A DNA stretch of 60,382 nt from a virus. A model generated the notes under the pieces. The model did no database searches. It was given only the letters and a program-made list of their open reading frames with translations, and was not told the DNA's origin. This document shows positions 1 to 60,382 of this stretch, piece by piece. The stretch covers positions 1 through 60,382 of the IMG/VR virus record IMGVR_UViG_3300020470_001595; one strand, given 5' to 3'. The translations under genes and the position numbers were made by a program. Numbering within the stretch: position 1 is the first letter of the stretch; each line of letters opens with the position of its first letter.

Positions 1-45
1 GTTCCTACGACTGCTGCTGCTGTTACTCCTGATGTTACTTTCTGA
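1..45 (+). CDS. 3' end of an upstream gene (partial)
   Basis: Frame 1 is open from the first base and ends in TGA at 43-45, giving a 14-residue tail rich in Ala, Thr and Val (VPTTAAAVTPDVTF). The composition resembles the fibre proteins elsewhere in the window, so it is probably the end of another virion or fibre gene, but too little is present to name it. Confidence 0.6.
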   Translation, partial: VPTTAAAVTPDVTF

Positions 46-85
46 ATGTCCATCTATTTATTAGTATCGAAGTATTTATCCATGA

Positions 86-92
86 CTAAATA
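86..92 (+). promoter_or_regulatory. Late-promoter-like box CTAAATA
   Basis: CTAAATA lies 31 bases before the start codon at 124, in the short gap after the upstream stop codon. T4-like phages start late transcription at TATAAATA, and cyanophages use the looser NATAAATA/CTAAATA. Distance and context match the other late boxes before structural genes here. Confidence 0.5.
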
Positions 93-123
93 ACATCAGC
101 ACAATGTATCTTATTATAGAGAG

Positions 124-3100
124 ATGCCTTTAAATAAGTTAGAGAATTTTATAAAGAATACAGAGGGTAGGATTCTCTATGTAAATCCAAGCGATTTGGA
201 CTCCACCGATAGTATTACTAATCAGGGTAACTCTTTAACAAAACCCTTCAAGACGATACAGAGAGCACTGTTAGAGTCTGCTAGATTTTCATATCAGTCA
301 GGGTTAGATAATGATATAAATGATAAAACTACTATTTTAATATATCCAGGTGAGCACCTTATTGATAATAGACCTGGATTTGCACTTAAACCAGATCCCA
401 CAGATCCTACCAGAGCATTATCTGTATCTCCTGCTGGTGCTGAAACTCTTGCTACAACAACATTTAGTCTTAGCTTAACCAGTGAGTTTGATTTAACTGT
501 AGAAAATAATGCATTATATAAGTTTAATTCAGTTCATGGTGGAATAATTATACCTCGTGGTACATCTATTGTAGGTATGGACCTTAGAAAGACTAAGGTG
601 CGTCCTAAGTATGTCCCTAACCCTACAGATGATAGTGTACCAAACTCTGCTATATTCAGGGTTACTGGTAACTGTTATTTCTGGCAGTTCTCATTCTTTG
701 ATGGTGATCAGAATGGATTAGTATACACTGACCATCAACAGTTTGATACTATTAATCAATCTAAACCAACATTCTCTCACCACAAGTTAACTTGTTTTGA
801 GTATGCTGATGGTATTAATGAAGTTAAGGGATATGATGAGACAGACCTTAGCATGTATTATTATAAGCTAAGTTATGCTTATCAGGAACCAACTGGTCGT
901 GCTGTTAACTATGAGTGGCCAAATGCAGAAGGTGACTTTGATACAGTTCGTGAGGAATATGAAATAGTTGGTGCTCTTGGTACTGACCCATTGGTTATAT
1001 CATCTATTGTATCTGGTGATGGATTAACACCTACATCACAAGTAACAGTAAGAACTCAGATACCACATGAATTAACTGCTGGTACTCCTATTAAGATTAG
1101 TGGAGTTAATGTATCTCAATATAATATTTCTACTATAGTTCAGAGTGTTATATCAACTACTGAGTTTACATATTTAATAGTAGATTTCCCAAGTAATTTA
1201 CCTGCTAAACCCACAAATATTACTTCCGCAAGAGTAACTATTGAATCTGATACTGTCAGAGGTGCATCACCTTATATCTTTAACTGTTCAATGAGATCAG
1301 TTTATGGTATGCAAGGTATGCTTGCTGATGGTACGAAAGCAACAGGTTTCCGTTCAATGGTTGTTGCTCAGTTCACTGGTATCTCACTACAGAAGGATGA
1401 TAGAGCATTTGTTAAATATAATCCAGAGACAAGATTGTATGAATCAATATCATATAGTACAGTTAAAGGTGCTACATTAGCAGCAGAATCTAGTTCTACT
1501 GATCCTAATACTGTTTATCATTTAGATAGTGGTGCAGTATACCGTCCTGGATGGGAACAAGCTCATGTTACGATAAACAATAAAGCACAACTTCAAATAG
1601 TTTCTGTTTTCGCTATTGGATTTAATGCACACTTAAGAGGTGATAGTGGTGCTGACGCATCTATTACTAACTCCAACTCCAACTTTGGACAATATGCTTT
1701 AGTTGCAGATGGATTTAGAAATGATGCCTTCCTAAGAGATGATCAGGGATATATCTCTCATGTTGTCTCTCCTGAATGGGTATCAACATATCAAGAAGAT
1801 TTAGATAATATTACTTGGTTCCAGATTGATGTACCTAAGACACAACAGACTGGTATATCTTCACATTTATATCTCTCTGGATTTACCAGACAGGATGTAG
1901 CACCACTTGGTTTAACTCAAGGTTATAGAATTGGTGCTAATTTAAATGAGAATCTATATGTTTCTATTGGTGGTACTGAATATAGTTCTCCTGTATACAT
2001 GCCAGAGAATGTAACTGCTGGTATACAAACTGCTAATGTTGGAATTAATTCTCATCAAGGAACTAAATTTACACCAGCAAGTTCTCCTAATACCAATTTT
2101 GAATTAACTGTTAATGATATTGGTATTGTTAATGGTGAAACTATTCGTATATTCAGTGATGATGGTGATTTACCTGAGAACCTAGCACCAAATACAGTAT
2201 ACTATGCTATTAGAGTTAGCTCAACTGCACTTAAGATTGCAAGTACATTCTCTAATGCTGTTAATAATATTCCTATTGCCATATATGGTGGTACAAATTT
2301 AAGGATTGAGAGTAGAGTTAGTGACAAATCTCCTAATAGTATAGGACACCCAGTTCAATGGGATGCTAATCAGAATAACTGGTATATATTGAGTGAAACT
2401 AATTGTGATCTTTATGATAATATTGTTAATAATGATTATGTTAAGACATTAGTAGAAACTACTCCTGCATACTTCAAGAGATATGAAGATCGTAGAGGTA
2501 TTGATAATAAATTATACAAGCTTCGTTATGTAATACCTAAGCAAGCAGATAATTCTAGAAATCCTGTTGATGGATTTATTCTTCAACAGTCAGGTCAAAC
2601 TGGTTTTGCTAAGACTGCTGATATTAATGCTACAAGTATTACTCTTAATGATACTAACTATCAAAGAAATTATGGTTTCATTGCTACATGTAGTGAGAAT
2701 AGTGATACTGTTACTGTTAGATGTGAATTACCTCATAATGTTAAGGTAGGTGATATAGTATTCACTGAGAACATTAAAGATTCTAATAATAATACTGGTA
2801 CACCAAATAAAGGATATAATGGTTACTTTACTGTAACTAATGTTCCTAATAATATGGAATATAAGTTCAGTAATACAGACAACTCTGGTGTTAAGAGAAA
2901 CACTGGTAATTATATGGATGAAACTTCTAATAGAACTTTCTTCCTTCCTAGATTTAGTGTTAATGATAACAAAGGAAACTTTAGCATCTATCGTTCAAGA
3001 GTATTATCTGATTGGGTAAAAGATGAGAGTGATGGTGTCTATCTATTAGATGTTGTTGCTGCTGATTATGCACCACCAACAGAATTTACAAGTCAAAAAT

Positions 3101-5379
3101 ACAATCAACAAATTACTGATTTCTATCCACAATTAGATAGAGATAATGTAAGAAAAAATCCACCACCTGCTGTTTCATTTGCAAGAAGAGATCCTATTGG
3201 TAAGGTAGAGACTAATAGTCTTCTTAATTCAATAACAAGAGAATCTATTAATAAGTTCACTACTAACTGGGGTGTAGGTATTGCTATATCTAGTGTTACT
3301 CCTGTATCTGCTGGTATAGCAACACTTCAACTTACTGGTCAGCATGACTTTAATGGTTTTGTTGATTATGAGAATCTTGAATCCTATCATAGTGGTGCAG
3401 GATTTGCTGTTACAACCAAATATAATGTTAGACTATTAGATAGTCTTGGTGGTTGGAATGGTGCAACAGCTAAAGTAACTGTTGGTGTTGGTTCTACTAA
3501 CATCACTGGTGTTGAGATTCAGAGTGTTGGATCTGGATATACTGGTGGGGAACAGTTATTCTTTGAGAATTTTGCTGGTACTTCTATTGGTGTTCCAACT
3601 ACAGGTTTGATTAATGGTATTAATGATGTAGTTCAGGTTACTGGATCTGGTAAGACTGATGGTGGATATTATAGAGTTACTAATGTACCAACAAAAGATT
3701 CTATTGTAGTTGGAATATCTACATTAGATCCAACAATTACTGCACATGAGTTCATTTACAGGGTTGGACCTTCTGTTGCTATTGCATCTACAGACTTTGA
3801 CACTACTACTGGATTAACAACATTTGTTACATCTAATGCTCATGGTTTGAGACAAGGTGGTAAATTCACTCTTGTTAATAGTAATAATAATGAAAAAGTT
3901 GGTGAATACTATGTTCAAACTACATTGACAGGTGTTACTTCATTCACTGCTAAGACAGTTAGTGATCCTGTATTTGTAGCAGGATATAGAATACTTCCAC
4001 ATGCTTTCTCAGATAATAATCAATCAATTAGTGTTGAAGAAGCTATTGGATCTAGATATTTCAACATGTATGATGGTGATAGTGTAGGTATTAAGACTAA
4101 CTTAACCAACACTGATACTTCAATACCTGTTCAACATGCTAGTGGTATTGGTACTGCTAACAGATTTAAGATTGGTGAGTATCTTGAAATTGATGAAGAA
4201 ATTGTAAGAGTATCCACTACTGGATTGAGTGGATCTAATAATGATTCACTTACAGTTCTTCGTGGTCAATTAGGAACTATTCCTAAACCACATACTATTG
4301 ATTCTCTTGCTAAAAAGATAAAGGTATTAGCTGTAGAGACTAGACGACCATCTATTATGAGAGCGTCAGGTCATACATTTGAATACCTTGGTTTTGGTCC
4401 AGGTAACTATTCAACTGGTTTACCTCAAGTTCAGAACAGAACTCTAACTGATACTGAAGAATATCTTGCTCAAGCACAGAATAGAAGTGGTGGTTCAACT
4501 GTTTATACTGGATTAAATAACAGAGGTGACTTCTATATTGGTAATAAGAGAATTTCATCAGCAAGTGGTAAGGAATCTTCATTTGGTATTCCTATTCCTA
4601 CTATTACTGGTGAGGATCCATCTGCTAACTCTATTGTAGTTGATGAAATTACAGTTAAGCAGAGAATTAATGTTGAGGGTGGTATTCAACAGAATATCCT
4701 GTCACAGTTTGATGGTCCTGTTACATTTACCAATGATGTAAACTTCACTGGTAAGGTTGTATCTAGTGGTAGTATTGAACTAGCAGGTGATATAGCATTT
4801 ACTGGTCAATTCCCAGATGGTGCTAGAGTTAACAATGTTCGTATTGGTGTTGGTACTCAGAATACTGAGATTACTACTGAACCCAATATTGGTGATTTGA
4901 TTCTTAATGCTGCACCTGGATTTAAAGTTGCTATTGCAACTGATACTGCATATTCTGCAGAAGTTAACTTCAATGATACTGTTAGATTCACTGGATTTAC
5001 CACAATGAGTGGTAATTTCTTCCATAGTGGTGCAGGTGCTACATTCTGTGGAGGTCCACTCCATTGTTGTGATGACATTGTTGCTTTCTATGGTCAAACA
5101 TCTGATGTTAACCTTAAAGAGAATGTCACTATCTTGGATAGTTCATTAGAGAAATTAATGGGCATCCGTGGTACTGAATATGATTGGAAAGAAGGACATA
5201 AGAGCTACACTGGACATGACATTGGTGTCATTGCTCAAGATGTAGAGAAGGTTCTTCCTGAAGCAGTCTCAACTAAACCTGATGGCACTAAGGGTGTCCA
5301 CTATAATAAACTAATTCCTCTATTAATTGAGGCAGTCAAAGACTTGTCACAACAAGTCGATGACATCAAAGATAAATAA
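124..5379 (+). CDS. Large virion/tail-fibre protein with S74 self-cleaving chaperone domain
   Basis: A 1751-residue virion protein. The N-terminus (about residues 18-75, with PFKTIQRALLESARF and IYPGEH) resembles the start of parallel beta-helix, pectate-lyase-like phage fibres. The long middle is beta-rich with Gly/Thr/Asn repeats and YTGG-type turns. Residues 1660-1751 match the peptidase S74 intramolecular chaperone: SDVNLKENV at 1660-1668, then the conserved Y-W, GVIAQDVEKVLPEAV and YNKLIPLLIEAVK blocks. In this family the chaperone trimerises the fibre, then the Ser/Lys dyad (here probably S1660 and K1665) cuts it off. It is first in a fibre gene series and has its own late-type box upstream. 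Host target unknown. Confidence 0.8.
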   Translation: MPLNKLENFIKNTEGRILYVNPSDLDSTDSITNQGNSLTKPFKTIQRALLESARFSYQSGLDNDINDKTTILIYPGEHLIDNRPGFALKPDPTDPTRALSVSPAGAETLATTTFSLSLTSEFDLTVENNALYKFNSVHGGIIIPRGTSIVGMDLRKTKVRPKYVPNPTDDSVPNSAIFRVTGNCYFWQFSFFDGDQNGLVYTDHQQFDTINQSKPTFSHHKLTCFEYADGINEVKGYDETDLSMYYYKLSYAYQEPTGRAVNYEWPNAEGDFDTVREEYEIVGALGTDPLVISSIVSGDGLTPTSQVTVRTQIPHELTAGTPIKISGVNVSQYNISTIVQSVISTTEFTYLIVDFPSNLPAKPTNITSARVTIESDTVRGASPYIFNCSMRSVYGMQGMLADGTKATGFRSMVVAQFTGISLQKDDRAFVKYNPETRLYESISYSTVKGATLAAESSSTDPNTVYHLDSGAVYRPGWEQAHVTINNKAQLQIVSVFAIGFNAHLRGDSGADASITNSNSNFGQYALVADGFRNDAFLRDDQGYISHVVSPEWVSTYQEDLDNITWFQIDVPKTQQTGISSHLYLSGFTRQDVAPLGLTQGYRIGANLNENLYVSIGGTEYSSPVYMPENVTAGIQTANVGINSHQGTKFTPASSPNTNFELTVNDIGIVNGETIRIFSDDGDLPENLAPNTVYYAIRVSSTALKIASTFSNAVNNIPIAIYGGTNLRIESRVSDKSPNSIGHPVQWDANQNNWYILSETNCDLYDNIVNNDYVKTLVETTPAYFKRYEDRRGIDNKLYKLRYVIPKQADNSRNPVDGFILQQSGQTGFAKTADINATSITLNDTNYQRNYGFIATCSENSDTVTVRCELPHNVKVGDIVFTENIKDSNNNTGTPNKGYNGYFTVTNVPNNMEYKFSNTDNSGVKRNTGNYMDETSNRTFFLPRFSVNDNKGNFSIYRSRVLSDWVKDESDGVYLLDVVAADYAPPTEFTSQKYNQQITDFYPQLDRDNVRKNPPPAVSFARRDPIGKVETNSLLNSITRESINKFTTNWGVGIAISSVTPVSAGIATLQLTGQHDFNGFVDYENLESYHSGAGFAVTTKYNVRLLDSLGGWNGATAKVTVGVGSTNITGVEIQSVGSGYTGGEQLFFENFAGTSIGVPTTGLINGINDVVQVTGSGKTDGGYYRVTNVPTKDSIVVGISTLDPTITAHEFIYRVGPSVAIASTDFDTTTGLTTFVTSNAHGLRQGGKFTLVNSNNNEKVGEYYVQTTLTGVTSFTAKTVSDPVFVAGYRILPHAFSDNNQSISVEEAIGSRYFNMYDGDSVGIKTNLTNTDTSIPVQHASGIGTANRFKIGEYLEIDEEIVRVSTTGLSGSNNDSLTVLRGQLGTIPKPHTIDSLAKKIKVLAVETRRPSIMRASGHTFEYLGFGPGNYSTGLPQVQNRTLTDTEEYLAQAQNRSGGSTVYTGLNNRGDFYIGNKRISSASGKESSFGIPIPTITGEDPSANSIVVDEITVKQRINVEGGIQQNILSQFDGPVTFTNDVNFTGKVVSSGSIELAGDIAFTGQFPDGARVNNVRIGVGTQNTEITTEPNIGDLILNAAPGFKVAIATDTAYSAEVNFNDTVRFTGFTTMSGNFFHSGAGATFCGGPLHCCDDIVAFYGQTSDVNLKENVTILDSSLEKLMGIRGTEYDWKEGHKSYTGHDIGVIAQDVEKVLPEAVSTKPDGTKGVHYNKLIPLLIEAVKDLSQQVDDIKDK
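5371..5378 (+). promoter_or_regulatory. Late-promoter-like box GATAAATA inside the preceding stop region
   Basis: GATAAATA spans the last Asp-Lys codons and the TAA stop of the 1751-residue protein, 29 bases before the ATG at 5408. Sequence and spacing match the box at 57010. It would give the next fibre gene its own late transcript. Confidence 0.5.
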
Positions 5380-5407
5380 GTAAAAGCGTCTTGTCTCCTA
5401 TAAGATA

Positions 5408-8122
5408 ATGCCTAGCAATTATAAAACCGTCATCAATTTTAGAGATGGGATCCAGGTAGATACTGATGATCTGATCTCTAATAATGGTCTGGTCGGTATC
5501 GGAAGTACCATCCCCAGACAACAACTCGATGTTCGAGGTAATGTAATTGTCGATGGCGTATCAGAATTTAATAATGTAAATGTTACTGGTGTAACTACAT
5601 TCTTCAATGTTGTTAATGTTGCCAGTGGATCGTCAGTAGGTATAGGAACCACGGTTCCAGAGGAGGCATTTCAAGTTGGTGTAGGTAGTACAGGGGCAAC
5701 GATCAGTCTTGCTGGTGTTATTACAGCAACTAAATTTGTAGGAGATGGATCAGAATTAACTGGAATACCTGCTTCAGTGTGGGTAAATCCAGGTGCAGGA
5801 GATACGATATATTCTACTAAAATTGTTGGTATAGGTACTACTTTAACACGAGATAATGCTGGATTTGGTGTAGGTTATGAAATCTACATGGATCCTGTAT
5901 CTGGTGTTGGTACATTTGAAGGTATAGTAGCAAAGAATTTAACAGTTACAAATACAACAGGTGCAGGTCAGGGTAATGTTAATGCTGATGTTGGTACATT
6001 CTCTACGGTAACTGCAACCTCACAAATTACTGCTCCACAATTTATTGGTACTGTTACAAATGCTACTAGAGCAGTAGTAGCAGCAGGTTTAACAGACTCT
6101 CCTAATATTGCTGTTAATTATATTAATGGTGTTGGTGGTACATTTACTGGTATAACTAGCTTCCAAACTCTAAGAATTAGTGGTGGAGTTATTGGTGAAG
6201 CAGGAATTATTACTGCTACCACATTTAGTGGTAGTGCCACGACTGCCCAAAATGCAGCAATAGCATATGGAATTGCTGGTGATCCTGATATCCAAGTAGA
6301 TAAACTAACTGTTAATGGTACTACACCAACCACTATTAAAGGTACTGGTGTCAGCACGATTGGTTCTGTTCTTAATGTTGGTGAGTTCCTAGGTGTTGGT
6401 GATACTGCATCTGCTGTAGGACAAGCAGCAGGATTTATTGGTACTGTTAGAATATCTGATGGAGACTTAATACTTGGTGGTAGTATTTCTATTGGTGGTA
6501 GTCTTGTAGGTACTGTACCTCTTGGTGGTACTCAAGAGATTAATGAATTAATTGTTGGTGCTGGTTTATCTGTTGCTGGTGTAACTACATTCACTGGATC
6601 TGTGAGTGGTGGTGCTGATTTCAATGTAACAGGAACTGTTACAGGTGGTGAGATAGATTCTCAAGATAGTATTATAGCAGGTGGTGGTATAACTTGTGGA
6701 AGTGGGATTGTTGTTGGTACTACTGTAGCTGGTTCTTCAATTACCATTAGCAATGGTGGTGGAATGATAATTGGTAGTGGTATCACTATGAATGGTCCTA
6801 TTCAGGGTGCTACAGATATAGTAATGAATGGAAACCTTAGTGGCATGTCTTCTATTGCTGCTAGTGGTGAAATTACTGGTGTCACAGACATTTCTGCATC
6901 TGGACAACTTAGTGGTATTACTACCATAGCTATGGCAGGTGCTGGTGAGTTTAGTGGTGTTAATAGAATAACTGGTATTGGTTCTATTATTGGTAATGGT
7001 CAATGGATTACAACTTCAATTATATCTGCTGGTCATTTGAGAGGTGAGTTAATAGATCAAACTCCTGCTGGTATAGCAACACTAGGTACAGTAAATTGTT
7101 CTGTTCTTAATGTAAATACTGGTGGTAAATTTGACTTTAATAATGCTACTGGAATTGTCTCTTGTGTTGCTCTTAATGCACCTGAAGGGTTAAGTACAGT
7201 TAGTAATCTTCGTGTTACAAATGGAAATGATACCTACATGTTTGCTAGGTATATTGGATTTAACACTTCTGTTCCTAAAATTACTGATGGTCAAGAAGTT
7301 AATGGTGCAGCAGCAGAGATATATGTTGATGGTGAGACAATGGGAATTGGTATCGGATCTACTGGAGGTCAGAGATTAGACGATGCTAGATTCTATGTTG
7401 GATATGCAAGAACTCAGGGTGGTGGAATAGACAATACTACTTCAATATTTGAGTGTGGTAATATTGGTATTGGTACTACATCTGTTCAATCATCAAGTAA
7501 TGGTGTTGAGTCTGTAAATATCTACAGGAATGTAAACTTCTATAATAATCATACTGGAGTTGCTGGAACTGCTGGTATTGGAACTAATATAGTTCAGGTA
7601 GGATTTAATTCAGATCAACCTGGTGGTGCTCTTGACATGAGATATGCAGGTGGTCCATTATGTCTACCAATAGCTGATGGAGATCAAGATGGTGCAGGGT
7701 TCTCATACTTCCACACAGAAGGAGATGCTACAGGTAACCTATGGTTCAGTAAGCATGACATGTCTCTTAAAGTTGGCATGGGTAATGGAAGTGGAAACTA
7801 TATTGGATTAAAGACTGATACATTTGGCAAGGAACTTAATGATTATCAAGCGATAAGAGGATGGAGAGGACCAATATTTACAAGTAATGCCTCTAAAAAT
7901 GCACAAGCACCACAATTACCACCTGAACAACCAGTTGGATGGGCAACGGCAAATATAGGTTATTATCTCCCAACTAACCAGTTCCAACACTTTGGTGATG
8001 ATGGTGTATGGAGGTCACATGTTGGTAGTGCAACCACTGGGGTTGAATTTATAATCAACGGAACTACTGCTATACTAAATGTAGTAGGGGTTGGTTCTAT
8101 TACATTGGGAACACTATCATAG
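5408..8122 (+). CDS. Tail-fibre-like virion protein with GIGTT repeats
   Basis: A 904-residue protein made almost wholly of short beta-strand repeats rich in Gly, Thr, Ile and Val. The N-terminus has GLVGIGSTIPRQQLDVRG and then SVGIGTTVPEEAFQVG, copies of the GIGTTxPxxxLxVxG module common in phage fibres and also present in the unfinished fibre gene at the window end. The middle (about residues 170-590) is a long series of ITATTFSG-like strands typical of trimeric beta-helical fibres. No catalytic motif is seen. It lies between the S74 fibre and the collagen-like gene, so a distal tail or fibre role is inferred. Confidence 0.75.
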   Translation: MPSNYKTVINFRDGIQVDTDDLISNNGLVGIGSTIPRQQLDVRGNVIVDGVSEFNNVNVTGVTTFFNVVNVASGSSVGIGTTVPEEAFQVGVGSTGATISLAGVITATKFVGDGSELTGIPASVWVNPGAGDTIYSTKIVGIGTTLTRDNAGFGVGYEIYMDPVSGVGTFEGIVAKNLTVTNTTGAGQGNVNADVGTFSTVTATSQITAPQFIGTVTNATRAVVAAGLTDSPNIAVNYINGVGGTFTGITSFQTLRISGGVIGEAGIITATTFSGSATTAQNAAIAYGIAGDPDIQVDKLTVNGTTPTTIKGTGVSTIGSVLNVGEFLGVGDTASAVGQAAGFIGTVRISDGDLILGGSISIGGSLVGTVPLGGTQEINELIVGAGLSVAGVTTFTGSVSGGADFNVTGTVTGGEIDSQDSIIAGGGITCGSGIVVGTTVAGSSITISNGGGMIIGSGITMNGPIQGATDIVMNGNLSGMSSIAASGEITGVTDISASGQLSGITTIAMAGAGEFSGVNRITGIGSIIGNGQWITTSIISAGHLRGELIDQTPAGIATLGTVNCSVLNVNTGGKFDFNNATGIVSCVALNAPEGLSTVSNLRVTNGNDTYMFARYIGFNTSVPKITDGQEVNGAAAEIYVDGETMGIGIGSTGGQRLDDARFYVGYARTQGGGIDNTTSIFECGNIGIGTTSVQSSSNGVESVNIYRNVNFYNNHTGVAGTAGIGTNIVQVGFNSDQPGGALDMRYAGGPLCLPIADGDQDGAGFSYFHTEGDATGNLWFSKHDMSLKVGMGNGSGNYIGLKTDTFGKELNDYQAIRGWRGPIFTSNASKNAQAPQLPPEQPVGWATANIGYYLPTNQFQHFGDDGVWRSHVGSATTGVEFIINGTTAILNVVGVGSITLGTLS

Positions 8123-8132
8123 GTAATTAAGT

Positions 8133-10046
8133 ATGGCAGCACCTGATTGGTCGAATACCACACAAAAGTTACTTAAAACTGCTAATATACCAAATAATAC
8201 TGAGATATCATTTGGTCAGATTAGAGCAGCAATAGGTGACACAACAAAATCTATTGGAGCATCAGAGTGGCATAGGATCACTGATCTTGATGCACCCTAT
8301 AATTTTCCATCTGTACCCACAACATCTACTCCACATTTACCATATATCTTAGATGCCACCGAAAATGCTGGCATACCTACTAGTGGTGCTATATCTCCTA
8401 ATCAAATTAAGGATGTTGTTAAAGAATATGTTATTGAACAAGATCCTAATAAACAGGAAGAAGAGTTTGATGTTGGTACTCTTACAGGACCAGACACACC
8501 TACTGCTAGTGTAAACTGGAATTCAAATTTAAACAAGAATATTACCAAATATCTTAAGATTAGAGGAAGAGTAATATCTGATGATGTTAGTAAACCTGCT
8601 GTATCTATTGCTAGCTCAGCATCATCTAATCTTAACATATATGTGAACAATTCACCTGCTGGTGATGGTGTCATGGCATGTGGTGGTGCTAAAGGAGTAT
8701 CATCTGGACAACCTGGTGGTCATGCTATTAGTATTACCAACCCATCTGCACCTGCTACTCGTGTAGTCTATGTTGAGTGTGAAGGTAATGAGTCTAAGAT
8801 ATGGGCAGGAGGTGGTGGAGGATATGATGGTGTTGATGGAGTAGATGGAGTTAGTGGATCAAACTGGACTGGTAATGGTACTGATGGTGTAGATGGAAAT
8901 TCAGGTAATCCAGGATCTCCAGGTAATAATGGTACACCTGGCAATCCTGGAAGTGATGGATCTCCAGGTAATTCAGGTAATTCAGGATCTCCAGGAAATC
9001 CTGGTCAATCTGGTAACCCTAACTTCTCTATGCCACCAGGTCAGTGGTGTTGGTCATCATATAAATGGCGAAGAGTTGCTGGTACTGGTACTCAACAGCA
9101 AAGTATAGCTCATGTAAGAAGTAGTAGACGAAGAGAATGGTGGAGTAGATATCCTAGTAGTAATACAACATACTCTCAGAATACAATAACAATAACAACT
9201 AGAACTAACCAACAGTACCTTGTACAAGAGTGTCAACCTTGTTCAGGTGGATCTGGTGGTTCAGGTGGACAGGCAGGATCTGGTGGATCTGGCGGTGGTG
9301 CTGGTGGCGGTGGATCAGGTGGATCTGGAGGAAATGCTGGTGGTGGAGGATCTGCTGGTGGCGGTGGATCAGGTGGATCTGGAGGTCAGGGTGGATATAA
9401 AGGATATGGAGGATTCAATGGTACAAAGGGTTTCAAAGGATATGCAGGATCAGGATCATCTGGTAGAGGGTGGACTAACTTATCGTCTCCTTTAAGTAGT
9501 AGTGGAGGAAATCCTGGCAACCCAGGTAACTCAGGTGGAGGAGGAAATCCTGGAAACCCAGGTACACCAGGCAATCCTGGTAATGATGGTACTTCTGGAA
9601 CTCCAGGCAACTCAGGAAATCCTGGAAACTCAGGTAACTCAGGTGGAGGAGGTGGATCAGGAACTCCAGGTAATGCTGGAACTCCAGGTACACCAGGCAC
9701 TCCTGGAAGTGGACCTGGATGTCTAGGAGGAATTCCAGGTAATGCTGGAACTCCAGGAAATCCTGGTTCTGGAGGTAATTCAGGAAATCCAGGCAATCCT
9801 GGAAGTGATGGAAATCCTGGAAATCCAGGCAATCCAGGTGGTGATGGAAATGATGGAAACCCAGGTACACCAGGCAATCCTGGAGGTAGTGGTCAACCTG
9901 GTACACCTGGCAATCCTGGTCAACCTGGAGTTGCTGGTGGTGACTGGGGTAAATCCAATCCTGGCGGTGGTGCTGCTGGTCGTGCTGTGGCAGGATCTAA
10001 ATATACCGTCATCCCTAATGGAGGTGACATTAGAGTAATCTACTAA
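8133..10046 (+). CDS. Collagen-like virion fibre protein
   Basis: A 637-residue protein with a non-collagenous N-terminal domain (1-~225), a Gly-X-Y block at about 255-296 (14 triplets), an aromatic/Arg-rich interruption at about 297-365, a Gly-Ser-rich linker, and a long second collagen block from 459 to about 612 broken once at GSGPGCLGG. Triplets are mainly GNP, GTP, GSP, GNS and GSD; proline is almost always in position Y, directly before the next Gly. Collagen-like blocks occur in many phage fibres, where they trimerise. The C-terminus ends in a short non-collagen cap. The next gene, 6 bases downstream, is a prolyl-hydroxylase-like dioxygenase, so hydroxylation of this protein is a plausible inference. 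Confidence 0.85.
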   Translation: MAAPDWSNTTQKLLKTANIPNNTEISFGQIRAAIGDTTKSIGASEWHRITDLDAPYNFPSVPTTSTPHLPYILDATENAGIPTSGAISPNQIKDVVKEYVIEQDPNKQEEEFDVGTLTGPDTPTASVNWNSNLNKNITKYLKIRGRVISDDVSKPAVSIASSASSNLNIYVNNSPAGDGVMACGGAKGVSSGQPGGHAISITNPSAPATRVVYVECEGNESKIWAGGGGGYDGVDGVDGVSGSNWTGNGTDGVDGNSGNPGSPGNNGTPGNPGSDGSPGNSGNSGSPGNPGQSGNPNFSMPPGQWCWSSYKWRRVAGTGTQQQSIAHVRSSRRREWWSRYPSSNTTYSQNTITITTRTNQQYLVQECQPCSGGSGGSGGQAGSGGSGGGAGGGGSGGSGGNAGGGGSAGGGGSGGSGGQGGYKGYGGFNGTKGFKGYAGSGSSGRGWTNLSSPLSSSGGNPGNPGNSGGGGNPGNPGTPGNPGNDGTSGTPGNSGNPGNSGNSGGGGGSGTPGNAGTPGTPGTPGSGPGCLGGIPGNAGTPGNPGSGGNSGNPGNPGSDGNPGNPGNPGGDGNDGNPGTPGNPGGSGQPGTPGNPGQPGVAGGDWGKSNPGGGAAGRAVAGSKYTVIPNGGDIRVIY

Positions 10047-10052
10047 TTTATT

Positions 10053-10655
10053 ATGTCATTTTATCCTATATTACCTCATCCTACATTTGATGAGGTTGAC
10101 TTTGCTACTTGGGAAGATGGATTCACTAATGATGAGTGTAATGAAATTATCCGTCTTGGTGAATCTCTTGATGCTAAGGATTCTACAGTAGGTGGTAAGG
10201 TTGAGCAAGGCAATGCTGTAAATAATGACATTCGCAAGTCATTAAACTCTTGGTTATCTGTTAATGATGAAACTGATTGGTTATACAATAGATTAGCTAA
10301 CATCTCTAGGTGTCTCAATGGGATGCACTGGAGATTTGATATTTCAGGGTTTAGTGAAGATTTACAGTATACCAGATATAATGATGATAAATCATTTTAT
10401 AATTGGCATATTGATAGTGGAGTAAATAAATCAGATCATCCTCAAAGGAAACTGAGTCTTACTCTACAATTATCTGAACCAGATGAATATGAAGGTGGTG
10501 ACTTTCAAATACATGGTAGTAGATTAAATACACTACCTAAAAAGAAAGGATTACTCATAGCATTTCCTAGCTATTCTTTACATCAAGTTACACCAGTTAC
10601 AAAAGGTATTAGAAGGAGTCTAGTTGTATGGTTATGCGGTCCACCGTTTCGTTAG
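10053..10655 (+). CDS. 2OG-Fe(II) dioxygenase, prolyl 4-hydroxylase-like
   Basis: A 200-residue enzyme of the 2-oxoglutarate/Fe(II) dioxygenase fold. The facial triad is visible as H119 and D121 (NWHIDSG) with distal H177 (SLHQVTPV), and R188 in RRSLVVW fits the Arg that binds 2-oxoglutarate. The YEGGDFQIHG and KGLLIAFPS strands are typical of P4H/PiuC-type hydroxylases. The family hydroxylates proline or other side chains using O2 and 2-oxoglutarate. It begins 6 bases after the collagen-like gene, whose Gly-X-Pro-Gly repeats suit a collagen-type prolyl hydroxylase. The substrate is inferred, not shown. Confidence 0.85.
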   Translation: MSFYPILPHPTFDEVDFATWEDGFTNDECNEIIRLGESLDAKDSTVGGKVEQGNAVNNDIRKSLNSWLSVNDETDWLYNRLANISRCLNGMHWRFDISGFSEDLQYTRYNDDKSFYNWHIDSGVNKSDHPQRKLSLTLQLSEPDEYEGGDFQIHGSRLNTLPKKKGLLIAFPSYSLHQVTPVTKGIRRSLVVWLCGPPFR

Positions 10656-10666
10656 TGACACCTCAT

Positions 10667-10711
10667 AAAGTGTCCAGTCATGCCCCATTGAGTCCCTCTG
10701 GGTACTATAAT
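10667..10711 (+). promoter_or_regulatory. Sigma70-like promoter with AAAGTGTC upstream element
   Basis: TATAAT is at 10706-10711 and AAAGTGTC at 10667-10674, separated by 31 bases; no good -35 hexamer sits at 17 bases. The element is preceded by GTGACACCT, so GACAC and GTGTC form a small dyad. Three other promoters here (17874, 20851, 25473) share this layout. It would drive the gene starting at 10718, from a very short leader. Confidence 0.5.
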
Positions 10712-10717
10712 GGTAAC

Positions 10718-11902
10718 ATGAAAAACACACACCTTGAGCATCTCGAAGATAACATTCTCAACGCTGGTTCTACTGGTGGATTGGAGACTGTTGACTTCCT
10801 GAAAGATTTTGGAAATATGCTTACAGGTAAGAAGAGTGATATTTCAATCTCAACCAAATGGGATGGAGCTCCTGCTATTGTATGTGGCAGAGACCCAGTA
10901 AATCATAGGTTCTTTGTTGGTACTAAATCAGTATTCAATAAGGTTAATCCTAAAGTATGTTATGATGATACAGATATAGATCGTTATTATCAAGCAGAGG
11001 TACTAAGAAGGAAACTTAAGACTTGTTTGAAGTATCTCTCACAAACTGGAATAGTTGGAGTGATGCAGGGTGATCTGCTGTTTACTGAAGAGGATAAGAA
11101 ATTTGCTAAGATAGGTGGCAAACAAGTGGTCACTTTCCAACCTAATGCTATTACATACGCTGTGCCTGTTGATTCACTCAAGGGAATTAGCGTGATGGAA
11201 GCAAAGTTGGGTTTGGTACTTCACACACTCTATATTGGTGAAACTCTTCAGGATATGAAGGCAGTATTTAATCCTAATTGGCAATTCCATACTATTCATA
11301 CTGATGAAAATATATTCATAGCTAATGCTAATTTTGCTGATGAAGCAGGTGTTGCTAAATTTAATGTTAGGGAATCTGCTAAGTTTACTGCATTGATTAA
11401 TAGAGCAACTGGATCATTGAAGAGATCATCTGAGTTCTTGAATATTATTCATGACTATGGTGAGTCTAAGTTTATTATGGCAATATTGTTTAAGAAGTTC
11501 TTCAATGATAGGATTCGTAAAGGTCAAGGAATTGTTGATACTAAAAGAGTAGCATCTGATTTTGCACAATTCTATTCTATCAGAATGGATGAAGAAATTG
11601 ATAGTAAGAAAACAGAAAAGACTAAATCGAAATATATTGAAATGAAACGCAATGGACTAGCATTTATTGCTAAGTATGAGCAGGAGATATATTTTACTGT
11701 TGCATCTTACATTTCAGTTCGTACTGCTAAGAAGATGATAATTGATCAGTTGAATAAAGTTAAGGAAATTGAGACATTTGTTGACAACATACCTTCACAA
11801 CCAGAGGGTTATGTGGTATCATATAATGGAAAAGCACTAAAGTTTGTCGATGATGACTTTAGAAGGGCAAACATTACAGTCACTAAATCATGGCAACCGT
11901 AG
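10718..11902 (+). CDS. Nucleotidyltransferase/ligase-fold protein (KWDG motif)
   Basis: A 394-residue protein from ATG 10718; the frame is open from 10628, but that earlier start would overlap the dioxygenase and the promoter. It shows the motif series of covalent nucleotidyltransferases (DNA/RNA ligases, capping enzymes): motif I K47-W-D-G50 in STKWDGAPA, a motif-III-like QGDLLF at 117-122, motif IV E363-G364 in PEGYVVS, and motif V K375 in ALKF. That supports a protein forming a lysyl-AMP or -GMP intermediate, but no accessory nucleic-acid domain is recognisable and cyanophage relatives are usually annotated as unknown. It overlaps the next gene by 13 bases. Confidence 0.55.
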   Translation: MKNTHLEHLEDNILNAGSTGGLETVDFLKDFGNMLTGKKSDISISTKWDGAPAIVCGRDPVNHRFFVGTKSVFNKVNPKVCYDDTDIDRYYQAEVLRRKLKTCLKYLSQTGIVGVMQGDLLFTEEDKKFAKIGGKQVVTFQPNAITYAVPVDSLKGISVMEAKLGLVLHTLYIGETLQDMKAVFNPNWQFHTIHTDENIFIANANFADEAGVAKFNVRESAKFTALINRATGSLKRSSEFLNIIHDYGESKFIMAILFKKFFNDRIRKGQGIVDTKRVASDFAQFYSIRMDEEIDSKKTEKTKSKYIEMKRNGLAFIAKYEQEIYFTVASYISVRTAKKMIIDQLNKVKEIETFVDNIPSQPEGYVVSYNGKALKFVDDDFRRANITVTKSWQP

Positions 11903-12153
11903 CAACATTCAAAGACTTTATTAAAGTCAGGGAGTACATCTACCTTAAGTATGAGTATTATGCTAATTTGGGTAGAATGAGGGAAAATCTATCACCTGAA
12001 GAGGAGTTGGAACAACAAGCATGTTGGGAACTAATCAGGGATTTGAAGGGATTTCTTGATAATGTAGAGGAGAACTTTGAAGATCCTGATAGAGTGAATG
12101 ATTTCTTGATTGATGATAAAGTAGTACCTATCAATCCAATGTGGAATGACTAA
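11890..12153 (+). CDS. Hypothetical acidic helical protein
   Basis: An 87-residue protein starting inside the preceding gene (13-base overlap) and overlapping the next by 8 bases, so it is translationally coupled within the enzyme island. It is predicted mainly helical, with a Tyr-rich N-terminal helix (EYIYLKYEYY) and an acidic middle (SPEEELEQQ). I do not recognise a family. Confidence 0.75.
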   Translation: MATVATFKDFIKVREYIYLKYEYYANLGRMRENLSPEEELEQQACWELIRDLKGFLDNVEENFEDPDRVNDFLIDDKVVPINPMWND

Positions 12154-12730
12154 ATTTCAAGTTTATGATAACTTTTTGTTACCATCATATGCTAATTACT
12201 TAGAAACTTTAATGTTATCTAAGAGTATTAAATGGGAACATCAAGATCATATGGATCATGATGATAGCTATCCACAAAAGGTTCTAGGGATTCTTGATGA
12301 AGGGTATAGTATAGCACATAATACAATGTACCATGCACTTGCAGGTATGATTGGTCAAATAATAGATCAATTAATGCCTGATCAACATCCTGTTAGAATT
12401 AGAGGAGTTAAACAACGCAATATTACTGATAATATTCAATTTTATCCACCACACACAGATATGACTGATGATGGTGGGTATAGTTTAATATATTATCCTA
12501 CTGATTGTACAGGTGATACATATTTGTTTGCAGAGAAAGATATAAATGATGTATCATTTGTAGAAAATAATGATACATCAAATTATAATTGGGAACCTAC
12601 CGATCAAGTTTCACCAAAGAAGAATAGAATGATAGTATTTCCTTCTAATAATTATCATGCAGGATCACCACCATTAGAGATAAGATATTTAATTAATTTT
12701 AATTTCCTACCACTAAATAATCTTACCTAA
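12146..12730 (+). CDS. Second 2OG-Fe(II) dioxygenase
   Basis: A 194-residue dioxygenase distinct from the one at 10053. The triad reads H103 and D105 (YPPHTDMTDDGG) and H171 (NNYHAGSPP), with R180 (EIRYLINFNF) as the likely 2-oxoglutarate anchor. The RMIVFPSN strand before the distal His is typical of the fold. It is small, with no extra domain, and lies 9 bases before the tandem halogenase-family genes. Members of this group act on proteins, nucleobases or small metabolites; the neighbours suggest tailoring chemistry but do not fix the substrate. Confidence 0.8.
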   Translation: MTKFQVYDNFLLPSYANYLETLMLSKSIKWEHQDHMDHDDSYPQKVLGILDEGYSIAHNTMYHALAGMIGQIIDQLMPDQHPVRIRGVKQRNITDNIQFYPPHTDMTDDGGYSLIYYPTDCTGDTYLFAEKDINDVSFVENNDTSNYNWEPTDQVSPKKNRMIVFPSNNYHAGSPPLEIRYLINFNFLPLNNLT

Positions 12731-12739
12731 AGTATTACT

Positions 12740-14098
12740 ATGTCCAGAAAAATTGCTGTAATTGGTGCATGTATGGAGGGTTTCCTTCAATTATGTGACT
12801 TAGTTAATAATAAAAGATATGGAGAAGGTTTAACAACATATAAAGATGATGAATATGTATTGATACATGATCCCAGTAAAGCAAGTCCATTCTCATTAAC
12901 TGGTGCTGGTTTAGCATTTCAGGAGATGATGGAGTCAGAGATATTCTTTACTAAAAGATGGTTGAAGAAATATTGTGATGCTGTTGAGGGTTGTGGTTAC
13001 AAATATATTGGATGGGGTAATAGGAGAGATAAGAACTTTGTGGTTCAAGGTTGTAGTCATATGTTTGATATGGATATGTTTAGAGCAGAATTTATTAAAG
13101 ATGGTGGAAAGATATTTGGTGATTTTGTTACTATAAAAGAAGAGAAGATTGATTCATTCTCAGTAGATGAAGATAAGGTTAGTATTAATGGTGCTGAGTA
13201 TGATTATGTCATTGATTGTAGTGAAGAATTGCCTATGATTGGTGAGGAGGATTATATGAATCCTTCTGTTATGTTTACCAATAGCTATGCATTAATAGAA
13301 AAACCAATACCAGGTGATTTTAATTATACTATACAATATGCTGCAAAACATGGTCATGTTACTGGATTACCATATCAAAGTAAACAAATATGGGTATATT
13401 TGTATGATAATGAGATAAGCACAAGAGCAGAAGTTTGGGAAGATTTTAAATCTATATTCCCTGATGAGGATATGTCAGAGTATAAGAGTTATGAATCTAC
13501 ATTTAGACCAAGAGTATCTAATTATATACTAAACCCAAACAATAAAAGATATTTTAGGAATGGTAATGCACTAATTAATATAGATCCTGGAAGTCCTGGA
13601 ACAAGTGCTCAATATAGTATGTTTGCTTCAGCACAGATTTGTAGGTATCTATTTAATGAAGCAGCAAGAAATGATGAGATAGTTAGTCAAGAATTGCAAT
13701 TAAATTATAATCATTATGTACTGCAAACTTTGCAGTCATTTATATGTTTCTCTTATCAGTATGGATCAAGATATGATACACCATTCTGGAATAAAGTATC
13801 AAAGGAGGCAAGAGAATATCTTGATGAACCATATTTTACCATGCCATCTATATTTCCTGGTAAACCAGTATCACAAATATTAATTAATGACACATTTAGT
13901 GAAGAAGATTATAGAATATCACATCATGTTGATCAGGGTGAAGGTGCTAAACTATTACCTTATGATTGGATGAATAATTCTAATATGTTCTATGAATATG
14001 CTATTGGATTAGGTGCGCCATATGCAGATAAATTGAGTAGGTTAGGTGATACTGATCCCCCTGAAGATTTTGGTACTATTTGTTATGATTGTTTATGA
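12740..14098 (+). CDS. Degenerate FAD-halogenase-family protein
   Basis: A 452-residue protein with an N-terminal Rossmann-like strand (KIAVIGACMEGF) whose GxGxxG is altered to G-A-C-M-E-G. Overall layout, including an FAD-fold INIDPGSPGTSAQ region and a helical C-terminus with YDTPFW near the neighbour's DDSPFW, follows the halogenase next door. The WxWxIP block, the GVGEGT loop and the catalytic-lysine segment are missing or unrecognisable. It may be a non-catalytic partner or an enzyme with changed chemistry. Its stop overlaps the next start (ATGA), so the two are probably made together. Confidence 0.6.
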   Translation: MSRKIAVIGACMEGFLQLCDLVNNKRYGEGLTTYKDDEYVLIHDPSKASPFSLTGAGLAFQEMMESEIFFTKRWLKKYCDAVEGCGYKYIGWGNRRDKNFVVQGCSHMFDMDMFRAEFIKDGGKIFGDFVTIKEEKIDSFSVDEDKVSINGAEYDYVIDCSEELPMIGEEDYMNPSVMFTNSYALIEKPIPGDFNYTIQYAAKHGHVTGLPYQSKQIWVYLYDNEISTRAEVWEDFKSIFPDEDMSEYKSYESTFRPRVSNYILNPNNKRYFRNGNALINIDPGSPGTSAQYSMFASAQICRYLFNEAARNDEIVSQELQLNYNHYVLQTLQSFICFSYQYGSRYDTPFWNKVSKEAREYLDEPYFTMPSIFPGKPVSQILINDTFSEEDYRISHHVDQGEGAKLLPYDWMNNSNMFYEYAIGLGAPYADKLSRLGDTDPPEDFGTICYDCL

Positions 14099-15645
14099 TT
14101 AAGAATATTATTATTGTTGGTGGTGGTACTTCAGGATTAGTTACTGCTGCAATGTTTCAGGATTTCTGGAAACAAAAAGCTAATATATCTGTAATATATG
14201 ATCCAAATAATAAAACTATTGGTGTTGGTGAAGGTACTACACCTAGTTTTACTGATGTATTAAAGAATACTCTGGGTTATAGTACAGAGGATTGTATTAG
14301 ATCTTTAGATGCAACTATTAAATTAGGAGTTAAATTTAAGAATTGGATACCTAATGATGAATATTATCATGGATTTGGTCAAGTAGTCAATGATCTTGAT
14401 GGTAACCAAAATGAAGAATTGACAGATAATGTAGCATCTCTTCATGCATTATTAAATGATAAGTATACTGGTGGTGTTAATTTCAATGAAGCAACTACAA
14501 ATATACCTACTGATTTAAAAGACTATCATTTTGCATATCATATAACAACAGATAAATTAGTTGAGTTTTTGTTTAGATATTTAAAAGATAGAGTAACACT
14601 TATTCCTGATAAAGTAATAGAGGTAAACTCTGATGGTGAGAATATACAAAATATAATATGTGAGAAGACAGGTACATATGAAGCAGATTTATTTGTTGAT
14701 GCAACAGGGTTTGATCCTATTTTAATGAAGGAATTAAACAATGAGTGGGTAGACTTATCAAATCATTTACCTATTGATAGTGCAATTCCTCAACCAGTAG
14801 ATAATAATACTGGTAGTATTCCAACATATACTTTATCTGAAGCAACTAAACATGGTTGGATATGGCAGATACCAACTAGAGAAAGATTTGGTACTGGTTA
14901 TCTATATTCTTCTAAATTTACATCTGATGATGAAGCAAAGGAAGATTATAATAAATGGTTAATTAAGAATCATGGTGTAGGATTAGAGTCAAATAGAATA
15001 ATTAAATGGAACTCAGGACATTGGAAGAAGGCATGGGTAGGTAATTGTTTTGCTGTTGGATTGTCTGGTGGTTTTATCGAACCACTTGAGGCATTAACAC
15101 ATCAATATCTAACCTTTATGGTTGATAGCTTTATGAGTTTGAATTCTACATTAAAACACTTACAGTATAACAGAGATAGATTAAATATGGTACAAACTAG
15201 AATATTCTTTGATTATACACAGTTTCTTAATTTACATTATTGTACAAATAGAGATGATTCACCATTCTGGAGACATATGACTGCTAATAAAACTGAATGG
15301 GTCAGAACTATTGAAGAGAAATGTAAACATGAGTTCTTAGATCTCTTTAGAACTGATGATATGTTAGATTATTGGGGTCACGATAATTATATACAGGTAA
15401 TGAATGGAATTCATATGTTTAATAAAGATGCAATTAAAGATTTCATTAACTCAAGATTTTCAACTGAAGATTTAATGAGTGAATCTAGGAAACAAGATGA
15501 ATTCATTGAGTTTATGAAAAGAAAGATGGCATTTATAGATCATAAAGAATATCTTGATGAATTGCAACTGGTTGAAGATGAAGAGTATACAATAGGTAAA
15601 GAGCTAGAGACACTCAAAGAACCGTCCACCCTACCATACATTTAA
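14095..15645 (+). CDS. FAD-dependent halogenase (tryptophan halogenase family)
   Basis: A 516-residue flavin halogenase; I use ATG 14095, which overlaps the upstream TGA, rather than a TTG 6 bases earlier. Visible motifs: FAD-binding G9-G-G11-T-S-G14; GVGEGTTPS at 43-51; K80 in GVKFKNW, aligning with the catalytic Lys of PrnA-type enzymes; WIWQIP at 255-260, the family hallmark WxWxIP; and GGFIEPLEA at 325-333. Such enzymes use FADH2, O2 and a halide to make enzyme-bound hypohalous species. A cyanophage relative (VirX1 of phage Syn10) is reported to iodinate varied substrates. Substrate here unknown; no flavin reductase is nearby. Confidence 0.85.
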   Translation: MIKNIIIVGGGTSGLVTAAMFQDFWKQKANISVIYDPNNKTIGVGEGTTPSFTDVLKNTLGYSTEDCIRSLDATIKLGVKFKNWIPNDEYYHGFGQVVNDLDGNQNEELTDNVASLHALLNDKYTGGVNFNEATTNIPTDLKDYHFAYHITTDKLVEFLFRYLKDRVTLIPDKVIEVNSDGENIQNIICEKTGTYEADLFVDATGFDPILMKELNNEWVDLSNHLPIDSAIPQPVDNNTGSIPTYTLSEATKHGWIWQIPTRERFGTGYLYSSKFTSDDEAKEDYNKWLIKNHGVGLESNRIIKWNSGHWKKAWVGNCFAVGLSGGFIEPLEALTHQYLTFMVDSFMSLNSTLKHLQYNRDRLNMVQTRIFFDYTQFLNLHYCTNRDDSPFWRHMTANKTEWVRTIEEKCKHEFLDLFRTDDMLDYWGHDNYIQVMNGIHMFNKDAIKDFINSRFSTEDLMSESRKQDEFIEFMKRKMAFIDHKEYLDELQLVEDEEYTIGKELETLKEPSTLPYI

Positions 15646-15662
15646 TATAATAATAAACTATA

Positions 15663-16412
15663 ATGAAAATACCTAAACGATCTGATATGACTGCTGCTGT
15701 GACTGCTGGTAAAAATGCCAAGAAAAAAGGACATGAATTCGAGCATCACATTGCTGGAACATTTAATAAACTATTTGGTGGAGATCATCAAGTTGATGGA
15801 AGACCACAAACTAAAGTAGATGTTTATGATAATGAAGGCACTAAGAGAAAATACTCTTGTAAGAGTATGTCAAAGAACCATACTCAGGTAGCATTGTTGT
15901 CTACTCAAGGTTTTATTGAACACTTTAAGATTAAAGGAAACAATAAAAAGTTTCTTGATATGTTCTTTGGATATTATAACAAAGAATGTAATAATATTGT
16001 AGAAGAGAAACATCCTGACTTAACTCTGTCTGCTATGGAGATAAGACAGAACCGAGTGTACAAAAATAATATAGAAAAGAAAATTTGCAGTTCTTTTGTA
16101 ACATGGATGAATCGAAACAAGTGTGCAATTTTTGATGTTATTGTTAGAAAGGGATATGATGGTGATTCAGTTGATACTATTATATTTCATACTAAAGGAT
16201 CTGAAATGATTAGAATGGTTCCTGTGGAAACTATAGCTAAACAGGTTGAAAATGGTAGATGGACACTCAATGATACAACTCTTGAATTTAGAATTGCAGA
16301 TGGTAGGAAACTATTTCATCTACAAATGAAGGGATCAGGTAAGAAATATAATAGTGGTTATCATAGCATGATGTTTCACATTTATAATATTAACTACAAT
16401 AAAATAATATGA
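15663..16412 (+). CDS. Putative PD-(D/E)XK-like nuclease or DNA-binding protein
   Basis: A 249-residue basic protein. An N-terminal helix (KKKGHEFEHHIAGTFN) with E27 is followed by D53 (TKVDVYD) and K67 (YSCKS) on paired strands, an arrangement seen in restriction-endonuclease-like folds, although the usual ExK is SxK here. The C-terminus is Lys/Tyr-rich. It follows the halogenase by 17 bases and overlaps the next gene by 4. The function is tentative; it could equally be an inactive member or an unrelated phage protein. Confidence 0.4.
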   Translation: MKIPKRSDMTAAVTAGKNAKKKGHEFEHHIAGTFNKLFGGDHQVDGRPQTKVDVYDNEGTKRKYSCKSMSKNHTQVALLSTQGFIEHFKIKGNNKKFLDMFFGYYNKECNNIVEEKHPDLTLSAMEIRQNRVYKNNIEKKICSSFVTWMNRNKCAIFDVIVRKGYDGDSVDTIIFHTKGSEMIRMVPVETIAKQVENGRWTLNDTTLEFRIADGRKLFHLQMKGSGKKYNSGYHSMMFHIYNINYNKII

Positions 16413-16702
16413 GTAAAGTAAATGTACCATTAGATCTATTTGAGTTAATACAGTTTGGTGAATTAATTAATGAGATTAATAATTTACCTAAATCTGAACG
16501 ATCTAGATTTATGGTTAATAACAATGATAACACATTTAATCAGTTAGTTGATATTGTTAACAAATTGAAATTATATTACGATCAAGCATTAGATGATGTT
16601 GGTTTTACTCTCGAAGATCACTATAAAGATAAGTTAGAATATCCTGATTTATGTAATCAAGTAATTGATATTATAAACGATAAATATCAACGACACGCTT
16701 AA
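16409..16702 (+). CDS. Hypothetical protein
   Basis: A 97-residue acidic, probably all-helical protein, coupled to the upstream gene by an ATGA overlap. It is rich in Asn and Asp with several amphipathic segments ([19 protein letters not shown]). No membrane segment or known motif. Function unknown. Confidence 0.75.
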
Positions 16703-16707
16703 ATTTC

Positions 16708-17007
16708 ATGGCATCATATACAATTACCCTCAAAGATTCTGAAGGGGTTGAACTTAGTACATTTGATTGTGCAGAAGATACATACATTCTAGATCAATTA
16801 GAAGAGGAAGGTTTAGATCATCCTAGTTCATGTCGTGCTGGTGCTTGTTCATCATGTGCAATGAAATTAGAAAAGGGAAGTGTTAATCAAGAAGATCAAT
16901 CTTTCTTAGATGATGATCAAGTAGAGGAAGGATATGTGTTAACTTGTGTAGCGACACCTACATCAGATTGTGTTATAATAACAGAGCAAGAAGAAAATCT
17001 TTATTAA
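16708..17007 (+). CDS. petF: Plant-type [2Fe-2S] ferredoxin
   Basis: A 99-residue ferredoxin, the normal length for the photosynthetic type. The cluster ligands are C42, C47 and C50 ([14 protein letters not shown], the CxxxxCxxC signature) and C80 (LTCVATP). Acidic surface patches ([19 protein letters not shown]) suit docking to ferredoxin-dependent enzymes. In cyanophages it can divert photosynthetic electrons to phage enzymes such as bilin reductases; none is in this window. Its stop codon overlaps the start of the next small gene. Confidence 0.93.
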
Positions 17008-17111
17008 TGGATAACACTACAGTCGAAATTATTGATACCTTGATTTTATTGTCGGTTGGTGTTATAATAACATATTATCAGACAAGGGTATCTAAAAATG
17101 ACGACATTTGA
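17007..17111 (+). CDS. Tiny single-pass membrane peptide
   Basis: A 34-residue frame beginning at the last base of the ferredoxin stop (TAATGG). It has one hydrophobic segment (TLILLSVGVIITYY) followed by TRVSKND, suggesting a membrane peptide with a charged C-terminus. Its end overlaps the next gene by 14 bases. The coupling supports translation; function unknown. Confidence 0.5.
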   Translation: MDNTTVEIIDTLILLSVGVIITYYQTRVSKNDDI

Positions 17112-17259
17112 AGTTATTGCCAGATACACAGATTATCAAAGTAGATCACATTTTGTGTCTATAGATTCTGATACATCCGATAGGAGACATATTGAAGATT
17201 TAATTAAATCTCGATATCCTGCGGATAAAGTTTATATTCAAACTGTATCACAAAAATGA
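17098..17259 (+). CDS. Small hypothetical protein
   Basis: A 53-residue protein (MTTFEVIARYTDYQ to QTVSQK) predicted beta-beta-alpha-beta. It overlaps both neighbours (ATGA at 17256), consistent with a coupled cluster. The shape resembles the small proteins at 19322-19881, but sequence likeness is weak. Function unknown. Confidence 0.6.
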   Translation: MTTFEVIARYTDYQSRSHFVSIDSDTSDRRHIEDLIKSRYPADKVYIQTVSQK

Positions 17260-17468
17260 CTGCACCAATTCCTGAATGGACTCGACCAGAGTATAAAAAA
17301 AGACATCAAATTAAATCGAAATTTTATTATATCTTTTGGGGTATAGCTACGGTTTCAGTTGTATTTGGTCAACTATATGTTGGTAGTGGTTATAGATCAT
17401 ATGCCAACTCATTGAATAGAATTTTTGATACTATCGAAGTAGAAGTAAATCAACCTCGCTTTTATTAA
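17256..17468 (+). CDS. Small membrane protein
   Basis: A 70-residue protein with a basic N-terminus (EYKKRHQIKSK), one clear transmembrane helix at about 24-42 (YYIFWGIATVSVVFGQLYV) and a short hydrophilic tail. By the positive-inside rule the N-terminus would be cytoplasmic. Coupled to the upstream gene by ATGA. No family recognised. Confidence 0.7.
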   Translation: MTAPIPEWTRPEYKKRHQIKSKFYYIFWGIATVSVVFGQLYVGSGYRSYANSLNRIFDTIEVEVNQPRFY

Positions 17469-17470
17469 TC

Positions 17471-17878
17471 ATGCATTTACAGGACAGATTGTACAATTTC
17501 ATTATGAATTTCAATCTTAAAAAAGAGAATGAAACTAACATTTATGAATCACCTGATGGTGGCAATACTGTATATGTTAGAAAATCTAATCAAGATCCTA
17601 AATTTAGATCTAGAGTTATTATAAACCATGATGATCCATTTATTGATGAATTAGTATCAAAAGGATATACATTTGATATTGGTAATTCATGGTATCGCAG
17701 AAGATGGTCAACAAATAATGGTTCTGAATCTATTGAAGAAGTTTACCAAATGGTTGAACATGGTGATAATAAATCATGGAAACACTTGATGATTGGGTTC
17801 AATAATGAGGTATTTTATGAAGAACCAGTCGATAAAGTGTCACAACAGAGGGTTGGCAAGGACTTAGACCTGCTATAA
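17471..17878 (+). CDS. Hypothetical protein
   Basis: A 135-residue protein, mixed alpha/beta, with a Tyr/Trp/Arg-rich middle (NSWYRRRWSTNNG) and an acidic C-terminus. The last 15 or so codons contain the AAAGTGTC element and most of the promoter at 17834-17879, so the 3' end serves as both protein code and control DNA. Function unknown. Confidence 0.7.
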   Translation: MHLQDRLYNFIMNFNLKKENETNIYESPDGGNTVYVRKSNQDPKFRSRVIINHDDPFIDELVSKGYTFDIGNSWYRRRWSTNNGSESIEEVYQMVEHGDNKSWKHLMIGFNNEVFYEEPVDKVSQQRVGKDLDLL

Positions 17879-17879
17879 T
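17834..17879 (+). promoter_or_regulatory. Sigma70-like promoter with AAAGTGTC upstream element
   Basis: TATAAT at 17874-17879; AAAGTGTC at 17834-17841, 32 bases upstream. A partial -35 (TTGGCA, 17853-17858) lies at a short 15-base spacing. The flank CCAGTC before the element is identical to that at 25433. The start point would fall at about 17885, exactly where the long RNA stem begins. Confidence 0.6.
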
Positions 17880-17884
17880 GAGTA

Positions 17885-17986
17885 TGCGAAACAGTCAAGG
17901 GATCACTAAGTTTGAATCTAGTCTGACTTAGAAGCAGACACATGACGATTCAGTAATTGACTTCCCTTAGTCCCTTGATGTTTCGC
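17885..17986 (+). ncRNA. Structured 5' leader RNA
   Basis: Bases 17886-17902 pair with 17971-17986 in a 16-bp stem with one bulged G (17894). Inside, CTAAG (17906-17910) can pair either with CTTAG (17966-17970), extending the stem, or as CTAAGT with ACTTAG (17926-17931) in a local hairpin, so two folds compete. It sits between a strong -10 box and the gene at 18015, whose start lacks a Shine-Dalgarno sequence. A regulatory leader is inferred; a free small RNA is also possible. It lacks the 7-bp acceptor and T-arm geometry of a tRNA. Confidence 0.55.
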
Positions 17987-18014
17987 TCACCTACACACTT
18001 GCATTTATTATTTT

Positions 18015-18323
18015 ATGCCAACTGCTGCACCTGTTACGAAGAAAGTATCAACAACTCCTCGTAAAAGACGCACTCGTAAAGTAACAACAACTCCTAAAAA
18101 GACTGTTACTAAGGCAACAACGAAGAAATTAAAAAGACCTGCTAAACCAGTTTTGACTCTTAATCATTATAAGAGAGACTTCCAGTCAAGAGTTAAAATT
18201 CATAACTATGAGTTTAACTTATTTGTGGAAGATTGCAAAAAAGGTTATCAATTAGCTAACAAATCTCTTCGTAGTTTCTATGAGTATGCCAGCACTTCTT
18301 ACAAAGCACACTTCAATGTGTGA
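18015..18323 (+). CDS. Lys/Thr-rich, histone-H1-like basic protein
   Basis: A 102-residue protein with a very basic, low-complexity N-terminus (TPRKRRTRKVTTTPKK and similar, about residues 8-45) like a histone H1 tail, then a folded-looking C-terminus (about 50-102, YEFNLFVEDCKKGYQLANK). Nucleic-acid binding is inferred from charge. It is alone in a unit: promoter at 17874, structured leader, gene, terminator 22 bases after the stop. Target unknown. Confidence 0.75.
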   Translation: MPTAAPVTKKVSTTPRKRRTRKVTTTPKKTVTKATTKKLKRPAKPVLTLNHYKRDFQSRVKIHNYEFNLFVEDCKKGYQLANKSLRSFYEYASTSYKAHFNV

Positions 18324-18344
18324 CACCTAAAGAACTGACACTCA

Positions 18345-18366
18345 CCCCCTATTCAGGGGGTTTTTT
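18345..18366 (+). terminator. Rho-independent terminator
   Basis: CCCCCT (18345-18350), loop ATTC, AGGGGG (18355-18360), then TTTTTT. It ends the unit of the Lys-rich protein. Six bases after the T tract comes TATAAT for the next unit. Confidence 0.85.
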
Positions 18367-18371
18367 ATTGC

Positions 18372-18377
18372 TATAAT
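18372..18377 (+). promoter_or_regulatory. -10 box of the folded small-RNA unit
   Basis: TATAAT at 18372-18377, directly after a terminator T tract. No good -35 hexamer at 17 bases, as that position falls in the hairpin. GTGACACCTAAAG at 18320-18332 resembles the GTGACACCT-TAAAG of the 10667 element but at a longer distance. Confidence 0.45.
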
Positions 18378-18383
18378 GAATGT

Positions 18384-18558
18384 GTTGAGGGATATGTGGT
18401 TCCTATGCCCCAGTTCTGGGGGTTCAGGTGTAAGCGATTCCCATAGGTTAAATTTGGACTCTTGGGTGAAACCCATTACAGTTAGTCCCACTCTCTCAAC
18501 TGCTGCATGTCCCTTTGGTGGTTTCAGACATGGAGGCGATAGGAAACCACCATTTTTT
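18384..18558 (+). ncRNA. Putative folded small RNA (about 175 nt)
   Basis: Bounded by TATAAT (18372) and an intrinsic terminator (ending 18558). Nested pairings read directly: GTTGAG 18384-18389 with CTCAAC 18495-18500 (P1), plus GTGG 18396-18399 with CCAC 18488-18491; CCTATG 18402-18407 with CATAGG 18442-18447 (P2), holding hairpin CCCCA/TGGGG around loop GTTC; GGACT 18456-18460 with AGTCC 18484-18488 (P3), holding TGGGT/ACCCA around loop GAA. The last C of the GTGG/CCAC helix and of P3 compete. A 64-codon frame crosses it, but its ATG overlaps the -10 box and it runs past the terminator, so an RNA product is favoured. Confidence 0.6.
18517..18558 (+). terminator. Rho-independent terminator of the small RNA
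   Basis: GGTGGTTTC (18517-18525) pairs perfectly with GAAACCACC (18543-18551) around a 17-base loop, followed by A and TTTTTT (18553-18558). It closes the RNA unit 18 bases before the ArdA-like gene. Confidence 0.8.
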
Positions 18559-18575
18559 CATTATGAGTAAATTCA

Positions 18576-19007
18576 ATGCCAGTAACTATGTCTTCTAATT
18601 ATAAAGAAGTCTTCAGCAAAGAGACAGTAGAACAAATTGAAGAATTGATAGAATTTGACTATCAACTAAACGAAGTTCTTGACTTTCTTGATACTTATGG
18701 TGAAGATAAAGTAGAATATTTTGAACCATATTCTCAAGCGATTGAGAACATTGGTTGTGATGATGCACAAGAAGTAGTTGATAGGTATGTTGATAGTAAT
18801 GGTATTGAATATGTTGAAGGTTGTGATGAATTGTACCAAGGAAATTATCAATCAGTAGAAGAATTTATTGATGTAATGGAACTAATTGATTATGATATTC
18901 CCTCATGGTTGTGTATAGATTATGAGGCAACATGGGATTCTGCATTGAGATTTGATTATGATAAGATTGATGCACCTTATGGTTATGATTTTTGGAGGAT
19001 TAATTGA
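18576..19007 (+). CDS. ArdA-like antirestriction protein
   Basis: A 143-residue, strongly acidic protein resembling ArdA, the elongated DNA mimic that binds type I restriction enzymes in place of DNA. The family-like stretch is in the C-terminal half: ELYQGNYQSVEEFIDVM, then CIDYEATWDSALRFDY and YGYDFWRI, with FLDTYGEDKVEYFEPYSQAI earlier. ATG 18576 is used; ATG 18588 is an alternative, and neither has a clear Shine-Dalgarno sequence. It would protect incoming phage DNA, in keeping with the methyltransferase at 19881. Confidence 0.7.
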   Translation: MPVTMSSNYKEVFSKETVEQIEELIEFDYQLNEVLDFLDTYGEDKVEYFEPYSQAIENIGCDDAQEVVDRYVDSNGIEYVEGCDELYQGNYQSVEEFIDVMELIDYDIPSWLCIDYEATWDSALRFDYDKIDAPYGYDFWRIN

Positions 19008-19294
19008 TGACTAAGTTTTATTATCAAACTTATGATAATGCTAAGTACAATACTATTAATTCACAACGATTGTATAAACAATACCCACCAACATACGAGG
19101 AGACAGAACGAAAATGGAAATTGAAACTATTTAAATCTCGTAAATGTCGTAATGCTAGGAATGTTTGGAAGATTCTACATTGGGATTTACCTCAAGAAGA
19201 ATTTGAAGAATTGCGATATAAAGCAACAACATTCCCTGTAATGTATGATAAATGGGGATTCCGTAGGTCTAATCCATTTGGTGCAATCACCTAA
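19007..19294 (+). CDS. Hypothetical basic protein
   Basis: A 95-residue protein from ATG 19007, which overlaps the ArdA-like stop (TGATG); GGAGG at 18994-18998 supports this start over an in-frame TTG 3 bases earlier. It is rich in Lys, Arg, Tyr and Trp (KWKLKLFKSRKCRNARNVWK), the opposite charge of its neighbour. A basic partner of an acidic protein is possible but unproven. Confidence 0.7.
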   Translation: MTKFYYQTYDNAKYNTINSQRLYKQYPPTYEETERKWKLKLFKSRKCRNARNVWKILHWDLPQEEFEELRYKATTFPVMYDKWGFRRSNPFGAIT

Positions 19295-19297
19295 ATA
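19291..19297 (+). promoter_or_regulatory. Possible late-promoter box CTAAATA
   Basis: CTAAATA overlaps the stop codon of the preceding gene, 24 bases before the ATG at 19322. It matches the boxes before structural genes, but a stop-codon coincidence (ACC TAA ATAA) cannot be excluded. Confidence 0.35.
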
Positions 19298-19321
19298 AAT
19301 TATAGTAATTCTTCATTAATT

Positions 19322-19528
19322 ATGGCAAATTATGTACAGATAGTAACTTATCGTAAGTTACCTAAAGGCAAGAAACATTACACAGAAAATGTTATTGCAG
19401 AGTCACCAGTTGTTGCTCACGATGCACTTAAAGAGGCAAAAGGTAACATTGAAATTATTGATAACAAAACAACTTTAATTAGTATGTTAAGTGAAGATGA
19501 TCTCAAAGATTCTATTCAAGTACAATAA
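19322..19528 (+). CDS. Small hypothetical protein, paralogue A of three
   Basis: A 68-residue protein with pattern YVQIVTYRKLPKGKKHYTENVIAESPVVAHDALKEAK (quoted in parts: a strand pair ending in VIAES, then a helix). The next two genes share this layout, suggesting local duplication. No family recognised. Confidence 0.7.
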   Translation: MANYVQIVTYRKLPKGKKHYTENVIAESPVVAHDALKEAKGNIEIIDNKTTLISMLSEDDLKDSIQVQ

Positions 19529-19530
19529 CT

Positions 19531-19710
19531 ATGTCCTATTTACAAACAATTACTTACCAAACTGGTGGTAAAGAGTATACAGAAGAAGTTATTGCTGATA
19601 CACCTGAAAAGGCAGAAACAGCAATAAACAATAGACTTGGCACTACAATTAGTGTTCAAAGAGTATTAACTTCTGTGCCATCCACTGTGTTTACAAATGT
19701 CCTAAAGTAA
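19531..19710 (+). CDS. Small hypothetical protein, paralogue B of three
   Basis: A 59-residue protein starting 3 bases after the previous stop. Its TITYQTGGKEYTEEVIADT segment aligns with the TYR...YTENVIAES segment of paralogue A, followed by a similar helix (PEKAETAINNRLG). Function unknown. Confidence 0.7.
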   Translation: MSYLQTITYQTGGKEYTEEVIADTPEKAETAINNRLGTTISVQRVLTSVPSTVFTNVLK

Positions 19711-19728
19711 CCTAGCTAATTATTAATT

Positions 19729-19881
19729 ATGTCTGCTTATCGCACCGCCACAGTTACATTTTATCGTAACGATATGGGTTTGATTGATGTTGAAGTTCCA
19801 GCAACAAATTATGATGCTGCGAGAAGAATTGTTGAAGAACAATATGGTGATGTTGACATTAAGCGAGTGAATCTTAATTGA
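19729..19881 (+). CDS. Small hypothetical protein, paralogue C of three
   Basis: A 50-residue protein (MSAYRTATVTFYRNDMG) with the same strand-strand-helix-strand plan as the two upstream genes (VEVPATNYDAARRIVEEQYG), though more diverged. Its stop overlaps the methyltransferase start (TGATG), so it is coupled to that gene. Confidence 0.65.
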   Translation: MSAYRTATVTFYRNDMGLIDVEVPATNYDAARRIVEEQYGDVDIKRVNLN

Positions 19882-20855
19882 TGAAAGATACTATTTTATA
19901 TGGTGATTGTCGCCAAACTCTTGATACTTTAAAATCACAAATTACGATAGGTATTTGTGATAAACCACGAATGTGTGTTACATCCCCACCTTATTACGGT
20001 TTGCGTGATTATGGTGGGGAAGATAGTCAAATAGGACAAGAACAAACACCTGAAGAATATATTCAGGAGATGGTTAAAGTATTATCTAAGGTGAAAGATT
20101 GTCTTGCTGATGATGGTACATTATGGTTAAACATTGGGGATAGTTATTATAACTATAGACCTGGAAAAGGTCAAGCATTAGTTAAACAAACTGTATCTAA
20201 TACTAAACAAGATTTACCAGACAAATGTGCAAGACGAGGTAATAAATTAGATGGTGTAAAAGAGAAAGATTTAATTGGTATTCCTTGGATGTTGGCATTT
20301 GCATTAAGAGCAGATGGATGGTATTTAAGACAAGATATTATCTGGCATAAACCTAATCCAATGCCTGAAAGTGTAAGAGATAGATGTACAAAATCCCACG
20401 AATACTTATTCCTCTTAAGTAAGAACAAAAAATACTATTATGACAATGAAAGTATCAAAGAACCAGCAAAAGATTGGGGAACAAGAGATAGATCAAAAGG
20501 CAAATATCACAATAAAGGAACAGGATTACAACCACATTCAGGTCTTACAAAATCATATCCAAAAAAGAATAAACGCTCTGTCTGGTCGATAACAAATAAA
20601 CCTTATAGAGGCGCACATTTTGCTGTATTTCCACCTGAATTAATTATACCATGTATTAAAGCAGGATCACAAAAGGGTGATATTATACTAGATCCATTTA
20701 TGGGAAGTGGCACAACAGCAGTCGTAGCTAGGGATTTGGGTAGGCATTATATAGGTTGTGAATTGCATAAAGAATATTCTAAACTAATTGATGAGCGTGT
20801 GCCAACCAACAAAGTGGTACACAATGGACTGACAGAGGCACTTGCCGAGTTATAA
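19881..20855 (+). CDS. Orphan DNA methyltransferase (beta class, N4-cytosine or N6-adenine)
   Basis: A 324-residue amino-methyltransferase. Catalytic motif IV is TSPPYYG at 34-40 and the AdoMet-binding motif I is DPFMGSGTT at 271-279, i.e. order IV then I as in the beta class. WLNIGDSYYN, LRQDIIWHKPNPMPESVRDR and ELIIPCIKAG are also typical. TSPPY fits N4-cytosine or some N6-adenine enzymes; the sequence does not decide. No cognate endonuclease is adjacent, so it is probably a stand-alone modifier protecting phage DNA or altering expression. ATG 19881 is chosen over an in-frame TTG at 19878. Its last codons hold the promoter at 20812-20856. Confidence 0.88.
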   Translation: MKDTILYGDCRQTLDTLKSQITIGICDKPRMCVTSPPYYGLRDYGGEDSQIGQEQTPEEYIQEMVKVLSKVKDCLADDGTLWLNIGDSYYNYRPGKGQALVKQTVSNTKQDLPDKCARRGNKLDGVKEKDLIGIPWMLAFALRADGWYLRQDIIWHKPNPMPESVRDRCTKSHEYLFLLSKNKKYYYDNESIKEPAKDWGTRDRSKGKYHNKGTGLQPHSGLTKSYPKKNKRSVWSITNKPYRGAHFAVFPPELIIPCIKAGSQKGDIILDPFMGSGTTAVVARDLGRHYIGCELHKEYSKLIDERVPTNKVVHNGLTEALAEL

Positions 20856-20856
20856 T
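20812..20856 (+). promoter_or_regulatory. Sigma70-like promoter with AAAGTGGT upstream element
   Basis: TATAAT at 20851-20856, CTGACA at 20829-20834 (16-base spacing) and AAAGTGGT at 20812-20819, 31 bases upstream of the -10. It lies mostly in the methyltransferase 3' end and points into the small-gene bank starting at 20882. Confidence 0.6.
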
Positions 20857-20881
20857 GAATATGTAAACAAATAAAGGATTT

Positions 20882-21301
20882 ATGACCCAAACAAGAACAG
20901 TTCCAGAGTTGGTGTCCGAATGGACAGAAGAACTCGCAAACCGTCTTAATTCTAACTATAGAAGGTATACTGTTAAAAGTTTGGAAACTTTCACTTCAGA
21001 CTATGCACAACAGAGACTAAAGAGAATTAAGTCAGGTGCAGAGAAGTTGACACAATTTGTTATTAGAGAAGGACGCAAATATTATAAAATTAATCAAGCA
21101 GAATGGCGTGATGGTGAATATGTAGACACAAGTGTTCACTGCTTTGTTGATAAGAAAACTGGTCAAGTTTACAAACCTGCTAGTTGGAAATCACCACATA
21201 CTAAGCATGTTCGTTATGATTTAAGGATCATAAAAGAGCGTGAATATGCTTATGAAAACTGCGATTGGGCAGGTGGTTGGTTATACTTAAGGAGGGGTTA
21301 A
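20882..21301 (+). CDS. Hypothetical protein
   Basis: A 139-residue basic protein, first gene after the promoter at 20851, with AAAGGA close before the start. It has a helical N-terminal half and a strand-rich C-terminal half (KYYKINQAEWRDG, HCFVDKKTGQVYKPASWKSP). The family seems common in cyanophages but I know no function for it. Confidence 0.75.
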   Translation: MTQTRTVPELVSEWTEELANRLNSNYRRYTVKSLETFTSDYAQQRLKRIKSGAEKLTQFVIREGRKYYKINQAEWRDGEYVDTSVHCFVDKKTGQVYKPASWKSPHTKHVRYDLRIIKEREYAYENCDWAGGWLYLRRG

Positions 21302-21303
21302 TC

Positions 21304-21498
21304 ATGTCATTAGGTGTTATTGATTCTCGTTTAGATTTATTATCAGATGTATTAGAAGATTTCTGCACTAAACATAACTTAGAGTTAATGAGTGCAGATG
21401 ATATTTTATACGGTGATTCTGATGATAAACTATCAAATTACCAGAAAGATTGGTTGAGAAACTATATCGAAATCTGGGACATTATTGTAAACTATTAA
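21304..21498 (+). CDS. Small acidic hypothetical protein
   Basis: A 64-residue acidic helical protein from ATG 21304, preceded by AGGAGG at 21291-21296; the frame stays open 39 bases further upstream, but the strong ribosome site fixes this start. It contains DLLSDVLEDFCTKHNLEL. Function unknown. Confidence 0.7.
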   Translation: MSLGVIDSRLDLLSDVLEDFCTKHNLELMSADDILYGDSDDKLSNYQKDWLRNYIEIWDIIVNY

Positions 21499-21509
21499 GG
21501 AGGATTAAC

Positions 21510-21659
21510 ATGTTTGTTGTATTCACCGAACCAAAGAAGTTCACCACAAGTTATAAAGAAGCATGTCAAATAGCTGATGCTCATTATAACATAACTGGTG
21601 AAATCGTAGCAGTTGAAAATAGTTCAACTAATATAATTTCATTCCCTAGTGATCATTAA
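21510..21659 (+). CDS. Small hypothetical protein
   Basis: A 49-residue protein, ATG 21510 chosen because AAGGAGG lies 8 bases upstream. Strand-helix-strand pattern (MFVVFTEPKKFTTSYKEAC). Function unknown. Confidence 0.65.
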   Translation: MFVVFTEPKKFTTSYKEACQIADAHYNITGEIVAVENSSTNIISFPSDH

Positions 21660-21672
21660 AGGAGGTTAATTT

Positions 21673-21810
21673 ATGAGAAATTTAGGCACAATCGCTTTAC
21701 TATTTGTGTTATTTACTAACGCATTTAATTTAAGAACTAATGCACGAATTCTTAGTTCTAATGTATTAGATAGTATTAGCACAGTTGTTCACCCTTACAG
21801 GAGTTATTAA
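21673..21810 (+). CDS. Tiny membrane or secreted peptide
   Basis: A 45-residue peptide with AAAGGAGG in front. The N-terminus (MRNLGTIALLFVLFTNAF) is a signal-peptide- or anchor-like hydrophobic stretch, the rest hydrophilic. Function unknown. Confidence 0.55.
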   Translation: MRNLGTIALLFVLFTNAFNLRTNARILSSNVLDSISTVVHPYRSY

Positions 21811-21812
21811 TC

Positions 21813-22043
21813 ATGTTTCATAGTGAATCATTCGGGCGATTATTCTGGGTTGATGATAACAATGACTTCAGAAGTTGCCCACAAAATATAGATGGAACAG
21901 GTGATTTTAACTGTTCTGATTATGTTTCAGAGTGGACAGATTGGGAGGGTGTTAATTTTGAAACTCTCTTTAATATCCATCAGTCATGTGTACTTAATAA
22001 AAACAATTACTCAAACTCATTAACATTTAAAGGAGGTATTTAA
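21813..22043 (+). CDS. Hypothetical acidic protein
   Basis: A 76-residue protein starting 3 bases after the previous stop. It is rich in Asp, Asn, Trp and Cys (FWVDDNNDFRSCPQN; SEWTDWEGVNF) and has three Cys, so metal binding or a disulfide is possible. No family recognised. Confidence 0.65.
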   Translation: MFHSESFGRLFWVDDNNDFRSCPQNIDGTGDFNCSDYVSEWTDWEGVNFETLFNIHQSCVLNKNNYSNSLTFKGGI

Positions 22044-22044
22044 C

Positions 22045-22224
22045 ATGAAAAGTTATCTAATTGAATGTGCAGAAATTAACTATTTCACAGTAGAAGTTGA
22101 TGCAGAATGTGAAGACGAAGCAAGAGCATTAGTTAGGGAAAATATAAACAATTTTGATGTAATTGATGAATGGGTATCAGATTGGGACATTAATGATGTT
22201 AAAGAAATTGCGGAGGTAGAATGA
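22045..22224 (+). CDS. Small acidic hypothetical protein
   Basis: A 59-residue acidic protein with AAAGGAGG just upstream. FTVEVDAECEDEARALVRENI resembles the strand-helix unit of many small phage proteins. It overlaps the next gene by ATGA. Confidence 0.7.
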   Translation: MKSYLIECAEINYFTVEVDAECEDEARALVRENINNFDVIDEWVSDWDINDVKEIAEVE

Positions 22225-22574
22225 CAAAAGTATTACAAATTGAATACACATTAACAGATGAAGAGTTAGAAAATATCCTGGAAATGGCAGGTTATGGATG
22301 TAATTATTGGGCAGATTCTATGGATATTGCTGATGATTATTCTAGTGTAACTTTCCATGATTGTGAACAAGAAGAATCACATACTTTGACTAAAGATGAT
22401 ATTGAAGCGTCCATAATTACTATAGCAGAGTGTAAGAAAGATGTACAATTACATATTAGCTATAGACAACAAGTGTTCGCTTATATTATAGACAACGATA
22501 AAACAGTTTGTGATAGTGACATGGCAGATTGGATCATTCAAAATGCAATTTTTGGTGAGGTAATTTATGGTTAA
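22221..22574 (+). CDS. Hypothetical acidic protein
   Basis: A 117-residue acidic protein coupled by ATGA to the upstream gene. The sequence (ILEMAGYGCNYWADSMDIADD) recalls small cyanophage proteins of unknown role. No catalytic motif seen. It overlaps the next gene by 8 bases. Confidence 0.7.
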   Translation: MTKVLQIEYTLTDEELENILEMAGYGCNYWADSMDIADDYSSVTFHDCEQEESHTLTKDDIEASIITIAECKKDVQLHISYRQQVFAYIIDNDKTVCDSDMADWIIQNAIFGEVIYG

Positions 22575-22938
22575 ATGTAAAGAATTAACCTATGATGAGG
22601 CAATCGCTGACGGGTGGGAAATGACGGGTGACGGGTTCTGGTTCAAAGAAACCAGTGAACAAAGTGGCACAAGAGAGGTTGAATATGCACCTGATAACGA
22701 GTATATTGATAATGTACTAATTGAGGAATTGATTTTGCCAGTTGAAACACAAACTGACTCTGTGCAATTTGCGTGGGGTGCTGAGATCTTAAACGATCAC
22801 AATGATTTACAAGTTGAAGAGTATGAAAAGTTAATCGAACTTGTATTCAATGAGATTAAAAAAGAATACAAAGATGATGAAACTTGCAGATTTAATTCAC
22901 TCTTACTAGGTAAACTTCTCATTCTCGCTAACCAATGA
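22567..22938 (+). CDS. Hypothetical acidic protein
   Basis: A 123-residue acidic protein (ELTYDEAIADGWEMTGDGFWFK). Within it, AAAGTGGC at 22661-22668 is followed 33 bases later by TATATT, a weak match to the AAAGTG promoter class. Function unknown. Confidence 0.7.
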   Translation: MVKCKELTYDEAIADGWEMTGDGFWFKETSEQSGTREVEYAPDNEYIDNVLIEELILPVETQTDSVQFAWGAEILNDHNDLQVEEYEKLIELVFNEIKKEYKDDETCRFNSLLLGKLLILANQ

Positions 22939-23108
22939 ACACAAAACTTGATGCACTATTTGATAGTTATGATGGCAATCTTCTTAACTATTTTGCAGGA
23001 TTAACACCTGAAGAATCCCGCACTTTTAATGAAACAATTAAACAGAAAAAGCAAGCACAATATTGTTATAAACCTTACCGCACACTTAACAACTACTTAG
23101 GAGGTTAA
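22935..23108 (+). CDS. Small hypothetical protein
   Basis: A 57-residue protein beginning in an ATGA overlap. N-terminal helix (MNTKLDALFDSYDGN), basic Tyr-rich C-terminus (KKQAQYCYKPYR). The AGGAGG at 23099-23104, in its last codons, is the ribosome site of the next gene. Function unknown. Confidence 0.65.
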   Translation: MNTKLDALFDSYDGNLLNYFAGLTPEESRTFNETIKQKKQAQYCYKPYRTLNNYLGG

Positions 23109-23113
23109 TTAAC

Positions 23114-23353
23114 ATGAATAACTTACAAGAATTCATTGATTATGTGTGGTCATTTTATAACCCACAATCTGATCTTTATCCAATTAAAGGTTTAACAAAG
23201 AAAGACATATTAGAGGCAAGTTGGTTATATTTACAGATGTGTGCTTATCCATCAATGCCCGAATATTCTTGGGGTGATGGTGATAGTTTAGATAGGGAAC
23301 ATGTAAGAGATATTTTACTACAAAGTCCACAATTTTCCTTTGGAGGTGCTTAA
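23114..23353 (+). CDS. Small hypothetical protein
   Basis: A 79-residue protein with Trp and Tyr residues spread through helices (IDYVWSFYNPQSDLYP; ASWLYLQMCAYPSMPEY). Its start has the AGGAGG at 23099. Function unknown. Confidence 0.7.
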   Translation: MNNLQEFIDYVWSFYNPQSDLYPIKGLTKKDILEASWLYLQMCAYPSMPEYSWGDGDSLDREHVRDILLQSPQFSFGGA

Positions 23354-23598
23354 TGAAACAACTAACATCTGCACAATGGGATGAACTAATTGATCAGTAT
23401 GTTGAGTTACAAATTGATGGTATGACCCATAAAGATTTCGTTCAATTTGTAACACAAACTCTAACACAAGATTTAAGAGAAATTGAATCTAGAGAAGAGT
23501 TATGTGATGAGATTAAGTATACATTTGATGAGGAAACTTTAGATGAATTAATTGATAATGTTACATCTAATCCAAACCCTTCACTAACAATCAAATGA
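23353..23598 (+). CDS. Small acidic hypothetical protein
   Basis: An 81-residue acidic helical protein, coupled to the gene before (TAATG) and after (ATGA). No motif recognised. Confidence 0.7.
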   Translation: MKQLTSAQWDELIDQYVELQIDGMTHKDFVQFVTQTLTQDLREIESREELCDEIKYTFDEETLDELIDNVTSNPNPSLTIK

Positions 23599-23840
23599 CA
23601 CAATTAGAGAAAAACATTGCATTTTGCATTGATGAATGTAACATGGAAGATGAACAAATTGGTGACATCTTAAGATGTATTGAAAGAGAAAAGATTGCAT
23701 CTGTTGAACATTTTCTTGAAGAATTCGTCTTTATATGTTATGATGAGGACGGTGTAGAAGATGTTGATCATTTAGGTAGATTGCATGACCCAGAATATTT
23801 AAATATCGCTGAGTTTAATGCACTTTACTGGGAACAATGA
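23595..23840 (+). CDS. Small acidic hypothetical protein
   Basis: An 81-residue, very acidic protein (CNMEDEQIGDILRCIEREK; CYDEDGVEDVDH) within the overlapping run. Charge and size would fit a DNA-mimic or adaptor, but no evidence fixes this. Confidence 0.7.
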   Translation: MTQLEKNIAFCIDECNMEDEQIGDILRCIEREKIASVEHFLEEFVFICYDEDGVEDVDHLGRLHDPEYLNIAEFNALYWEQ

Positions 23841-23998
23841 TGAACATTAATGATCTAAAAGATGATCAGGAATTTATCATCCAAACAGACTATTTTGACT
23901 TGGAAACTAACAAGAATAGTCTAGCACATTATGAACAAAAGTGTAAAGAACTAAATGTCAGTTTAGATTACTTTATCTTTGAATTCCTCACTAAATAG
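23840..23998 (+). CDS. Small acidic hypothetical protein
   Basis: A 52-residue protein that starts at the last base of the previous stop (TGATG), with an acidic N-terminus and a helical end (ELNVSLDYFIFEFL). Its stop codon is part of a CTAAATA box. Confidence 0.6.
   Translation: MNINDLKDDQEFIIQTDYFDLETNKNSLAHYEQKCKELNVSLDYFIFEFLTK
23991..23997 (+). promoter_or_regulatory. Possible late-promoter box CTAAATA
   Basis: CTAAATA overlaps the stop of the preceding small gene and lies 35 bases before ATG 24033. Weak evidence, as it could be a chance Thr-Lys-stop. Confidence 0.25.
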
Positions 23999-24032
23999 CT
24001 AACACTTTCATTCTTTAAATTCACTCAAAACA

Positions 24033-24188
24033 ATGACACAAACTACTGCACAATCTATTGTAGTTAATAAACATCAAGCAGACCTATTGTTGTGGTGTTA
24101 TGAACAAATGAGTATTGACCTATCTGATAGGGAAGAGGATGAATTGGAGGAAATTGTTGTTAAACTAGACGAAATTGCAAGCAATTAA
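24033..24188 (+). CDS. Small acidic hypothetical protein
   Basis: A 51-residue helical protein ending in an acidic segment (DREEDELEEIVVKLDEI) that resembles the C-terminus of the protein at 25074 (DDDRLSELEDIVVNQFE), hinting at a related pair. A terminator follows. Confidence 0.6.
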   Translation: MTQTTAQSIVVNKHQADLLLWCYEQMSIDLSDREEDELEEIVVKLDEIASN

Positions 24189-24215
24189 TATCATTATTTC
24201 ACAATGTAACGAAAT

Positions 24216-24256
24216 CGGGGTTTTGTATCACCATGAACATCAAAACCCCGTTTTTT
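24216..24256 (+). terminator. Rho-independent terminator
   Basis: CGGGGTTTTG (24216-24225) pairs perfectly with CAAAACCCCG (24241-24250), 15-base loop, then TTTTTT. It ends the small-gene run. TATGCT boxes directly after the T tract may start the next transcript, as at 18361-18377. Confidence 0.88.
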
Positions 24257-24272
24257 ATGCTATGCTTAAAGC

Positions 24273-24587
24273 ATGAATAATTCAATTACTAAATCTCTCT
24301 TTTCACAGTCCATCAACCTATGTGACGATTACCTAGGTTTTGAGTGGTCTTTAGGTGTTCGCACCTCTATGTTTGATTCTTACCGTAGATCAAACGATCT
24401 AGATCCAAATCTAGCAATCTATCATTATGGTAACGACATTTTCAAAGTTCGTACCATGATTTACAATGATTCAACTGGTTGCATTACTGGTGATCAGGTT
24501 GATCTCGGTTCTTTTGATAACATTTATGACGCTGAAGATTGCGCTGAATGTTATCTAAAAGATTTACTATTAGACCTCGGTGTTTAA
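24273..24587 (+). CDS. Hypothetical protein
   Basis: A 104-residue acidic alpha/beta protein, first after the 24216 terminator. Contains ICDDYLG-like and DAEDCAECYLKDLLLDL segments, with five Cys. If the TATGCT at 24256 or 24261 is its -10 box, the leader would be only a few bases. Function unknown. Confidence 0.7.
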   Translation: MNNSITKSLFSQSINLCDDYLGFEWSLGVRTSMFDSYRRSNDLDPNLAIYHYGNDIFKVRTMIYNDSTGCITGDQVDLGSFDNIYDAEDCAECYLKDLLLDLGV

Positions 24588-24619
24588 TAGTCAGCAGCAC
24601 ACATTATTCATTCTTTATT

Positions 24620-24868
24620 ATGCAAATTACTTCACAATCTGGTTCAGTTGTTGTTGATTACTATCCTGTAAAAACATGGGGTGGACAACACATAACAGAC
24701 AAATTTCTTAGAGTTCTATCATTTAATGGTGGCACATTAACTAAGAGAATTGTATCATCATTTAATATGGGTGATGATATACTTAACAGAGTTAATAATT
24801 TTGATTTCATTGTTACTGATAATTCAAAAGGTTTACCACAATTCTCATCATTAGTGGAGGAGAATTAA
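24620..24868 (+). CDS. Hypothetical protein
   Basis: An 82-residue beta-rich protein; ATG 24620 is used because the frame upstream lies in the preceding gene. Contains VVVDYYPVKTWGG and NNFDFIVTDNSKG. Stop overlaps the next start (TAATG). Confidence 0.65.
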   Translation: MQITSQSGSVVVDYYPVKTWGGQHITDKFLRVLSFNGGTLTKRIVSSFNMGDDILNRVNNFDFIVTDNSKGLPQFSSLVEEN

Positions 24869-25071
24869 TGAACAAAACTAATACTTTAATCCAAAGAATT
24901 AAGGATGTAGATAACTTTCAGAATATGGCATGTTTCTGCTCTAATTGGGAAGAATTCACCATAGAATTAGCAGAGTGGGGTGTATATTCAGCAGCAAAGA
25001 TTGACTTTGATGATGATGATTTAGATATCAAATCATTAGATCAATTTATTAACAACTGGGAGGGTAATTAA
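24868..25071 (+). CDS. Small acidic hypothetical protein
   Basis: A 67-residue acidic protein (CSNWEEFTIELAEWGVYS; DFDDDDLDIKS), with GGAGGAG just upstream. Function unknown. Confidence 0.65.
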   Translation: MNKTNTLIQRIKDVDNFQNMACFCSNWEEFTIELAEWGVYSAAKIDFDDDDLDIKSLDQFINNWEGN

Positions 25072-25073
25072 TA

Positions 25074-25250
25074 ATGTCAAGAGTATTAAATCTCAAGTCA
25101 GATGTAATTGATTGTCTACTATCTGACTACCCAGAGTATAAACGAGAGAATCTCTTAAATGAGATTTTAGTAGACTATCTTTCCCTAATTGATGATGATA
25201 GACTATCAGAATTAGAGGACATTGTTGTTAACCAATTTGAGGCAATTTAA
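25074..25250 (+). CDS. Small acidic hypothetical protein
   Basis: A 58-residue helical acidic protein, preceded by GGGAGGG. Its C-terminus resembles that of the protein at 24033. Function unknown. Confidence 0.65.
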   Translation: MSRVLNLKSDVIDCLLSDYPEYKRENLLNEILVDYLSLIDDDRLSELEDIVVNQFEAI

Positions 25251-25252
25251 TT

Positions 25253-25381
25253 ATGTCAGTATTACATCACGAGTCAATTCTTGAAACTTTGTTTGAAGAA
25301 GTATGCGAAGAATATCCTCAATTTAGTGAGGAACAATGCGAGGTTATTGCATATCAACGCTTTGAAGATATGTGCCAATAG
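25253..25381 (+). CDS. Tiny acidic hypothetical protein
   Basis: A 42-residue acidic helical peptide (MSVLHHESILETLFEEVC) two bases after the previous gene. Plausible because of spacing and charge, but short. Confidence 0.5.
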   Translation: MSVLHHESILETLFEEVCEEYPQFSEEQCEVIAYQRFEDMCQ

Positions 25382-25432
25382 CTATTATAAACTGTGTACA
25401 CACTAAATGTTATTTAAGGTGTACCAGTCAAC

Positions 25433-25478
25433 AAAGTGTCCCACAAGTGGTATACACGCCCCCTAAATCGTGTATAAT
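25433..25478 (+). promoter_or_regulatory. Sigma70-like promoter with AAAGTGTC upstream element
   Basis: TATAAT at 25473-25478 and AAAGTGTC at 25433-25440, 32 bases apart, with CCAGTCA before the element as at 17834. No -35 hexamer is seen. It is in the gap before the gene at 25514. Confidence 0.6.
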
Positions 25479-25513
25479 TAAAGAGTCAAGCAAACAAAGC
25501 ATTTTTGAACCCT

Positions 25514-25852
25514 ATGAGAAAACTTGAAAAGCAAATGAACTCAGCACTTCTAAGAAAGGCAAACTGGGCAGGTAGCAACACCACAGTTCAGTATAATGAG
25601 TTAACAAATTGCTCACAAGTCTTACTACATGGTCATAACATTGCAACGCTAGATCATCACACTAATGCACTCAAATTGTCATCTTGTGGTTATCAAACAG
25701 TAACGACAAAATCAAGACTAAATGCATTACTTAGTGAGTTCAAATATGGTTGCAAAGTGTTTCAAAAGAACTTTGATTGGTATCTCTCCACTATTAACGA
25801 AACCGTTGATTTTTGGGATGGAATGATACTTTGTCAAGGTCAAATCATCTGA
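25514..25852 (+). CDS. Conserved-looking cyanophage protein of unknown function
   Basis: A 112-residue protein from ATG 25514, with a TTG 9 bases earlier. N-terminus RKLEKQMNSALLRKANW is followed by a strand series (VLLHGHNIATLDHH) and TTKSRLNALLSEF, a pattern I recall in cyanophage proteins of unknown role. It sits alone between promoter 25433 and a hairpin at 25865. Confidence 0.75.
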   Translation: MRKLEKQMNSALLRKANWAGSNTTVQYNELTNCSQVLLHGHNIATLDHHTNALKLSSCGYQTVTTKSRLNALLSEFKYGCKVFQKNFDWYLSTINETVDFWDGMILCQGQII

Positions 25853-25864
25853 TTTGTTGAAACA

Positions 25865-25893
25865 TAGTCCCTCTAATCACCTCTAGGGGACTA
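25865..25893 (+). terminator. Weak hairpin after gene 25514
   Basis: TAGTCCC (25865-25871) pairs with GGGACTA (25887-25893) around a 15-base loop. No T tract follows directly; a T run (TATTTTTG) comes about 16 bases later. It may terminate or stabilise the transcript. Confidence 0.4.
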
Positions 25894-25933
25894 TAAACAT
25901 ACTAGGGGTATTTTTGTACCTTATTTTACTACA

Positions 25934-26044
25934 ATGTCTCTACAATCTGTTCCTTTTGTTAACATTGACCTTGAAGAGTTCTTTGAAGATTGTGTTAACG
26001 GAAATGATGTAATTGCCCGTCTTAATGAACTCGTAGGAGAGTAA
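25934..26044 (+). CDS. Tiny acidic hypothetical protein
   Basis: A 36-residue acidic peptide (NIDLEEFFEDCVNGND) ending just before the next gene, with GGAG in its own last codons serving that gene. Short, so tentative. Confidence 0.5.
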   Translation: MSLQSVPFVNIDLEEFFEDCVNGNDVIARLNELVGE

Positions 26045-26047
26045 TTA

Positions 26048-26344
26048 ATGCCTCGTAAATCTTCTCTAACAGTTGAAAAACTGTCAAAAGATATAAACTT
26101 CTTTGAAGGATATGTCGCTAAATGTGAAATAGCTTTTGCATCAGTTAGTAACACATTGCTCTTAGATTTCATCTCTAAATATCAACAAGATGATGTAATC
26201 GTAGACCTAGTTAGTGTTAATGACTACATTGCACATTTCAACATTTATAGTAATGGAGAAAAGCAATTACGCTCACTAATTAACATTATAGGTGAAGATC
26301 TAAATGTTATTGACTTTGAGTTAATTTCACTGGAGGAGTGTTAA
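26048..26344 (+). CDS. Hypothetical protein
   Basis: A 98-residue mixed-charge protein with a helical N-terminal half (SLTVEKLSKDINFFEGYV) and strands after. No motif. A terminator follows within 5 bases. Confidence 0.7.
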   Translation: MPRKSSLTVEKLSKDINFFEGYVAKCEIAFASVSNTLLLDFISKYQQDDVIVDLVSVNDYIAHFNIYSNGEKQLRSLINIIGEDLNVIDFELISLEEC

Positions 26345-26348
26345 TAAT

Positions 26349-26371
26349 AGGGGGATCATTTTCCCCCTTTT
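26349..26371 (+). terminator. Rho-independent terminator
   Basis: AGGGGGA (26349-26355), loop TCATTT, TCCCCCT (26362-26368), then TTT-G-TT. Ends the unit of gene 26048. Confidence 0.75.
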
Positions 26372-26416
26372 GTTATTACTCAAGCACACACTATTCACCC
26401 CTTTTAATTAACAACT

Positions 26417-26578
26417 ATGAACACTAATCCTCAACCAGTTGTTATCACTAACTATGATGCGATTGTCGAGTATTTTAAGTTATTCCCAGAACAATTAATG
26501 CAAAATGTGAGTAACAACGAGTCACGCCCGATTTCGCCCCTAGATTATAAACAATCTAATAACAATAAGGGTGCTTAA
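26417..26578 (+). CDS. Small hypothetical protein
   Basis: A 53-residue Asn- and Pro-rich protein (NTNPQPVVITNYDAIVEYF) that abuts the next ATG exactly. Probably partly disordered. Function unknown. Confidence 0.55.
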   Translation: MNTNPQPVVITNYDAIVEYFKLFPEQLMQNVSNNESRPISPLDYKQSNNNKGA

Positions 26579-26767
26579 ATGACAACTAAACCTACACAAT
26601 ACTCAGTGGATTTATCACACAATCAACTGTCATTCTTACACGCATTAGTATTAAACTATCAGCAAGTTTGGAATGGAAAAGATAACAAACTTCCTGAACA
26701 TGTAGACGATTTATTACAAACAACACTACACCAGTTAGTATCATGCAGGAAGCAGACTTCAAAGTAG
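26579..26767 (+). CDS. Small hypothetical helical protein
   Basis: A 62-residue helical protein (LSHNQLSFLHALVLNYQQ; HVDDLLQTTLHQLV), overlapping the next gene by 25 bases. Function unknown. Confidence 0.65.
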   Translation: MTTKPTQYSVDLSHNQLSFLHALVLNYQQVWNGKDNKLPEHVDDLLQTTLHQLVSCRKQTSK

Positions 26768-27015
26768 GAGTAACAATTAAGTATGATAATATCGTGGGTG
26801 ATGTACAATTTGTTGGTGATACTTACATCACCTTTTGTGTTAGTGAACAACCCTCACATTGCAAACATTCTTTATATCCAACCTGTAAAGTTGCTATGCT
26901 AGTTTATCCTCACCAGTTCAAAGATTGTGAGTTGATTAGTAACAACAATTCCACAGAAGATTCTCTACTAAGTGGATATAAGGCGCAAAAGTATAGACCC
27001 CTTGATACACAATGA
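26743..27015 (+). CDS. Hypothetical beta-rich protein
   Basis: A 90-residue protein (FKVGVTIKYDNIVGDVQFVG; TYITFCV) with four Cys, resembling a small SH3-like barrel in its first half. It is the last gene before the 592-base gene-free region. Confidence 0.7.
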   Translation: MQEADFKVGVTIKYDNIVGDVQFVGDTYITFCVSEQPSHCKHSLYPTCKVAMLVYPHQFKDCELISNNNSTEDSLLSGYKAQKYRPLDTQ

Positions 27016-27049
27016 GTTTGAAAGATTTGCCACTAAGTAATAAGAACTG

Positions 27050-27081
27050 TTTTCCACAGTTATTAACACTTTTGTGGAAAA
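27050..27081 (+). promoter_or_regulatory. Two inverted cyanobacterial-type DnaA boxes
   Basis: TTTTCCACA (27050-27058) and its exact reverse complement TGTGGAAAA (27073-27081), 14 bases apart. TTTTCCACA is the DnaA box described for cyanobacterial origins. The pair could also form a hairpin in RNA, but no T tract follows. Confidence 0.45.
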
Positions 27082-27306
27082 GTACGCATTTCTTTTAAAT
27101 ACTTAAATAAACAAGTATGCGTGTTATGTATCATTAACTGTGTGGTCACTAAATGATACTCTAAGGGGTCTAATTGCGTGATTATGATGTTAGTAAAGCG
27201 AGCGTAACATGAGGATCGCAGAATGTCAAGTAGGGGACACACAGTTTGTAACACACAGTCCATTAAATCCTCATGCAGTTGTTATAACATAAGACCTGCA
27301 CAGTTG

Positions 27307-27335
27307 TTGACAGTCTGTGAGTATCATGTTATAAT
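27307..27335 (+). promoter_or_regulatory. Consensus sigma70 promoter
   Basis: TTGACA (27307-27312), 17 bases, TATAAT (27330-27335): a perfect consensus. No open frame of useful length follows for about 270 bases, and the repeat arms lie on both sides, so it either makes a non-coding RNA or a long leader for the gene at 27608. Confidence 0.8.
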
Positions 27336-27607
27336 ACAATGTATACACAACTATGAGGTAATCATGACACTCTGAGTATCACTGAGCATTATGTAATTGG
27401 CAGTCTTATGTTATACTAACTGTAACACACAGTAAGTGTCAACAATTCGGCAGTGTTTTTGTTCTTATGTGTTATCGTGGGGTGTTGCGATGCGGTGTTT
27501 AAAACGAAGGAACCTTTGTAAGCTATAAACGACCCAATTCGACCTTTCGATATCTGTCTAGAAAAAAAATTTCTGATATATAAAATCATAGGTCAGTCCA
27601 CAATAAT

Positions 27608-27772
27608 GTGAAAAAATTTAATAAATTCAAAACTCCCATAAGGGTCGATAATGTAACTGATGAGTACATTATAGCAGTTCCAGAAAGATTTGTCAATGAA
27701 CTCGATTGGTATGAGGACACCGAGGTTACTATAAACCTCACAGATGACGGACTTTACATTGAAGAAGAATGA
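27608..27772 (+). CDS. AbrB/SpoVT-like small protein (GTG start)
   Basis: A 54-residue protein starting at GTG 27608; the overlapping ATG is followed at once by TGA. The pattern YIIAVPERFVNELDWYEDTE then VTINLTDDGLYIEEE resembles the swapped-hairpin AbrB/MazE fold (xIxIPxxLxxxLxxxxGDxVxI), which binds DNA as a dimer. It overlaps the next gene by ATGA. DNA-binding regulation is inferred from shape only. Confidence 0.5.
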   Translation: MKKFNKFKTPIRVDNVTDEYIIAVPERFVNELDWYEDTEVTINLTDDGLYIEEE

Positions 27773-27936
27773 ACACAACTTTCCATGTATACGACAACCA
27801 TAATACACCTGTAGGGGATTTAATTAATCTGGATGAAGAGCAATTGATCAAAAAGATTAGAGAGAGGGTTAATAATTATGATGAACTCACTATAGTTAAA
27901 GTAGAACAAGATGATATGGCAGATGCTTCATATTGA
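27769..27936 (+). CDS. Small acidic hypothetical protein
   Basis: A 55-residue protein (VGDLINLDEEQLIKKIRERV) coupled by ATGA to the AbrB-like gene. Its stop overlaps the -35 box of the next promoter. Function unknown; an antitoxin-toxin type pairing is conceivable but not supported by motifs. Confidence 0.6.
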   Translation: MNTTFHVYDNHNTPVGDLINLDEEQLIKKIRERVNNYDELTIVKVEQDDMADASY

Positions 27937-27961
27937 CTGTGCATATATAATCTGTTATAAT
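27933..27961 (+). promoter_or_regulatory. Near-consensus sigma70 promoter
   Basis: TTGACT (27933-27938), 17 bases, TATAAT (27956-27961), 21 bases before ATG 27983. It would drive the glycosyltransferase-like gene and those behind it. Confidence 0.75.
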
Positions 27962-27982
27962 AACGAAGTGTTTTAAAACATT

Positions 27983-28738
27983 ATGGCTAAAGGATTTACT
28001 GTTAAGGCGAAAAACCCGCCTAAGAAGCAAGAGGAAGAATGGGATTATGATAGGGCATGGGAATTACTAAAGGGCAAGTCCGTTGTCTTCTGTATGCCTG
28101 GTCGTGGTTGTTCATATGTCTTCTTGAAGAACTTCGTGCAACTTGCATTTGACTTAGTGCAGCATGGAGTAAGTATACAGATTAGTCAAGACTATTCATC
28201 TATGGTAAACTTTGCCAGATGTAAGTGTCTTGGTGCTAATGTCTTAAGAGGTCCAGACCAGATTCCTTGGGATGGCAAACTTAAGTATGACTATCAGTTA
28301 TGGATTGATAGTGATATTGTATTCAACACACCTAAGTTCCTACAACTTGTTCTTATGGAGAAGAACATTGCTGCAGGTTGGTATATGACGGAAGATGGTC
28401 AAACTACTTCTGTTGCTCACTGGCTTGATGAAGATAACTTCCGTAATAACGGAGGGGTTATGAATCATGAGACTGGTGAAACTATGTCTAAGCGTAAGAA
28501 ACCATTTACTGTCGATTACACAGGATTTGGATGGGTTCTTATCAAGCATGGTGTATGGGAACATGATAAGATGAAGTATCCTTGGTTCGCACCTAAGATG
28601 CAAGTCTTTGAATCTGGAGAGGTACAAGACATGTGTGGAGAGGATGTCTCATTCTGTCTAGATGCTCTCGATGCTGGATTTGAGATCTGGTGTGACCCTC
28701 GTATCCGTGTGGGGCATGAAAAGCAACGAGTTATATAA
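27983..28738 (+). CDS. Glycosyltransferase-like protein, GT-A fold
   Basis: A 251-residue protein. D109-S-D111 in LWIDSDIVF is a DxD motif placed after a strand, as in GT-A enzymes binding a metal-nucleotide sugar. VVFCMPGRGCSYVF near the N-terminus, GFGWVLIKHGVW at 181-192 and CGEDVSFCLDALDAGFEIWCDPRIRVGH at 219-245 (acidic pair, then a His) complete the typical layout. Acceptor unknown: phage DNA base, host surface sugar or virion protein. It has its own sigma70 promoter, which suggests early expression. Some cyanophage relatives are annotated only as hypothetical. Confidence 0.6.
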   Translation: MAKGFTVKAKNPPKKQEEEWDYDRAWELLKGKSVVFCMPGRGCSYVFLKNFVQLAFDLVQHGVSIQISQDYSSMVNFARCKCLGANVLRGPDQIPWDGKLKYDYQLWIDSDIVFNTPKFLQLVLMEKNIAAGWYMTEDGQTTSVAHWLDEDNFRNNGGVMNHETGETMSKRKKPFTVDYTGFGWVLIKHGVWEHDKMKYPWFAPKMQVFESGEVQDMCGEDVSFCLDALDAGFEIWCDPRIRVGHEKQRVI

Positions 28739-28934
28739 TATAACCATCGAAGGAGGAGAGATCTATACAGGTCTCTCTGAGGAGGCTTTCCTAGAGAAAA
28801 TGATGGAATTATCTCAGTGTTATTATGATACTGGATATCCATCACCTGATCTTATTACACATTCAACTTACAATGGCGAAAATGTACACGAGTCCCACGG
28901 GGACGAACATTCAAACGAGACCAAAGAAGACTAG
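28716..28934 (+). CDS. Hypothetical acidic protein
   Basis: A 72-residue protein; ATG 28716 is used (23-base overlap with the upstream gene), since earlier in-frame starts lie deeper inside it. The N-terminus is strand-rich (YNITIEGGEIYTGLSEEAF), the C-terminus acidic and His-rich. It overlaps the next gene by 62 bases in another frame. Confidence 0.65.
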   Translation: MKSNELYNITIEGGEIYTGLSEEAFLEKMMELSQCYYDTGYPSPDLITHSTYNGENVHESHGDEHSNETKED

Positions 28935-29019
28935 GCAAGGTAACAGTAAGCATACTAAACATGCTGCTACCGCCCGTAACTCGGCTCGTAAACCTTATAG
29001 AGGACAAGGAAGAAAATGA
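28873..29019 (+). CDS. Small basic conserved-looking protein
   Basis: A 48-residue, very basic protein (RPKKTRQGNSKHTKHAATAR; KPYRGQGRK) from ATG 28873. The composition suggests RNA or DNA binding. I recall similar short proteins near the baseplate genes of cyanophages. It overlaps both neighbours. Confidence 0.65.
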   Translation: MAKMYTSPTGTNIQTRPKKTRQGNSKHTKHAATARNSARKPYRGQGRK

Positions 29020-29234
29020 TTAATCTCCTGGCGGCGGCGAGTCTCGATCTCAATGAGGCATGGAATATGTCTTGGGCAGAAGGGATTCAATTTATACTTG
29101 TACTTACATTCTTATACTGGTTAAAGGTAAAGATTGATACTAGGGCAGGTATTGGTAAGAAGAAGTTAAGACAGTTGAAAACTGTTATTAAAGAGGCTAT
29201 ACTAGAGACACAAGTAAGAACTGGTAAACCGTGA
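29016..29234 (+). CDS. Small membrane protein
   Basis: A 72-residue protein with one hydrophobic helix at about 22-37 (AEGIQFILVLTFLYWLKV) followed by a basic amphipathic segment (KKKLRQLKTVIKEAIL). One pass, C-terminus probably cytoplasmic. Coupled to the gene before and to the peptide after. Confidence 0.7.
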   Translation: MINLLAAASLDLNEAWNMSWAEGIQFILVLTFLYWLKVKIDTRAGIGKKKLRQLKTVIKEAILETQVRTGKP

Positions 29235-29314
29235 TTGATGATATCATCGTATTCATTATAATAGTCTTTGTAATGATTGTTGAAATCTATCATAGAAAAA
29301 AACCTTCTAAATAA
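29231..29314 (+). CDS. Possible 27-residue membrane peptide (GTG start)
   Basis: GTG 29231 overlaps the previous TGA (GTGA). The peptide is almost one transmembrane helix (DDIIVFIIIVFVMIVEIY) with a basic tail (HRKKPSK). Coupling and hydrophobicity argue for translation, but size and start codon keep this tentative. Confidence 0.4.
   Translation: MIDDIIVFIIIVFVMIVEIYHRKKPSK
29307..29313 (+). promoter_or_regulatory. Late-promoter-like box CTAAATA
   Basis: CTAAATA in the end of the 27-residue frame, 22 bases before ATG 29336. It would place DUF2997/DUF1257 in the late class. Confidence 0.4.
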
Positions 29315-29335
29315 CACACACTCGCTTTTTTAGTT

Positions 29336-29554
29336 ATGTCAAAACAGGAAACGGTTAAGTACACTATTAAACAAGATGGTACTGTAACCGAAGAGGTTAT
29401 CGGTGCAACTGGTAAGCAATGTTTAAAGGCAACTGAGGGAGTAGAAGAGCAGCTTGGTAATGTTGTGAATAGAGATTTTCTTCCTTCTTTTTATCAGGAG
29501 TTAGATTTTCAAGAATATGTTGAGGAATTTACGCACGATTCAGAAGGTTGTTAA
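29336..29554 (+). CDS. DUF2997-type protein
   Basis: A 72-residue protein (VKYTIKQDGTVTEEVIGATG, then KQCLKATEGVEEQLGNVV) that fits DUF2997, a small cyanobacterial and plastid-lineage family usually found beside DUF1257/Ycf35, as here. The biochemical role is not established. Its stop overlaps the next start (TAATG). Confidence 0.7.
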   Translation: MSKQETVKYTIKQDGTVTEEVIGATGKQCLKATEGVEEQLGNVVNRDFLPSFYQELDFQEYVEEFTHDSEGC

Positions 29555-29931
29555 TGTCACATTTCAGTACGATAAAGACTAAGATTACAAAAAAACCTGC
29601 TTTACTCGAAGCATTAGAGTTACTACAGTATAATGTAGTAGAAGATGTCGAGTTAGAAAATCCACTTGACCATGAACATAAAAAATGGCAAGTGGATATT
29701 TCTATTGATAATGAAATTGGCTTCCGTTGGAATGGAAAGGAATATGAACTGGTTGCTGATTTACAGACTTGGAGTCAACCATTCCCTCCAGAGAGGTTTA
29801 TTGAGAAAGTTAGACAACAATATGCAAGGATGACCATCCATAATACAGTAAAAGAAGAGGGTTGGCAGGTCGCAGAAGAGTGGGAAATGGATGATAATAG
29901 TATAGAATTAACAGTTACACGCTGGAATTGA
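29554..29931 (+). CDS. DUF1257 / Ycf35-like protein
   Basis: A 125-residue protein beginning MSHFSTIKTKIT and continuing LLEALELLQYNV, the signature of DUF1257 (Ycf35 of algal plastids and cyanobacteria). ATG 29554 is used; a TTG 6 bases earlier is less likely. It pairs with DUF2997 as in cyanobacterial genomes, so the pair was probably gained from a host. Function unknown. Confidence 0.8.
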   Translation: MSHFSTIKTKITKKPALLEALELLQYNVVEDVELENPLDHEHKKWQVDISIDNEIGFRWNGKEYELVADLQTWSQPFPPERFIEKVRQQYARMTIHNTVKEEGWQVAEEWEMDDNSIELTVTRWN

Positions 29932-29941
29932 GAAAATAGGG

Positions 29942-29949
29942 TATAAATA
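29942..29949 (+). promoter_or_regulatory. Late promoter TATAAATA
   Basis: Exact T4 late consensus TATAAATA, 26 bases before the gp25 start. It heads the baseplate block. Confidence 0.75.
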
Positions 29950-29975
29950 ACCCTGACATCTATTATAATTCGCCA

Positions 29976-30371
29976 ATGGCGACTAAATCTAGAGCATATA
30001 AAGACATAACCCTTGATTTTCAACCAAATCCTGTCACAGGAGATCTAAATGTGTTGAAAAATGAGAGGGCTATTATGCGTTCTATTAGGAATTTAGTCCA
30101 AACTGGAAATCAGGAAAGGTTTTATAGTGACATAGGGTCGGATGTAGGTGATTTATTATTCGATTTCTGTGATGAAGTCACAGGTGGAGTGCTTGCAAGG
30201 AAGGTTAAAAGTGTTATAGAGATGTATGAACCTAGGGTAACTGAAACTGAAATTACTGCAAACCCTAGACCAGACTTAAATAACTCCTTTGAAATGAATA
30301 TTTCTTATAAAATTGTAGGTGAAGACCTCCCTGTACAAAATTTTGCATTTCTTTTAGAAGGAACTAGGTAA
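29976..30371 (+). CDS. 25: Baseplate wedge subunit gp25
   Basis: A 131-residue protein, close to the 132 of T4 gp25. Recognised by NERAIMRSIRNLVQT, ERFYSDIGSDVGDLLFDF and the C-terminal MNISYKIVGEDL strand of the gp25/phage-lysozyme-like family. It links the wedge to the sheath-facing part of the baseplate. It is first in the tail block and followed after 4 bases by gp6. Confidence 0.92.
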   Translation: MATKSRAYKDITLDFQPNPVTGDLNVLKNERAIMRSIRNLVQTGNQERFYSDIGSDVGDLLFDFCDEVTGGVLARKVKSVIEMYEPRVTETEITANPRPDLNNSFEMNISYKIVGEDLPVQNFAFLLEGTR

Positions 30372-30375
30372 AAAA

Positions 30376-32295
30376 ATGCCAGTAACCAAGTTTACAAACT
30401 TAGATTTTGATCAAATTAAGGGTCAAATCAAGTCTTACCTCAGAGCAAACAGTAATTTTACTGATTTTGACTTTGAAGGATCAAATATGTCGATTTTAAT
30501 CGATATTTTAGCGTATAATACCTATATTTCGGCATTTAATAGCAACATGGTTGTTAATGAATCCTTCTTGGATTCGGCAACTTTGAGAGAAAATGTGGTT
30601 TCATTGGCAAGAAACATCGGATATGTACCTAGATCTCGTAAATCTTCGGAAGCAATCATAAATTTTGACTATAAATTCAACGGAAACAGTAATAGCGTCA
30701 CATTAAAGAAAGGATTAGTCGCAGTTGGAGTTCAAAATAACACTTCTTTCACATTTTCTATCCCAGAAGACATAACTGTTAGCAGTCCAGTAGATGCTGG
30801 AAGTAATATTACCGTAAATCCACCAAGAACTGCTCAATTTAGGAATCTTACGATATATCAGGGTACACTTTTAAAGAAAAATTTCATTGTAAATGCTAGT
30901 TTAGACCAAAGATTTATATTAGACAACTCATTTATCGATACTGCATCAATTAGAGTGTTTGTTAGGAAGTCTGGAGCGTCTTCTGGACTTGAATATTCTG
31001 TAGTTGATAATATTACAGGTATAAATGAGAAGTCAAACATCTATCTTATCCAAGAAATCAAAGATGAGAAGTATGAATTGCTATTTGGGGATGGATTATT
31101 TGGTAAAAAATTAGAAAATGGAGATGTTGTTGAAGTTAGCTATATTATTACTGATGGAAAAGCAGGAAATGATGGTAAAAAGTTCTCATTTAGTGCAGAT
31201 GCAGTAGATGATGCTGGAAATCCTCTTTCAGCAGCAGCAACTCCTGTTCTAACAACGATTCAAACCGCTAAAGGAGGCGGTGATATCGAAGAAATAGACT
31301 CTATTAAGTATATTGCACCTAGAGTCTATTCATCGCAGTACAGGGCGGTTACAGCAAAGGATTATGAGGGGATTATACAGAGTGTTTTCCCTGATGCAGA
31401 GTCAGTTTCGGTAATTGGTGGTGAAGAATTGGATCCACCTGAATATGGTACTGTTGTATTAAGTGTAAAACCTCGAAATTCCACTTATTTGTCCGACTTT
31501 ACTAAAGTACAGATCTTAGATAGATTAAAAAGGTATTCTATTGCTGGAATTAACCAAAGAATAGTCGATTTAAAGATACTTTTCGTAGAATTAGACACTT
31601 CTGTCTATTTTAATTCCAATATTTACAGTGATATTGATGGTCTTAAGACTCAAGTTACCAATTCACTAACAGATTACGGAAAATCCACTAATTTAAACGC
31701 ATTTGGTGGTAGATTTAAGTATTCTGATGCTTTAAAAGCAATTGATGGCACAAATAATGCAATTACATCGAATATTACTAGGTTGACAATAAGAAGAGAC
31801 TTAAAACCAGTTTTTAATGCCTTTACTCAGTACGAATTATGCTTTGGTAATGCATTTCATGCCAATCCTAAAGGCAAAAACATAAAAAGTACTGGATTTA
31901 CCATTGCTGGTAATCCAAATACTTTATATTTCACTGATTTGCCACATGACGACTTAAAAACGGGTGATATTGCTGTAGTTCAATTAACTGAACTCTCTGA
32001 TGATGCTCCACCTGTTGTTTTACCTTCTGCAGGAACTGTGGATTATGTAAAAGGTGAAATTATGATCAATACCATCAATATAACGGGTACTTCTCGTGCA
32101 TCAGGTGTTGTTGAAATTCAAGCATATCCAGAATCCAATGATATTATAGGATTGAAGGATATTTACCTCCAATTAGACATGTCAAATACTAAGATAAATA
32201 TCGTGAGAGACACAATATCTTCTGGACAACAAATATCTGGAATTGGATATAAAGTCACCTCTAGTTACTCTAACGGAACCATCATTAGGTCATAA
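30376..32295 (+). CDS. 6: Baseplate wedge subunit gp6 (BaseplateJ-like)
   Basis: A 639-residue protein, near T4 gp6 (660). N-terminal features include FDFEGSNMSILIDILAYNT and LRENVVSLARNIGYVPRSRKS; the J-like core has YRAVTAKDYEGIIQSVFPDAESVSVIGGEE. In T4, gp6 dimers form the ring of the wedge inner baseplate. Position between gp25 and a giant protein then gp8 matches T4 order 6-7-8. Confidence 0.92.
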   Translation: MPVTKFTNLDFDQIKGQIKSYLRANSNFTDFDFEGSNMSILIDILAYNTYISAFNSNMVVNESFLDSATLRENVVSLARNIGYVPRSRKSSEAIINFDYKFNGNSNSVTLKKGLVAVGVQNNTSFTFSIPEDITVSSPVDAGSNITVNPPRTAQFRNLTIYQGTLLKKNFIVNASLDQRFILDNSFIDTASIRVFVRKSGASSGLEYSVVDNITGINEKSNIYLIQEIKDEKYELLFGDGLFGKKLENGDVVEVSYIITDGKAGNDGKKFSFSADAVDDAGNPLSAAATPVLTTIQTAKGGGDIEEIDSIKYIAPRVYSSQYRAVTAKDYEGIIQSVFPDAESVSVIGGEELDPPEYGTVVLSVKPRNSTYLSDFTKVQILDRLKRYSIAGINQRIVDLKILFVELDTSVYFNSNIYSDIDGLKTQVTNSLTDYGKSTNLNAFGGRFKYSDALKAIDGTNNAITSNITRLTIRRDLKPVFNAFTQYELCFGNAFHANPKGKNIKSTGFTIAGNPNTLYFTDLPHDDLKTGDIAVVQLTELSDDAPPVVLPSAGTVDYVKGEIMINTINITGTSRASGVVEIQAYPESNDIIGLKDIYLQLDMSNTKINIVRDTISSGQQISGIGYKVTSSYSNGTIIRS

Positions 32296-32301
32296 AAAAG
32301 G

Positions 32302-35300
32302 ATGATAGAAACCTATAGCCCCTTATCCTCCAGAGTTAAGACATACCAAATTGTTGGTGAGCAGGCTCCAGAGTTTACTCTTGCAGAAAACCCTCTTTTT
32401 GAGGATTTTTTGAAGCAATATTATGTTTCGCAAGAATATCAAGGTGGTCCTGTAGATCTTGCTGAAAATATTGACAAATATATTAGAATTGACAATTTAA
32501 CTAAGGATGTTATATCTGGATCAGTAGCAATTGCTTCTAGCATTGGTATTACTGATGATGAAATTGTAGTTGATGGTACTACTAAGGGATTTCCACAAGA
32601 ATGGGGTCTTTTAAAGATTGATAGTGAAATTATTACCTATACGGGAGTAACAACCAATAGCTTTACTGGGTGTGTAAGGGGTTTTTGTGGAATTGAGACA
32701 TATCATGCACTTAATGATACTGAGAATTTGCAATGGACACAAACTGCAGCTTCTTCCCATCTTACAGGGTCTGCGGTACAAAATTTAAGTGCATTATTCC
32801 TTCATGAGTTTTATGATAAGTTAAAAGCGCAGTATACACCTGGTTTAGAGGGTGTACAATTAAGTCCTGAGTTAGATGTTAATAATTTCGTAAAAGAAGC
32901 AAGAAGTTTATACGAATCTAAGGGTACTGACGAATCTTTCAAGATTTTATTTAAAGCACTGTTTGGTTTAGAACCAAAAATCAATGATCTTGAAAAATAC
33001 CTCATAAAACCCTCTTATGCCAACTATTTGAGAAGAGAGTCTTTTGCAGTACAGGTAATTTCTGGTGATGCTAATAAATTAGTTGGTCAAACTCTGTTTC
33101 AAGACAATGAAGAAGGTAATCCTTTAGTAAATGCTGCTAGTGGACCTATTTCTGAAGTTGTTCAGATTAGAGATGACTATTATCGTATTTCTGTCTTTAT
33201 TGGATATGATGATAGAGACTTAATACAGGGTACATTTGTTGTTCCAGGAAGAACTCAAGCAGTTGGTAAGGTTGGTCTTGGTGCAACAGTTATTACAGTT
33301 GACTCTACTGTTGGATTCGGTCAAACTGGTGTTATTGAGGTTGGAGTAGATACAGATGATGATTATATGCGTTTGGATTACACTGAAAAGACTATAAACC
33401 AGTTTATTGGTGTAACTACGACAACAAAAGATATTGCATCCACTAAAAATATCTTTACACCAACTTTTGTTTATGGATATGAGGAAAATAATTTAGAAAA
33501 ACCAGTTAATATGAAAATAACTGGTGTTTTGAGTGAATTTGATACTCTTCAGGATTTATATGGATTATCAATGTCTTCAAGGGTTAATGTTAAGAACCTT
33601 GGAAGATTTGTAACCAATCCATTGACATCCAAGACATTTGAACAGATTTTCTTCAATTCTTGGATTTACAATACTAGTGCTAGATACCGAATTGCAGATT
33701 TAACAGGATCTACATTTACTTTAGCAGGTAATATTGATAAAGCTAGTCTAAGGGTGGGTGATAAGATTGATTTGCTTGTTAGAAACACTGAAACAGTCGC
33801 TGCATCACCATTAACAGTAACTTATGTCAATAAAACTAATAATTCGATTAGTATATCTGGTGTTTTCACAACTACTCCTGGATATGAGTATGATGTAAGA
33901 AGAATTCAGGTAAAAGCAACAAGTACAATTGTTCCAATCATAGGTGGACAAAATCAACTCTTAGGTGATGTTTCTAATACCTATGTTTTAGATAAAAAGA
34001 ACTCAGAAAGTAATGAGCAAGAAGGATTTGTAGCTTCTAACTCTATTCCCACATATCCTATCGATACTGATAAAATTCATGCTACTTTAGTCAATCCTAC
34101 TGTATCTGGTGGATCATGGGGTGGATATGATACTTTATCTAACAAATATACCATAATTTCGTTCCCACAAGATGTTCCTTTCAGAACTGGTGAGCAAATT
34201 GCTTATGTGCCTGTTGGAAACACTGTTGCTATTGGTGGATTAGATGCAGCCTCTTATTTTGTTGAAGTATTATCTCAAAAGAACAAAATTAAGTTATATC
34301 CTTCCAGATCCTTTATTCCATCAGGAATTTCTATAAAATTTGCACCTCCAGACTTAACAACTGGAATTCATGATTTTGTTAAAGTAGAACAAGCAAGAAA
34401 ATCCATTTTCCCAGGTAGAACACTTAAAAGATTCATTTTAAGTCAGGATTTAACTAGAGGAAAGGCGCAACAGACAACTTCTGAAGTAACACTGGATGGT
34501 AATACTGGTATGCTTATAAATGGTGTAGAAATCACCAATTATAAGTCTGACAGATATATTTACTATGGACCTTTAAAAGCACTTGATCTTGTTAATGCTG
34601 GTACTGGATATGATGTTCTTAACCCACCTTCAATCAGCATAGAAAATAGTTCTACTGGAATTAATACTGCTTATGGTAGATTAGCAATTGGTGGTACTGT
34701 TACTGGGGTTTTAATTGATCCTGTTGATTTTGAAATTAAAAAAGTAGTTTCTGTTGATGTACATGGTGGAAATGGTTATGGAGCAAAAGCGCAAGGTGTA
34801 ACAGAGTTAGCATATAGACAGTTTACATTTAATGCAAAATCTTTCTATAATGGTGGTAATATCGAACATGCTGATGAAGGCAATGGTCGATTTATAATGA
34901 ATAAACCCCATTATTATAAAGATGGGGATAGGGTAATTTATTCTTCCAATAATAATCCTGTTGTTGGACTTACAACTATTGCACCAGTTGGTATTGATAC
35001 TAGTTTAGTTGAGGGGCAATCTTATTATGTTGGAGTTAGTAGCGCAACCATATTTAAACTTTATAGGTCAAAAGCTGATGCTATTGCTGGAGTTAATACT
35101 GTTGGATTCGGTACAACAGCAGCAAATTTAAATACTGGTATCCATCAATTCAGAGATTATAATACTAAGAGAAGAATTTCGAGAGTTAGTATACTTGATG
35201 GTGGAAGTGGATATACAAATAAGAGACTTTCTATAGCACCAACTGGTGTTAGTACTTTTAGAGATTTTGTTGAATTTCCTAATCATGGATTTAAAGATGG

Positions 35301-38300
35301 TGAAGTAGTTCATTACGGCATATCAACTACTCCAGGAGCTACTGCTATTACTGGTTTAAGCACTAATAGTCAGTATCAGGTATTAAATCTTGATGAGGAT
35401 AAATTCAGACTCTGCTATTCTGGTATTGCTACTACTAGAACTCCAGATAAGACAAATTATAATAATAAAGAATATGTGAGATTTACTTCACATGGAGTTG
35501 GATATCAAGATTTCTTCTATCCACCTGTAACTGTTGATGTTAATGTTATTACAGATTCAGATACACCAGTTACTTTAAATGCTACTCCAGTTGTTCGTGG
35601 TGAAGTTACAGAAGCTATTTTGTATGATAAGGGTAAAGATTATGGATCAAATATTATAAACTTTGAAAAAGCACCTGCAGTTGATATCAATTATGGCGAT
35701 TTTGGTCAAATAGGAATAACTATTGTTAATGGTAGAATTATTGATGCTTTTGTACAGAGTAGTGGATCAAATTATGATGGACCTCCAGATATAACAGTTA
35801 CTGGTGTTGGTAGTGCCTTTGGTGCTAAAATTCGTGCTGTTATGAATGGTGGTGCTATTTCCGATGTTATTGTATTATCTCAAGGTGTTGGATATGCTGC
35901 AACTACTACAGTTGTTTCTGTTAAAGCACCAGGTGATGCTGCAACATTCTCTACTAGGGTAAGATCATTAGTTGCTAATAAGTTTAATACTACTGGTACT
36001 GTAAATGGAGACTATCTTACTCCAGTTGAAGGTGGATTAGCAATTGAATCTGTTGGTTATGGAGAAACTATTAGAAATTATCTTGGTGATGATGGTAGTG
36101 GACATTCTCCTATAATTGGATGGGCATATGATGGTATACCAATCTATGGTCCTTATGGTTTATCAGATCCAGATAATATTCAGTCAGGATCTACAAGATT
36201 AAAGTCTTCATATGTTCTTGATACAACTCAAGTCGAAAATAGACCATCTCTTTCTGATTATGAAGCTGGTTTCTTTATAGAGGATTATGTTTATAATGCC
36301 AGTGGAGATTTAGATGAGCATAATGGAAGATTTAGCAAAACCCCTGAATTTGAAGAAGGAATATATGCTTATTTTGCTACTGTAGATAATACAAATACTC
36401 CAATTTTCCCATATTATATTGGTAATACTTATAGAGGATTCCCAATAGATGTTAATACAGTTTCTGGTAAAAAGATTAAACAAAGCAACTTTAGCTTTGA
36501 AAGTTCCAAATTAATCAGAAATACCTTCCCTTACAATATGTTTGGTGATGGTGTTGCGTATGATTTTGTATATCAACCATATAAACAGATCCCTAATGTA
36601 GCATTACCTGATCGTATTGAAATTGGTGGTGTAGAAAATCTTATTATAGCTTCTCCAGGTACAGGATATACTACTGGTTCAATTATTAGATTTGATAACT
36701 CTGGTACTGGTGGAACTGGTGTAAATGCTTCTGTAAGTCTTTTAGAAGGCAAAACAGTTAATAAAATTGACACTACATTCAAATTATATGAAGATGTAGT
36801 GTTTGAATGGAAGAATCAAAGTGTTATTGGTCATTTTGATCCATCACACGGATTAGAGTTTGATGATTATGTACAAGTTGCTGGATTGTCCACAAGTGTA
36901 TCTAAATTAACAGATTCTCATGTTATTAGTAGTTTAAATTACTCAACTCAACTTTTAGATAGTACTGTTGTTGGATTAGTTACCGATATTAAAGTTCAAT
37001 TTGTTCCATCTACAGTTTCTGCAGGTGCTACGATTGGATTCGCTACAATGACTCCATCTACAACTGGTATAGGAACAACCGTTGGAATTGGAACAGAAAC
37101 TGCTCGTATATTGAATATTTTTGGAGATGATAATGTTTTAAGGATTCGTAGATCAGTTGCAACTGGAACTACTACTTTAACTGGATTGGGAGTTACATTT
37201 TTTGCTGATGAAATAGAAATACCAATTATTACTGATAAATTCGAGTCTACTCCATCTAAAAAGATTTATTTTAACCCCACAGAAACAGTAGGATTTGGTA
37301 CTACATCAGGACAGACTATAACTAGGAATTATGATTATCTTGGGGAAACTAAAACTAGATCTATCAAAACTCAAAGTATTTACTTAGAAAATCATGGTTT
37401 ACGAACTAATGATACTTTAAGTTTGACTATTCCTGCTGGTGGAGCTACTTTAGGTCTAAAAACTGACGGAATTGGAAATACCTTTAATATACCAGATCCA
37501 TGTTATGCTGTAAGAAAAACAGAAAATACTATTGGTATAAAAACAACAAAAACATCTAATGATGTCTATTTTGTTAGTGGTGGTACAGATGCTTATGATT
37601 ATTTACTTACATATACCCCAGATAAGCAAGTTACTGGATCTGTACAAAAAATTACTGCTACAGTTCAAACTGCAGAAAATCATGAGTTAAAAACTGATGA
37701 TAGGATCGATTTAATTGTTAAACCTGGTCTTTCAACTGGTATTGGCACAACAACCTTTGCAACTGTTAAAATTATTGATAATTACCTAATTGTTAACCCA
37801 ATTAGTATTGATCAAACTGGAATAAACACTACAACTAATAGAATTACCTCATATCAGCATAATTTGGTAACAGGTGATAAAATTTTATATTATGGTACAA
37901 ATCTTCCAGATGGAATTACTCAAAGAGAGTATTATGTTGTTGCAATTGATGAAAATACCCTTCAATTAGCAAATACATTTAAAGAGACTTCAGGAACTCC
38001 AAATGTTGTTAATATAACATCTCAAGGTGGATCTGGACAAACTATTAATCCAATTAATCCACAATTAAGACCATTTAGAAATAATGATCTTATATTTGAT
38101 ATGAGTGACCCAACTTTAGTTGGAAGTGACTTAAAATTCTATTATGACAAGAATTTCTTTAATGAATTTGTTGGTTCTGGTACAAGTCTTGGATTTGAAA
38201 TAGTTGGTGTTAGTACTGTGTCAACAGTTGGTGTTGCATCAACATTACCAGTTTATACAAATGAATACCATCCTACAATAAAAGTTAAATATTCTGAAAC

Positions 38301-41300
38301 TGCGCCTAAGATCATATATTATAGTTTATTTACTCCTTCTGGTATATCTACTGCTGACGGTACTGTATTTAATGGATCTGAAATAAAATATATTGATAGT
38401 TTATATACTGATAATTATTCAATTATTAGTATTGGGGATACTACCTTCAATCTTAATCTACAAGATAAACCTGAATCTTTATATTATGATTCTGGTATTG
38501 CGGATATTAGTTATACTACAAGTTCTGCCAATGCTACTGGTGGAATTGCATCAACAAGAATAACTAGTCCTGGATTTAACTATTCTAGACTTCCTGGTAT
38601 TTCCAGTATAGGAGATGCTGGTGAGAATGGTGTAATAATTGCCGAATCACTAAAAATTAATAAATTAGACTCTTTGACAGTTCCAGAAGATGTTTATGGA
38701 TATCCTTCTGATAACACTCTTAAACCAGATGCTTTTGTTCCTAGAGTTATCAATATTGATAATTTTGGGACTCTTGAAGAAGTTAATGTTGTTTATGGTG
38801 GTAAATTCTACATCACTGCACCAGCTTTAGTTTTATTTGATAAAGGAACTGGTGATATTTTAGATAATGGACTTATTACTTGTGAATTAAGCGATTCTGC
38901 TGTCACTAGCGCAACCATTTCAGTACCTCCAATTGGATTGTCTGGTAATGATTACGGTATTGCTCCTGTTAGAAATAGTAATGGTCTTAGTATCCTTAAT
39001 GTACAAGCAGCTGCAGGAATATTAACCTGTACAATTACTACTCCTGTTTTGGGTTATGTTAAAGAACCAATAAAGATTGGTGATAAAATGCAAATTGAAG
39101 GTGTTGCAATAGATGCTGGAAGTGGTACTGGATATAACTCTGGAGATTATAAATTTGCTTCAATTGAAGTTACTGATTACAATGATGCTGTTAACCCAAG
39201 AGAAGTTACTTTTGATTTAAATGGAATCAGTACTAATCCTGGTACTGGTGCAACAGTTGCTTATGGATTTGGTCAATTGACTCAAGAAGATTATATTGCT
39301 AAATTTGAAGTTATTAAGGGATCATCAAGATTTATTGAAAATGAACCATTTAAACGAAATAACAATCCTATCGCAGATGTTGCTTTGGATTTTATTGACT
39401 CTAATGCTGCTAAAATTATAGTTAGTGGTGCTGAGCCTTTAGAAATTGATGATATATTGATAGGTAAATTAAGTGGTTCTCAGTGTAGGATTGTTGGTAT
39501 TAAGGAATTTGCAGGAAGTTTTAATATAGCGTCTTCTGTTAAGACATTAGTTGGTTGGAGGGATAATGTTGGAATTATTAATGATGGTAATCAAGTATTG
39601 CCAGATAATGATTATTATCAAAATATGTCTTATGCAATTGACAGTCCTAAGACATATGAAGATTTAATTACCTTTGTTAATGATATAGTTCATCCATCTG
39701 GACTTAAAAACTTTGCCAATACTGAAGTTATGGCATTGGGTGATCCAGGTGAAACAAATATTCCAGCAGAAGACGCTGGTGGATTAGTTCTTGACTTTAT
39801 TGGAGATCCTCTTAGAGTTGACTCAATATACCCATTTGATATGGCAAGAGATTTTGAATCTCAAGGTAATATCTCTAAATTTGTAGAATTAAGAAATACT
39901 CGACTTTCTGACTTTATTTTAAACAAAACAAATAGAGTTCTTAATATTGACGATATTAGTCCTAAATTTGTGTCTAATGAGTCTAATGATTTGAGTGATT
40001 ATAGAATTGTTGCTACTTATCCTGCAGGAAGGTTCTTCCAAAGATTCTTAACACAAACTGTTCATCAAGCAGAAGATCCTACTAAAAACCAGTATCAGTT
40101 TAATGAATTTATTTCAGTAACTGTTGATGAAGATACTTATCTTCTTCAGAAGAATGAAATGAAGAATTATGATCAAGTTGGTCTTTCTACTGGATATGTC
40201 ACATTTGATACTGAGTATTCTCCTGCGAAATCAGAAACACAGTTAATTGTCCGTCCAAATGAGCCATTTGACACAGATTATGAAGTTAAGTCATTACAAA
40301 CATATTTTTCAGATTCTATAGGTACTGGAAATACAGCATTTGGTCATATTAGACTAGAAGGTGGTGTAGCACAAATTGGTGCAGCAAGTACTCTTGGAGT
40401 TTCGGTTACAGGTAATATTTTTGGAATATCTACTACTTCTTCACAAGCTGGTGTTGTACAAGTACTAGTTATTGATAATCCTGGTCCAAATTCACCAAAA
40501 CAAGTTGATTACTTAGAATATGCAATTATGCATAATGGTGTTGACACATATTTGACCGAATTAGCATCATTTAACTCAAAACAAAATCTAAGTGGTCTTT
40601 CTGGTCCAAACTTTATTGGTACAGTAACATCTAAGATTGAAGGTGGTTTAGTTAAGTTTGATTTTGAAAATGGTCGTACAAATACAGTATCTGTAAAATA
40701 TAAGTCTATTATAGTTGATCCATCTACTGTTGGTGCAAATAATTATAGATTTAAGATTCCATTTACTCCAGATGGTACAGAAAGGACAGGAAGATTTGAA
40801 GTTACCAGTCAATCAAAAGCTGGCATTTCTACAATTGTTGGTATAACAAGTCTTACAGATTTATCTGTTAAGTCTACAATTCATGTTTCTTATGGCGCAA
40901 CTCAATCATTACATCAGATTTATATGTTATCTGATCCTGAGAAGAGTCAAACATTCCTTACCGAAACCCCACTCGCATCTGTTGGTTCTACAACTGGTAT
41001 AGGAACATTTGGAACTACTTATAGATCTGATGGTACTTATGGATTAGAATTCCACCCATCAGTTGCTGGTATTGTTAGTGTTACTGCTTACAATGAAGTA
41101 TTATACAAAGTATTAGACCCTAATGGTAGTATTGGTGGTATTGGTGAAATTAATTATGGTCAAGTATATGAAAATGCTAACCAATCACTTTACCTTGGTA
41201 TTAACAATAGAAACATCAAATCATTTGATTTGACTTATCAAGGAATACCTATCTATGCTCGTGAAACAAATATTGCGGATCCTTCAGCAATATCTTATAA

Positions 41301-44300
41301 CTCTGGTATCTTTAGTCAAAAGCACTTCTTCTCTAATTATGAGCAATTAACCTATAAACCAGATTCTAACCTTATTGGTATTGGTGGATCTGCTCTTATC
41401 TACAGTACTGGTGCTGGTGTAACTGGATATTTGCCAGAAACTGTCTATTGCATCAAAGATAATAATCAACAGTACAGAATTGCATTAACAGAAAATGATG
41501 CTATAGCAGGTGCTGCAGTAACCTTTATTGAAAATACTGGTGCTGGTAATAAGCATAGATTCTCTATGAGAAAGAGAGATTCTAAGTCTATGATCTCTAT
41601 TAGTGGTCTTGTACAGAAACCATTATCTTATACCGCAATTAACTATACATTAGAAGAACCTGTTGCAGGATTTGTAACTGCATTTGTTTTGAGTGGTATT
41701 GGTTCTATTAGATCTGGAGATTTACTTAAGATTGAAGATGAATACTCTATTGTAAGAACAGTTGGATTTGGTACTAATAAGATTGGTCCTGTAGTTGGTA
41801 TTGGTACTTGGACTCTTGTAGAGATTGAAAGGGGTGCTGTAGGTACTGCAGCTACTCCACATTCTGCTGGTCAAGATGTTAGACTCTTTAGAGGATCATT
41901 CCAGATCTTAGATAGTCAGGTTCATTTCACACAAGCACCTCTTGGTGGTGACTTAGGTATTATTAATGCGTCTAACTTACCATATGCTAGAGCAAGTTTT
42001 GGTGGAAGAACCTTCTTAAGACAAGATTATAGTAAGAACCAAGTATTTGATGATATTTCTAATAATTTTGATGGGTTAGAAACTACTTATCCATTAACAT
42101 CTATTGGTGTTGCTGTTACTGGTATTGGTTCAACTGGTGGTAATGGTGTATTATTCATTAATAATATCTTCCAAGCACCTTATAGTGAAAATAATACTAA
42201 TTCCAACTTCAAGATTCTAGACAACCCTAGCGCAGGAATTGCTAGTGTAGTGTTTACAGGTATTAGTTCTATTGGATATGAAACGCCTATAATAGACATA
42301 GGAGATGTAAATGAAAACCAGTTACCTAGAGGTGGTATTATTGTTTCTGTTGCTTCTACTCCAGGTAGAGGATATGCTCCATTTGTAGGTGCTAATGTAA
42401 GACCAGTAATTGAAGATGGTGTAATTGTAGATGTTGTTGGTTTCCCTACAGAAGGAAGGCGTGTTGCTATTGAAACTGCATACTATGATAATGTATCTGG
42501 AATTATGGAGGTCAGTACAGTTGGACCTCATAATCTTGATGTAGCTGAAACTGTTTACCTCAATGGACTCCAAATGGAGTGTATTGGTTATAAGCATGTC
42601 TTTAGAAGTGCTACATCCAATGCTCTAATAATGGGTGGTGATTATGTACATACTTGGGCTGGTGGTACTGCTACTAATGCGGTTAATGTTCAAAGTGGTG
42701 CAGAATCAGGTAATCAGAAGAGTCCAAATGGATCTACTTATGACGCAAGTACTGGTGTACTAACACTATCATTTGCTTCTGGTCATGGCATGATGACAGG
42801 TGATACTATTACTCTTGATAATAATTCATTAACATATACTTGCTCTAGAGATAATCATGCTACTCAGCATACTTATCCTCGTAGTACTGATCCAATTAGC
42901 GGTGTAACAACTGGTATAACAACTACTTCAACTACTTCATTTAGTTTAAATGTTGGTATTTCAACTCTAGTTTATGCAGATGTATCTGATGTTAGGTATA
43001 ACGCATTAACAGGTGCGATGACATTATCTATCGGATCTACTGCTGTGGGTCTGGTATATGCTAATAACAATCTTGTAGGACTTGCTACAGGATCAATCAC
43101 AATGAGTTGTGATAAGGATGGATACGCAACAAATCATGCATATCCTAGAATAACTGATCCTTTCCATAATAAGATTGGTTCTGCCACAACTACTGCAGAT
43201 AGTATTACTATCAATGTTGGTAAGTCTGGTCTTGGATATGGAACTACTATTGGAATAACTTCCTTTGTATATGATCATGTTAGTGGTATTGCAACAATTA
43301 TTGCTGATGGTAATCATAACTTTACTGATCCTAATTTGATTGGTATTGCTACAGATGCTTTGACATTTACATGTGATCAAGATGGATATGCAACAAATCA
43401 CACATATCCAAGAGCATCTGATCCTGTAAATGACAAGTTCCTCGAAGTAAGGAATGTCACTGCTAATACTTTTGATGTATTTGTTGGTATTACTACTAAT
43501 GTTGGTTGGACACCTACTAATGCTATCTACGATCCTGTAGCTGGTATTATGACAATGACTATACCTAACCATAATATTATGGCAGGTAAAACCATCAAGA
43601 TTAAGGGTAGTTCACTTGACTTCAAGTGTGCTATGGATGGAAATAGTCAAACTAAGTCTTATCCTAGACCATCTGATCCATACTTCGATACCGCAATTTC
43701 CGTTGCATCTACTACTGCAACTGGTATTGCTATTACTGTTGGTACATCACCTACTGTCAATTATAGTGTCACTACTGCAACTTACACACCTACAACGGGA
43801 TTCCTTGATCTTAATATTGGTCAACATGGATTAGCAGAACAAACTGCAATTAAGTTAGCGACTGGATCACTTATCTTCCGTTGTGCTAATGATAGCTATA
43901 TTTCTTCTCACGCATATCCACGAAATACAATTGATACTCAAACTGTAAATGGCGCAGTTTATGATGCAAATGCTGGCATTATGACTGTTACAGTTGTACC
44001 TGGCGGCAGACTTATTCATGATGGCGATTGGATTAGATTCGATAATGACTCTATTTCCTTCAAGTGCGACATGGATGGCGGTACTTCTACGAAGACTTAT
44101 CCAAGATCATCTGATCCTGTTAGTGGTAAGTGGTTGCCAATAACAGGCATAGGAACCACTTCATTTAGTGTAGAGGTAGGTAAGTCACCTATAGCACCTT
44201 ATAGCATCTCCTCGGCGATCTACGACCCCACTGCTGGCATCGTAACAGCTACTATTGGTGACCATAGTTTCATGACTGGTCAATCTATCCAAATTTCACC

Positions 44301-47300
44301 TGAATCGATGTCATTTAGGTGTGGATTAGACACATATCAAAGTGTTCACAAATATCCAAGATCGAGTGATCCTGGATTCACCACTGCGGTTTCTATTGCT
44401 TCTACTAGCGCAAATACGATTTCTTTCCAAGTTTTAGCGTCACAACCATCCACAAATATTTCAACTCATCATTATGTACCGCATGAAGGACTAACTGCTG
44501 AATCTGGTACGCAGTATGATGGTGGTGTAGGTATCATGACTGTTACCTCTGCTAATCATGGATTAAGTAATGGTGATTATGTTATGTTTGAAACTGGTGC
44601 AGTTTCATTCACTTGTGAGATGGATGATTACAGTACTGTACATGCATATCCTAGAGAAACAGATCCTTATAGCGGTAAGTGGATTAAGGTATCTAATGTA
44701 ACTACCAATACATTCAGAGTGAATGGTATGAAGTCTGGTCTGGATGGACAGTCAGATCATATATTCTCATCTGGTGTAACTGGTGCTATTAAGAGAGCAC
44801 AAGTTCATGGTGGTGGTGCTTATGGTCACACCTTCCAAGCTGCTGGTGTTGGTAGCATGGATCAGAAGCGTGATAGAGCATTTGATCAACCAATTGGTAT
44901 TCATTCTGTTGGATCCAGTTCTCATACAGCAACTAATGCAGTATATGATCCTAATGCTGGTATTATGACTGTAACAGTCGCTGGTCATGGATTTATGAAC
45001 AACGACAGAGTTAAATTTGATGATAATTCAATATCACTTAAGTGCGCTAAGGATCATTACAGAATTCCTCATACATATCCAAGATCTTCCGATCCTATTA
45101 GTGGTAAGTGGGTTTCTATTGCGAGCACAACTGTAGATACATTTGCGGTTGATGTTGGTAAATCTGGTCCTGCTCATCAATTTGCACATACATTTGATAG
45201 TGCAACTACAGGTGGTATTAAGAAACAAACTGGATATATTACACTTCAAGTTGGTGTTTCAACTGATACTAGCAACCATCATTATGATATTGGTGCAGGA
45301 CATGAAGCAACTAACGCTGTAGTTTCTGGTGGAAATTACGCTCATACCTTCCAAGGTGCTACAACTGGAGCAGTTCAGTATGGTGGTGGATATACACATC
45401 AATTTGTTAGTGCTGCTTCTAGCGCACTTTATATTGATTCTTGGACTGGTGCAGCATTAACACCAACAAATGCAACTTATAATCCTGCAACTGGTATTCT
45501 TCAATTTACTGCTGCTAATCATGGATTAGTAAAACCTGAGAACTTTAAGTTAGCAGGTATTGGCGTTACTTGTACATATGGTGCTAAGACTTATCCTAGC
45601 GGTGTTCAAGGATATTATTACACTGTAAGGTCTGTAGGAACTACTACATCCTTTACAACATTCGTTGGTATATCTACATTAGCGCATCCTTATACAGGTG
45701 GTGGTACAGTAAGAGTTGGTTTAACAACTAACATTTACCCTGATTATGATCAACAGCTAGATGTAACTGGTATTGTTTCTACTAGAACATTCAGAGTTAA
45801 TGCTGGTATAAGCACAATCCCACACTCTTATCATAGCGGTGGTACTGCTTCTATCTACTATTGCGAATTAACATATGGATCTGGTTATACTACAGATCTT
45901 GGTACAATAACTGCTATTGGTGTAACTGATCCAGGTAACTCACCTTATGGTATTGGTGCAACAATTACAGCAATTGTTGGTGCTGGTGGTAGTTTGATAT
46001 ACAGTATTGATAATGGTGGATCTGGATATTCTAAGAATACAGTTATTAATTCACCTGCACCAAGCGGAGAATATCTAAGTATTGAAGGTAATTATAGAGT
46101 TGGTCTTGGTAACACTACAGTAACAGGTGTTGGTGCTTCTATTACTGTAGATGTTGTTGGTCTATCTACTCAATATGTTGGATATTCAACTGGACCAGAG
46201 TTCTTGTTAAATGAAATTTCTGCGTGGACTTTATCAAAACCTGGATATGGATTTAGAGTAGGTGATAAATTTGGATTGGTTGGATTATCAACTGACCCTG
46301 ATGCTGGTGATTTATTCAAACCATTTGAGATTGAAGTAACTAATATATTCAATGATGATATTGCTTCATGGCAGTTTGGTAATTTAGATTATATTGATAA
46401 TATTAGACCATTCCAAGACGGTGAAAGATTAAGGTATCCATTGTATTATCAGAATCAATTAATTAGTTTTGAGATTGATAACAATGATGCAGATTCTAGA
46501 CAAATAGATCTTGGACCAGTTCTACTAATATTTGTCAATGGTGTTCTTCAGGAACCAAACAAACATTATACATTTAGAGGTGGAACATCAGTTTCGTTTG
46601 AGACTGCGCCTACTATAGAAGATGATGTGTTCATATTCTTCTATAGAGGAACTGTTGGTACTGATAGTATATTCTTTGATGTTAATGAGATTATTAAGGA
46701 AGGTGATTCTGTAGAACTATTCAAGAGTGCCGATCTTGAACTAAACCAAGTTGCAAAAGACAACACTAACTTAGCTCAAAGAGATCCAAGAATTGTTGTT
46801 AGAATAGCAACAGCGTCTGTTGTTGAAACTCCATTCTATCAAGGAGGAGGAGTCAATAACGACAACTACAAACCAATGAGATGGAATAAGCAGAAAGTCG
46901 ATAGAGTATTTGCTGGTGGATTAGTTTCCAAAGCAAGAGATTCTATGGAAGCACAATTCTATCCAAATGCTAATGTTATTGCTTCTTATGCATCAACTGA
47001 TACTTCACTGTTTGTTGATCATGTAGCAAACTTTAGAGATATTGATGGATTGTTAGATGATGATTTTGGACTTTATGTTTATGGTGTTGGTATTGGTACA
47101 ACTGCACAAGCAGGTGTTAACTGGGAATACTGGAATGATATTGATCCTTTAAATACCGATGTTAAGGGTTATATTGGTTTAGTTACTGGTATTACTACTT
47201 CTACTGGTATTGGTACTGATCTTGGACTTGTTATTCAACTTGATACTAACAATTTAGTTAATTCAGAAAACTCTTCCTTTGTCCAAGACTTTAAAGAAGG

Positions 47301-47703
47301 GTATCCATTTAAACTCTATGGTACAGGTATAACACCTGCTGCTGGAGTTATTACAAGTACTGATACACATGATTCTGATGTTATTGGTATTAGTACATAT
47401 GAAGTGGATAATATATATTATGCATCAGCATTATCATGGGACGGAAGTGCTAGAACAGGTGTTATCACATGTAATATCCATTCTGGAACTGATGTTAGCG
47501 GATTGGTTGGTGTTGGATCAACCTTACATCCTGCAGGAAGAATTACATGGGGACGCTTCTCTTCAGCAATAAGAGATGTCAAGTATCCTCTAAGTTTAAC
47601 TGTTAAGGGACTTGACTATAATCCAGACCTAGATAAGTGGCCAATTGTCCAAAGAAGGAATATTGGTTTGCGTAATACTGGTGCTCTTGGCAAGAAACTT
47701 TAA
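32302..47703 (+). CDS. Giant 5133-residue baseplate/tail protein in the gp7 position
   Basis: One uninterrupted frame encodes 5133 residues, five times T4 gp7 (1032), which it replaces in the order gp6-X-gp8. The N-terminus (1-~250: ENPLFEDFLKQYYVSQEYQGG, SLYESKGTDESFKILFKALF) looks like a baseplate-binding domain. A long series of GSGYT-type beta modules follows, including a YHYH-like domain at about 1268-1385 (GWAYDGIPIYGPYG, DLDEHNGRF, EGIYAYFAT). Residues 3478-4444 hold nine or so Cys/YPR repeats. The end (~4680-5133) is less repetitive. It probably forms part of the baseplate periphery or fibre network; no enzymatic motif is convincing. A wedge (gp7-like) identity is inferred from position. 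Confidence 0.75.
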   Translation: MIETYSPLSSRVKTYQIVGEQAPEFTLAENPLFEDFLKQYYVSQEYQGGPVDLAENIDKYIRIDNLTKDVISGSVAIASSIGITDDEIVVDGTTKGFPQEWGLLKIDSEIITYTGVTTNSFTGCVRGFCGIETYHALNDTENLQWTQTAASSHLTGSAVQNLSALFLHEFYDKLKAQYTPGLEGVQLSPELDVNNFVKEARSLYESKGTDESFKILFKALFGLEPKINDLEKYLIKPSYANYLRRESFAVQVISGDANKLVGQTLFQDNEEGNPLVNAASGPISEVVQIRDDYYRISVFIGYDDRDLIQGTFVVPGRTQAVGKVGLGATVITVDSTVGFGQTGVIEVGVDTDDDYMRLDYTEKTINQFIGVTTTTKDIASTKNIFTPTFVYGYEENNLEKPVNMKITGVLSEFDTLQDLYGLSMSSRVNVKNLGRFVTNPLTSKTFEQIFFNSWIYNTSARYRIADLTGSTFTLAGNIDKASLRVGDKIDLLVRNTETVAASPLTVTYVNKTNNSISISGVFTTTPGYEYDVRRIQVKATSTIVPIIGGQNQLLGDVSNTYVLDKKNSESNEQEGFVASNSIPTYPIDTDKIHATLVNPTVSGGSWGGYDTLSNKYTIISFPQDVPFRTGEQIAYVPVGNTVAIGGLDAASYFVEVLSQKNKIKLYPSRSFIPSGISIKFAPPDLTTGIHDFVKVEQARKSIFPGRTLKRFILSQDLTRGKAQQTTSEVTLDGNTGMLINGVEITNYKSDRYIYYGPLKALDLVNAGTGYDVLNPPSISIENSSTGINTAYGRLAIGGTVTGVLIDPVDFEIKKVVSVDVHGGNGYGAKAQGVTELAYRQFTFNAKSFYNGGNIEHADEGNGRFIMNKPHYYKDGDRVIYSSNNNPVVGLTTIAPVGIDTSLVEGQSYYVGVSSATIFKLYRSKADAIAGVNTVGFGTTAANLNTGIHQFRDYNTKRRISRVSILDGGSGYTNKRLSIAPTGVSTFRDFVEFPNHGFKDGEVVHYGISTTPGATAITGLSTNSQYQVLNLDEDKFRLCYSGIATTRTPDKTNYNNKEYVRFTSHGVGYQDFFYPPVTVDVNVITDSDTPVTLNATPVVRGEVTEAILYDKGKDYGSNIINFEKAPAVDINYGDFGQIGITIVNGRIIDAFVQSSGSNYDGPPDITVTGVGSAFGAKIRAVMNGGAISDVIVLSQGVGYAATTTVVSVKAPGDAATFSTRVRSLVANKFNTTGTVNGDYLTPVEGGLAIESVGYGETIRNYLGDDGSGHSPIIGWAYDGIPIYGPYGLSDPDNIQSGSTRLKSSYVLDTTQVENRPSLSDYEAGFFIEDYVYNASGDLDEHNGRFSKTPEFEEGIYAYFATVDNTNTPIFPYYIGNTYRGFPIDVNTVSGKKIKQSNFSFESSKLIRNTFPYNMFGDGVAYDFVYQPYKQIPNVALPDRIEIGGVENLIIASPGTGYTTGSIIRFDNSGTGGTGVNASVSLLEGKTVNKIDTTFKLYEDVVFEWKNQSVIGHFDPSHGLEFDDYVQVAGLSTSVSKLTDSHVISSLNYSTQLLDSTVVGLVTDIKVQFVPSTVSAGATIGFATMTPSTTGIGTTVGIGTETARILNIFGDDNVLRIRRSVATGTTTLTGLGVTFFADEIEIPIITDKFESTPSKKIYFNPTETVGFGTTSGQTITRNYDYLGETKTRSIKTQSIYLENHGLRTNDTLSLTIPAGGATLGLKTDGIGNTFNIPDPCYAVRKTENTIGIKTTKTSNDVYFVSGGTDAYDYLLTYTPDKQVTGSVQKITATVQTAENHELKTDDRIDLIVKPGLSTGIGTTTFATVKIIDNYLIVNPISIDQTGINTTTNRITSYQHNLVTGDKILYYGTNLPDGITQREYYVVAIDENTLQLANTFKETSGTPNVVNITSQGGSGQTINPINPQLRPFRNNDLIFDMSDPTLVGSDLKFYYDKNFFNEFVGSGTSLGFEIVGVSTVSTVGVASTLPVYTNEYHPTIKVKYSETAPKIIYYSLFTPSGISTADGTVFNGSEIKYIDSLYTDNYSIISIGDTTFNLNLQDKPESLYYDSGIADISYTTSSANATGGIASTRITSPGFNYSRLPGISSIGDAGENGVIIAESLKINKLDSLTVPEDVYGYPSDNTLKPDAFVPRVINIDNFGTLEEVNVVYGGKFYITAPALVLFDKGTGDILDNGLITCELSDSAVTSATISVPPIGLSGNDYGIAPVRNSNGLSILNVQAAAGILTCTITTPVLGYVKEPIKIGDKMQIEGVAIDAGSGTGYNSGDYKFASIEVTDYNDAVNPREVTFDLNGISTNPGTGATVAYGFGQLTQEDYIAKFEVIKGSSRFIENEPFKRNNNPIADVALDFIDSNAAKIIVSGAEPLEIDDILIGKLSGSQCRIVGIKEFAGSFNIASSVKTLVGWRDNVGIINDGNQVLPDNDYYQNMSYAIDSPKTYEDLITFVNDIVHPSGLKNFANTEVMALGDPGETNIPAEDAGGLVLDFIGDPLRVDSIYPFDMARDFESQGNISKFVELRNTRLSDFILNKTNRVLNIDDISPKFVSNESNDLSDYRIVATYPAGRFFQRFLTQTVHQAEDPTKNQYQFNEFISVTVDEDTYLLQKNEMKNYDQVGLSTGYVTFDTEYSPAKSETQLIVRPNEPFDTDYEVKSLQTYFSDSIGTGNTAFGHIRLEGGVAQIGAASTLGVSVTGNIFGISTTSSQAGVVQVLVIDNPGPNSPKQVDYLEYAIMHNGVDTYLTELASFNSKQNLSGLSGPNFIGTVTSKIEGGLVKFDFENGRTNTVSVKYKSIIVDPSTVGANNYRFKIPFTPDGTERTGRFEVTSQSKAGISTIVGITSLTDLSVKSTIHVSYGATQSLHQIYMLSDPEKSQTFLTETPLASVGSTTGIGTFGTTYRSDGTYGLEFHPSVAGIVSVTAYNEVLYKVLDPNGSIGGIGEINYGQVYENANQSLYLGINNRNIKSFDLTYQGIPIYARETNIADPSAISYNSGIFSQKHFFSNYEQLTYKPDSNLIGIGGSALIYSTGAGVTGYLPETVYCIKDNNQQYRIALTENDAIAGAAVTFIENTGAGNKHRFSMRKRDSKSMISISGLVQKPLSYTAINYTLEEPVAGFVTAFVLSGIGSIRSGDLLKIEDEYSIVRTVGFGTNKIGPVVGIGTWTLVEIERGAVGTAATPHSAGQDVRLFRGSFQILDSQVHFTQAPLGGDLGIINASNLPYARASFGGRTFLRQDYSKNQVFDDISNNFDGLETTYPLTSIGVAVTGIGSTGGNGVLFINNIFQAPYSENNTNSNFKILDNPSAGIASVVFTGISSIGYETPIIDIGDVNENQLPRGGIIVSVASTPGRGYAPFVGANVRPVIEDGVIVDVVGFPTEGRRVAIETAYYDNVSGIMEVSTVGPHNLDVAETVYLNGLQMECIGYKHVFRSATSNALIMGGDYVHTWAGGTATNAVNVQSGAESGNQKSPNGSTYDASTGVLTLSFASGHGMMTGDTITLDNNSLTYTCSRDNHATQHTYPRSTDPISGVTTGITTTSTTSFSLNVGISTLVYADVSDVRYNALTGAMTLSIGSTAVGLVYANNNLVGLATGSITMSCDKDGYATNHAYPRITDPFHNKIGSATTTADSITINVGKSGLGYGTTIGITSFVYDHVSGIATIIADGNHNFTDPNLIGIATDALTFTCDQDGYATNHTYPRASDPVNDKFLEVRNVTANTFDVFVGITTNVGWTPTNAIYDPVAGIMTMTIPNHNIMAGKTIKIKGSSLDFKCAMDGNSQTKSYPRPSDPYFDTAISVASTTATGIAITVGTSPTVNYSVTTATYTPTTGFLDLNIGQHGLAEQTAIKLATGSLIFRCANDSYISSHAYPRNTIDTQTVNGAVYDANAGIMTVTVVPGGRLIHDGDWIRFDNDSISFKCDMDGGTSTKTYPRSSDPVSGKWLPITGIGTTSFSVEVGKSPIAPYSISSAIYDPTAGIVTATIGDHSFMTGQSIQISPESMSFRCGLDTYQSVHKYPRSSDPGFTTAVSIASTSANTISFQVLASQPSTNISTHHYVPHEGLTAESGTQYDGGVGIMTVTSANHGLSNGDYVMFETGAVSFTCEMDDYSTVHAYPRETDPYSGKWIKVSNVTTNTFRVNGMKSGLDGQSDHIFSSGVTGAIKRAQVHGGGAYGHTFQAAGVGSMDQKRDRAFDQPIGIHSVGSSSHTATNAVYDPNAGIMTVTVAGHGFMNNDRVKFDDNSISLKCAKDHYRIPHTYPRSSDPISGKWVSIASTTVDTFAVDVGKSGPAHQFAHTFDSATTGGIKKQTGYITLQVGVSTDTSNHHYDIGAGHEATNAVVSGGNYAHTFQGATTGAVQYGGGYTHQFVSAASSALYIDSWTGAALTPTNATYNPATGILQFTAANHGLVKPENFKLAGIGVTCTYGAKTYPSGVQGYYYTVRSVGTTTSFTTFVGISTLAHPYTGGGTVRVGLTTNIYPDYDQQLDVTGIVSTRTFRVNAGISTIPHSYHSGGTASIYYCELTYGSGYTTDLGTITAIGVTDPGNSPYGIGATITAIVGAGGSLIYSIDNGGSGYSKNTVINSPAPSGEYLSIEGNYRVGLGNTTVTGVGASITVDVVGLSTQYVGYSTGPEFLLNEISAWTLSKPGYGFRVGDKFGLVGLSTDPDAGDLFKPFEIEVTNIFNDDIASWQFGNLDYIDNIRPFQDGERLRYPLYYQNQLISFEIDNNDADSRQIDLGPVLLIFVNGVLQEPNKHYTFRGGTSVSFETAPTIEDDVFIFFYRGTVGTDSIFFDVNEIIKEGDSVELFKSADLELNQVAKDNTNLAQRDPRIVVRIATASVVETPFYQGGGVNNDNYKPMRWNKQKVDRVFAGGLVSKARDSMEAQFYPNANVIASYASTDTSLFVDHVANFRDIDGLLDDDFGLYVYGVGIGTTAQAGVNWEYWNDIDPLNTDVKGYIGLVTGITTSTGIGTDLGLVIQLDTNNLVNSENSSFVQDFKEGYPFKLYGTGITPAAGVITSTDTHDSDVIGISTYEVDNIYYASALSWDGSARTGVITCNIHSGTDVSGLVGVGSTLHPAGRITWGRFSSAIRDVKYPLSLTVKGLDYNPDLDKWPIVQRRNIGLRNTGALGKKL
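42733..45630 (+). repeat. Nine tandem ~92-residue Cys/YPR repeats inside the giant protein
   Basis: Units follow YDPxAGIMTVT, GHG, F-x-C-x-x-D, then YPRxxDP, with one Cys each. The first unit Cys is residue 3514 and the ninth 4248, an average spacing of about 92 residues (275 bases). A tenth unit (to ~45630) has the YDP and TYP parts but has lost YPR. DNA identity between units is moderate, so the array is old or under diversifying change. Confidence 0.8.
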
Positions 47704-47711
47704 TTTTTCAT

Positions 47712-47719
47712 TATAAATA
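47712..47719 (+). promoter_or_regulatory. Late promoter TATAAATA
   Basis: Exact late consensus TATAAATA just after the giant gene, 34 bases before the gp8 start. Confidence 0.75.
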
Positions 47720-47753
47720 CCAAAATAGTAAGACCTCACACTAGAACATTGCA

Positions 47754-49331
47754 ATGGCAGCAATTATAACCGATCAGTTTAGGATTATTAACGCTAATAA
47801 CTTCATGGATGATGTTACTAGTGGAAATAACTCTTACTATGCTTTCCTCGGATTAGCAAATCCTACAGTGTCGGGATTCGGAAGAACAGATACTTGGAAT
47901 AGTACCACTATTCAACCACCATCACCTGTTGATAGTATCAATTACAATAACCATGTATATGATACTATGTTATTTGGTAGGAAAGTTTTTCCTGGTGATG
48001 TTAGAAGATTAATTAGAAAGGTTACTTGGACTAAAGGTACATCATATGATATGTACCGTCATGACTATAGTACGACTAATCGTTCTTTAGTTTCCAATTC
48101 AAGTAGACTTTATTCAGCAAACTACTATGTTATGAACAAAGACTATAGAGTCTATGTTTGTATCAATAATGGTTCTGCTGGTATTAGTACTATTGCAAGC
48201 GCATCTCTTGATGAACCAACATTTACTGACCTTGAACCATCTGCTGCTGGTGTAAGTGGTGACACTTATCTTTGGAAATACATGTTCACGGTTCCTCCTG
48301 CGGATATCGTGAAGTTTGACTCCACTGAATATATTGCTGTTCCTAATGAATGGGAAACAACAACTGATGCCGATGTTAAGGTTGTTAGAGAAAATGGAGA
48401 TTCTGAAACAAATAATAATCAGATTAAGGTAGTTTCAATTGATGAAGCTGGGGTAGGATATAATTTCCTATCAAGTCCTATTGAAGTTGATATTATTGGT
48501 GATGGAACTGGAGGTAAAGTTAGGATACTAACGAATACTCAAGGTCAAATCATCTCAGCTCAAGTTACTAGTGGTGGTAGGGGGTATAGTTATGGAAGGG
48601 TTGATCTTTCTTCTATCAACGGTTCTGCTACAAAGTTTGCTAAGCTCACGCCGATTATTCCTCCCTCAAATGGGCATGGATACAATGCATACAAAGAATT
48701 AGGTACTGATAAGGTTCTAATTTATACTAGATTTGACGCATCTTCTTACGATTTTGCTTCTGATACTAGATTTGCACAAGTCGGATTGATTAGAAACCCA
48801 ACTGCAGTTGGTGTTGCTGGTACTAACTACTTACAATCTTCTGAATTTTCAGCATTAAAATCAATTAAGTTTACTGGAGATACTTCACAATCTCTAGGTA
48901 TTGGAACTGCTATTGAGCAGAATATTACAGGAGTTGGTACTGCTAGAGGATATGTTGCTTCTTACGACATTGATACTAAGGTTATTAAGTACTTCCAAGA
49001 TAGAAGTTTAGCTTATAACCAGTCATTATTTGATGCTACTGACAGTTTGGATGTTGCAACACAATCTCCTGTTATTGATTTCCAATCTGGTGCTTCAGCA
49101 AATGCAGTAACTAGTACTTCATTTAGTGTTAATGTGGATTCTACATTTAGTGGTATATCTACAACTACACCTGCTGGTAAGGTAGTTGATCTAGGCGTTC
49201 AGTTCACAAATGGTGTTGCTGACGGTGAAATAAATAAGAGGAGTGGCGAAATAATATATCTTGACAATAGACCTGCTATTTCAAGAAATGTTCGTCAAAA
49301 AGAAGACATCAAAATCGTATTAGAATTCTAA
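47754..49331 (+). CDS. 8: Baseplate wedge subunit gp8
   Basis: A 525-residue protein recognised as cyanophage gp8 by its start (ITDQFRIINANNFMDDV) and by RLYSANYYVMNKDYRVYVCI, DTYLWKYMFTVPPADIVKF and the VPNEW segment. It is longer than T4 gp8 (334), with extra GxGY beta modules at about 230-290. In T4 a gp8 dimer joins gp7 and gp10 in the wedge. It has its own late promoter. Confidence 0.85.
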   Translation: MAAIITDQFRIINANNFMDDVTSGNNSYYAFLGLANPTVSGFGRTDTWNSTTIQPPSPVDSINYNNHVYDTMLFGRKVFPGDVRRLIRKVTWTKGTSYDMYRHDYSTTNRSLVSNSSRLYSANYYVMNKDYRVYVCINNGSAGISTIASASLDEPTFTDLEPSAAGVSGDTYLWKYMFTVPPADIVKFDSTEYIAVPNEWETTTDADVKVVRENGDSETNNNQIKVVSIDEAGVGYNFLSSPIEVDIIGDGTGGKVRILTNTQGQIISAQVTSGGRGYSYGRVDLSSINGSATKFAKLTPIIPPSNGHGYNAYKELGTDKVLIYTRFDASSYDFASDTRFAQVGLIRNPTAVGVAGTNYLQSSEFSALKSIKFTGDTSQSLGIGTAIEQNITGVGTARGYVASYDIDTKVIKYFQDRSLAYNQSLFDATDSLDVATQSPVIDFQSGASANAVTSTSFSVNVDSTFSGISTTTPAGKVVDLGVQFTNGVADGEINKRSGEIIYLDNRPAISRNVRQKEDIKIVLEF

Positions 49332-49335
49332 ACCG

Positions 49336-52300
49336 ATGCCACAACAGACTAACCTGAATATAAGTCCCTATTACGACGATTTTGACAGGTCCGATAATTA
49401 CCATAAGGTTCTGTTTAAACCAGGATTACCTGTTCAAGCCCGTGAATTAACGAGCTTACAGTCTATTCTTCAGAATCAGATTGAACAGTTCGGTAGTCAT
49501 ATGTTTAAAGAGGGTTCCGTAGTGATCCCTGGTGGTATTACTTATGATGGGGATTATTTTGCTGTTCAGTTAGATCCCACACATTTAGGAACTGATGTTG
49601 AAGTTTATATACAAGATCTTGTAGGAAAAAGAATAAAAGGAGAAACATCAGGTATTAAAGCAAAGGTTATCAATTATATTCCTGCTAGTGAGTCTAGAAC
49701 TTCAACTGCAACAATATATGTAAAATATGTGGCTCCAGGTCCAAGTGGATCTTTTGATTTCTTCCGTGATTCTGAATTGTTATTGATGGAAGAATCTCTT
49801 ACTTATGGTAATACTACCATAAACGCTGGTTCATCTATTGCTAACACAATACAACAGGATTCTTGTAGTTCTGCATCTGCAGCTTCTATTTCTAGTGGTG
49901 TATATTTCGTAAGAGGTGCTTTTGTAAGAGTCAATCAACAGACTGTTATATTAGATCAATATGATAATCAACCATCATTTAGAGTTGGTTTACAAGTAGT
50001 AGAAAGTGCAATTAATGCTAAGGAAGATCCAGGACTATATGATAACGCTAAAGGATTTTCAAACTATGCTGCACCAGGCGCAGATAGATTAAAAATAGAA
50101 TTAAAACTTGCTAAGAAGGATGTTAATGATTTTGATGATACAGATTTTATTGAGATTTTAAGGGTAAGATCTGGTATTGTTGAAAAGCAACTTAGTGGTA
50201 ATAGTGACTATAATAGGATTGAAGATTATCTAGCTCAGAGAACTCACGATGAGTCGGGAGATTATACAACAAATCCATTCTTTATCAATATTCTTGATAG
50301 TTTGAATGATAGAATGGGTAGTGAAGGTATATTTTATGCCACTGATACTACTCCTGAAGGAAATACTCCAGATGAGTCTCTTGCATGTGTAAGATTATCT
50401 GCTGGTACTGCATATGTTAAAGGTTATCAATATGAGACATTTGGAGAAACTCTTGATGTAGACAAACCAAGAACTACATCAGATAAGATAGAAGAAACAT
50501 TTAATCTTAGATTAGGTAATAGACTTAGATTGAATGGTGTTCAAGGTATTACAACATTCAGAAATTCTATTGATTTACAAACAGGTATTAGTAGTGAAAA
50601 GGTTGGTGATGCTAAAGTTTATAATTTTGGTTTAGTAGATTCTAAGTATAAGGATAATTCAACTGAATTTGATGCTTATTTGTATGATGTTCAATTATAC
50701 ACTAAGTTACTTATTAATGATCCAGTATCCAATGCAGAAGTTGGACAGTCTGCTTATATCGAAGGACAAGAGAGTGGTGCTACAGGATATGCAGTAGCTG
50801 CTGGTGCTGGTTCTAGTACAATTACATTAACACAAGTATCTGGTCATTTCCAATCAGGTGAAAGATTAAACTTTAAAGGTAATCAAAATTTATCTAGAGT
50901 TGTTGATAAGGTAATTTCATATAGTATGGATGATGTTGAGAATGTTCAACAATCAAATACATTCTATGCTAAGAAGAAATTAAATTTAGCAACTCCATAT
51001 AATATTGGTGATTCTGATGTTCGTATTGCAACTAATGGTGATACTACATCAACTGGTAATACATTTGATAGATTTAAACCTGGTGATATAGTAATTTACT
51101 ATAGATCTAACCAAACTCTACCTAATCACAATGTAGTAACTTCTGTTGCTGCTGATGGTGCAAGTATGAAGTTGGCTGCTTTGACTACCAATTCTAACTT
51201 GTTTACTGGAACGCTTCCAGGTAGTACATTTGAAGGTAGGATTTATAAAGGAGAACAGCAATTAACTAATGAAGATAATGCTGGATTATATTTAAAATTA
51301 CCTGCACCTAATATTTCTGATATAGATTTTACTGGAGCAGAATTATTACTTTCTGATCAAGTAACTGGTGAATCAACCGATGCTAATGGTGTTTTGGTTG
51401 TTAATACTAGTTCTCTTACTCTTGATGATGTTACCTTCGTAGCATTTGATCAAGAAAGATATCAAGTACAATATAGTAGCGGTACAGTAGCTAATATCAC
51501 TCAAGATCAAGTAGTTGTTACTAATAGCACTCTAACTATTAATGGATTAGCATTCTCTGAGAGTAATATTAAAGTTAATGTAACAGTAGCAAAGAGTAAT
51601 ATTAAGAACAAAACTAAAGAATATAAGAGAAGTGAGCAAGTATCTATTGTATATTCTTCTAAAGATATATCTGGAACTAATGCTAATAGCAGCAATAATG
51701 ATGGATTAACTCAAAGTGGTCTTTATGGCGTAAGAGTTCAGGATGAAGAAATTTGTTTGAACTATCCTGATGTTGCTAATATCGTTGCTGTTTATGAATC
51801 ATTAGATACAAATGTACCATTATTTGACAAATTAGTATTTACATCAACTGATCCTATTTTCCAAAATGCGGTTGTTGGTGAGGTTATTATAGGAGAAGAT
51901 ACTAATGCTGTTGCAAGAATAGTTGCAATTGATGCTGGTTCTAGTAGTATTAGTATTGTATACAAGACAATAGATAAGTTTAGACTTCTCGAAACTCTTT
52001 TATTCCAAGAATCTAATACATCAGCAACCCTTCAATCTATAACTCTTGGTAAGTATAAAGATGTTACCAATTCATTTACTTTAGATAAAGGTCAAAGAGA
52101 ACAGTATTATGATTATTCAAGATTATTGAGGGTCAATGAGAGTTATGTTCCAACAAAACAACTCTTAGTTGTCCTTGACAGATATGAAATTCCATCTTCA
52201 GATGTTGGAGATGTATTTACTGTCAATAGTTATGATTCAGAAAGATTTGCTAAAGATATTCCTGCAATAGGTAAGAGTGGTATAAGAGCAACGGATACTC

Positions 52301-55300
52301 TTGACTTTAGACCTAGGGTTGCAACATTTGTTCCTAATAGCGCAACTGTATCTCCATTCTTCCCATCTAATAGAGTAATTGATTCTGGGTCACGAATTGT
52401 AACTCCAAACGAATCATCTAAATTTAAGTATCAACATTACCTAGGAAGAATTGATAAGGTCATTCTTAAGACTGTAGGGGATGTAGTTATTGATAAGGGA
52501 ATACCATCAGCAAATCCCAAACCACCTGCTGATCAGCCAGATGCAATGACATTGGCTACTATTGTTTGGCCACCTTACTTATTTGATACTAGTAATGCTC
52601 AAGTATACTTAATAGATAATCGCCGATACACTATGCGTGATATTGGTGATATTGAAGATAGATTAGAGCATCTTGAAGAGGTTACATCATTATCTTTATT
52701 AGAACAAAAGATTGAAAATTTACAAGTTAAAGATGCTGATGGTTTAGATAGATTTAAGAGTGGTTTCTTTGCAGATTCATTTAAAAATAAAAAGTTAGTT
52801 GATATATCATCTCCAATTGATATTGATGTTGATAGAGGTCATTTAAAACCTCTAACAGACTTAAGTTCTATTGATATGCAATTGTTGCCAGGAACAGAGC
52901 AGTCTCCTGAAACATTAGATTTTACCCAAGATTTTGCTCTCTTAGATGAGAATGCAGTAAAGACGGGTAGAATGGTTACTCTTAAGTATGAAGAAGAACT
53001 TTTTGTTGATCAGAACTTTGCAACTAGGGTAGAGAATTTGAACCCATTCTTGGTTCATGCTTATACTGGTGAGATGAAGTTGAATCCATCCAGTGACAAT
53101 TGGATTAATACTCAACAAACTCAAACTTTATCAACTCAAGTTATTAGAAGGAGAGTCTTTGATACTAGAGTTAGTGCAACTACTGTTGATGGTGGGTTTG
53201 GTCAGGATGAATTATCTGCATCTACAAATGAGTTTGTCTCTAATGTAGAAAGAGATGATATCACATCAAGAAATACTTATATTGCTCAAGAGACCTTTGA
53301 TCCTTTCTGTAGGTCAAGAAATATTGAATATAATTGCACTGGATTAAGACCCGAAACTAAATTCTTCCAATACTTTGATTCTCTTGGTAATGTTGATGTA
53401 ATTCCAAAAGTTATTGGTATTACGAATGTTATTGGTGCATTTACTGTCGGTGAGACTATTACTTCTCTTGTAAATGGAGAAACTTATAGATTCAGACTTT
53501 GTAGACCTGATCATAAGAAAGGACCAATTGCTGCACCTACAACTACATTTGAACTTAATCCTTTAGATAGGAATGAGACACTACCTACAGCGTATTCTCA
53601 GGGTTCTACTATACTTAATATAGATACTGCTGCTCTTGCAACTGCTGCACAAGGAGATTTCTTTGGATATCTTCCAGAAGGTGCTGTTGTTTCTGGAGAA
53701 ACTAGTGGAGCACAAGCAACTATCTCAGATCTTAATTTATGGTCAGATGTGTATGGAGATCTTGCTGCTTGTATATGGCTTAGAGATCCATTTGCTTCAC
53801 CAACTCCACTTGCTAGAGTAAGATCTGGTGAAAGAGAAGTTAAAGTAACATCTGATCCTAATAATGTTGTTTATCATAAGGGTAGTACTGCTAATTCAGT
53901 AGCAACTGCTGTATATACTGCTATTGGTACAACACGAATTGTACAAACTGATGTAAGTGTTACAACTTTAGAGACTACGACGATACAGAGAGATGTAAGT
54001 CTTACATTTACAAACCGTAGACCGCCCCCACCACCACCACCTCCACCACCAGTTATTATTAATAACACAACCTTCATTGATAGGACTGTTACCAATAACA
54101 TCACTGTTACTGGTAGAGGTGGTAGAGGACCGCAAAGAAGAAGACAACGAAGGAGAAGTCGTAGAAGAAGAGGAAGGAGAGGTGGAGATCCCTTGGCACA
54201 GTCATTCAAGACTGATATCAGTGGATGTTATCTAACTTCTATAGATCTTTACTTCTATACGATGGCAGATCCAACTATTCCTTGTTGGTTTGAAGTAAGA
54301 ACAATGGAATTGGGGCAGCCAACAGAACAGTTGGTTACACCAGATGCTAGAGTTGTTTTAACTGGAAATGATGTCACTCTTTCCAATGATGCTTCAATAG
54401 CAACGAATATTAAATTCCCATCACCAATTTATTTGGAACCAGAAACAGAGTATTGCTTTGTTGCAGGATCACCATTGAATACTTGGGAAATTTATACAGC
54501 AGAAATGGGGCAAACTGCGATTAACGCACAGAACTTGCCTAGTGCTGCAGGAAGGGTTTATAGTAATCAATTTATGGTTGGTTCTATGTTCAAGTCGCAA
54601 AATGCGTCTACATGGACTCCATGCCAATTTGAGGATATTTGCTTCAAGATCTACTCTGCAAAATTTGTAGAATCAGATGCTGTAGTAACATTCCAGAATC
54701 CTCCAGTTAGAGCTAATAATGGTATCTTACCAGCATTGAATTTGAATCCAATTCAGACTCTTCCTAAGAAGGCTGCACTTGGAATCACTACTACAACTAA
54801 CGCTGGATTAATAGGAACCGTATTTACTGTTGGAAGAAAGGTCGGTGATGCTAGTGCAACATATCGATATGGATATATCGAAGATGTTGGAGGACCAGTT
54901 CAAACTGGTGGTACTCTTGCTGTTGGTATTCAAACCAATGGTGAAGGTTATGGAACTCCATCATCATCTTCTGTTAGCACTTACGCTATTACTGGACAAG
55001 GTGCAGGGTTAAAATTAGGTGTAACCGTTGGTACTGGTAATTCAGGAATTACTGCTCTTACCATTCAAGATGACGGACAAGGTTATAAAGTTGGTGACAT
55101 TGTAGGAATCGTTACTGCTGAAATGAGTGGTGCAGGTTCTGGAGTTAGAATTGGTATCAATTCTCTCAGTGGAATAGATACTCTTTACTTGACTAATATT
55201 CAAGCAGAAGAGTTTACTAATGCTGCTAGTGTTAACTACTTCCATGATCTTGGAACTGTTATTGATTCTGGTTTAGATGTAACTAGGTATGATGAGACAG

Positions 55301-56649
55301 GTAGTATCTACACTGGTGAATATGCACGAGTATCTTGCTTCAATCATGGAATGTATGGTCCAGGCAATAAGGTTGCTATTAGTGGAGCAGCTCCAGATAC
55401 TCTACCTACTGTAACATCAACTACTATCAATTCTACAACTAGCTCCATTGCTATTGGTGATAGTACAGGATTTGATGTATTTGAAGGAGTACTTGTTAGT
55501 GCTGCTAATACTGCATATGCTATTATTAACAACGAAGTTATTTCTTATACTTCAGTTGGTATTAATACTTTAAGTGGTATTGTTCGTGGTGTTGATAACA
55601 CTCAACCTATTAACCATGAATCTGGGTCTCCTATTCAGAAGTATGAACTTGCTGGAGTTGGTCTAAGTAAGATCAATAAGACTCATGATGTTTCTACTAT
55701 AGGTAGGAATATGGATGATTATATTATTCAGATTGATAGAGAAGGTAGAGCAACTGACATTTCAGGTCTAACACAACCACAACTTTCATTTAATGCTGAA
55801 TCTTATGGTGGTGGTAGTCATTGTCATTCATCTAAGAATATGATGTTTGACACAGTTACCCCTGTATTTGATGTAACAACACCTGGTCCTAATGATTCTC
55901 TGACTGTAAGTCTTAGAACTGTTAGTGGTACTAGTGTAGATGGTAATGAAACATCATTTATTGATCAAGGATTTGAAGATTTTATTGTTAATCAACCAAC
56001 TAAGTTGCCAACCAATAGAATAGTCGCTTCCGAAGTAAATGAAGATGCTAGATTGACCAATCTCTTTAGAAATAGATCTTTAACTGCTAGAGTAACATTG
56101 AGCAATGGGGAAGATGAAACAAGTTCTCCAATGATTTGCTTAGATACTATGGCAATGAAGTTCTCATCTAATAGGATTAATAAACCAATCGATGATAACA
56201 GTTATCCTCTAGATAAGAGATCTAATCAACTTACTGGGGATCCTCATACATCTTACTATGTTTCTAAGTTAATCACTATTAAGCAACCAGCGAGTTCCTT
56301 AAAGGTTATATTTGATGCATTTAAACCTGCGTCTTCTGATTTCCGAGTTCTCTATAGTTTGCTTAGACCAGATTCCAGTGAAATCGATCAAAAGTTTATA
56401 CTCTTCCCAGGGTATAAGAATAGTGTTGATACCACTGGTGATGGATTTGGAGACACAGTAATTGATCCTGCAAAGAATGATGGTCGTCCTGATAAGTATG
56501 TTACTCCTGGAGAAAACTTCAAAGAGTATCAATACACTATAAATGACTTAGAACCTTATACTGGGTTTGTTATTAAGGTTGTTTTCAGTGGCACTAATCA
56601 GGCACAAATTCCTATCATTAAAAACATGAGGGCAATTGCATTAGCATGA
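49336..56649 (+). CDS. 2437-residue virion structural protein (DUF4815-like), with Pro10 and Arg-rich linker
   Basis: It begins with SPYYDDFDRSDNYHKVLFKPG and LPVQARELTSLQSILQNQIE, typical of a large cyanophage baseplate/tail family (DUF4815-like, from memory). Middle parts are beta-rich; a coiled-coil segment lies near 1105-1130 (EDRLEHLEEVTSLSLLEQK). Residues 1563-1572 are ten prolines, then about 20 residues, then an Arg-rich stretch at about 1594-1618 (RRRQRRRSRRRRGRR), then DPLAQSF. The C-terminal part (to FSGTNQAQIPIIKNMRAIA) looks like a beta-sandwich. Position after gp8 corresponds to T4 gp9/gp10. Late-class, with overlapping small genes behind. Confidence 0.75.
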   Translation: MPQQTNLNISPYYDDFDRSDNYHKVLFKPGLPVQARELTSLQSILQNQIEQFGSHMFKEGSVVIPGGITYDGDYFAVQLDPTHLGTDVEVYIQDLVGKRIKGETSGIKAKVINYIPASESRTSTATIYVKYVAPGPSGSFDFFRDSELLLMEESLTYGNTTINAGSSIANTIQQDSCSSASAASISSGVYFVRGAFVRVNQQTVILDQYDNQPSFRVGLQVVESAINAKEDPGLYDNAKGFSNYAAPGADRLKIELKLAKKDVNDFDDTDFIEILRVRSGIVEKQLSGNSDYNRIEDYLAQRTHDESGDYTTNPFFINILDSLNDRMGSEGIFYATDTTPEGNTPDESLACVRLSAGTAYVKGYQYETFGETLDVDKPRTTSDKIEETFNLRLGNRLRLNGVQGITTFRNSIDLQTGISSEKVGDAKVYNFGLVDSKYKDNSTEFDAYLYDVQLYTKLLINDPVSNAEVGQSAYIEGQESGATGYAVAAGAGSSTITLTQVSGHFQSGERLNFKGNQNLSRVVDKVISYSMDDVENVQQSNTFYAKKKLNLATPYNIGDSDVRIATNGDTTSTGNTFDRFKPGDIVIYYRSNQTLPNHNVVTSVAADGASMKLAALTTNSNLFTGTLPGSTFEGRIYKGEQQLTNEDNAGLYLKLPAPNISDIDFTGAELLLSDQVTGESTDANGVLVVNTSSLTLDDVTFVAFDQERYQVQYSSGTVANITQDQVVVTNSTLTINGLAFSESNIKVNVTVAKSNIKNKTKEYKRSEQVSIVYSSKDISGTNANSSNNDGLTQSGLYGVRVQDEEICLNYPDVANIVAVYESLDTNVPLFDKLVFTSTDPIFQNAVVGEVIIGEDTNAVARIVAIDAGSSSISIVYKTIDKFRLLETLLFQESNTSATLQSITLGKYKDVTNSFTLDKGQREQYYDYSRLLRVNESYVPTKQLLVVLDRYEIPSSDVGDVFTVNSYDSERFAKDIPAIGKSGIRATDTLDFRPRVATFVPNSATVSPFFPSNRVIDSGSRIVTPNESSKFKYQHYLGRIDKVILKTVGDVVIDKGIPSANPKPPADQPDAMTLATIVWPPYLFDTSNAQVYLIDNRRYTMRDIGDIEDRLEHLEEVTSLSLLEQKIENLQVKDADGLDRFKSGFFADSFKNKKLVDISSPIDIDVDRGHLKPLTDLSSIDMQLLPGTEQSPETLDFTQDFALLDENAVKTGRMVTLKYEEELFVDQNFATRVENLNPFLVHAYTGEMKLNPSSDNWINTQQTQTLSTQVIRRRVFDTRVSATTVDGGFGQDELSASTNEFVSNVERDDITSRNTYIAQETFDPFCRSRNIEYNCTGLRPETKFFQYFDSLGNVDVIPKVIGITNVIGAFTVGETITSLVNGETYRFRLCRPDHKKGPIAAPTTTFELNPLDRNETLPTAYSQGSTILNIDTAALATAAQGDFFGYLPEGAVVSGETSGAQATISDLNLWSDVYGDLAACIWLRDPFASPTPLARVRSGEREVKVTSDPNNVVYHKGSTANSVATAVYTAIGTTRIVQTDVSVTTLETTTIQRDVSLTFTNRRPPPPPPPPPPVIINNTTFIDRTVTNNITVTGRGGRGPQRRRQRRRSRRRRGRRGGDPLAQSFKTDISGCYLTSIDLYFYTMADPTIPCWFEVRTMELGQPTEQLVTPDARVVLTGNDVTLSNDASIATNIKFPSPIYLEPETEYCFVAGSPLNTWEIYTAEMGQTAINAQNLPSAAGRVYSNQFMVGSMFKSQNASTWTPCQFEDICFKIYSAKFVESDAVVTFQNPPVRANNGILPALNLNPIQTLPKKAALGITTTTNAGLIGTVFTVGRKVGDASATYRYGYIEDVGGPVQTGGTLAVGIQTNGEGYGTPSSSSVSTYAITGQGAGLKLGVTVGTGNSGITALTIQDDGQGYKVGDIVGIVTAEMSGAGSGVRIGINSLSGIDTLYLTNIQAEEFTNAASVNYFHDLGTVIDSGLDVTRYDETGSIYTGEYARVSCFNHGMYGPGNKVAISGAAPDTLPTVTSTTINSTTSSIAIGDSTGFDVFEGVLVSAANTAYAIINNEVISYTSVGINTLSGIVRGVDNTQPINHESGSPIQKYELAGVGLSKINKTHDVSTIGRNMDDYIIQIDREGRATDISGLTQPQLSFNAESYGGGSHCHSSKNMMFDTVTPVFDVTTPGPNDSLTVSLRTVSGTSVDGNETSFIDQGFEDFIVNQPTKLPTNRIVASEVNEDARLTNLFRNRSLTARVTLSNGEDETSSPMICLDTMAMKFSSNRINKPIDDNSYPLDKRSNQLTGDPHTSYYVSKLITIKQPASSLKVIFDAFKPASSDFRVLYSLLRPDSSEIDQKFILFPGYKNSVDTTGDGFGDTVIDPAKNDGRPDKYVTPGENFKEYQYTINDLEPYTGFVIKVVFSGTNQAQIPIIKNMRAIALA
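54022..54195 (+). repeat. Poly-proline tract and Arg-rich stretch in the 2437-residue protein
   Basis: Ten CCN codons at 54022-54051, then from about 54115 a purine-rich run of AGA/CGA/AGG codons. The composition differs sharply from the surrounding beta-rich sequence, marking a linker or a nucleic-acid or anionic-surface binding patch. Confidence 0.75.
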
Positions 56650-56840
56650 TTCGAGTAGAAGGTAAACCACATCTTTATAGAGATGAAACTGGGGCTATCA
56701 TTAATGATGATAGCTCTGGTTATTCTGCTTATATGAATGCAAAATCTAAAAAAGCACTTGAAAGAAAAGAGCTAGATACTATGAAACAAGAGATCTCTGA
56801 AATAAAGGAGATGCTTGCCAAAATTACATCAAAATTATGA
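56646..56840 (+). CDS. Small protein with C-terminal coiled coil
   Basis: A 64-residue protein coupled to the large gene by ATGA. The second half is a heptad-like helix (ERKELDTMKQEISEIKEML). Probably a minor structural or assembly factor; overlaps the next gene by ATGA. Confidence 0.7.
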   Translation: MIRVEGKPHLYRDETGAIINDDSSGYSAYMNAKSKKALERKELDTMKQEISEIKEMLAKITSKL

Positions 56841-57025
56841 GAGACCCACATATTGAACATTTAAGATTCCTACATGGGGATGAATGTGTACCCACAAAAG
56901 TGGCAGAATTGGGAGACCTTGAAATAATAAGAAATGATATAGATCGATTAGACTTAAAAGTCAGTCAAATGACACAAGCCTTACAAGAAGTACTAACAGA
57001 GATTAAGAAGATAAATACCTTATAG
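56837..57025 (+). CDS. Small protein with coiled coil
   Basis: A 62-residue protein whose C-terminal half is also heptad-like (NDIDRLDLKVSQMTQALQEV). It follows a gene of similar design, so the two may pair. The late box at 57010 lies in its last codons. Confidence 0.7.
   Translation: MRDPHIEHLRFLHGDECVPTKVAELGDLEIIRNDIDRLDLKVSQMTQALQEVLTEIKKINTL
57010..57017 (+). promoter_or_regulatory. Late-promoter-like box GATAAATA
   Basis: GATAAATA, 28 bases before ATG 57046, in the end of the preceding gene; same spacing as at 5371. Drives the terminal fibre cluster. Confidence 0.55.
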
Positions 57026-57045
57026 GATAATAGTCAGCATACAAG

Positions 57046-57381
57046 ATGGCAGTATATGTCGCTAATTTGCAGATTGAATCGGGTACTGATTTTGAACATT
57101 TATTTTCTCTTGGTGATAACGATAATAACACTACCCTAAATCTAGCAGGATTTACAGTAACCTCACAACTGCGTAAGTGGGCAGGTAGCAGCAATTATGT
57201 TGCCTTTGCTTCGACTGTATCTAGTCCATTGGAAGGAGAGATCCAGATCTCAATGGCATCCACTATAACAACCGACATAAAACCTGGTCGTTACCTTTAC
57301 GATGTTATTTTGCAAGACGGCGTTAGTACGGTAAAAGTCGTTGAAGGAATGGTCAATGTTAGAGCAGGGGTAACAAGGTAA
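57046..57381 (+). CDS. Putative virion protein, beta-sandwich-like
   Basis: A 111-residue protein (LFSLGDNDNNTTLNLAGFTV; ASTITTDIKPGRYLYDVIL) with the strand order of phage receptor-binding N-terminal beta-sandwiches. It lies directly before fibre genes and overlaps the next start by one base. Name tentative. Confidence 0.65.
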   Translation: MAVYVANLQIESGTDFEHLFSLGDNDNNTTLNLAGFTVTSQLRKWAGSSNYVAFASTVSSPLEGEIQISMASTITTDIKPGRYLYDVILQDGVSTVKVVEGMVNVRAGVTR

Positions 57382-57596
57382 TGCCTTCTTTACGAATTGG
57401 TACTGGTAGCCAAGTTAAAGTCATTGCCAGCGGCTCTTTAGGAGGCGGTGGTGGTGGAGGTAAACTAGTTTTACTTTCAGATGTTAATGCGAATAACTTA
57501 ACTAATGGCAGTTTTCTGGTCTATGACTCAGCATCCGCTAAATTTATAACACAAACTACTTTACCATCCACAACAGTTGATGGAGGGGAATACTAA
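57381..57596 (+). CDS. Small Gly-rich virion-associated protein
   Basis: A 71-residue protein with seven Gly in a row (SLGGGGGGGKLVLLSDV) followed by LSDVNANNLTNGSFLVYDS, a motif common at fibre joints (the LSDVN-type module). Probably a fibre connector or attachment peptide. Its stop overlaps the next start (TAATG). Confidence 0.65.
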   Translation: MPSLRIGTGSQVKVIASGSLGGGGGGGKLVLLSDVNANNLTNGSFLVYDSASAKFITQTTLPSTTVDGGEY

Positions 57597-60382
57597 TGGC
57601 AGCAACGATTCTGATAAAGAGGACGCAAGGAACCTCTCCTCCAACCGCAGCACCAGTTGGTACTGGTGTATCGTTTGGTGAATTAGTATATACCTACGAT
57701 ACTTCGGATGTAGGTGCTGGTAAGTCGTATAAGAAATTATATATTGGTCATCCAGACGGTAATACAAATCCTCCTATAGCAATCGGTGGTGAATATTACA
57801 CCGATATGCTGCCAGATAACCCTGCAGATTTTGGTAAACCAACTGCATCTAAAGCAGTCATTCTTAACCCCTCAGGGCAAATTGATACCTGGAGTGTAGC
57901 TACTGATCTTTTAGTAGGTGCTGCAGCCACTGTATCAGGTAATCTATCTGTTGCTGGTAATTTAGATGTTACAGGCGATTTAACATATGACGAAGTAAAT
58001 GCAAGAAATTGGAATATAACTGGTGTTGCAACTGCACCAACTCTTAATGTTACTGGAGTATTTGATACTCCTAATCTACAAAACAGAGTAGGTTTAATTA
58101 GTGCTATTGCTGGTGTTGGTGGTACATTTAATGATTGGAATGCCACATCTGCACAGTTTGAACAGGTTAATGTAAGTCATGCTACAACGACTAAGAACTT
58201 AACTATTAGTGGTATCTCAACGATTGAGAACAACTATGATTTCAGAACGCAATTAATAAGAATTGGTAGAGAAGCAGGTAAATTAGAGACTGACGGTACA
58301 GATCGTCAGGGTATGTTTATTGGTAACTGGGCTGGTAATCAGGCTGGTTTAGGAACTCAAACTAAGAGAAACATTGCTATTGGTCAAAGTGCCTTCCAAA
58401 AGGGTGGTGTAACTAAAGCAGAGTCTAATATATTCTTTGGTAATTTTGCAGGACAAGAAGCAGAAGGTTCACATAACATCTATATTGGTGACAAGGTTGG
58501 ACAAGATTTAGGTTCTCAGTCTATTCTCACTTATGGTGAGACTGGTGATGCTAGTACTATTTCATTCTCTGATGGTAGTCAATTAAGCAATGATCCATAT
58601 GCTTACAGAGTATATGGTACTACAGATAATTTCTCCAACATACAGGGTGGTGACTGGGCAATTGCTATTGCTAATCTTGGTGATCTTGGAATCATTAACA
58701 ATGCTGTTACTGGTAACCTATCATTTAACATTGGTACTTGTACTAATGCTTATCTAGCAAAGCTAATTGGTCAACAGTTTACAGTTAAGGGACAGGATAA
58801 CTTTGCGTTATTAACTGATAATAACGATGCTATCTACTTATCCACTGGTACTGTTGGATTAACAGATACTTATGGATTCTTAGTTGTAAGATCAGGTATT
58901 ACAACAAATAGTGGTAAGGAAGATCATGAGCAGAATATTGGTATAGGTAGAGAAGCACTATGGGGTGCTGGTATATCCACTAACCAAAGCAATAACATTG
59001 CTATTGGTGCATTTGCCCTTTACAATGTAATGGGTAGTGATAATGTAGCTATTGGTAATTCTGCTGGTACTCATAATACTGGTAATAATAATGTTATCAT
59101 TGGTAAAGGACAAGATGTTAGATATCCAGATCAAGACGATCAGTTAATAATTGGTTCAGGTGATGTTAAGTGGGTATCTGGTAATAAGGACGGTTGGGTT
59201 GGAATCGGGACCACCACACCAACAGCACTCCTCGATGTGGATGGTGATGTCAACATCACTGGTGTTGCTACTATTCCTCAATTAGATGTTAATAGTCTTG
59301 GTATAGAAGCACTATATGTTACTGCTGGTGTTCAAACATCTTATGTTGGTACTTATTCAACAATAACTGTATTTGATACTGAGACAGCAGATCTAAACGA
59401 TGTTAAGATTACTTCTGGTATCATTACATCTCAAGTTGGTACTTATGCGACAATAACAGTATTTGATACTGAAACCGCAGATCTTAGAGATGTTCAGATC
59501 ACTGCTGGTATCATTACTGACATTGTTGGTACTGCTGCAACTATAACCACATTTGACACAGAGATAGCAGATCTTCAGAGTGTTAAGATTACTACTGGTA
59601 TCATTACCGATATCGTTGGTACTGCTGCTACTATTACTAATGTTGATTTTATCAACACAGATATTGAACAAGCAAAGATTACTGCTGGTATCATTACATC
59701 ACAGGTTGGTACTTATGCAACCATAACAGTATTTGATACTGAAACTGCAGACTTACAAGATGTTAAGATTACTGCTGGTATTATTACATCTCAAGTTGGC
59801 ACTTATGCAACTATAACTGTATTTGATACAGAAACTGCTGACCTTAAAGATGTTAAGGTAACTTCTGGTATCATTACTGATATTGTTGGTACAGCAGCAA
59901 CTATTACAACTATTGATTCTGAAAATGGTGATATTGAATTTGCTAAGATTACTGTTGGTATCATAACTGATATTATCGGTGTTGCTGCTACATTTACTGA
60001 TGTTAATATTACTGCTGACCTTAGAGTTGGTGGTGCAACTACCTTTACTGGTAATGTAACCTTCAATGGAGGTACAATCGGTCTTGGTGATTCTATAACA
60101 GATAATGTTGTATTCAATGCAGACATTGATTCTAACTTTATCCCTGACGATGACGATACTTATGATATTGGTAGTGCTACTCAACAATGGAAAGATATCC
60201 ATATTGACGGTGTTGCTTATGTTGATGACCTAAGTGTTGATTCTACAGTCGGTACTTATGCAACATTCACTACAGCACACATAACAACTCTGAGTGCTGA
60301 TAATCTAAGCTTTACTGGAATTGCTGTTACTGATGTTGTTGGTACTGCAGCAACCATTACAACTATCGATAGCACAGAAGGT
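57596..60382 (+). CDS. Tail-fibre protein, 3' end beyond the window (partial)
   Basis: Open from ATG 57596 to the end: 929 codons visible, no stop. The N-terminus (TILIKRTQGTSPPTAAPVGT) is a typical cyanophage fibre start. Residues about 259-500 contain NIAIG-type head repeats (NIAIGQSAF, NIYIG, DNVAIGNSAG) as in trimeric adhesins. GWVGIGTTTPTALLDVDG follows near 532, the module also in the 904-residue fibre, then a 30-residue repeat array (59318-60007). A host-recognition fibre is inferred. Confidence 0.8.
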   Translation, partial: MAATILIKRTQGTSPPTAAPVGTGVSFGELVYTYDTSDVGAGKSYKKLYIGHPDGNTNPPIAIGGEYYTDMLPDNPADFGKPTASKAVILNPSGQIDTWSVATDLLVGAAATVSGNLSVAGNLDVTGDLTYDEVNARNWNITGVATAPTLNVTGVFDTPNLQNRVGLISAIAGVGGTFNDWNATSAQFEQVNVSHATTTKNLTISGISTIENNYDFRTQLIRIGREAGKLETDGTDRQGMFIGNWAGNQAGLGTQTKRNIAIGQSAFQKGGVTKAESNIFFGNFAGQEAEGSHNIYIGDKVGQDLGSQSILTYGETGDASTISFSDGSQLSNDPYAYRVYGTTDNFSNIQGGDWAIAIANLGDLGIINNAVTGNLSFNIGTCTNAYLAKLIGQQFTVKGQDNFALLTDNNDAIYLSTGTVGLTDTYGFLVVRSGITTNSGKEDHEQNIGIGREALWGAGISTNQSNNIAIGAFALYNVMGSDNVAIGNSAGTHNTGNNNVIIGKGQDVRYPDQDDQLIIGSGDVKWVSGNKDGWVGIGTTTPTALLDVDGDVNITGVATIPQLDVNSLGIEALYVTAGVQTSYVGTYSTITVFDTETADLNDVKITSGIITSQVGTYATITVFDTETADLRDVQITAGIITDIVGTAATITTFDTEIADLQSVKITTGIITDIVGTAATITNVDFINTDIEQAKITAGIITSQVGTYATITVFDTETADLQDVKITAGIITSQVGTYATITVFDTETADLKDVKVTSGIITDIVGTAATITTIDSENGDIEFAKITVGIITDIIGVAATFTDVNITADLRVGGATTFTGNVTFNGGTIGLGDSITDNVVFNADIDSNFIPDDDDTYDIGSATQQWKDIHIDGVAYVDDLSVDSTVGTYATFTTAHITTLSADNLSFTGIAVTDVVGTAATITTIDSTEG
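59318..60007 (+). repeat. 90-base (30-residue) tandem repeat in the partial fibre gene
   Basis: Seven unit starts at exact 90-base steps (59408, 59498, 59588, 59678, 59768, 59858, 59948), preceded by one at 59318; the last is 60 bases. The unit reads ITSGIITSQVGTYATITVFD then TETADLRDVQ, with Q-V-G-T/D-I-V-G-T alternatives. A coil-strand stalk is likely. Confidence 0.85.

Follow-up and report, generated by a model that had tools for sequence, protein, structure and literature searches.

A collagen-like, probably gp38-like tail-fibre adhesin of marine phages and the adjoining 2OG-Fe(II) oxygenase, its candidate hydroxylase

In the gp38 adhesins of phages S16 and PP01, PGII helices are packed in a lattice and the receptor is bound by hypervariable loops, an arrangement called the 'polyglycine sandwich'. 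Collagen-like proteins of prokaryotes normally carry proline at position X and threonine at position Y of their Gly-X-Y triplets (PMC8968730). Marine cyanomyoviruses encode numerous 2OG-Fe(II) oxygenases, several per virus, and a role of these genes in DNA repair has been proposed as a guess (PMC9146016). A literature search found no paper tying a phage 2OG oxygenase to the hydroxylation of a collagen-like fibre.

The whole stretch of DNA analysed here (the window) comprises 60,382 nucleotides of the virus record IMGVR_UViG_3300020470_001595, and the tail-fibre, tail-protein, adhesin and oxygenase genes mapped in this section lie on its plus strand. A fibre operon starts with the gene of a 1751-aa tail fibre protein (124-5379; phrog_529, tail fiber, E=0), followed by the gene of a 904-aa tail protein (5408-8122; phrog_3269, tail protein, 3e-13), which is also the upstream neighbour of the adhesin gene in nearly all relatives. 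The next gene (8133-10046) encodes a collagen-like protein of 637 aa, assigned as a gp38-like tail-fibre adhesin on the basis of its match to PF01391, its 37 homologous loci and the annotation of a homologue in Synechococcus phage S-SRM01. Only 6 nt (TTTATT) separate it from the gene of a 200-aa 2OG-Fe(II) oxygenase of the prolyl-4-hydroxylase (P4H) superfamily (10053-10655; PF13640, phrog_61 and AF2 fold matches). The original prediction had described this pair as a collagen triple helix and the hydroxylase that stabilises it, and an ORF check of the window gave the same coordinates for both reading frames and the same gap. No close isolates were found by DNA search. The listed start of the following ORF, which encodes a DUF6267 protein, overlaps the end of the oxygenase gene by 28 nt (10628-10655); since the Pfam match in this ORF begins at residue 33, the true start is probably a later ATG near 10718.

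The adhesin begins with an attachment and beta-rich domain (residues 1-225; 8133-8807), delimited by the conserved alignment and by low-confidence AF2 strands at residues 98-224. It continues with Gly-X-Y run 1 (residues 226-296, 71 aa; 8808-9020), in which proline at Y stands in the second half, and with an Arg/Trp-rich loop (loop 1, residues 297-371; 9021-9245) varying in length and sequence independently of the Gly-runs. By analogy with the hypervariable loops of gp38, loop 1 is putatively distal and receptor-binding. Run 2 (residues 372-441, 70 aa; 9246-9455), a Gly-rich stretch without proline and a putative central helix, is followed by a hinge with an RGW motif (residues 442-458; 9456-9506), conserved in the alignment of relatives. 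Runs 3 and 4, of the Gly-X-Pro type, have a short Cys-containing turn between them (residues 459-603, 145 aa; 9507-9941), and the protein ends with a C-terminal segment (..GRAVAGSKYTVIPNGGDIRVIY; 9942-10043) that is again conserved among the relatives.

Regular triplets were found at residues 249-296 (16 triplets), 373-441, 459-527 and 533-604. The 14 triplets noticed before at residues 255-296 fall inside the first of these stretches, and the Gly-X-Y blocks of that earlier map are real, although it missed the Pro-free Gly-rich run at 373-441. PF01391 (Collagen) matches the fibre with 35.2 bits, above the curated cut-off of 27.2. Among the 92 triplets proline occupies Y in 35 cases and X in none, a split with a probability of about 3e-11 under equal chances for the two positions; runs 3 and 4 contribute 27 of the prolines at Y (Y-Pro) and again none at X (X-Pro). 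The remark that the only proline elsewhere lies near GSGPGC is correct inside the repeat block but not for the whole protein, which contains 60 prolines, 17 of them before residue 255. Viral contigs were scanned for any 15-triplet Gly-X-Y stretch, which yielded an unbiased sample of 113 ORFs, each holding 14 or more triplets; proline was restricted to Y in 0/113 and to X in 24/113. Together with the published X-Pro/Y-Thr norm, this result makes the fibre unusual. The pattern was present in all 37 relatives (X-Pro 0-2, Y-Pro 22-43). Lysine at Y is absent from eight loci of the adhesin family and the X residues interchange among N, T, Q and S, and Y-Pro is the sole hydroxylatable repeat residue preserved throughout. 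Open frames with Pro-Gly repeats on the antisense strand (9386-9906) are a by-product of the repeat codons, because GGN NNN CCN encodes Gly-X-Pro on both strands. A PDB match to 8zxl ('spindlefibril/axialfibril', 1e-51) was rejected as homology, being a similarity of repeat to repeat (GAPGAPGSQG repeats).

The lengths of the runs were compared across 23 distinct members of the adhesin family, with boundaries set by inspection of mechanical phase runs; automatic segmentation gave weaker correlations because it mis-split a Gln-rich loop. The Gly-runs span 46-89 aa in these members and vary in step (r 0.97-1.00). Run 1 correlated with run 2 at r = 0.98 (0.93 with independent contrasts), and run 2 with runs 3+4 at r = 1.00 (0.99 with independent contrasts), whereas the length of loop 1 did not track that of the runs in the same 23 members. 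In all relatives runs 3+4 together are as long as twice run 2 plus about 2-8 aa. Equal lengths of successive runs separated by loops are unexpected unless the runs lie alongside one another, which argues for four PPII/PGII helices side by side in one chain. Run 2, with 62% Gly across relatives and Pro-free in the window, is probably the core of such a bundle. The AF2 model of the fibre was unusable (pLDDT 38) and was therefore kept out of the fold search, so the bundle reading rests on the covariation of lengths. At 3.1 A per residue the rods would be about 20 nm long.

The isolate relatives of the N-terminal domain that were found are two records of phage S-SRM01. The homologue in this phage, annotated 'gp37-gp38 adhesin tip complex' (E 3e-4; 34% identity across 35% of the query), lies in the same fibre operon. 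Its parts follow each other as in the window's adhesin, but its runs are only a few triplets long; it contains a single Y-Pro, and its gene does not have the enzyme gene beside it. We therefore prefer to see in the fibre a gp38-like tip adhesin and not a simple collagen triple helix; its four locked runs would make it a much elongated version of the gp38 type. The three conserved N-terminal tryptophans of the S16 type are absent, W6 being the only invariant one before residue 129 in the family alignment, so likeness to gp38 is claimed rather than membership.

The oxygenase domain matches PF13640 (2OG-FeII_Oxy_3; 59.7 bits, 5.9e-16) and the PHROGs family phrog_61 ('2OG-Fe(II) oxygenase', 1.3e-37). 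The iron ligands H119 and D121 of the HxD motif (10407-10415), the third ligand H177 and the basic 2OG-binding residue R187 (10581-10613) are invariant in 81/81 relatives. The two histidines and the aspartate had been correctly named before, but the arginine had been given as R188; this residue varies among Q, R and K and was rejected as 2OG ligand. In Foldseek searches with the AF2 model (pLDDT 88) the closest PDB folds were the P4H of P. putida (4iw3; 6.6e-11, TM 0.72), PHD2, the viral P4H (vCPH) of PBCV-1 (5c5t) and an algal P4H (3gze), and the PKHD enzyme 3dkq was also close (3.2e-10); the best PDB sequence and profile matches are PKHD-type hydroxylases. Tyr116, at -3 from the HxD motif, and Arg132 in the following strand are invariant in the family and common to PBCV-1 vCPH, and the corresponding PKHD traits (Phe at -3, no Arg) were not seen in the alignment to 3dkq and 9ghl. 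Collagen P4Hs use lysine as the ligand of the 2OG C5-carboxylate. This lysine is absent here, Arg187 taking its place in all relatives. The earlier label of a prolyl-4-hydroxylase-like enzyme therefore holds: by its modelled fold the enzyme belongs to the P4H superfamily, with an arginine 2OG ligand, and its residue specificity is unreadable from sequence.

A search with the N-terminal domain of the fibre recovered 37 related marine viral loci, 53-88% identical in that domain. The enzyme is the next gene in 37/37 of these loci, in 36 of them at 4-10 nt and in one with an insertion of 849 nt. Conversely, all enzyme matches of at least about 53% identity belong to this same family of pairs, including that on L009, a contig which ends before the fibre gene. 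The relatives share the gene order of the operon (tail fibre, tail protein, adhesin, enzyme, DUF6267 and usually halogenase-like genes), so that the 37 loci are not independent and the full count partly reflects shared descent. In the nearest short-rod relatives, those of the S-SRM01 type with 1-3 Y-Pro, the adhesin gene does not adjoin an enzyme gene, and in further short-rod adhesin loci the enzyme is a neighbour in 0/15; the more distant P-SSM2 and AG-345-F15 have 2-4 Y-Pro and likewise no adjacent enzyme. Two pairs of the window's family were met in cellular MAGs, one of Euryarchaeota (L625, PBPH01000014.1) and one of Rhodobiaceae (L626, NYTN01000080.1); both are apparently misbinned phage contigs.

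The window also encodes a further 2OG oxygenase, which belongs to a different family (12146-12730; phrog_274), and 2-5 different 2OG genes stand in tandem near tail genes in many phages, e.g. HTVC008M, S-RSM4 and Mosig. Two tryptophan-halogenase-like genes follow at 12740-15645, one with a weak and one with a strong match to PF04820. In S-SRM01 and most of the loci L581-L594 the gene immediately before that of the short-rod adhesin encodes a halogenase, and the loop of this adhesin is rich in Trp and Cys. Halogenation of adhesin tryptophans is possible.

Beyond the adhesin family, enzymes of the same family directly adjoin at least eight other collagen-like genes (L041, L078, L251, L258, L424, L484, L515 and L639), from overlapping to 90 nt away. 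These collagens are mostly unrelated to each other by type and position and include GPT, GPP and GXP types. The last locus is on a contig binned as bacterial (Acidimicrobiales MAG CALKPY010000100.1, 1-1685), where a GTPGADGTPGIDG collagen-like gene is followed, after 26 nt, by the gene of an enzyme relative of 38% identity. Among distant phage relatives with enough flanking sequence, a Gly-rich Gly-X-Y protein was encoded within 2 kb in 34/39 loci, which show several gene orders and many of which are closely related to each other. On 7 contigs with a single Gly-rich gene the enzyme lies within 1.2 kb of it, closer than 83-96% of genes. The adjacency of enzyme and collagen is thus a robust signal, real and recurrent. 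It fades around 35% identity. For cyanophage enzyme relatives at this level, 5/12 isolates encode a Gly-rich protein no more than 2 kb away (four listed within that distance and HTVC033P, where the runs of the adjoining Gly-rich protein lack Y-Pro); for cellular relatives the count is 4/52 loci, L625 and L626 included. Cultured phages with an enzyme relative near a Gly-rich gene include the Pelagibacter phages HTVC033P and Mosig and Synechococcus phage S-CAM8.

The position of proline had been offered as a further clue, with the suggestion to test whether it tracks the presence of the enzyme. Within the adhesin family it does, long-rod members (22-43 Y-Pro) having the enzyme and short-rod members (1-3 Y-Pro) lacking it, which amounts to one contrast. 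Across other viral collagens it does not, as the profile of the enzyme sub-family, applied to the 5 kb around each gene, found a match for 9/94 collagens of the X-Pro type and for 0/25 of the Y-Pro type. Since X-Pro collagens outside the adhesin family also pair with the enzyme, Y-Pro was rejected as a general marker, and proline position is a suggestive clue in the adhesin family only. Four Y-Pro records (L136, L147, L215 and L225) carry other PF13640 enzymes; Y-Pro collagens with charged X residues gave no PF13640 match, in keeping with the charge-based stabilisation known for bacterial collagens (PMC8968730). The contig IMGVR_UViG_3300017754_004939 encodes a phage protein of 2462 aa in which 637 Gly-X-Y triplets were counted, along with 383 Y-Pro and 1 X-Pro, and a different 2OG enzyme lies 2.2 kb downstream of its gene.

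We propose that the gene at 8133-10046 encodes the long-tail-fibre tip adhesin of a T4-like marine (Kyanoviridae-type) phage. The protein would work like the polyglycine sandwich of T2/S16 phages, with rods several times longer than those of its short-rod relatives: runs 1-4 would form four left-handed PPII/PGII helices of equal length, packed alongside each other within a single chain, and the variable loop 1, which links run 1 to run 2, would probably touch the host. Proline is restricted to Y, a position at which helix-helix bonding can probably do without the backbone NH. The enzyme would act during or just after translation of the adhesin, its most probable targets being the 22-43 X-Pro-Gly prolines, and hydroxylation would give a stiffer and more stable rod. 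P4Hs act on extended PPII chains, and Y-Pro is the best candidate target both for this reason and because of its preservation as the sole hydroxylatable repeat residue. Judging from the sequences, hydroxylation of the adhesin by the enzyme, probably at the Y-prolines, is the most likely function of the pair; the joint reading of a gp38-like four-helix long-rod tip adhesin, hydroxylated by the product of the next gene, stands at about an even chance.

Three other explanations have to be weighed. The homotrimeric triple helix of the original prediction, stabilised by a collagen-type prolyl 4-hydroxylase, would account for the PF01391 match, the Y-Pro pattern and the fold of the enzyme, and it is in triple helices that hydroxylation of X-Pro-Gly is known. 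It gives, however, no need for four loop-separated runs to co-vary in length, and it is at odds both with the composition of run 2 and with a homologue annotated as a tip of the gp38 type, of which the S16 protein is a monomer with PGII helices. The locked runs point instead to an intrachain bundle, and the triple helix is not supported; we consider it quite unlikely. The enzyme could also modify the adhesin away from the Y-prolines, at Asn, Asp or Lys of the repeats, in loop 1 or in the N-terminal domain. 2OG oxygenases hydroxylate Asn, Asp and Lys too, and relatives of this enzyme adjoin collagens of the X-Pro/Y-Thr or Y-Lys-rich types and Gly-rich proteins nearly devoid of Y-Pro. Against such targets, neither Y-Lys nor X-Asn is conserved in the adhesin family, whereas Y-Pro is, and the closest folds are those of prolyl hydroxylases, so that this explanation appears distinctly improbable. 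Lysyl hydroxylation as the obligate conserved purpose was rejected, as Y-Lys is absent from eight loci that keep the enzyme.

Alternatively, the enzyme may serve elsewhere, in hydroxylation of host EF-Tu or a ribosomal protein or in DNA repair, and stand here by the mere abundance of 2OG genes near tail genes. The number of such enzymes in cyanomyoviruses and their proposed part in repair would fit, as would the closest single fold match, a P. putida P4H that modifies EF-Tu, the synteny of the operon, and the frequent location of distant enzyme relatives away from Gly-rich genes. Against coincidental placement stand the immediately adjoining collagen-like genes, seen in one bacterial MAG and in several phages unrelated to each other, the seven contigs on which no more than 1.2 kb separates the enzyme from the single Gly-rich gene, and the related short-rod adhesin loci that lack the enzyme. 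We regard a function elsewhere as unlikely. Hydroxylation of the adhesin thus remains our preferred reading. Its extension to a dedicated system of tailed phages, in which a 2OG oxygenase beside collagen-like or PGII fibres hydroxylates their prolines and which would explain one family of cyanophage oxygenases, is put forward a little more tentatively, at somewhat less than an even chance.

The locus gives one functionally unexplained family of cyanophage 2OG-Fe(II) oxygenases a concrete, testable candidate substrate. The recurrent adjacency and the pair kept in 37/37 loci suggest that phages may use chemistry to harden the fibres they make, much as animals treat their collagen. If so, these would be the first hydroxyproline-bearing phage fibres, stabilisation of PPII fibres by hydroxyproline would extend beyond eukaryotes and giant viruses to phages, and maturation of the host-binding tip would need oxygen and 2-oxoglutarate. 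Small prolyl hydroxylases of this kind might also serve for making hydroxylated collagen in bacteria.

Compared with described systems, the adhesin resembles gp38 of the T2 type (S16, coliphage PP01) in being a putative tip adhesin encoded after the long-tail-fibre genes, with Gly-rich stretches, probably helical, that are separated by variable loops; it differs in having four long equal runs of 46-89 aa where gp38 has ten short motifs, in its proline richness at Y and in its partner hydroxylase. The enzyme shares the fold, the HxD..H triad, the Tyr at -3 and the following Arg with vCPH of Chlorella virus PBCV-1 (5c5t), the B. anthracis enzyme 3itq and PPHD of P. putida (4iw3). Unlike these viral and bacterial P4Hs, it has a C-terminal half nearer to the PKHD type and a candidate substrate adjacent to it, and unlike collagen P4Hs it has Arg, not Lys, as the 2OG-binding residue. 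The PKHD-type enzymes PiuC (9ghl) and Sbal_3634 (3dkq) are its best PDB profile matches and share the H-x3-P-V-x2-G-x-R motif, but in them position -3 is Phe and the aligned Arg is missing. The nearest precedent is the hydroxylation of collagen lysines in Mimivirus, which likewise encodes both a collagen-like protein and its own 2OG hydroxylase (PMC8968730); there a lysyl hydroxylase/glycosyltransferase belongs to a giant eukaryotic virus, whereas here the partner is the adhesin of a tailed phage.

Follow-up and report, generated by a model that had tools for sequence, protein, structure and literature searches.

A predicted structured leader RNA family of T4-like marine cyanophages with nested exchangeable modules

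Described structured RNAs and the present locus

The 5' stem-loop stabilisers of the Escherichia coli ompA type consist of a helix at or near the 5' end of an mRNA, whatever gene it carries. GOLLD and ROOL are ornate, multi-domain, phage-linked structured RNAs of unknown function. Structures of GOLLD and ROOL are given in PMC12286853. The manA RNA (RF01745) occurs in T4-like cyanophages and marine metagenomes ahead of genes that differ in function (Weinberg et al. 2010, PMC2864571), and marine cyanophages also have wcaG (RF01761) as a small structured leader RNA (PMC2864571); with glnA, abiF, PhotoRC-II and CfrI, both are among the RNAs reported from cyanophages (PMC2864571, PMC9964418).

Here we describe RNA A, found in the window, which is a viral contig of 60,382 nucleotides (positions 1 to 60,382 of IMG/VR record IMGVR_UViG_3300020470_001595). 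The DNA of the window matches the Prochlorococcus phages P-SSM7, P-SSM2 and P-SSM5, and the genes near RNA A encode a ferredoxin and an anti-restriction protein and, as recognised by eye, a tryptophan-halogenase-like protein and a DNA methyltransferase; the contig is therefore that of a T4-like marine cyanophage (Kyanoviridae). By comparative sequence analysis, the leader that it carries is one copy of an undescribed, predicted structured RNA family of these phages. The coordinates of the features are collected in Table 1.

RNA A is like manA in being a structured leader-type RNA of T4-like cyanophages and like wcaG in being a small structured marine cyanophage leader, but it is none of the six RNAs named above. 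It differs from manA in sequence and fold, and the manA covariance model matched neither RNA A nor any other part of the window. In each of five complete genomes that bear RNA A, manA scored once over the cut-off, at other places than RNA A and, in P-SSM2, P-SSM7 and S-SSM4, far from it. RNA A and manA can nevertheless share a neighbourhood, since one locus (L197:3836-6422) has RNA A in the same 2.6 kb as a tRNA and one or two manA-like RNAs. No match to wcaG was obtained in the window at gathering level, nor in 15 records, the latter search having no positive control. Beyond the helix of the ompA-type stabilisers, RNA A has a conserved core whose loop letters are invariant and an insertion loop in which modules are swapped, and it occurs in one copy per genome; compared with GOLLD and ROOL, for which no Rfam match was found, it is about 90-150 nt long and is located at leaders.

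The search of Rfam 15 with the window and 21 related loci gave no match at RNA A or at the second RNA described below, R2, and no description of RNA A was found in the open-access literature searched. Absent from Rfam 15, RNA A is a new leader RNA family, which its nested exchangeable modules set apart.

Table 1. Positions of RNA A, RNA R2 and associated features in the window
Feature	Positions	Strand	Basis
Promoter-like element: TTGGCA 17853-17858, 15-nt spacer, TATAAT 17874-17879	17853-17879	+	sequence
RNA A, whole hairpin; closing stem P1 17886-17902/17971-17986, extended by 17906-17910/17966-17970	17886-17986	+	fold, model match, covariation
P2, UGAAUC 17913-17918/GAUUCA 17947-17952; internal loop UA 17919-17920/ACAUGAC 17940-17946	17913-17952	+	covariation, near-invariant loop letters
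P3, GUCUG/CAGAC (17921-17925/17935-17939); apical loop ACUUAGAAG 17926-17934, the insertion site of RNA modules in other phages	17921-17939	+	pairing, inserts
Conserved unpaired segment separating P2 from P1 on the 3' side: GUAAU (window), GUAAUGCAC (most relatives)	17953-17957	+	alignment columns
Lys-rich protein, 102 aa; in the window, RNA A happens to precede this gene	18015-18323	+	ORF
Intrinsic terminator, CCCCC/GGGGG and T6; end of the RNA A transcription unit	18345-18366	+	sequence
TATAAT of the next unit, 6 nt ahead of R2	18372-18377	+	sequence
RNA R2, a further undescribed structured RNA that shares the island with RNA A as its partner	18384-18500	+	model R2, 119 bits (window = seed)
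Pseudoknot-like module F, in which GGUGGUUUC pairs with GAAACCACC across the stem CAUGUC/GACAUG	18505-18552	+	compensated in relatives

Fold, conservation and promoter position of RNA A

An initial annotation of this region had proposed a leader RNA closed by a 16-bp stem that starts where transcription from the TATAAT at 17874 should begin. The hexamer and the stem are both present, the stem lying at the predicted start of transcription, and the leader proves to be a genuine RNA element by its fold and by its conservation in relatives. The fold has a free energy of -38 kcal/mol, compared with -24.4 +/- 3.2 kcal/mol for dinucleotide shuffles (z = -4.2; 0 of 200 shuffles). The 16 pairs of P1 are divided into 8 + 8 by the bulged G17894; P1, P2 and P3 all form in the window, as an elongated hairpin with compensatory changes, and the window copy also carries the letters by which the family is recognised (unpaired UA / AYAUGA, AC..AGAAG and UAA) in the form of UA, ACUUAGAAG, ACAUGAC and GUAAU.

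Members of the family were gathered through relatives of the Lys-rich ORF, by scans with core patterns, by BLAST with consensus copies and finally with a covariance model, R1, built from eight short copies including that of the window; a first DNA pattern, AAACAGTCAAGGGA, was discarded since it gave mostly chance matches. The window scores 67.9 bits (E 4e-14) against R1, a match by construction as it is one of the eight seeds. R1 gave 63 matches, 54 of them distinct, in phage contigs and in the isolates P-SSM7 (at 39718), P-SSM2, P-SSM5, S-SSM4 and S-SSM6b. Each of these five complete genomes has exactly one match, and the match is likewise single in the window and in every other record that has one (22/23 records). 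In the pattern scan of bacterial genomes, the matches among those listed come from unrelated organisms and look like chance ones. Under strict filters, R1 had no match in 386 cyanobacterial genomes drawn from the phylum, in a search that lacked a positive control, and hosts may still carry RNA A.

Covariation, which the initial annotation had proposed as a check, is seen in P1, P2 and P3 alike. In the alignment of the 54 distinct sequences, 24 of the 25 pairs are changed on both sides, 97.6% of the pair cells are standard (99.1% paired in P2, 99.3% in P3) and none of 500 shuffles attains even one of the five measures; because the sequences were aligned to the structure, these counts lean towards it. 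As a control, sliding the partners by 1-3 columns reduced pairing to only 35-54%. In unaligned relatives, P2 variants can be read by eye as CCUUUC/GAAAGG, CUAAAC/GUUUAG, CCUAAC/GUUAGG, CCCGAC/GUUGGG and UCUUUC/GAAAGA, next to UGAAUC/GAUUCA in the window, and the P1 sequences diverge completely yet still pair. G-U cells outnumber A-C cells by 67 to 8, and therefore the structure is selected, and acts, as RNA of the + strand. The unpaired letters UA, AC, A(C/U)AUGA and UAA are nearly invariant, columns 133-135 being U in 52, A in 54 and A in 54 of the 54 sequences; this invariance is partly built in, because core letters stood in the search patterns (ATGACC..GGGTAATGCA, AGAAGCAG..AYATGAC and CCTGTAAATCTTAGAYATGA), while the covariation of P1 and P2 is not affected.

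The initial annotation also regarded the segment CTAAG (17906-17910) as able to pair in two ways, in the manner of a switch. Both pairings are possible in the window, but with unequal weight: pairing with CTTAG 17966-17970 has a probability of about 0.5, in competition with another inner pairing, and pairing with CTTAG 17927-17931 one of about 0.06, the fold forced to contain it having -33.2 vs -35.3 kcal/mol, that is, 2.1 above the minimum. Among nine short-loop members tested, this second pairing extends to 6 bp only in the window and to 3-5 bp at best in the eight others, and the loop ACUUAGAAG is conserved in relatives that have no CTAAG partner. The alternative pairing is thus weak and special to the window copy, and we rejected it as a conserved switch.

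The position of the hairpin relative to the promoter is shared across the family. In 45 of 53 copies of RNA A, the end of a TATAAT-like hexamer, with one mismatch allowed, lies 3-8 nt ahead of P1, compared with 11% of random positions, and a perfect TATAAT stands there in 28 of 53, compared with 1.2%. The closing stem is thereby predicted to begin where the adjacent sigma-70-type promoter should start transcription, with the start site read from DNA; in the window P1 begins 6 nt past the TATAAT, which puts a helix at the predicted 5' end of the transcript, as in 5' stem-loop stabilisers. A subgroup of RNA A copies has another P1, GAGAAACAG...TGTTTCTC or similar (L279:3090-3173, L274:3401-3483, L311:1959-2100, L316:3959-4087 and L337:28-111). 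Here TATAGT or a similar hexamer abuts the stem, with no clear TATAAT in the scanned range, and another promoter type may be used.

RNA R2 and the exchangeable modules

Behind the terminator of the RNA A unit comes the segment 18384-18552, where R2, which has a promoter of its own, precedes module F and a T-run; an anti-restriction-like gene lies immediately downstream. In an alignment of eight R2 sequences, 11 of 27 pairs are changed on both sides (0 of 500 shuffles), and R2 is conserved in P-SSM2 (at 56699), P-SSM5 and many contigs. Its copies mostly read TANNNT, six bases, GTTGAG, with the 6-nt spacing that is also found in the window. The cross-stem pairing of module F, present at 10 loci, is compensated in relatives as UGUAGUUUC/GAAACUACA and GGUAGUUUC/GAAACUACC.

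The apical P3 loop of RNA A is an insertion site, the modules that occupy it differing among phages, and some of the same modules also occur inside the R2 hairpin or alone. Module C was found inside RNA A at 6 loci, next to or in R2 at 7 and alone at 14, and module B in RNA A at 4 loci, in R2 at 1 and alone at 9, where the classes 'alone' and 'next to R2' were set by distance; module I occurs in RNA A, in R2 and alone. Nesting also takes place in the opposite direction, the P2-P3 core of RNA A lying within R2 at five loci (L323, L283, L309, L377 and L266), and at a further locus (L298) R2 directly follows RNA A with no ORF between them. The P-SSM2 genome has its modules A, C, D, R2 and E together in 55824-56902 and, at the sensitivity used, nowhere else.

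Methyltransferase and anti-restriction genes are found in the neighbourhood of RNA A. We tentatively describe this arrangement as a cyanophage 'RNA island', in which RNA folding domains would be exchangeable cassettes, each present about once per genome, nested in each other's hairpin loops or lined up downstream of a promoter, with genes for DNA methyltransferase and anti-restriction proteins close by. It is perhaps an RNA-made arsenal for counter-defence or host takeover, although we consider the description as a whole more doubtful than the function suggested below for RNA A itself. RNA A (P-SSM2, P-SSM5, P-SSM7, S-SSM4 and S-SSM6b), R2 (P-SSM2 and P-SSM5) and the portable modules are unannotated in these well-studied laboratory cyanophages. 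Their combinatorial, nested layout is unusual and would offer a tractable system for studying the evolution and exchange of functional RNA domains in phages; direct testing is possible because P-SSM2 and P-SSM7 have a recorded host, Prochlorococcus NATL1A.

Several smaller observations concern the modules. The recurring RNA modules B to S (L138, L003, L258, L310, L348 and others) are about 28-76 nt long, mostly 80-100% identical between phages, and found alone, in series or nested in the loops of RNA A or R2. R2 occurs in two copies in one contig (L138; G006:1218-1337 and 2127-2258) and singly elsewhere. Module D (ACGAGGAGATGGATGTGCC..., L003:2338-2390 and 17 loci) has an SD-like GGAG and an ATG that opens a short frame read as 'MDVPLGSQPKKELTS'; it may mislead gene callers, being probably not a gene start but an RNA module.

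Following genes and candidate functions

RNA A stands ahead of at least eight unrelated genes, among which are a DNA methyltransferase (L194, L199 and L207), an anti-restriction-like protein (L379), members of PHROGs 1987, 818, 662 and 38427, and several short basic proteins. Most copies precede an ORF, usually with 18-32 nt from stem to AUG; the distance rises to 170 nt or more where further modules lie in between. Some copies are followed by no ORF or are nested in R2. The initial annotation suggested that, as the gene at 18015 lacks a Shine-Dalgarno sequence, its initiation might depend on the fold. The start codon indeed has no such sequence, but this is ordinary in the window, because only 9 of the 34 + strand ORFs (at least 90 aa, ATG start) have an SD-like motif.

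Strong conservation at the RNA level, combined with independence of the following gene, suggests that the RNA itself has a function. As the core is gene-independent and kept even away from the 5' end, we infer that RNA A may be a portable domain that binds one specific partner in trans, and give this reading a probability of roughly 0.45. Its core would bind a putative host or phage protein, or another RNA, and could help in host takeover or counter-defence by acting, for instance, as a decoy or a scaffold; the RNA would be produced as part of an early unit's leader, and its 5'-terminal closing helix may protect the transcript against host RNase E. A trans-acting RNA would, however, need no ORF behind it, and, since most copies precede an ORF at short distance, RNA A may act in cis on translation or mRNA lifetime; the single copy per genome fits a single-target cis element too.

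A cis-acting role as a 5' cap is on the unlikely side. The helix at +1 and the folded domain would hide the 5' end from host RNase E and so lengthen the life of an early mRNA for any gene. RNA A and the unrelated R2 both set their first base pair 3-8 nt past the -10 hexamer, and the P1 sequences are fully divergent yet paired. Stem-loops in 5' UTRs have been reported as protective of bacterial mRNAs (PMC7509114), and in Prochlorococcus infected by P-SSP7, another cyanophage, RNase E is induced, phage transcripts reportedly being shielded by antisense RNA (PMC9692554). Such a cap leaves unexplained the invariant loop letters, the single copy per genome and the core nested in R2 off the 5' end.

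Less likely again is a cis-regulatory aptamer, in which a putative ligand or protein on the conserved internal loops would control translation of the next gene, as proposed for manA and wcaG. The two conserved asymmetric internal loops, the usual distance of 18-32 nt to the AUG and the likeness to manA, also a cyanophage leader RNA and also present once in each of the five complete genomes, would agree with this, but the downstream genes are unrelated, the stem-to-AUG distance reaches 170 nt or more, and some copies have no ORF. A conserved expression platform of the riboswitch kind was not found in RNA A: the element contains no terminator, there is no SD to sequester, and the alternative pairing is not conserved. 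Neither kink-turns nor known self-cleaving ribozyme cores were recognised by eye in the loop letters, and no ribozyme of Rfam matched.

A palindrome acting as DNA (replication origin, recombination or transposition site) would account for one copy per genome and for modules that move between positions, but is very improbable in view of the excess of G-U over A-C cells on the + strand, the fixed orientation and promoter spacing, and the asymmetry of the conserved internal loops. Equally improbable is the autoregulation put forward in the initial annotation, with RNA A as an operator bound by the Lys-rich protein: short basic proteins do follow RNA A in the window, P-SSM7, L005, L010, L265 and S-SSM4, but the majority of copies precede unrelated, non-basic proteins, and the gene also exists without RNA A. 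The protein has nine relatives in viral contigs, with RNA A in only part of them; some homologues have module B in the same place (L004) and others neither RNA (L006-L009, L011 and L012).

The Lys-rich protein has one weak PHROG match, of unknown function, and tblastn against phage records gave no match. Its N-terminal Lys/Thr/Pro tail (TPRKRRTRK) is common to PSSM7_057 of P-SSM7, the C-terminal part of which is unrelated, and the two proteins are predicted to form a modular family of small basic proteins.
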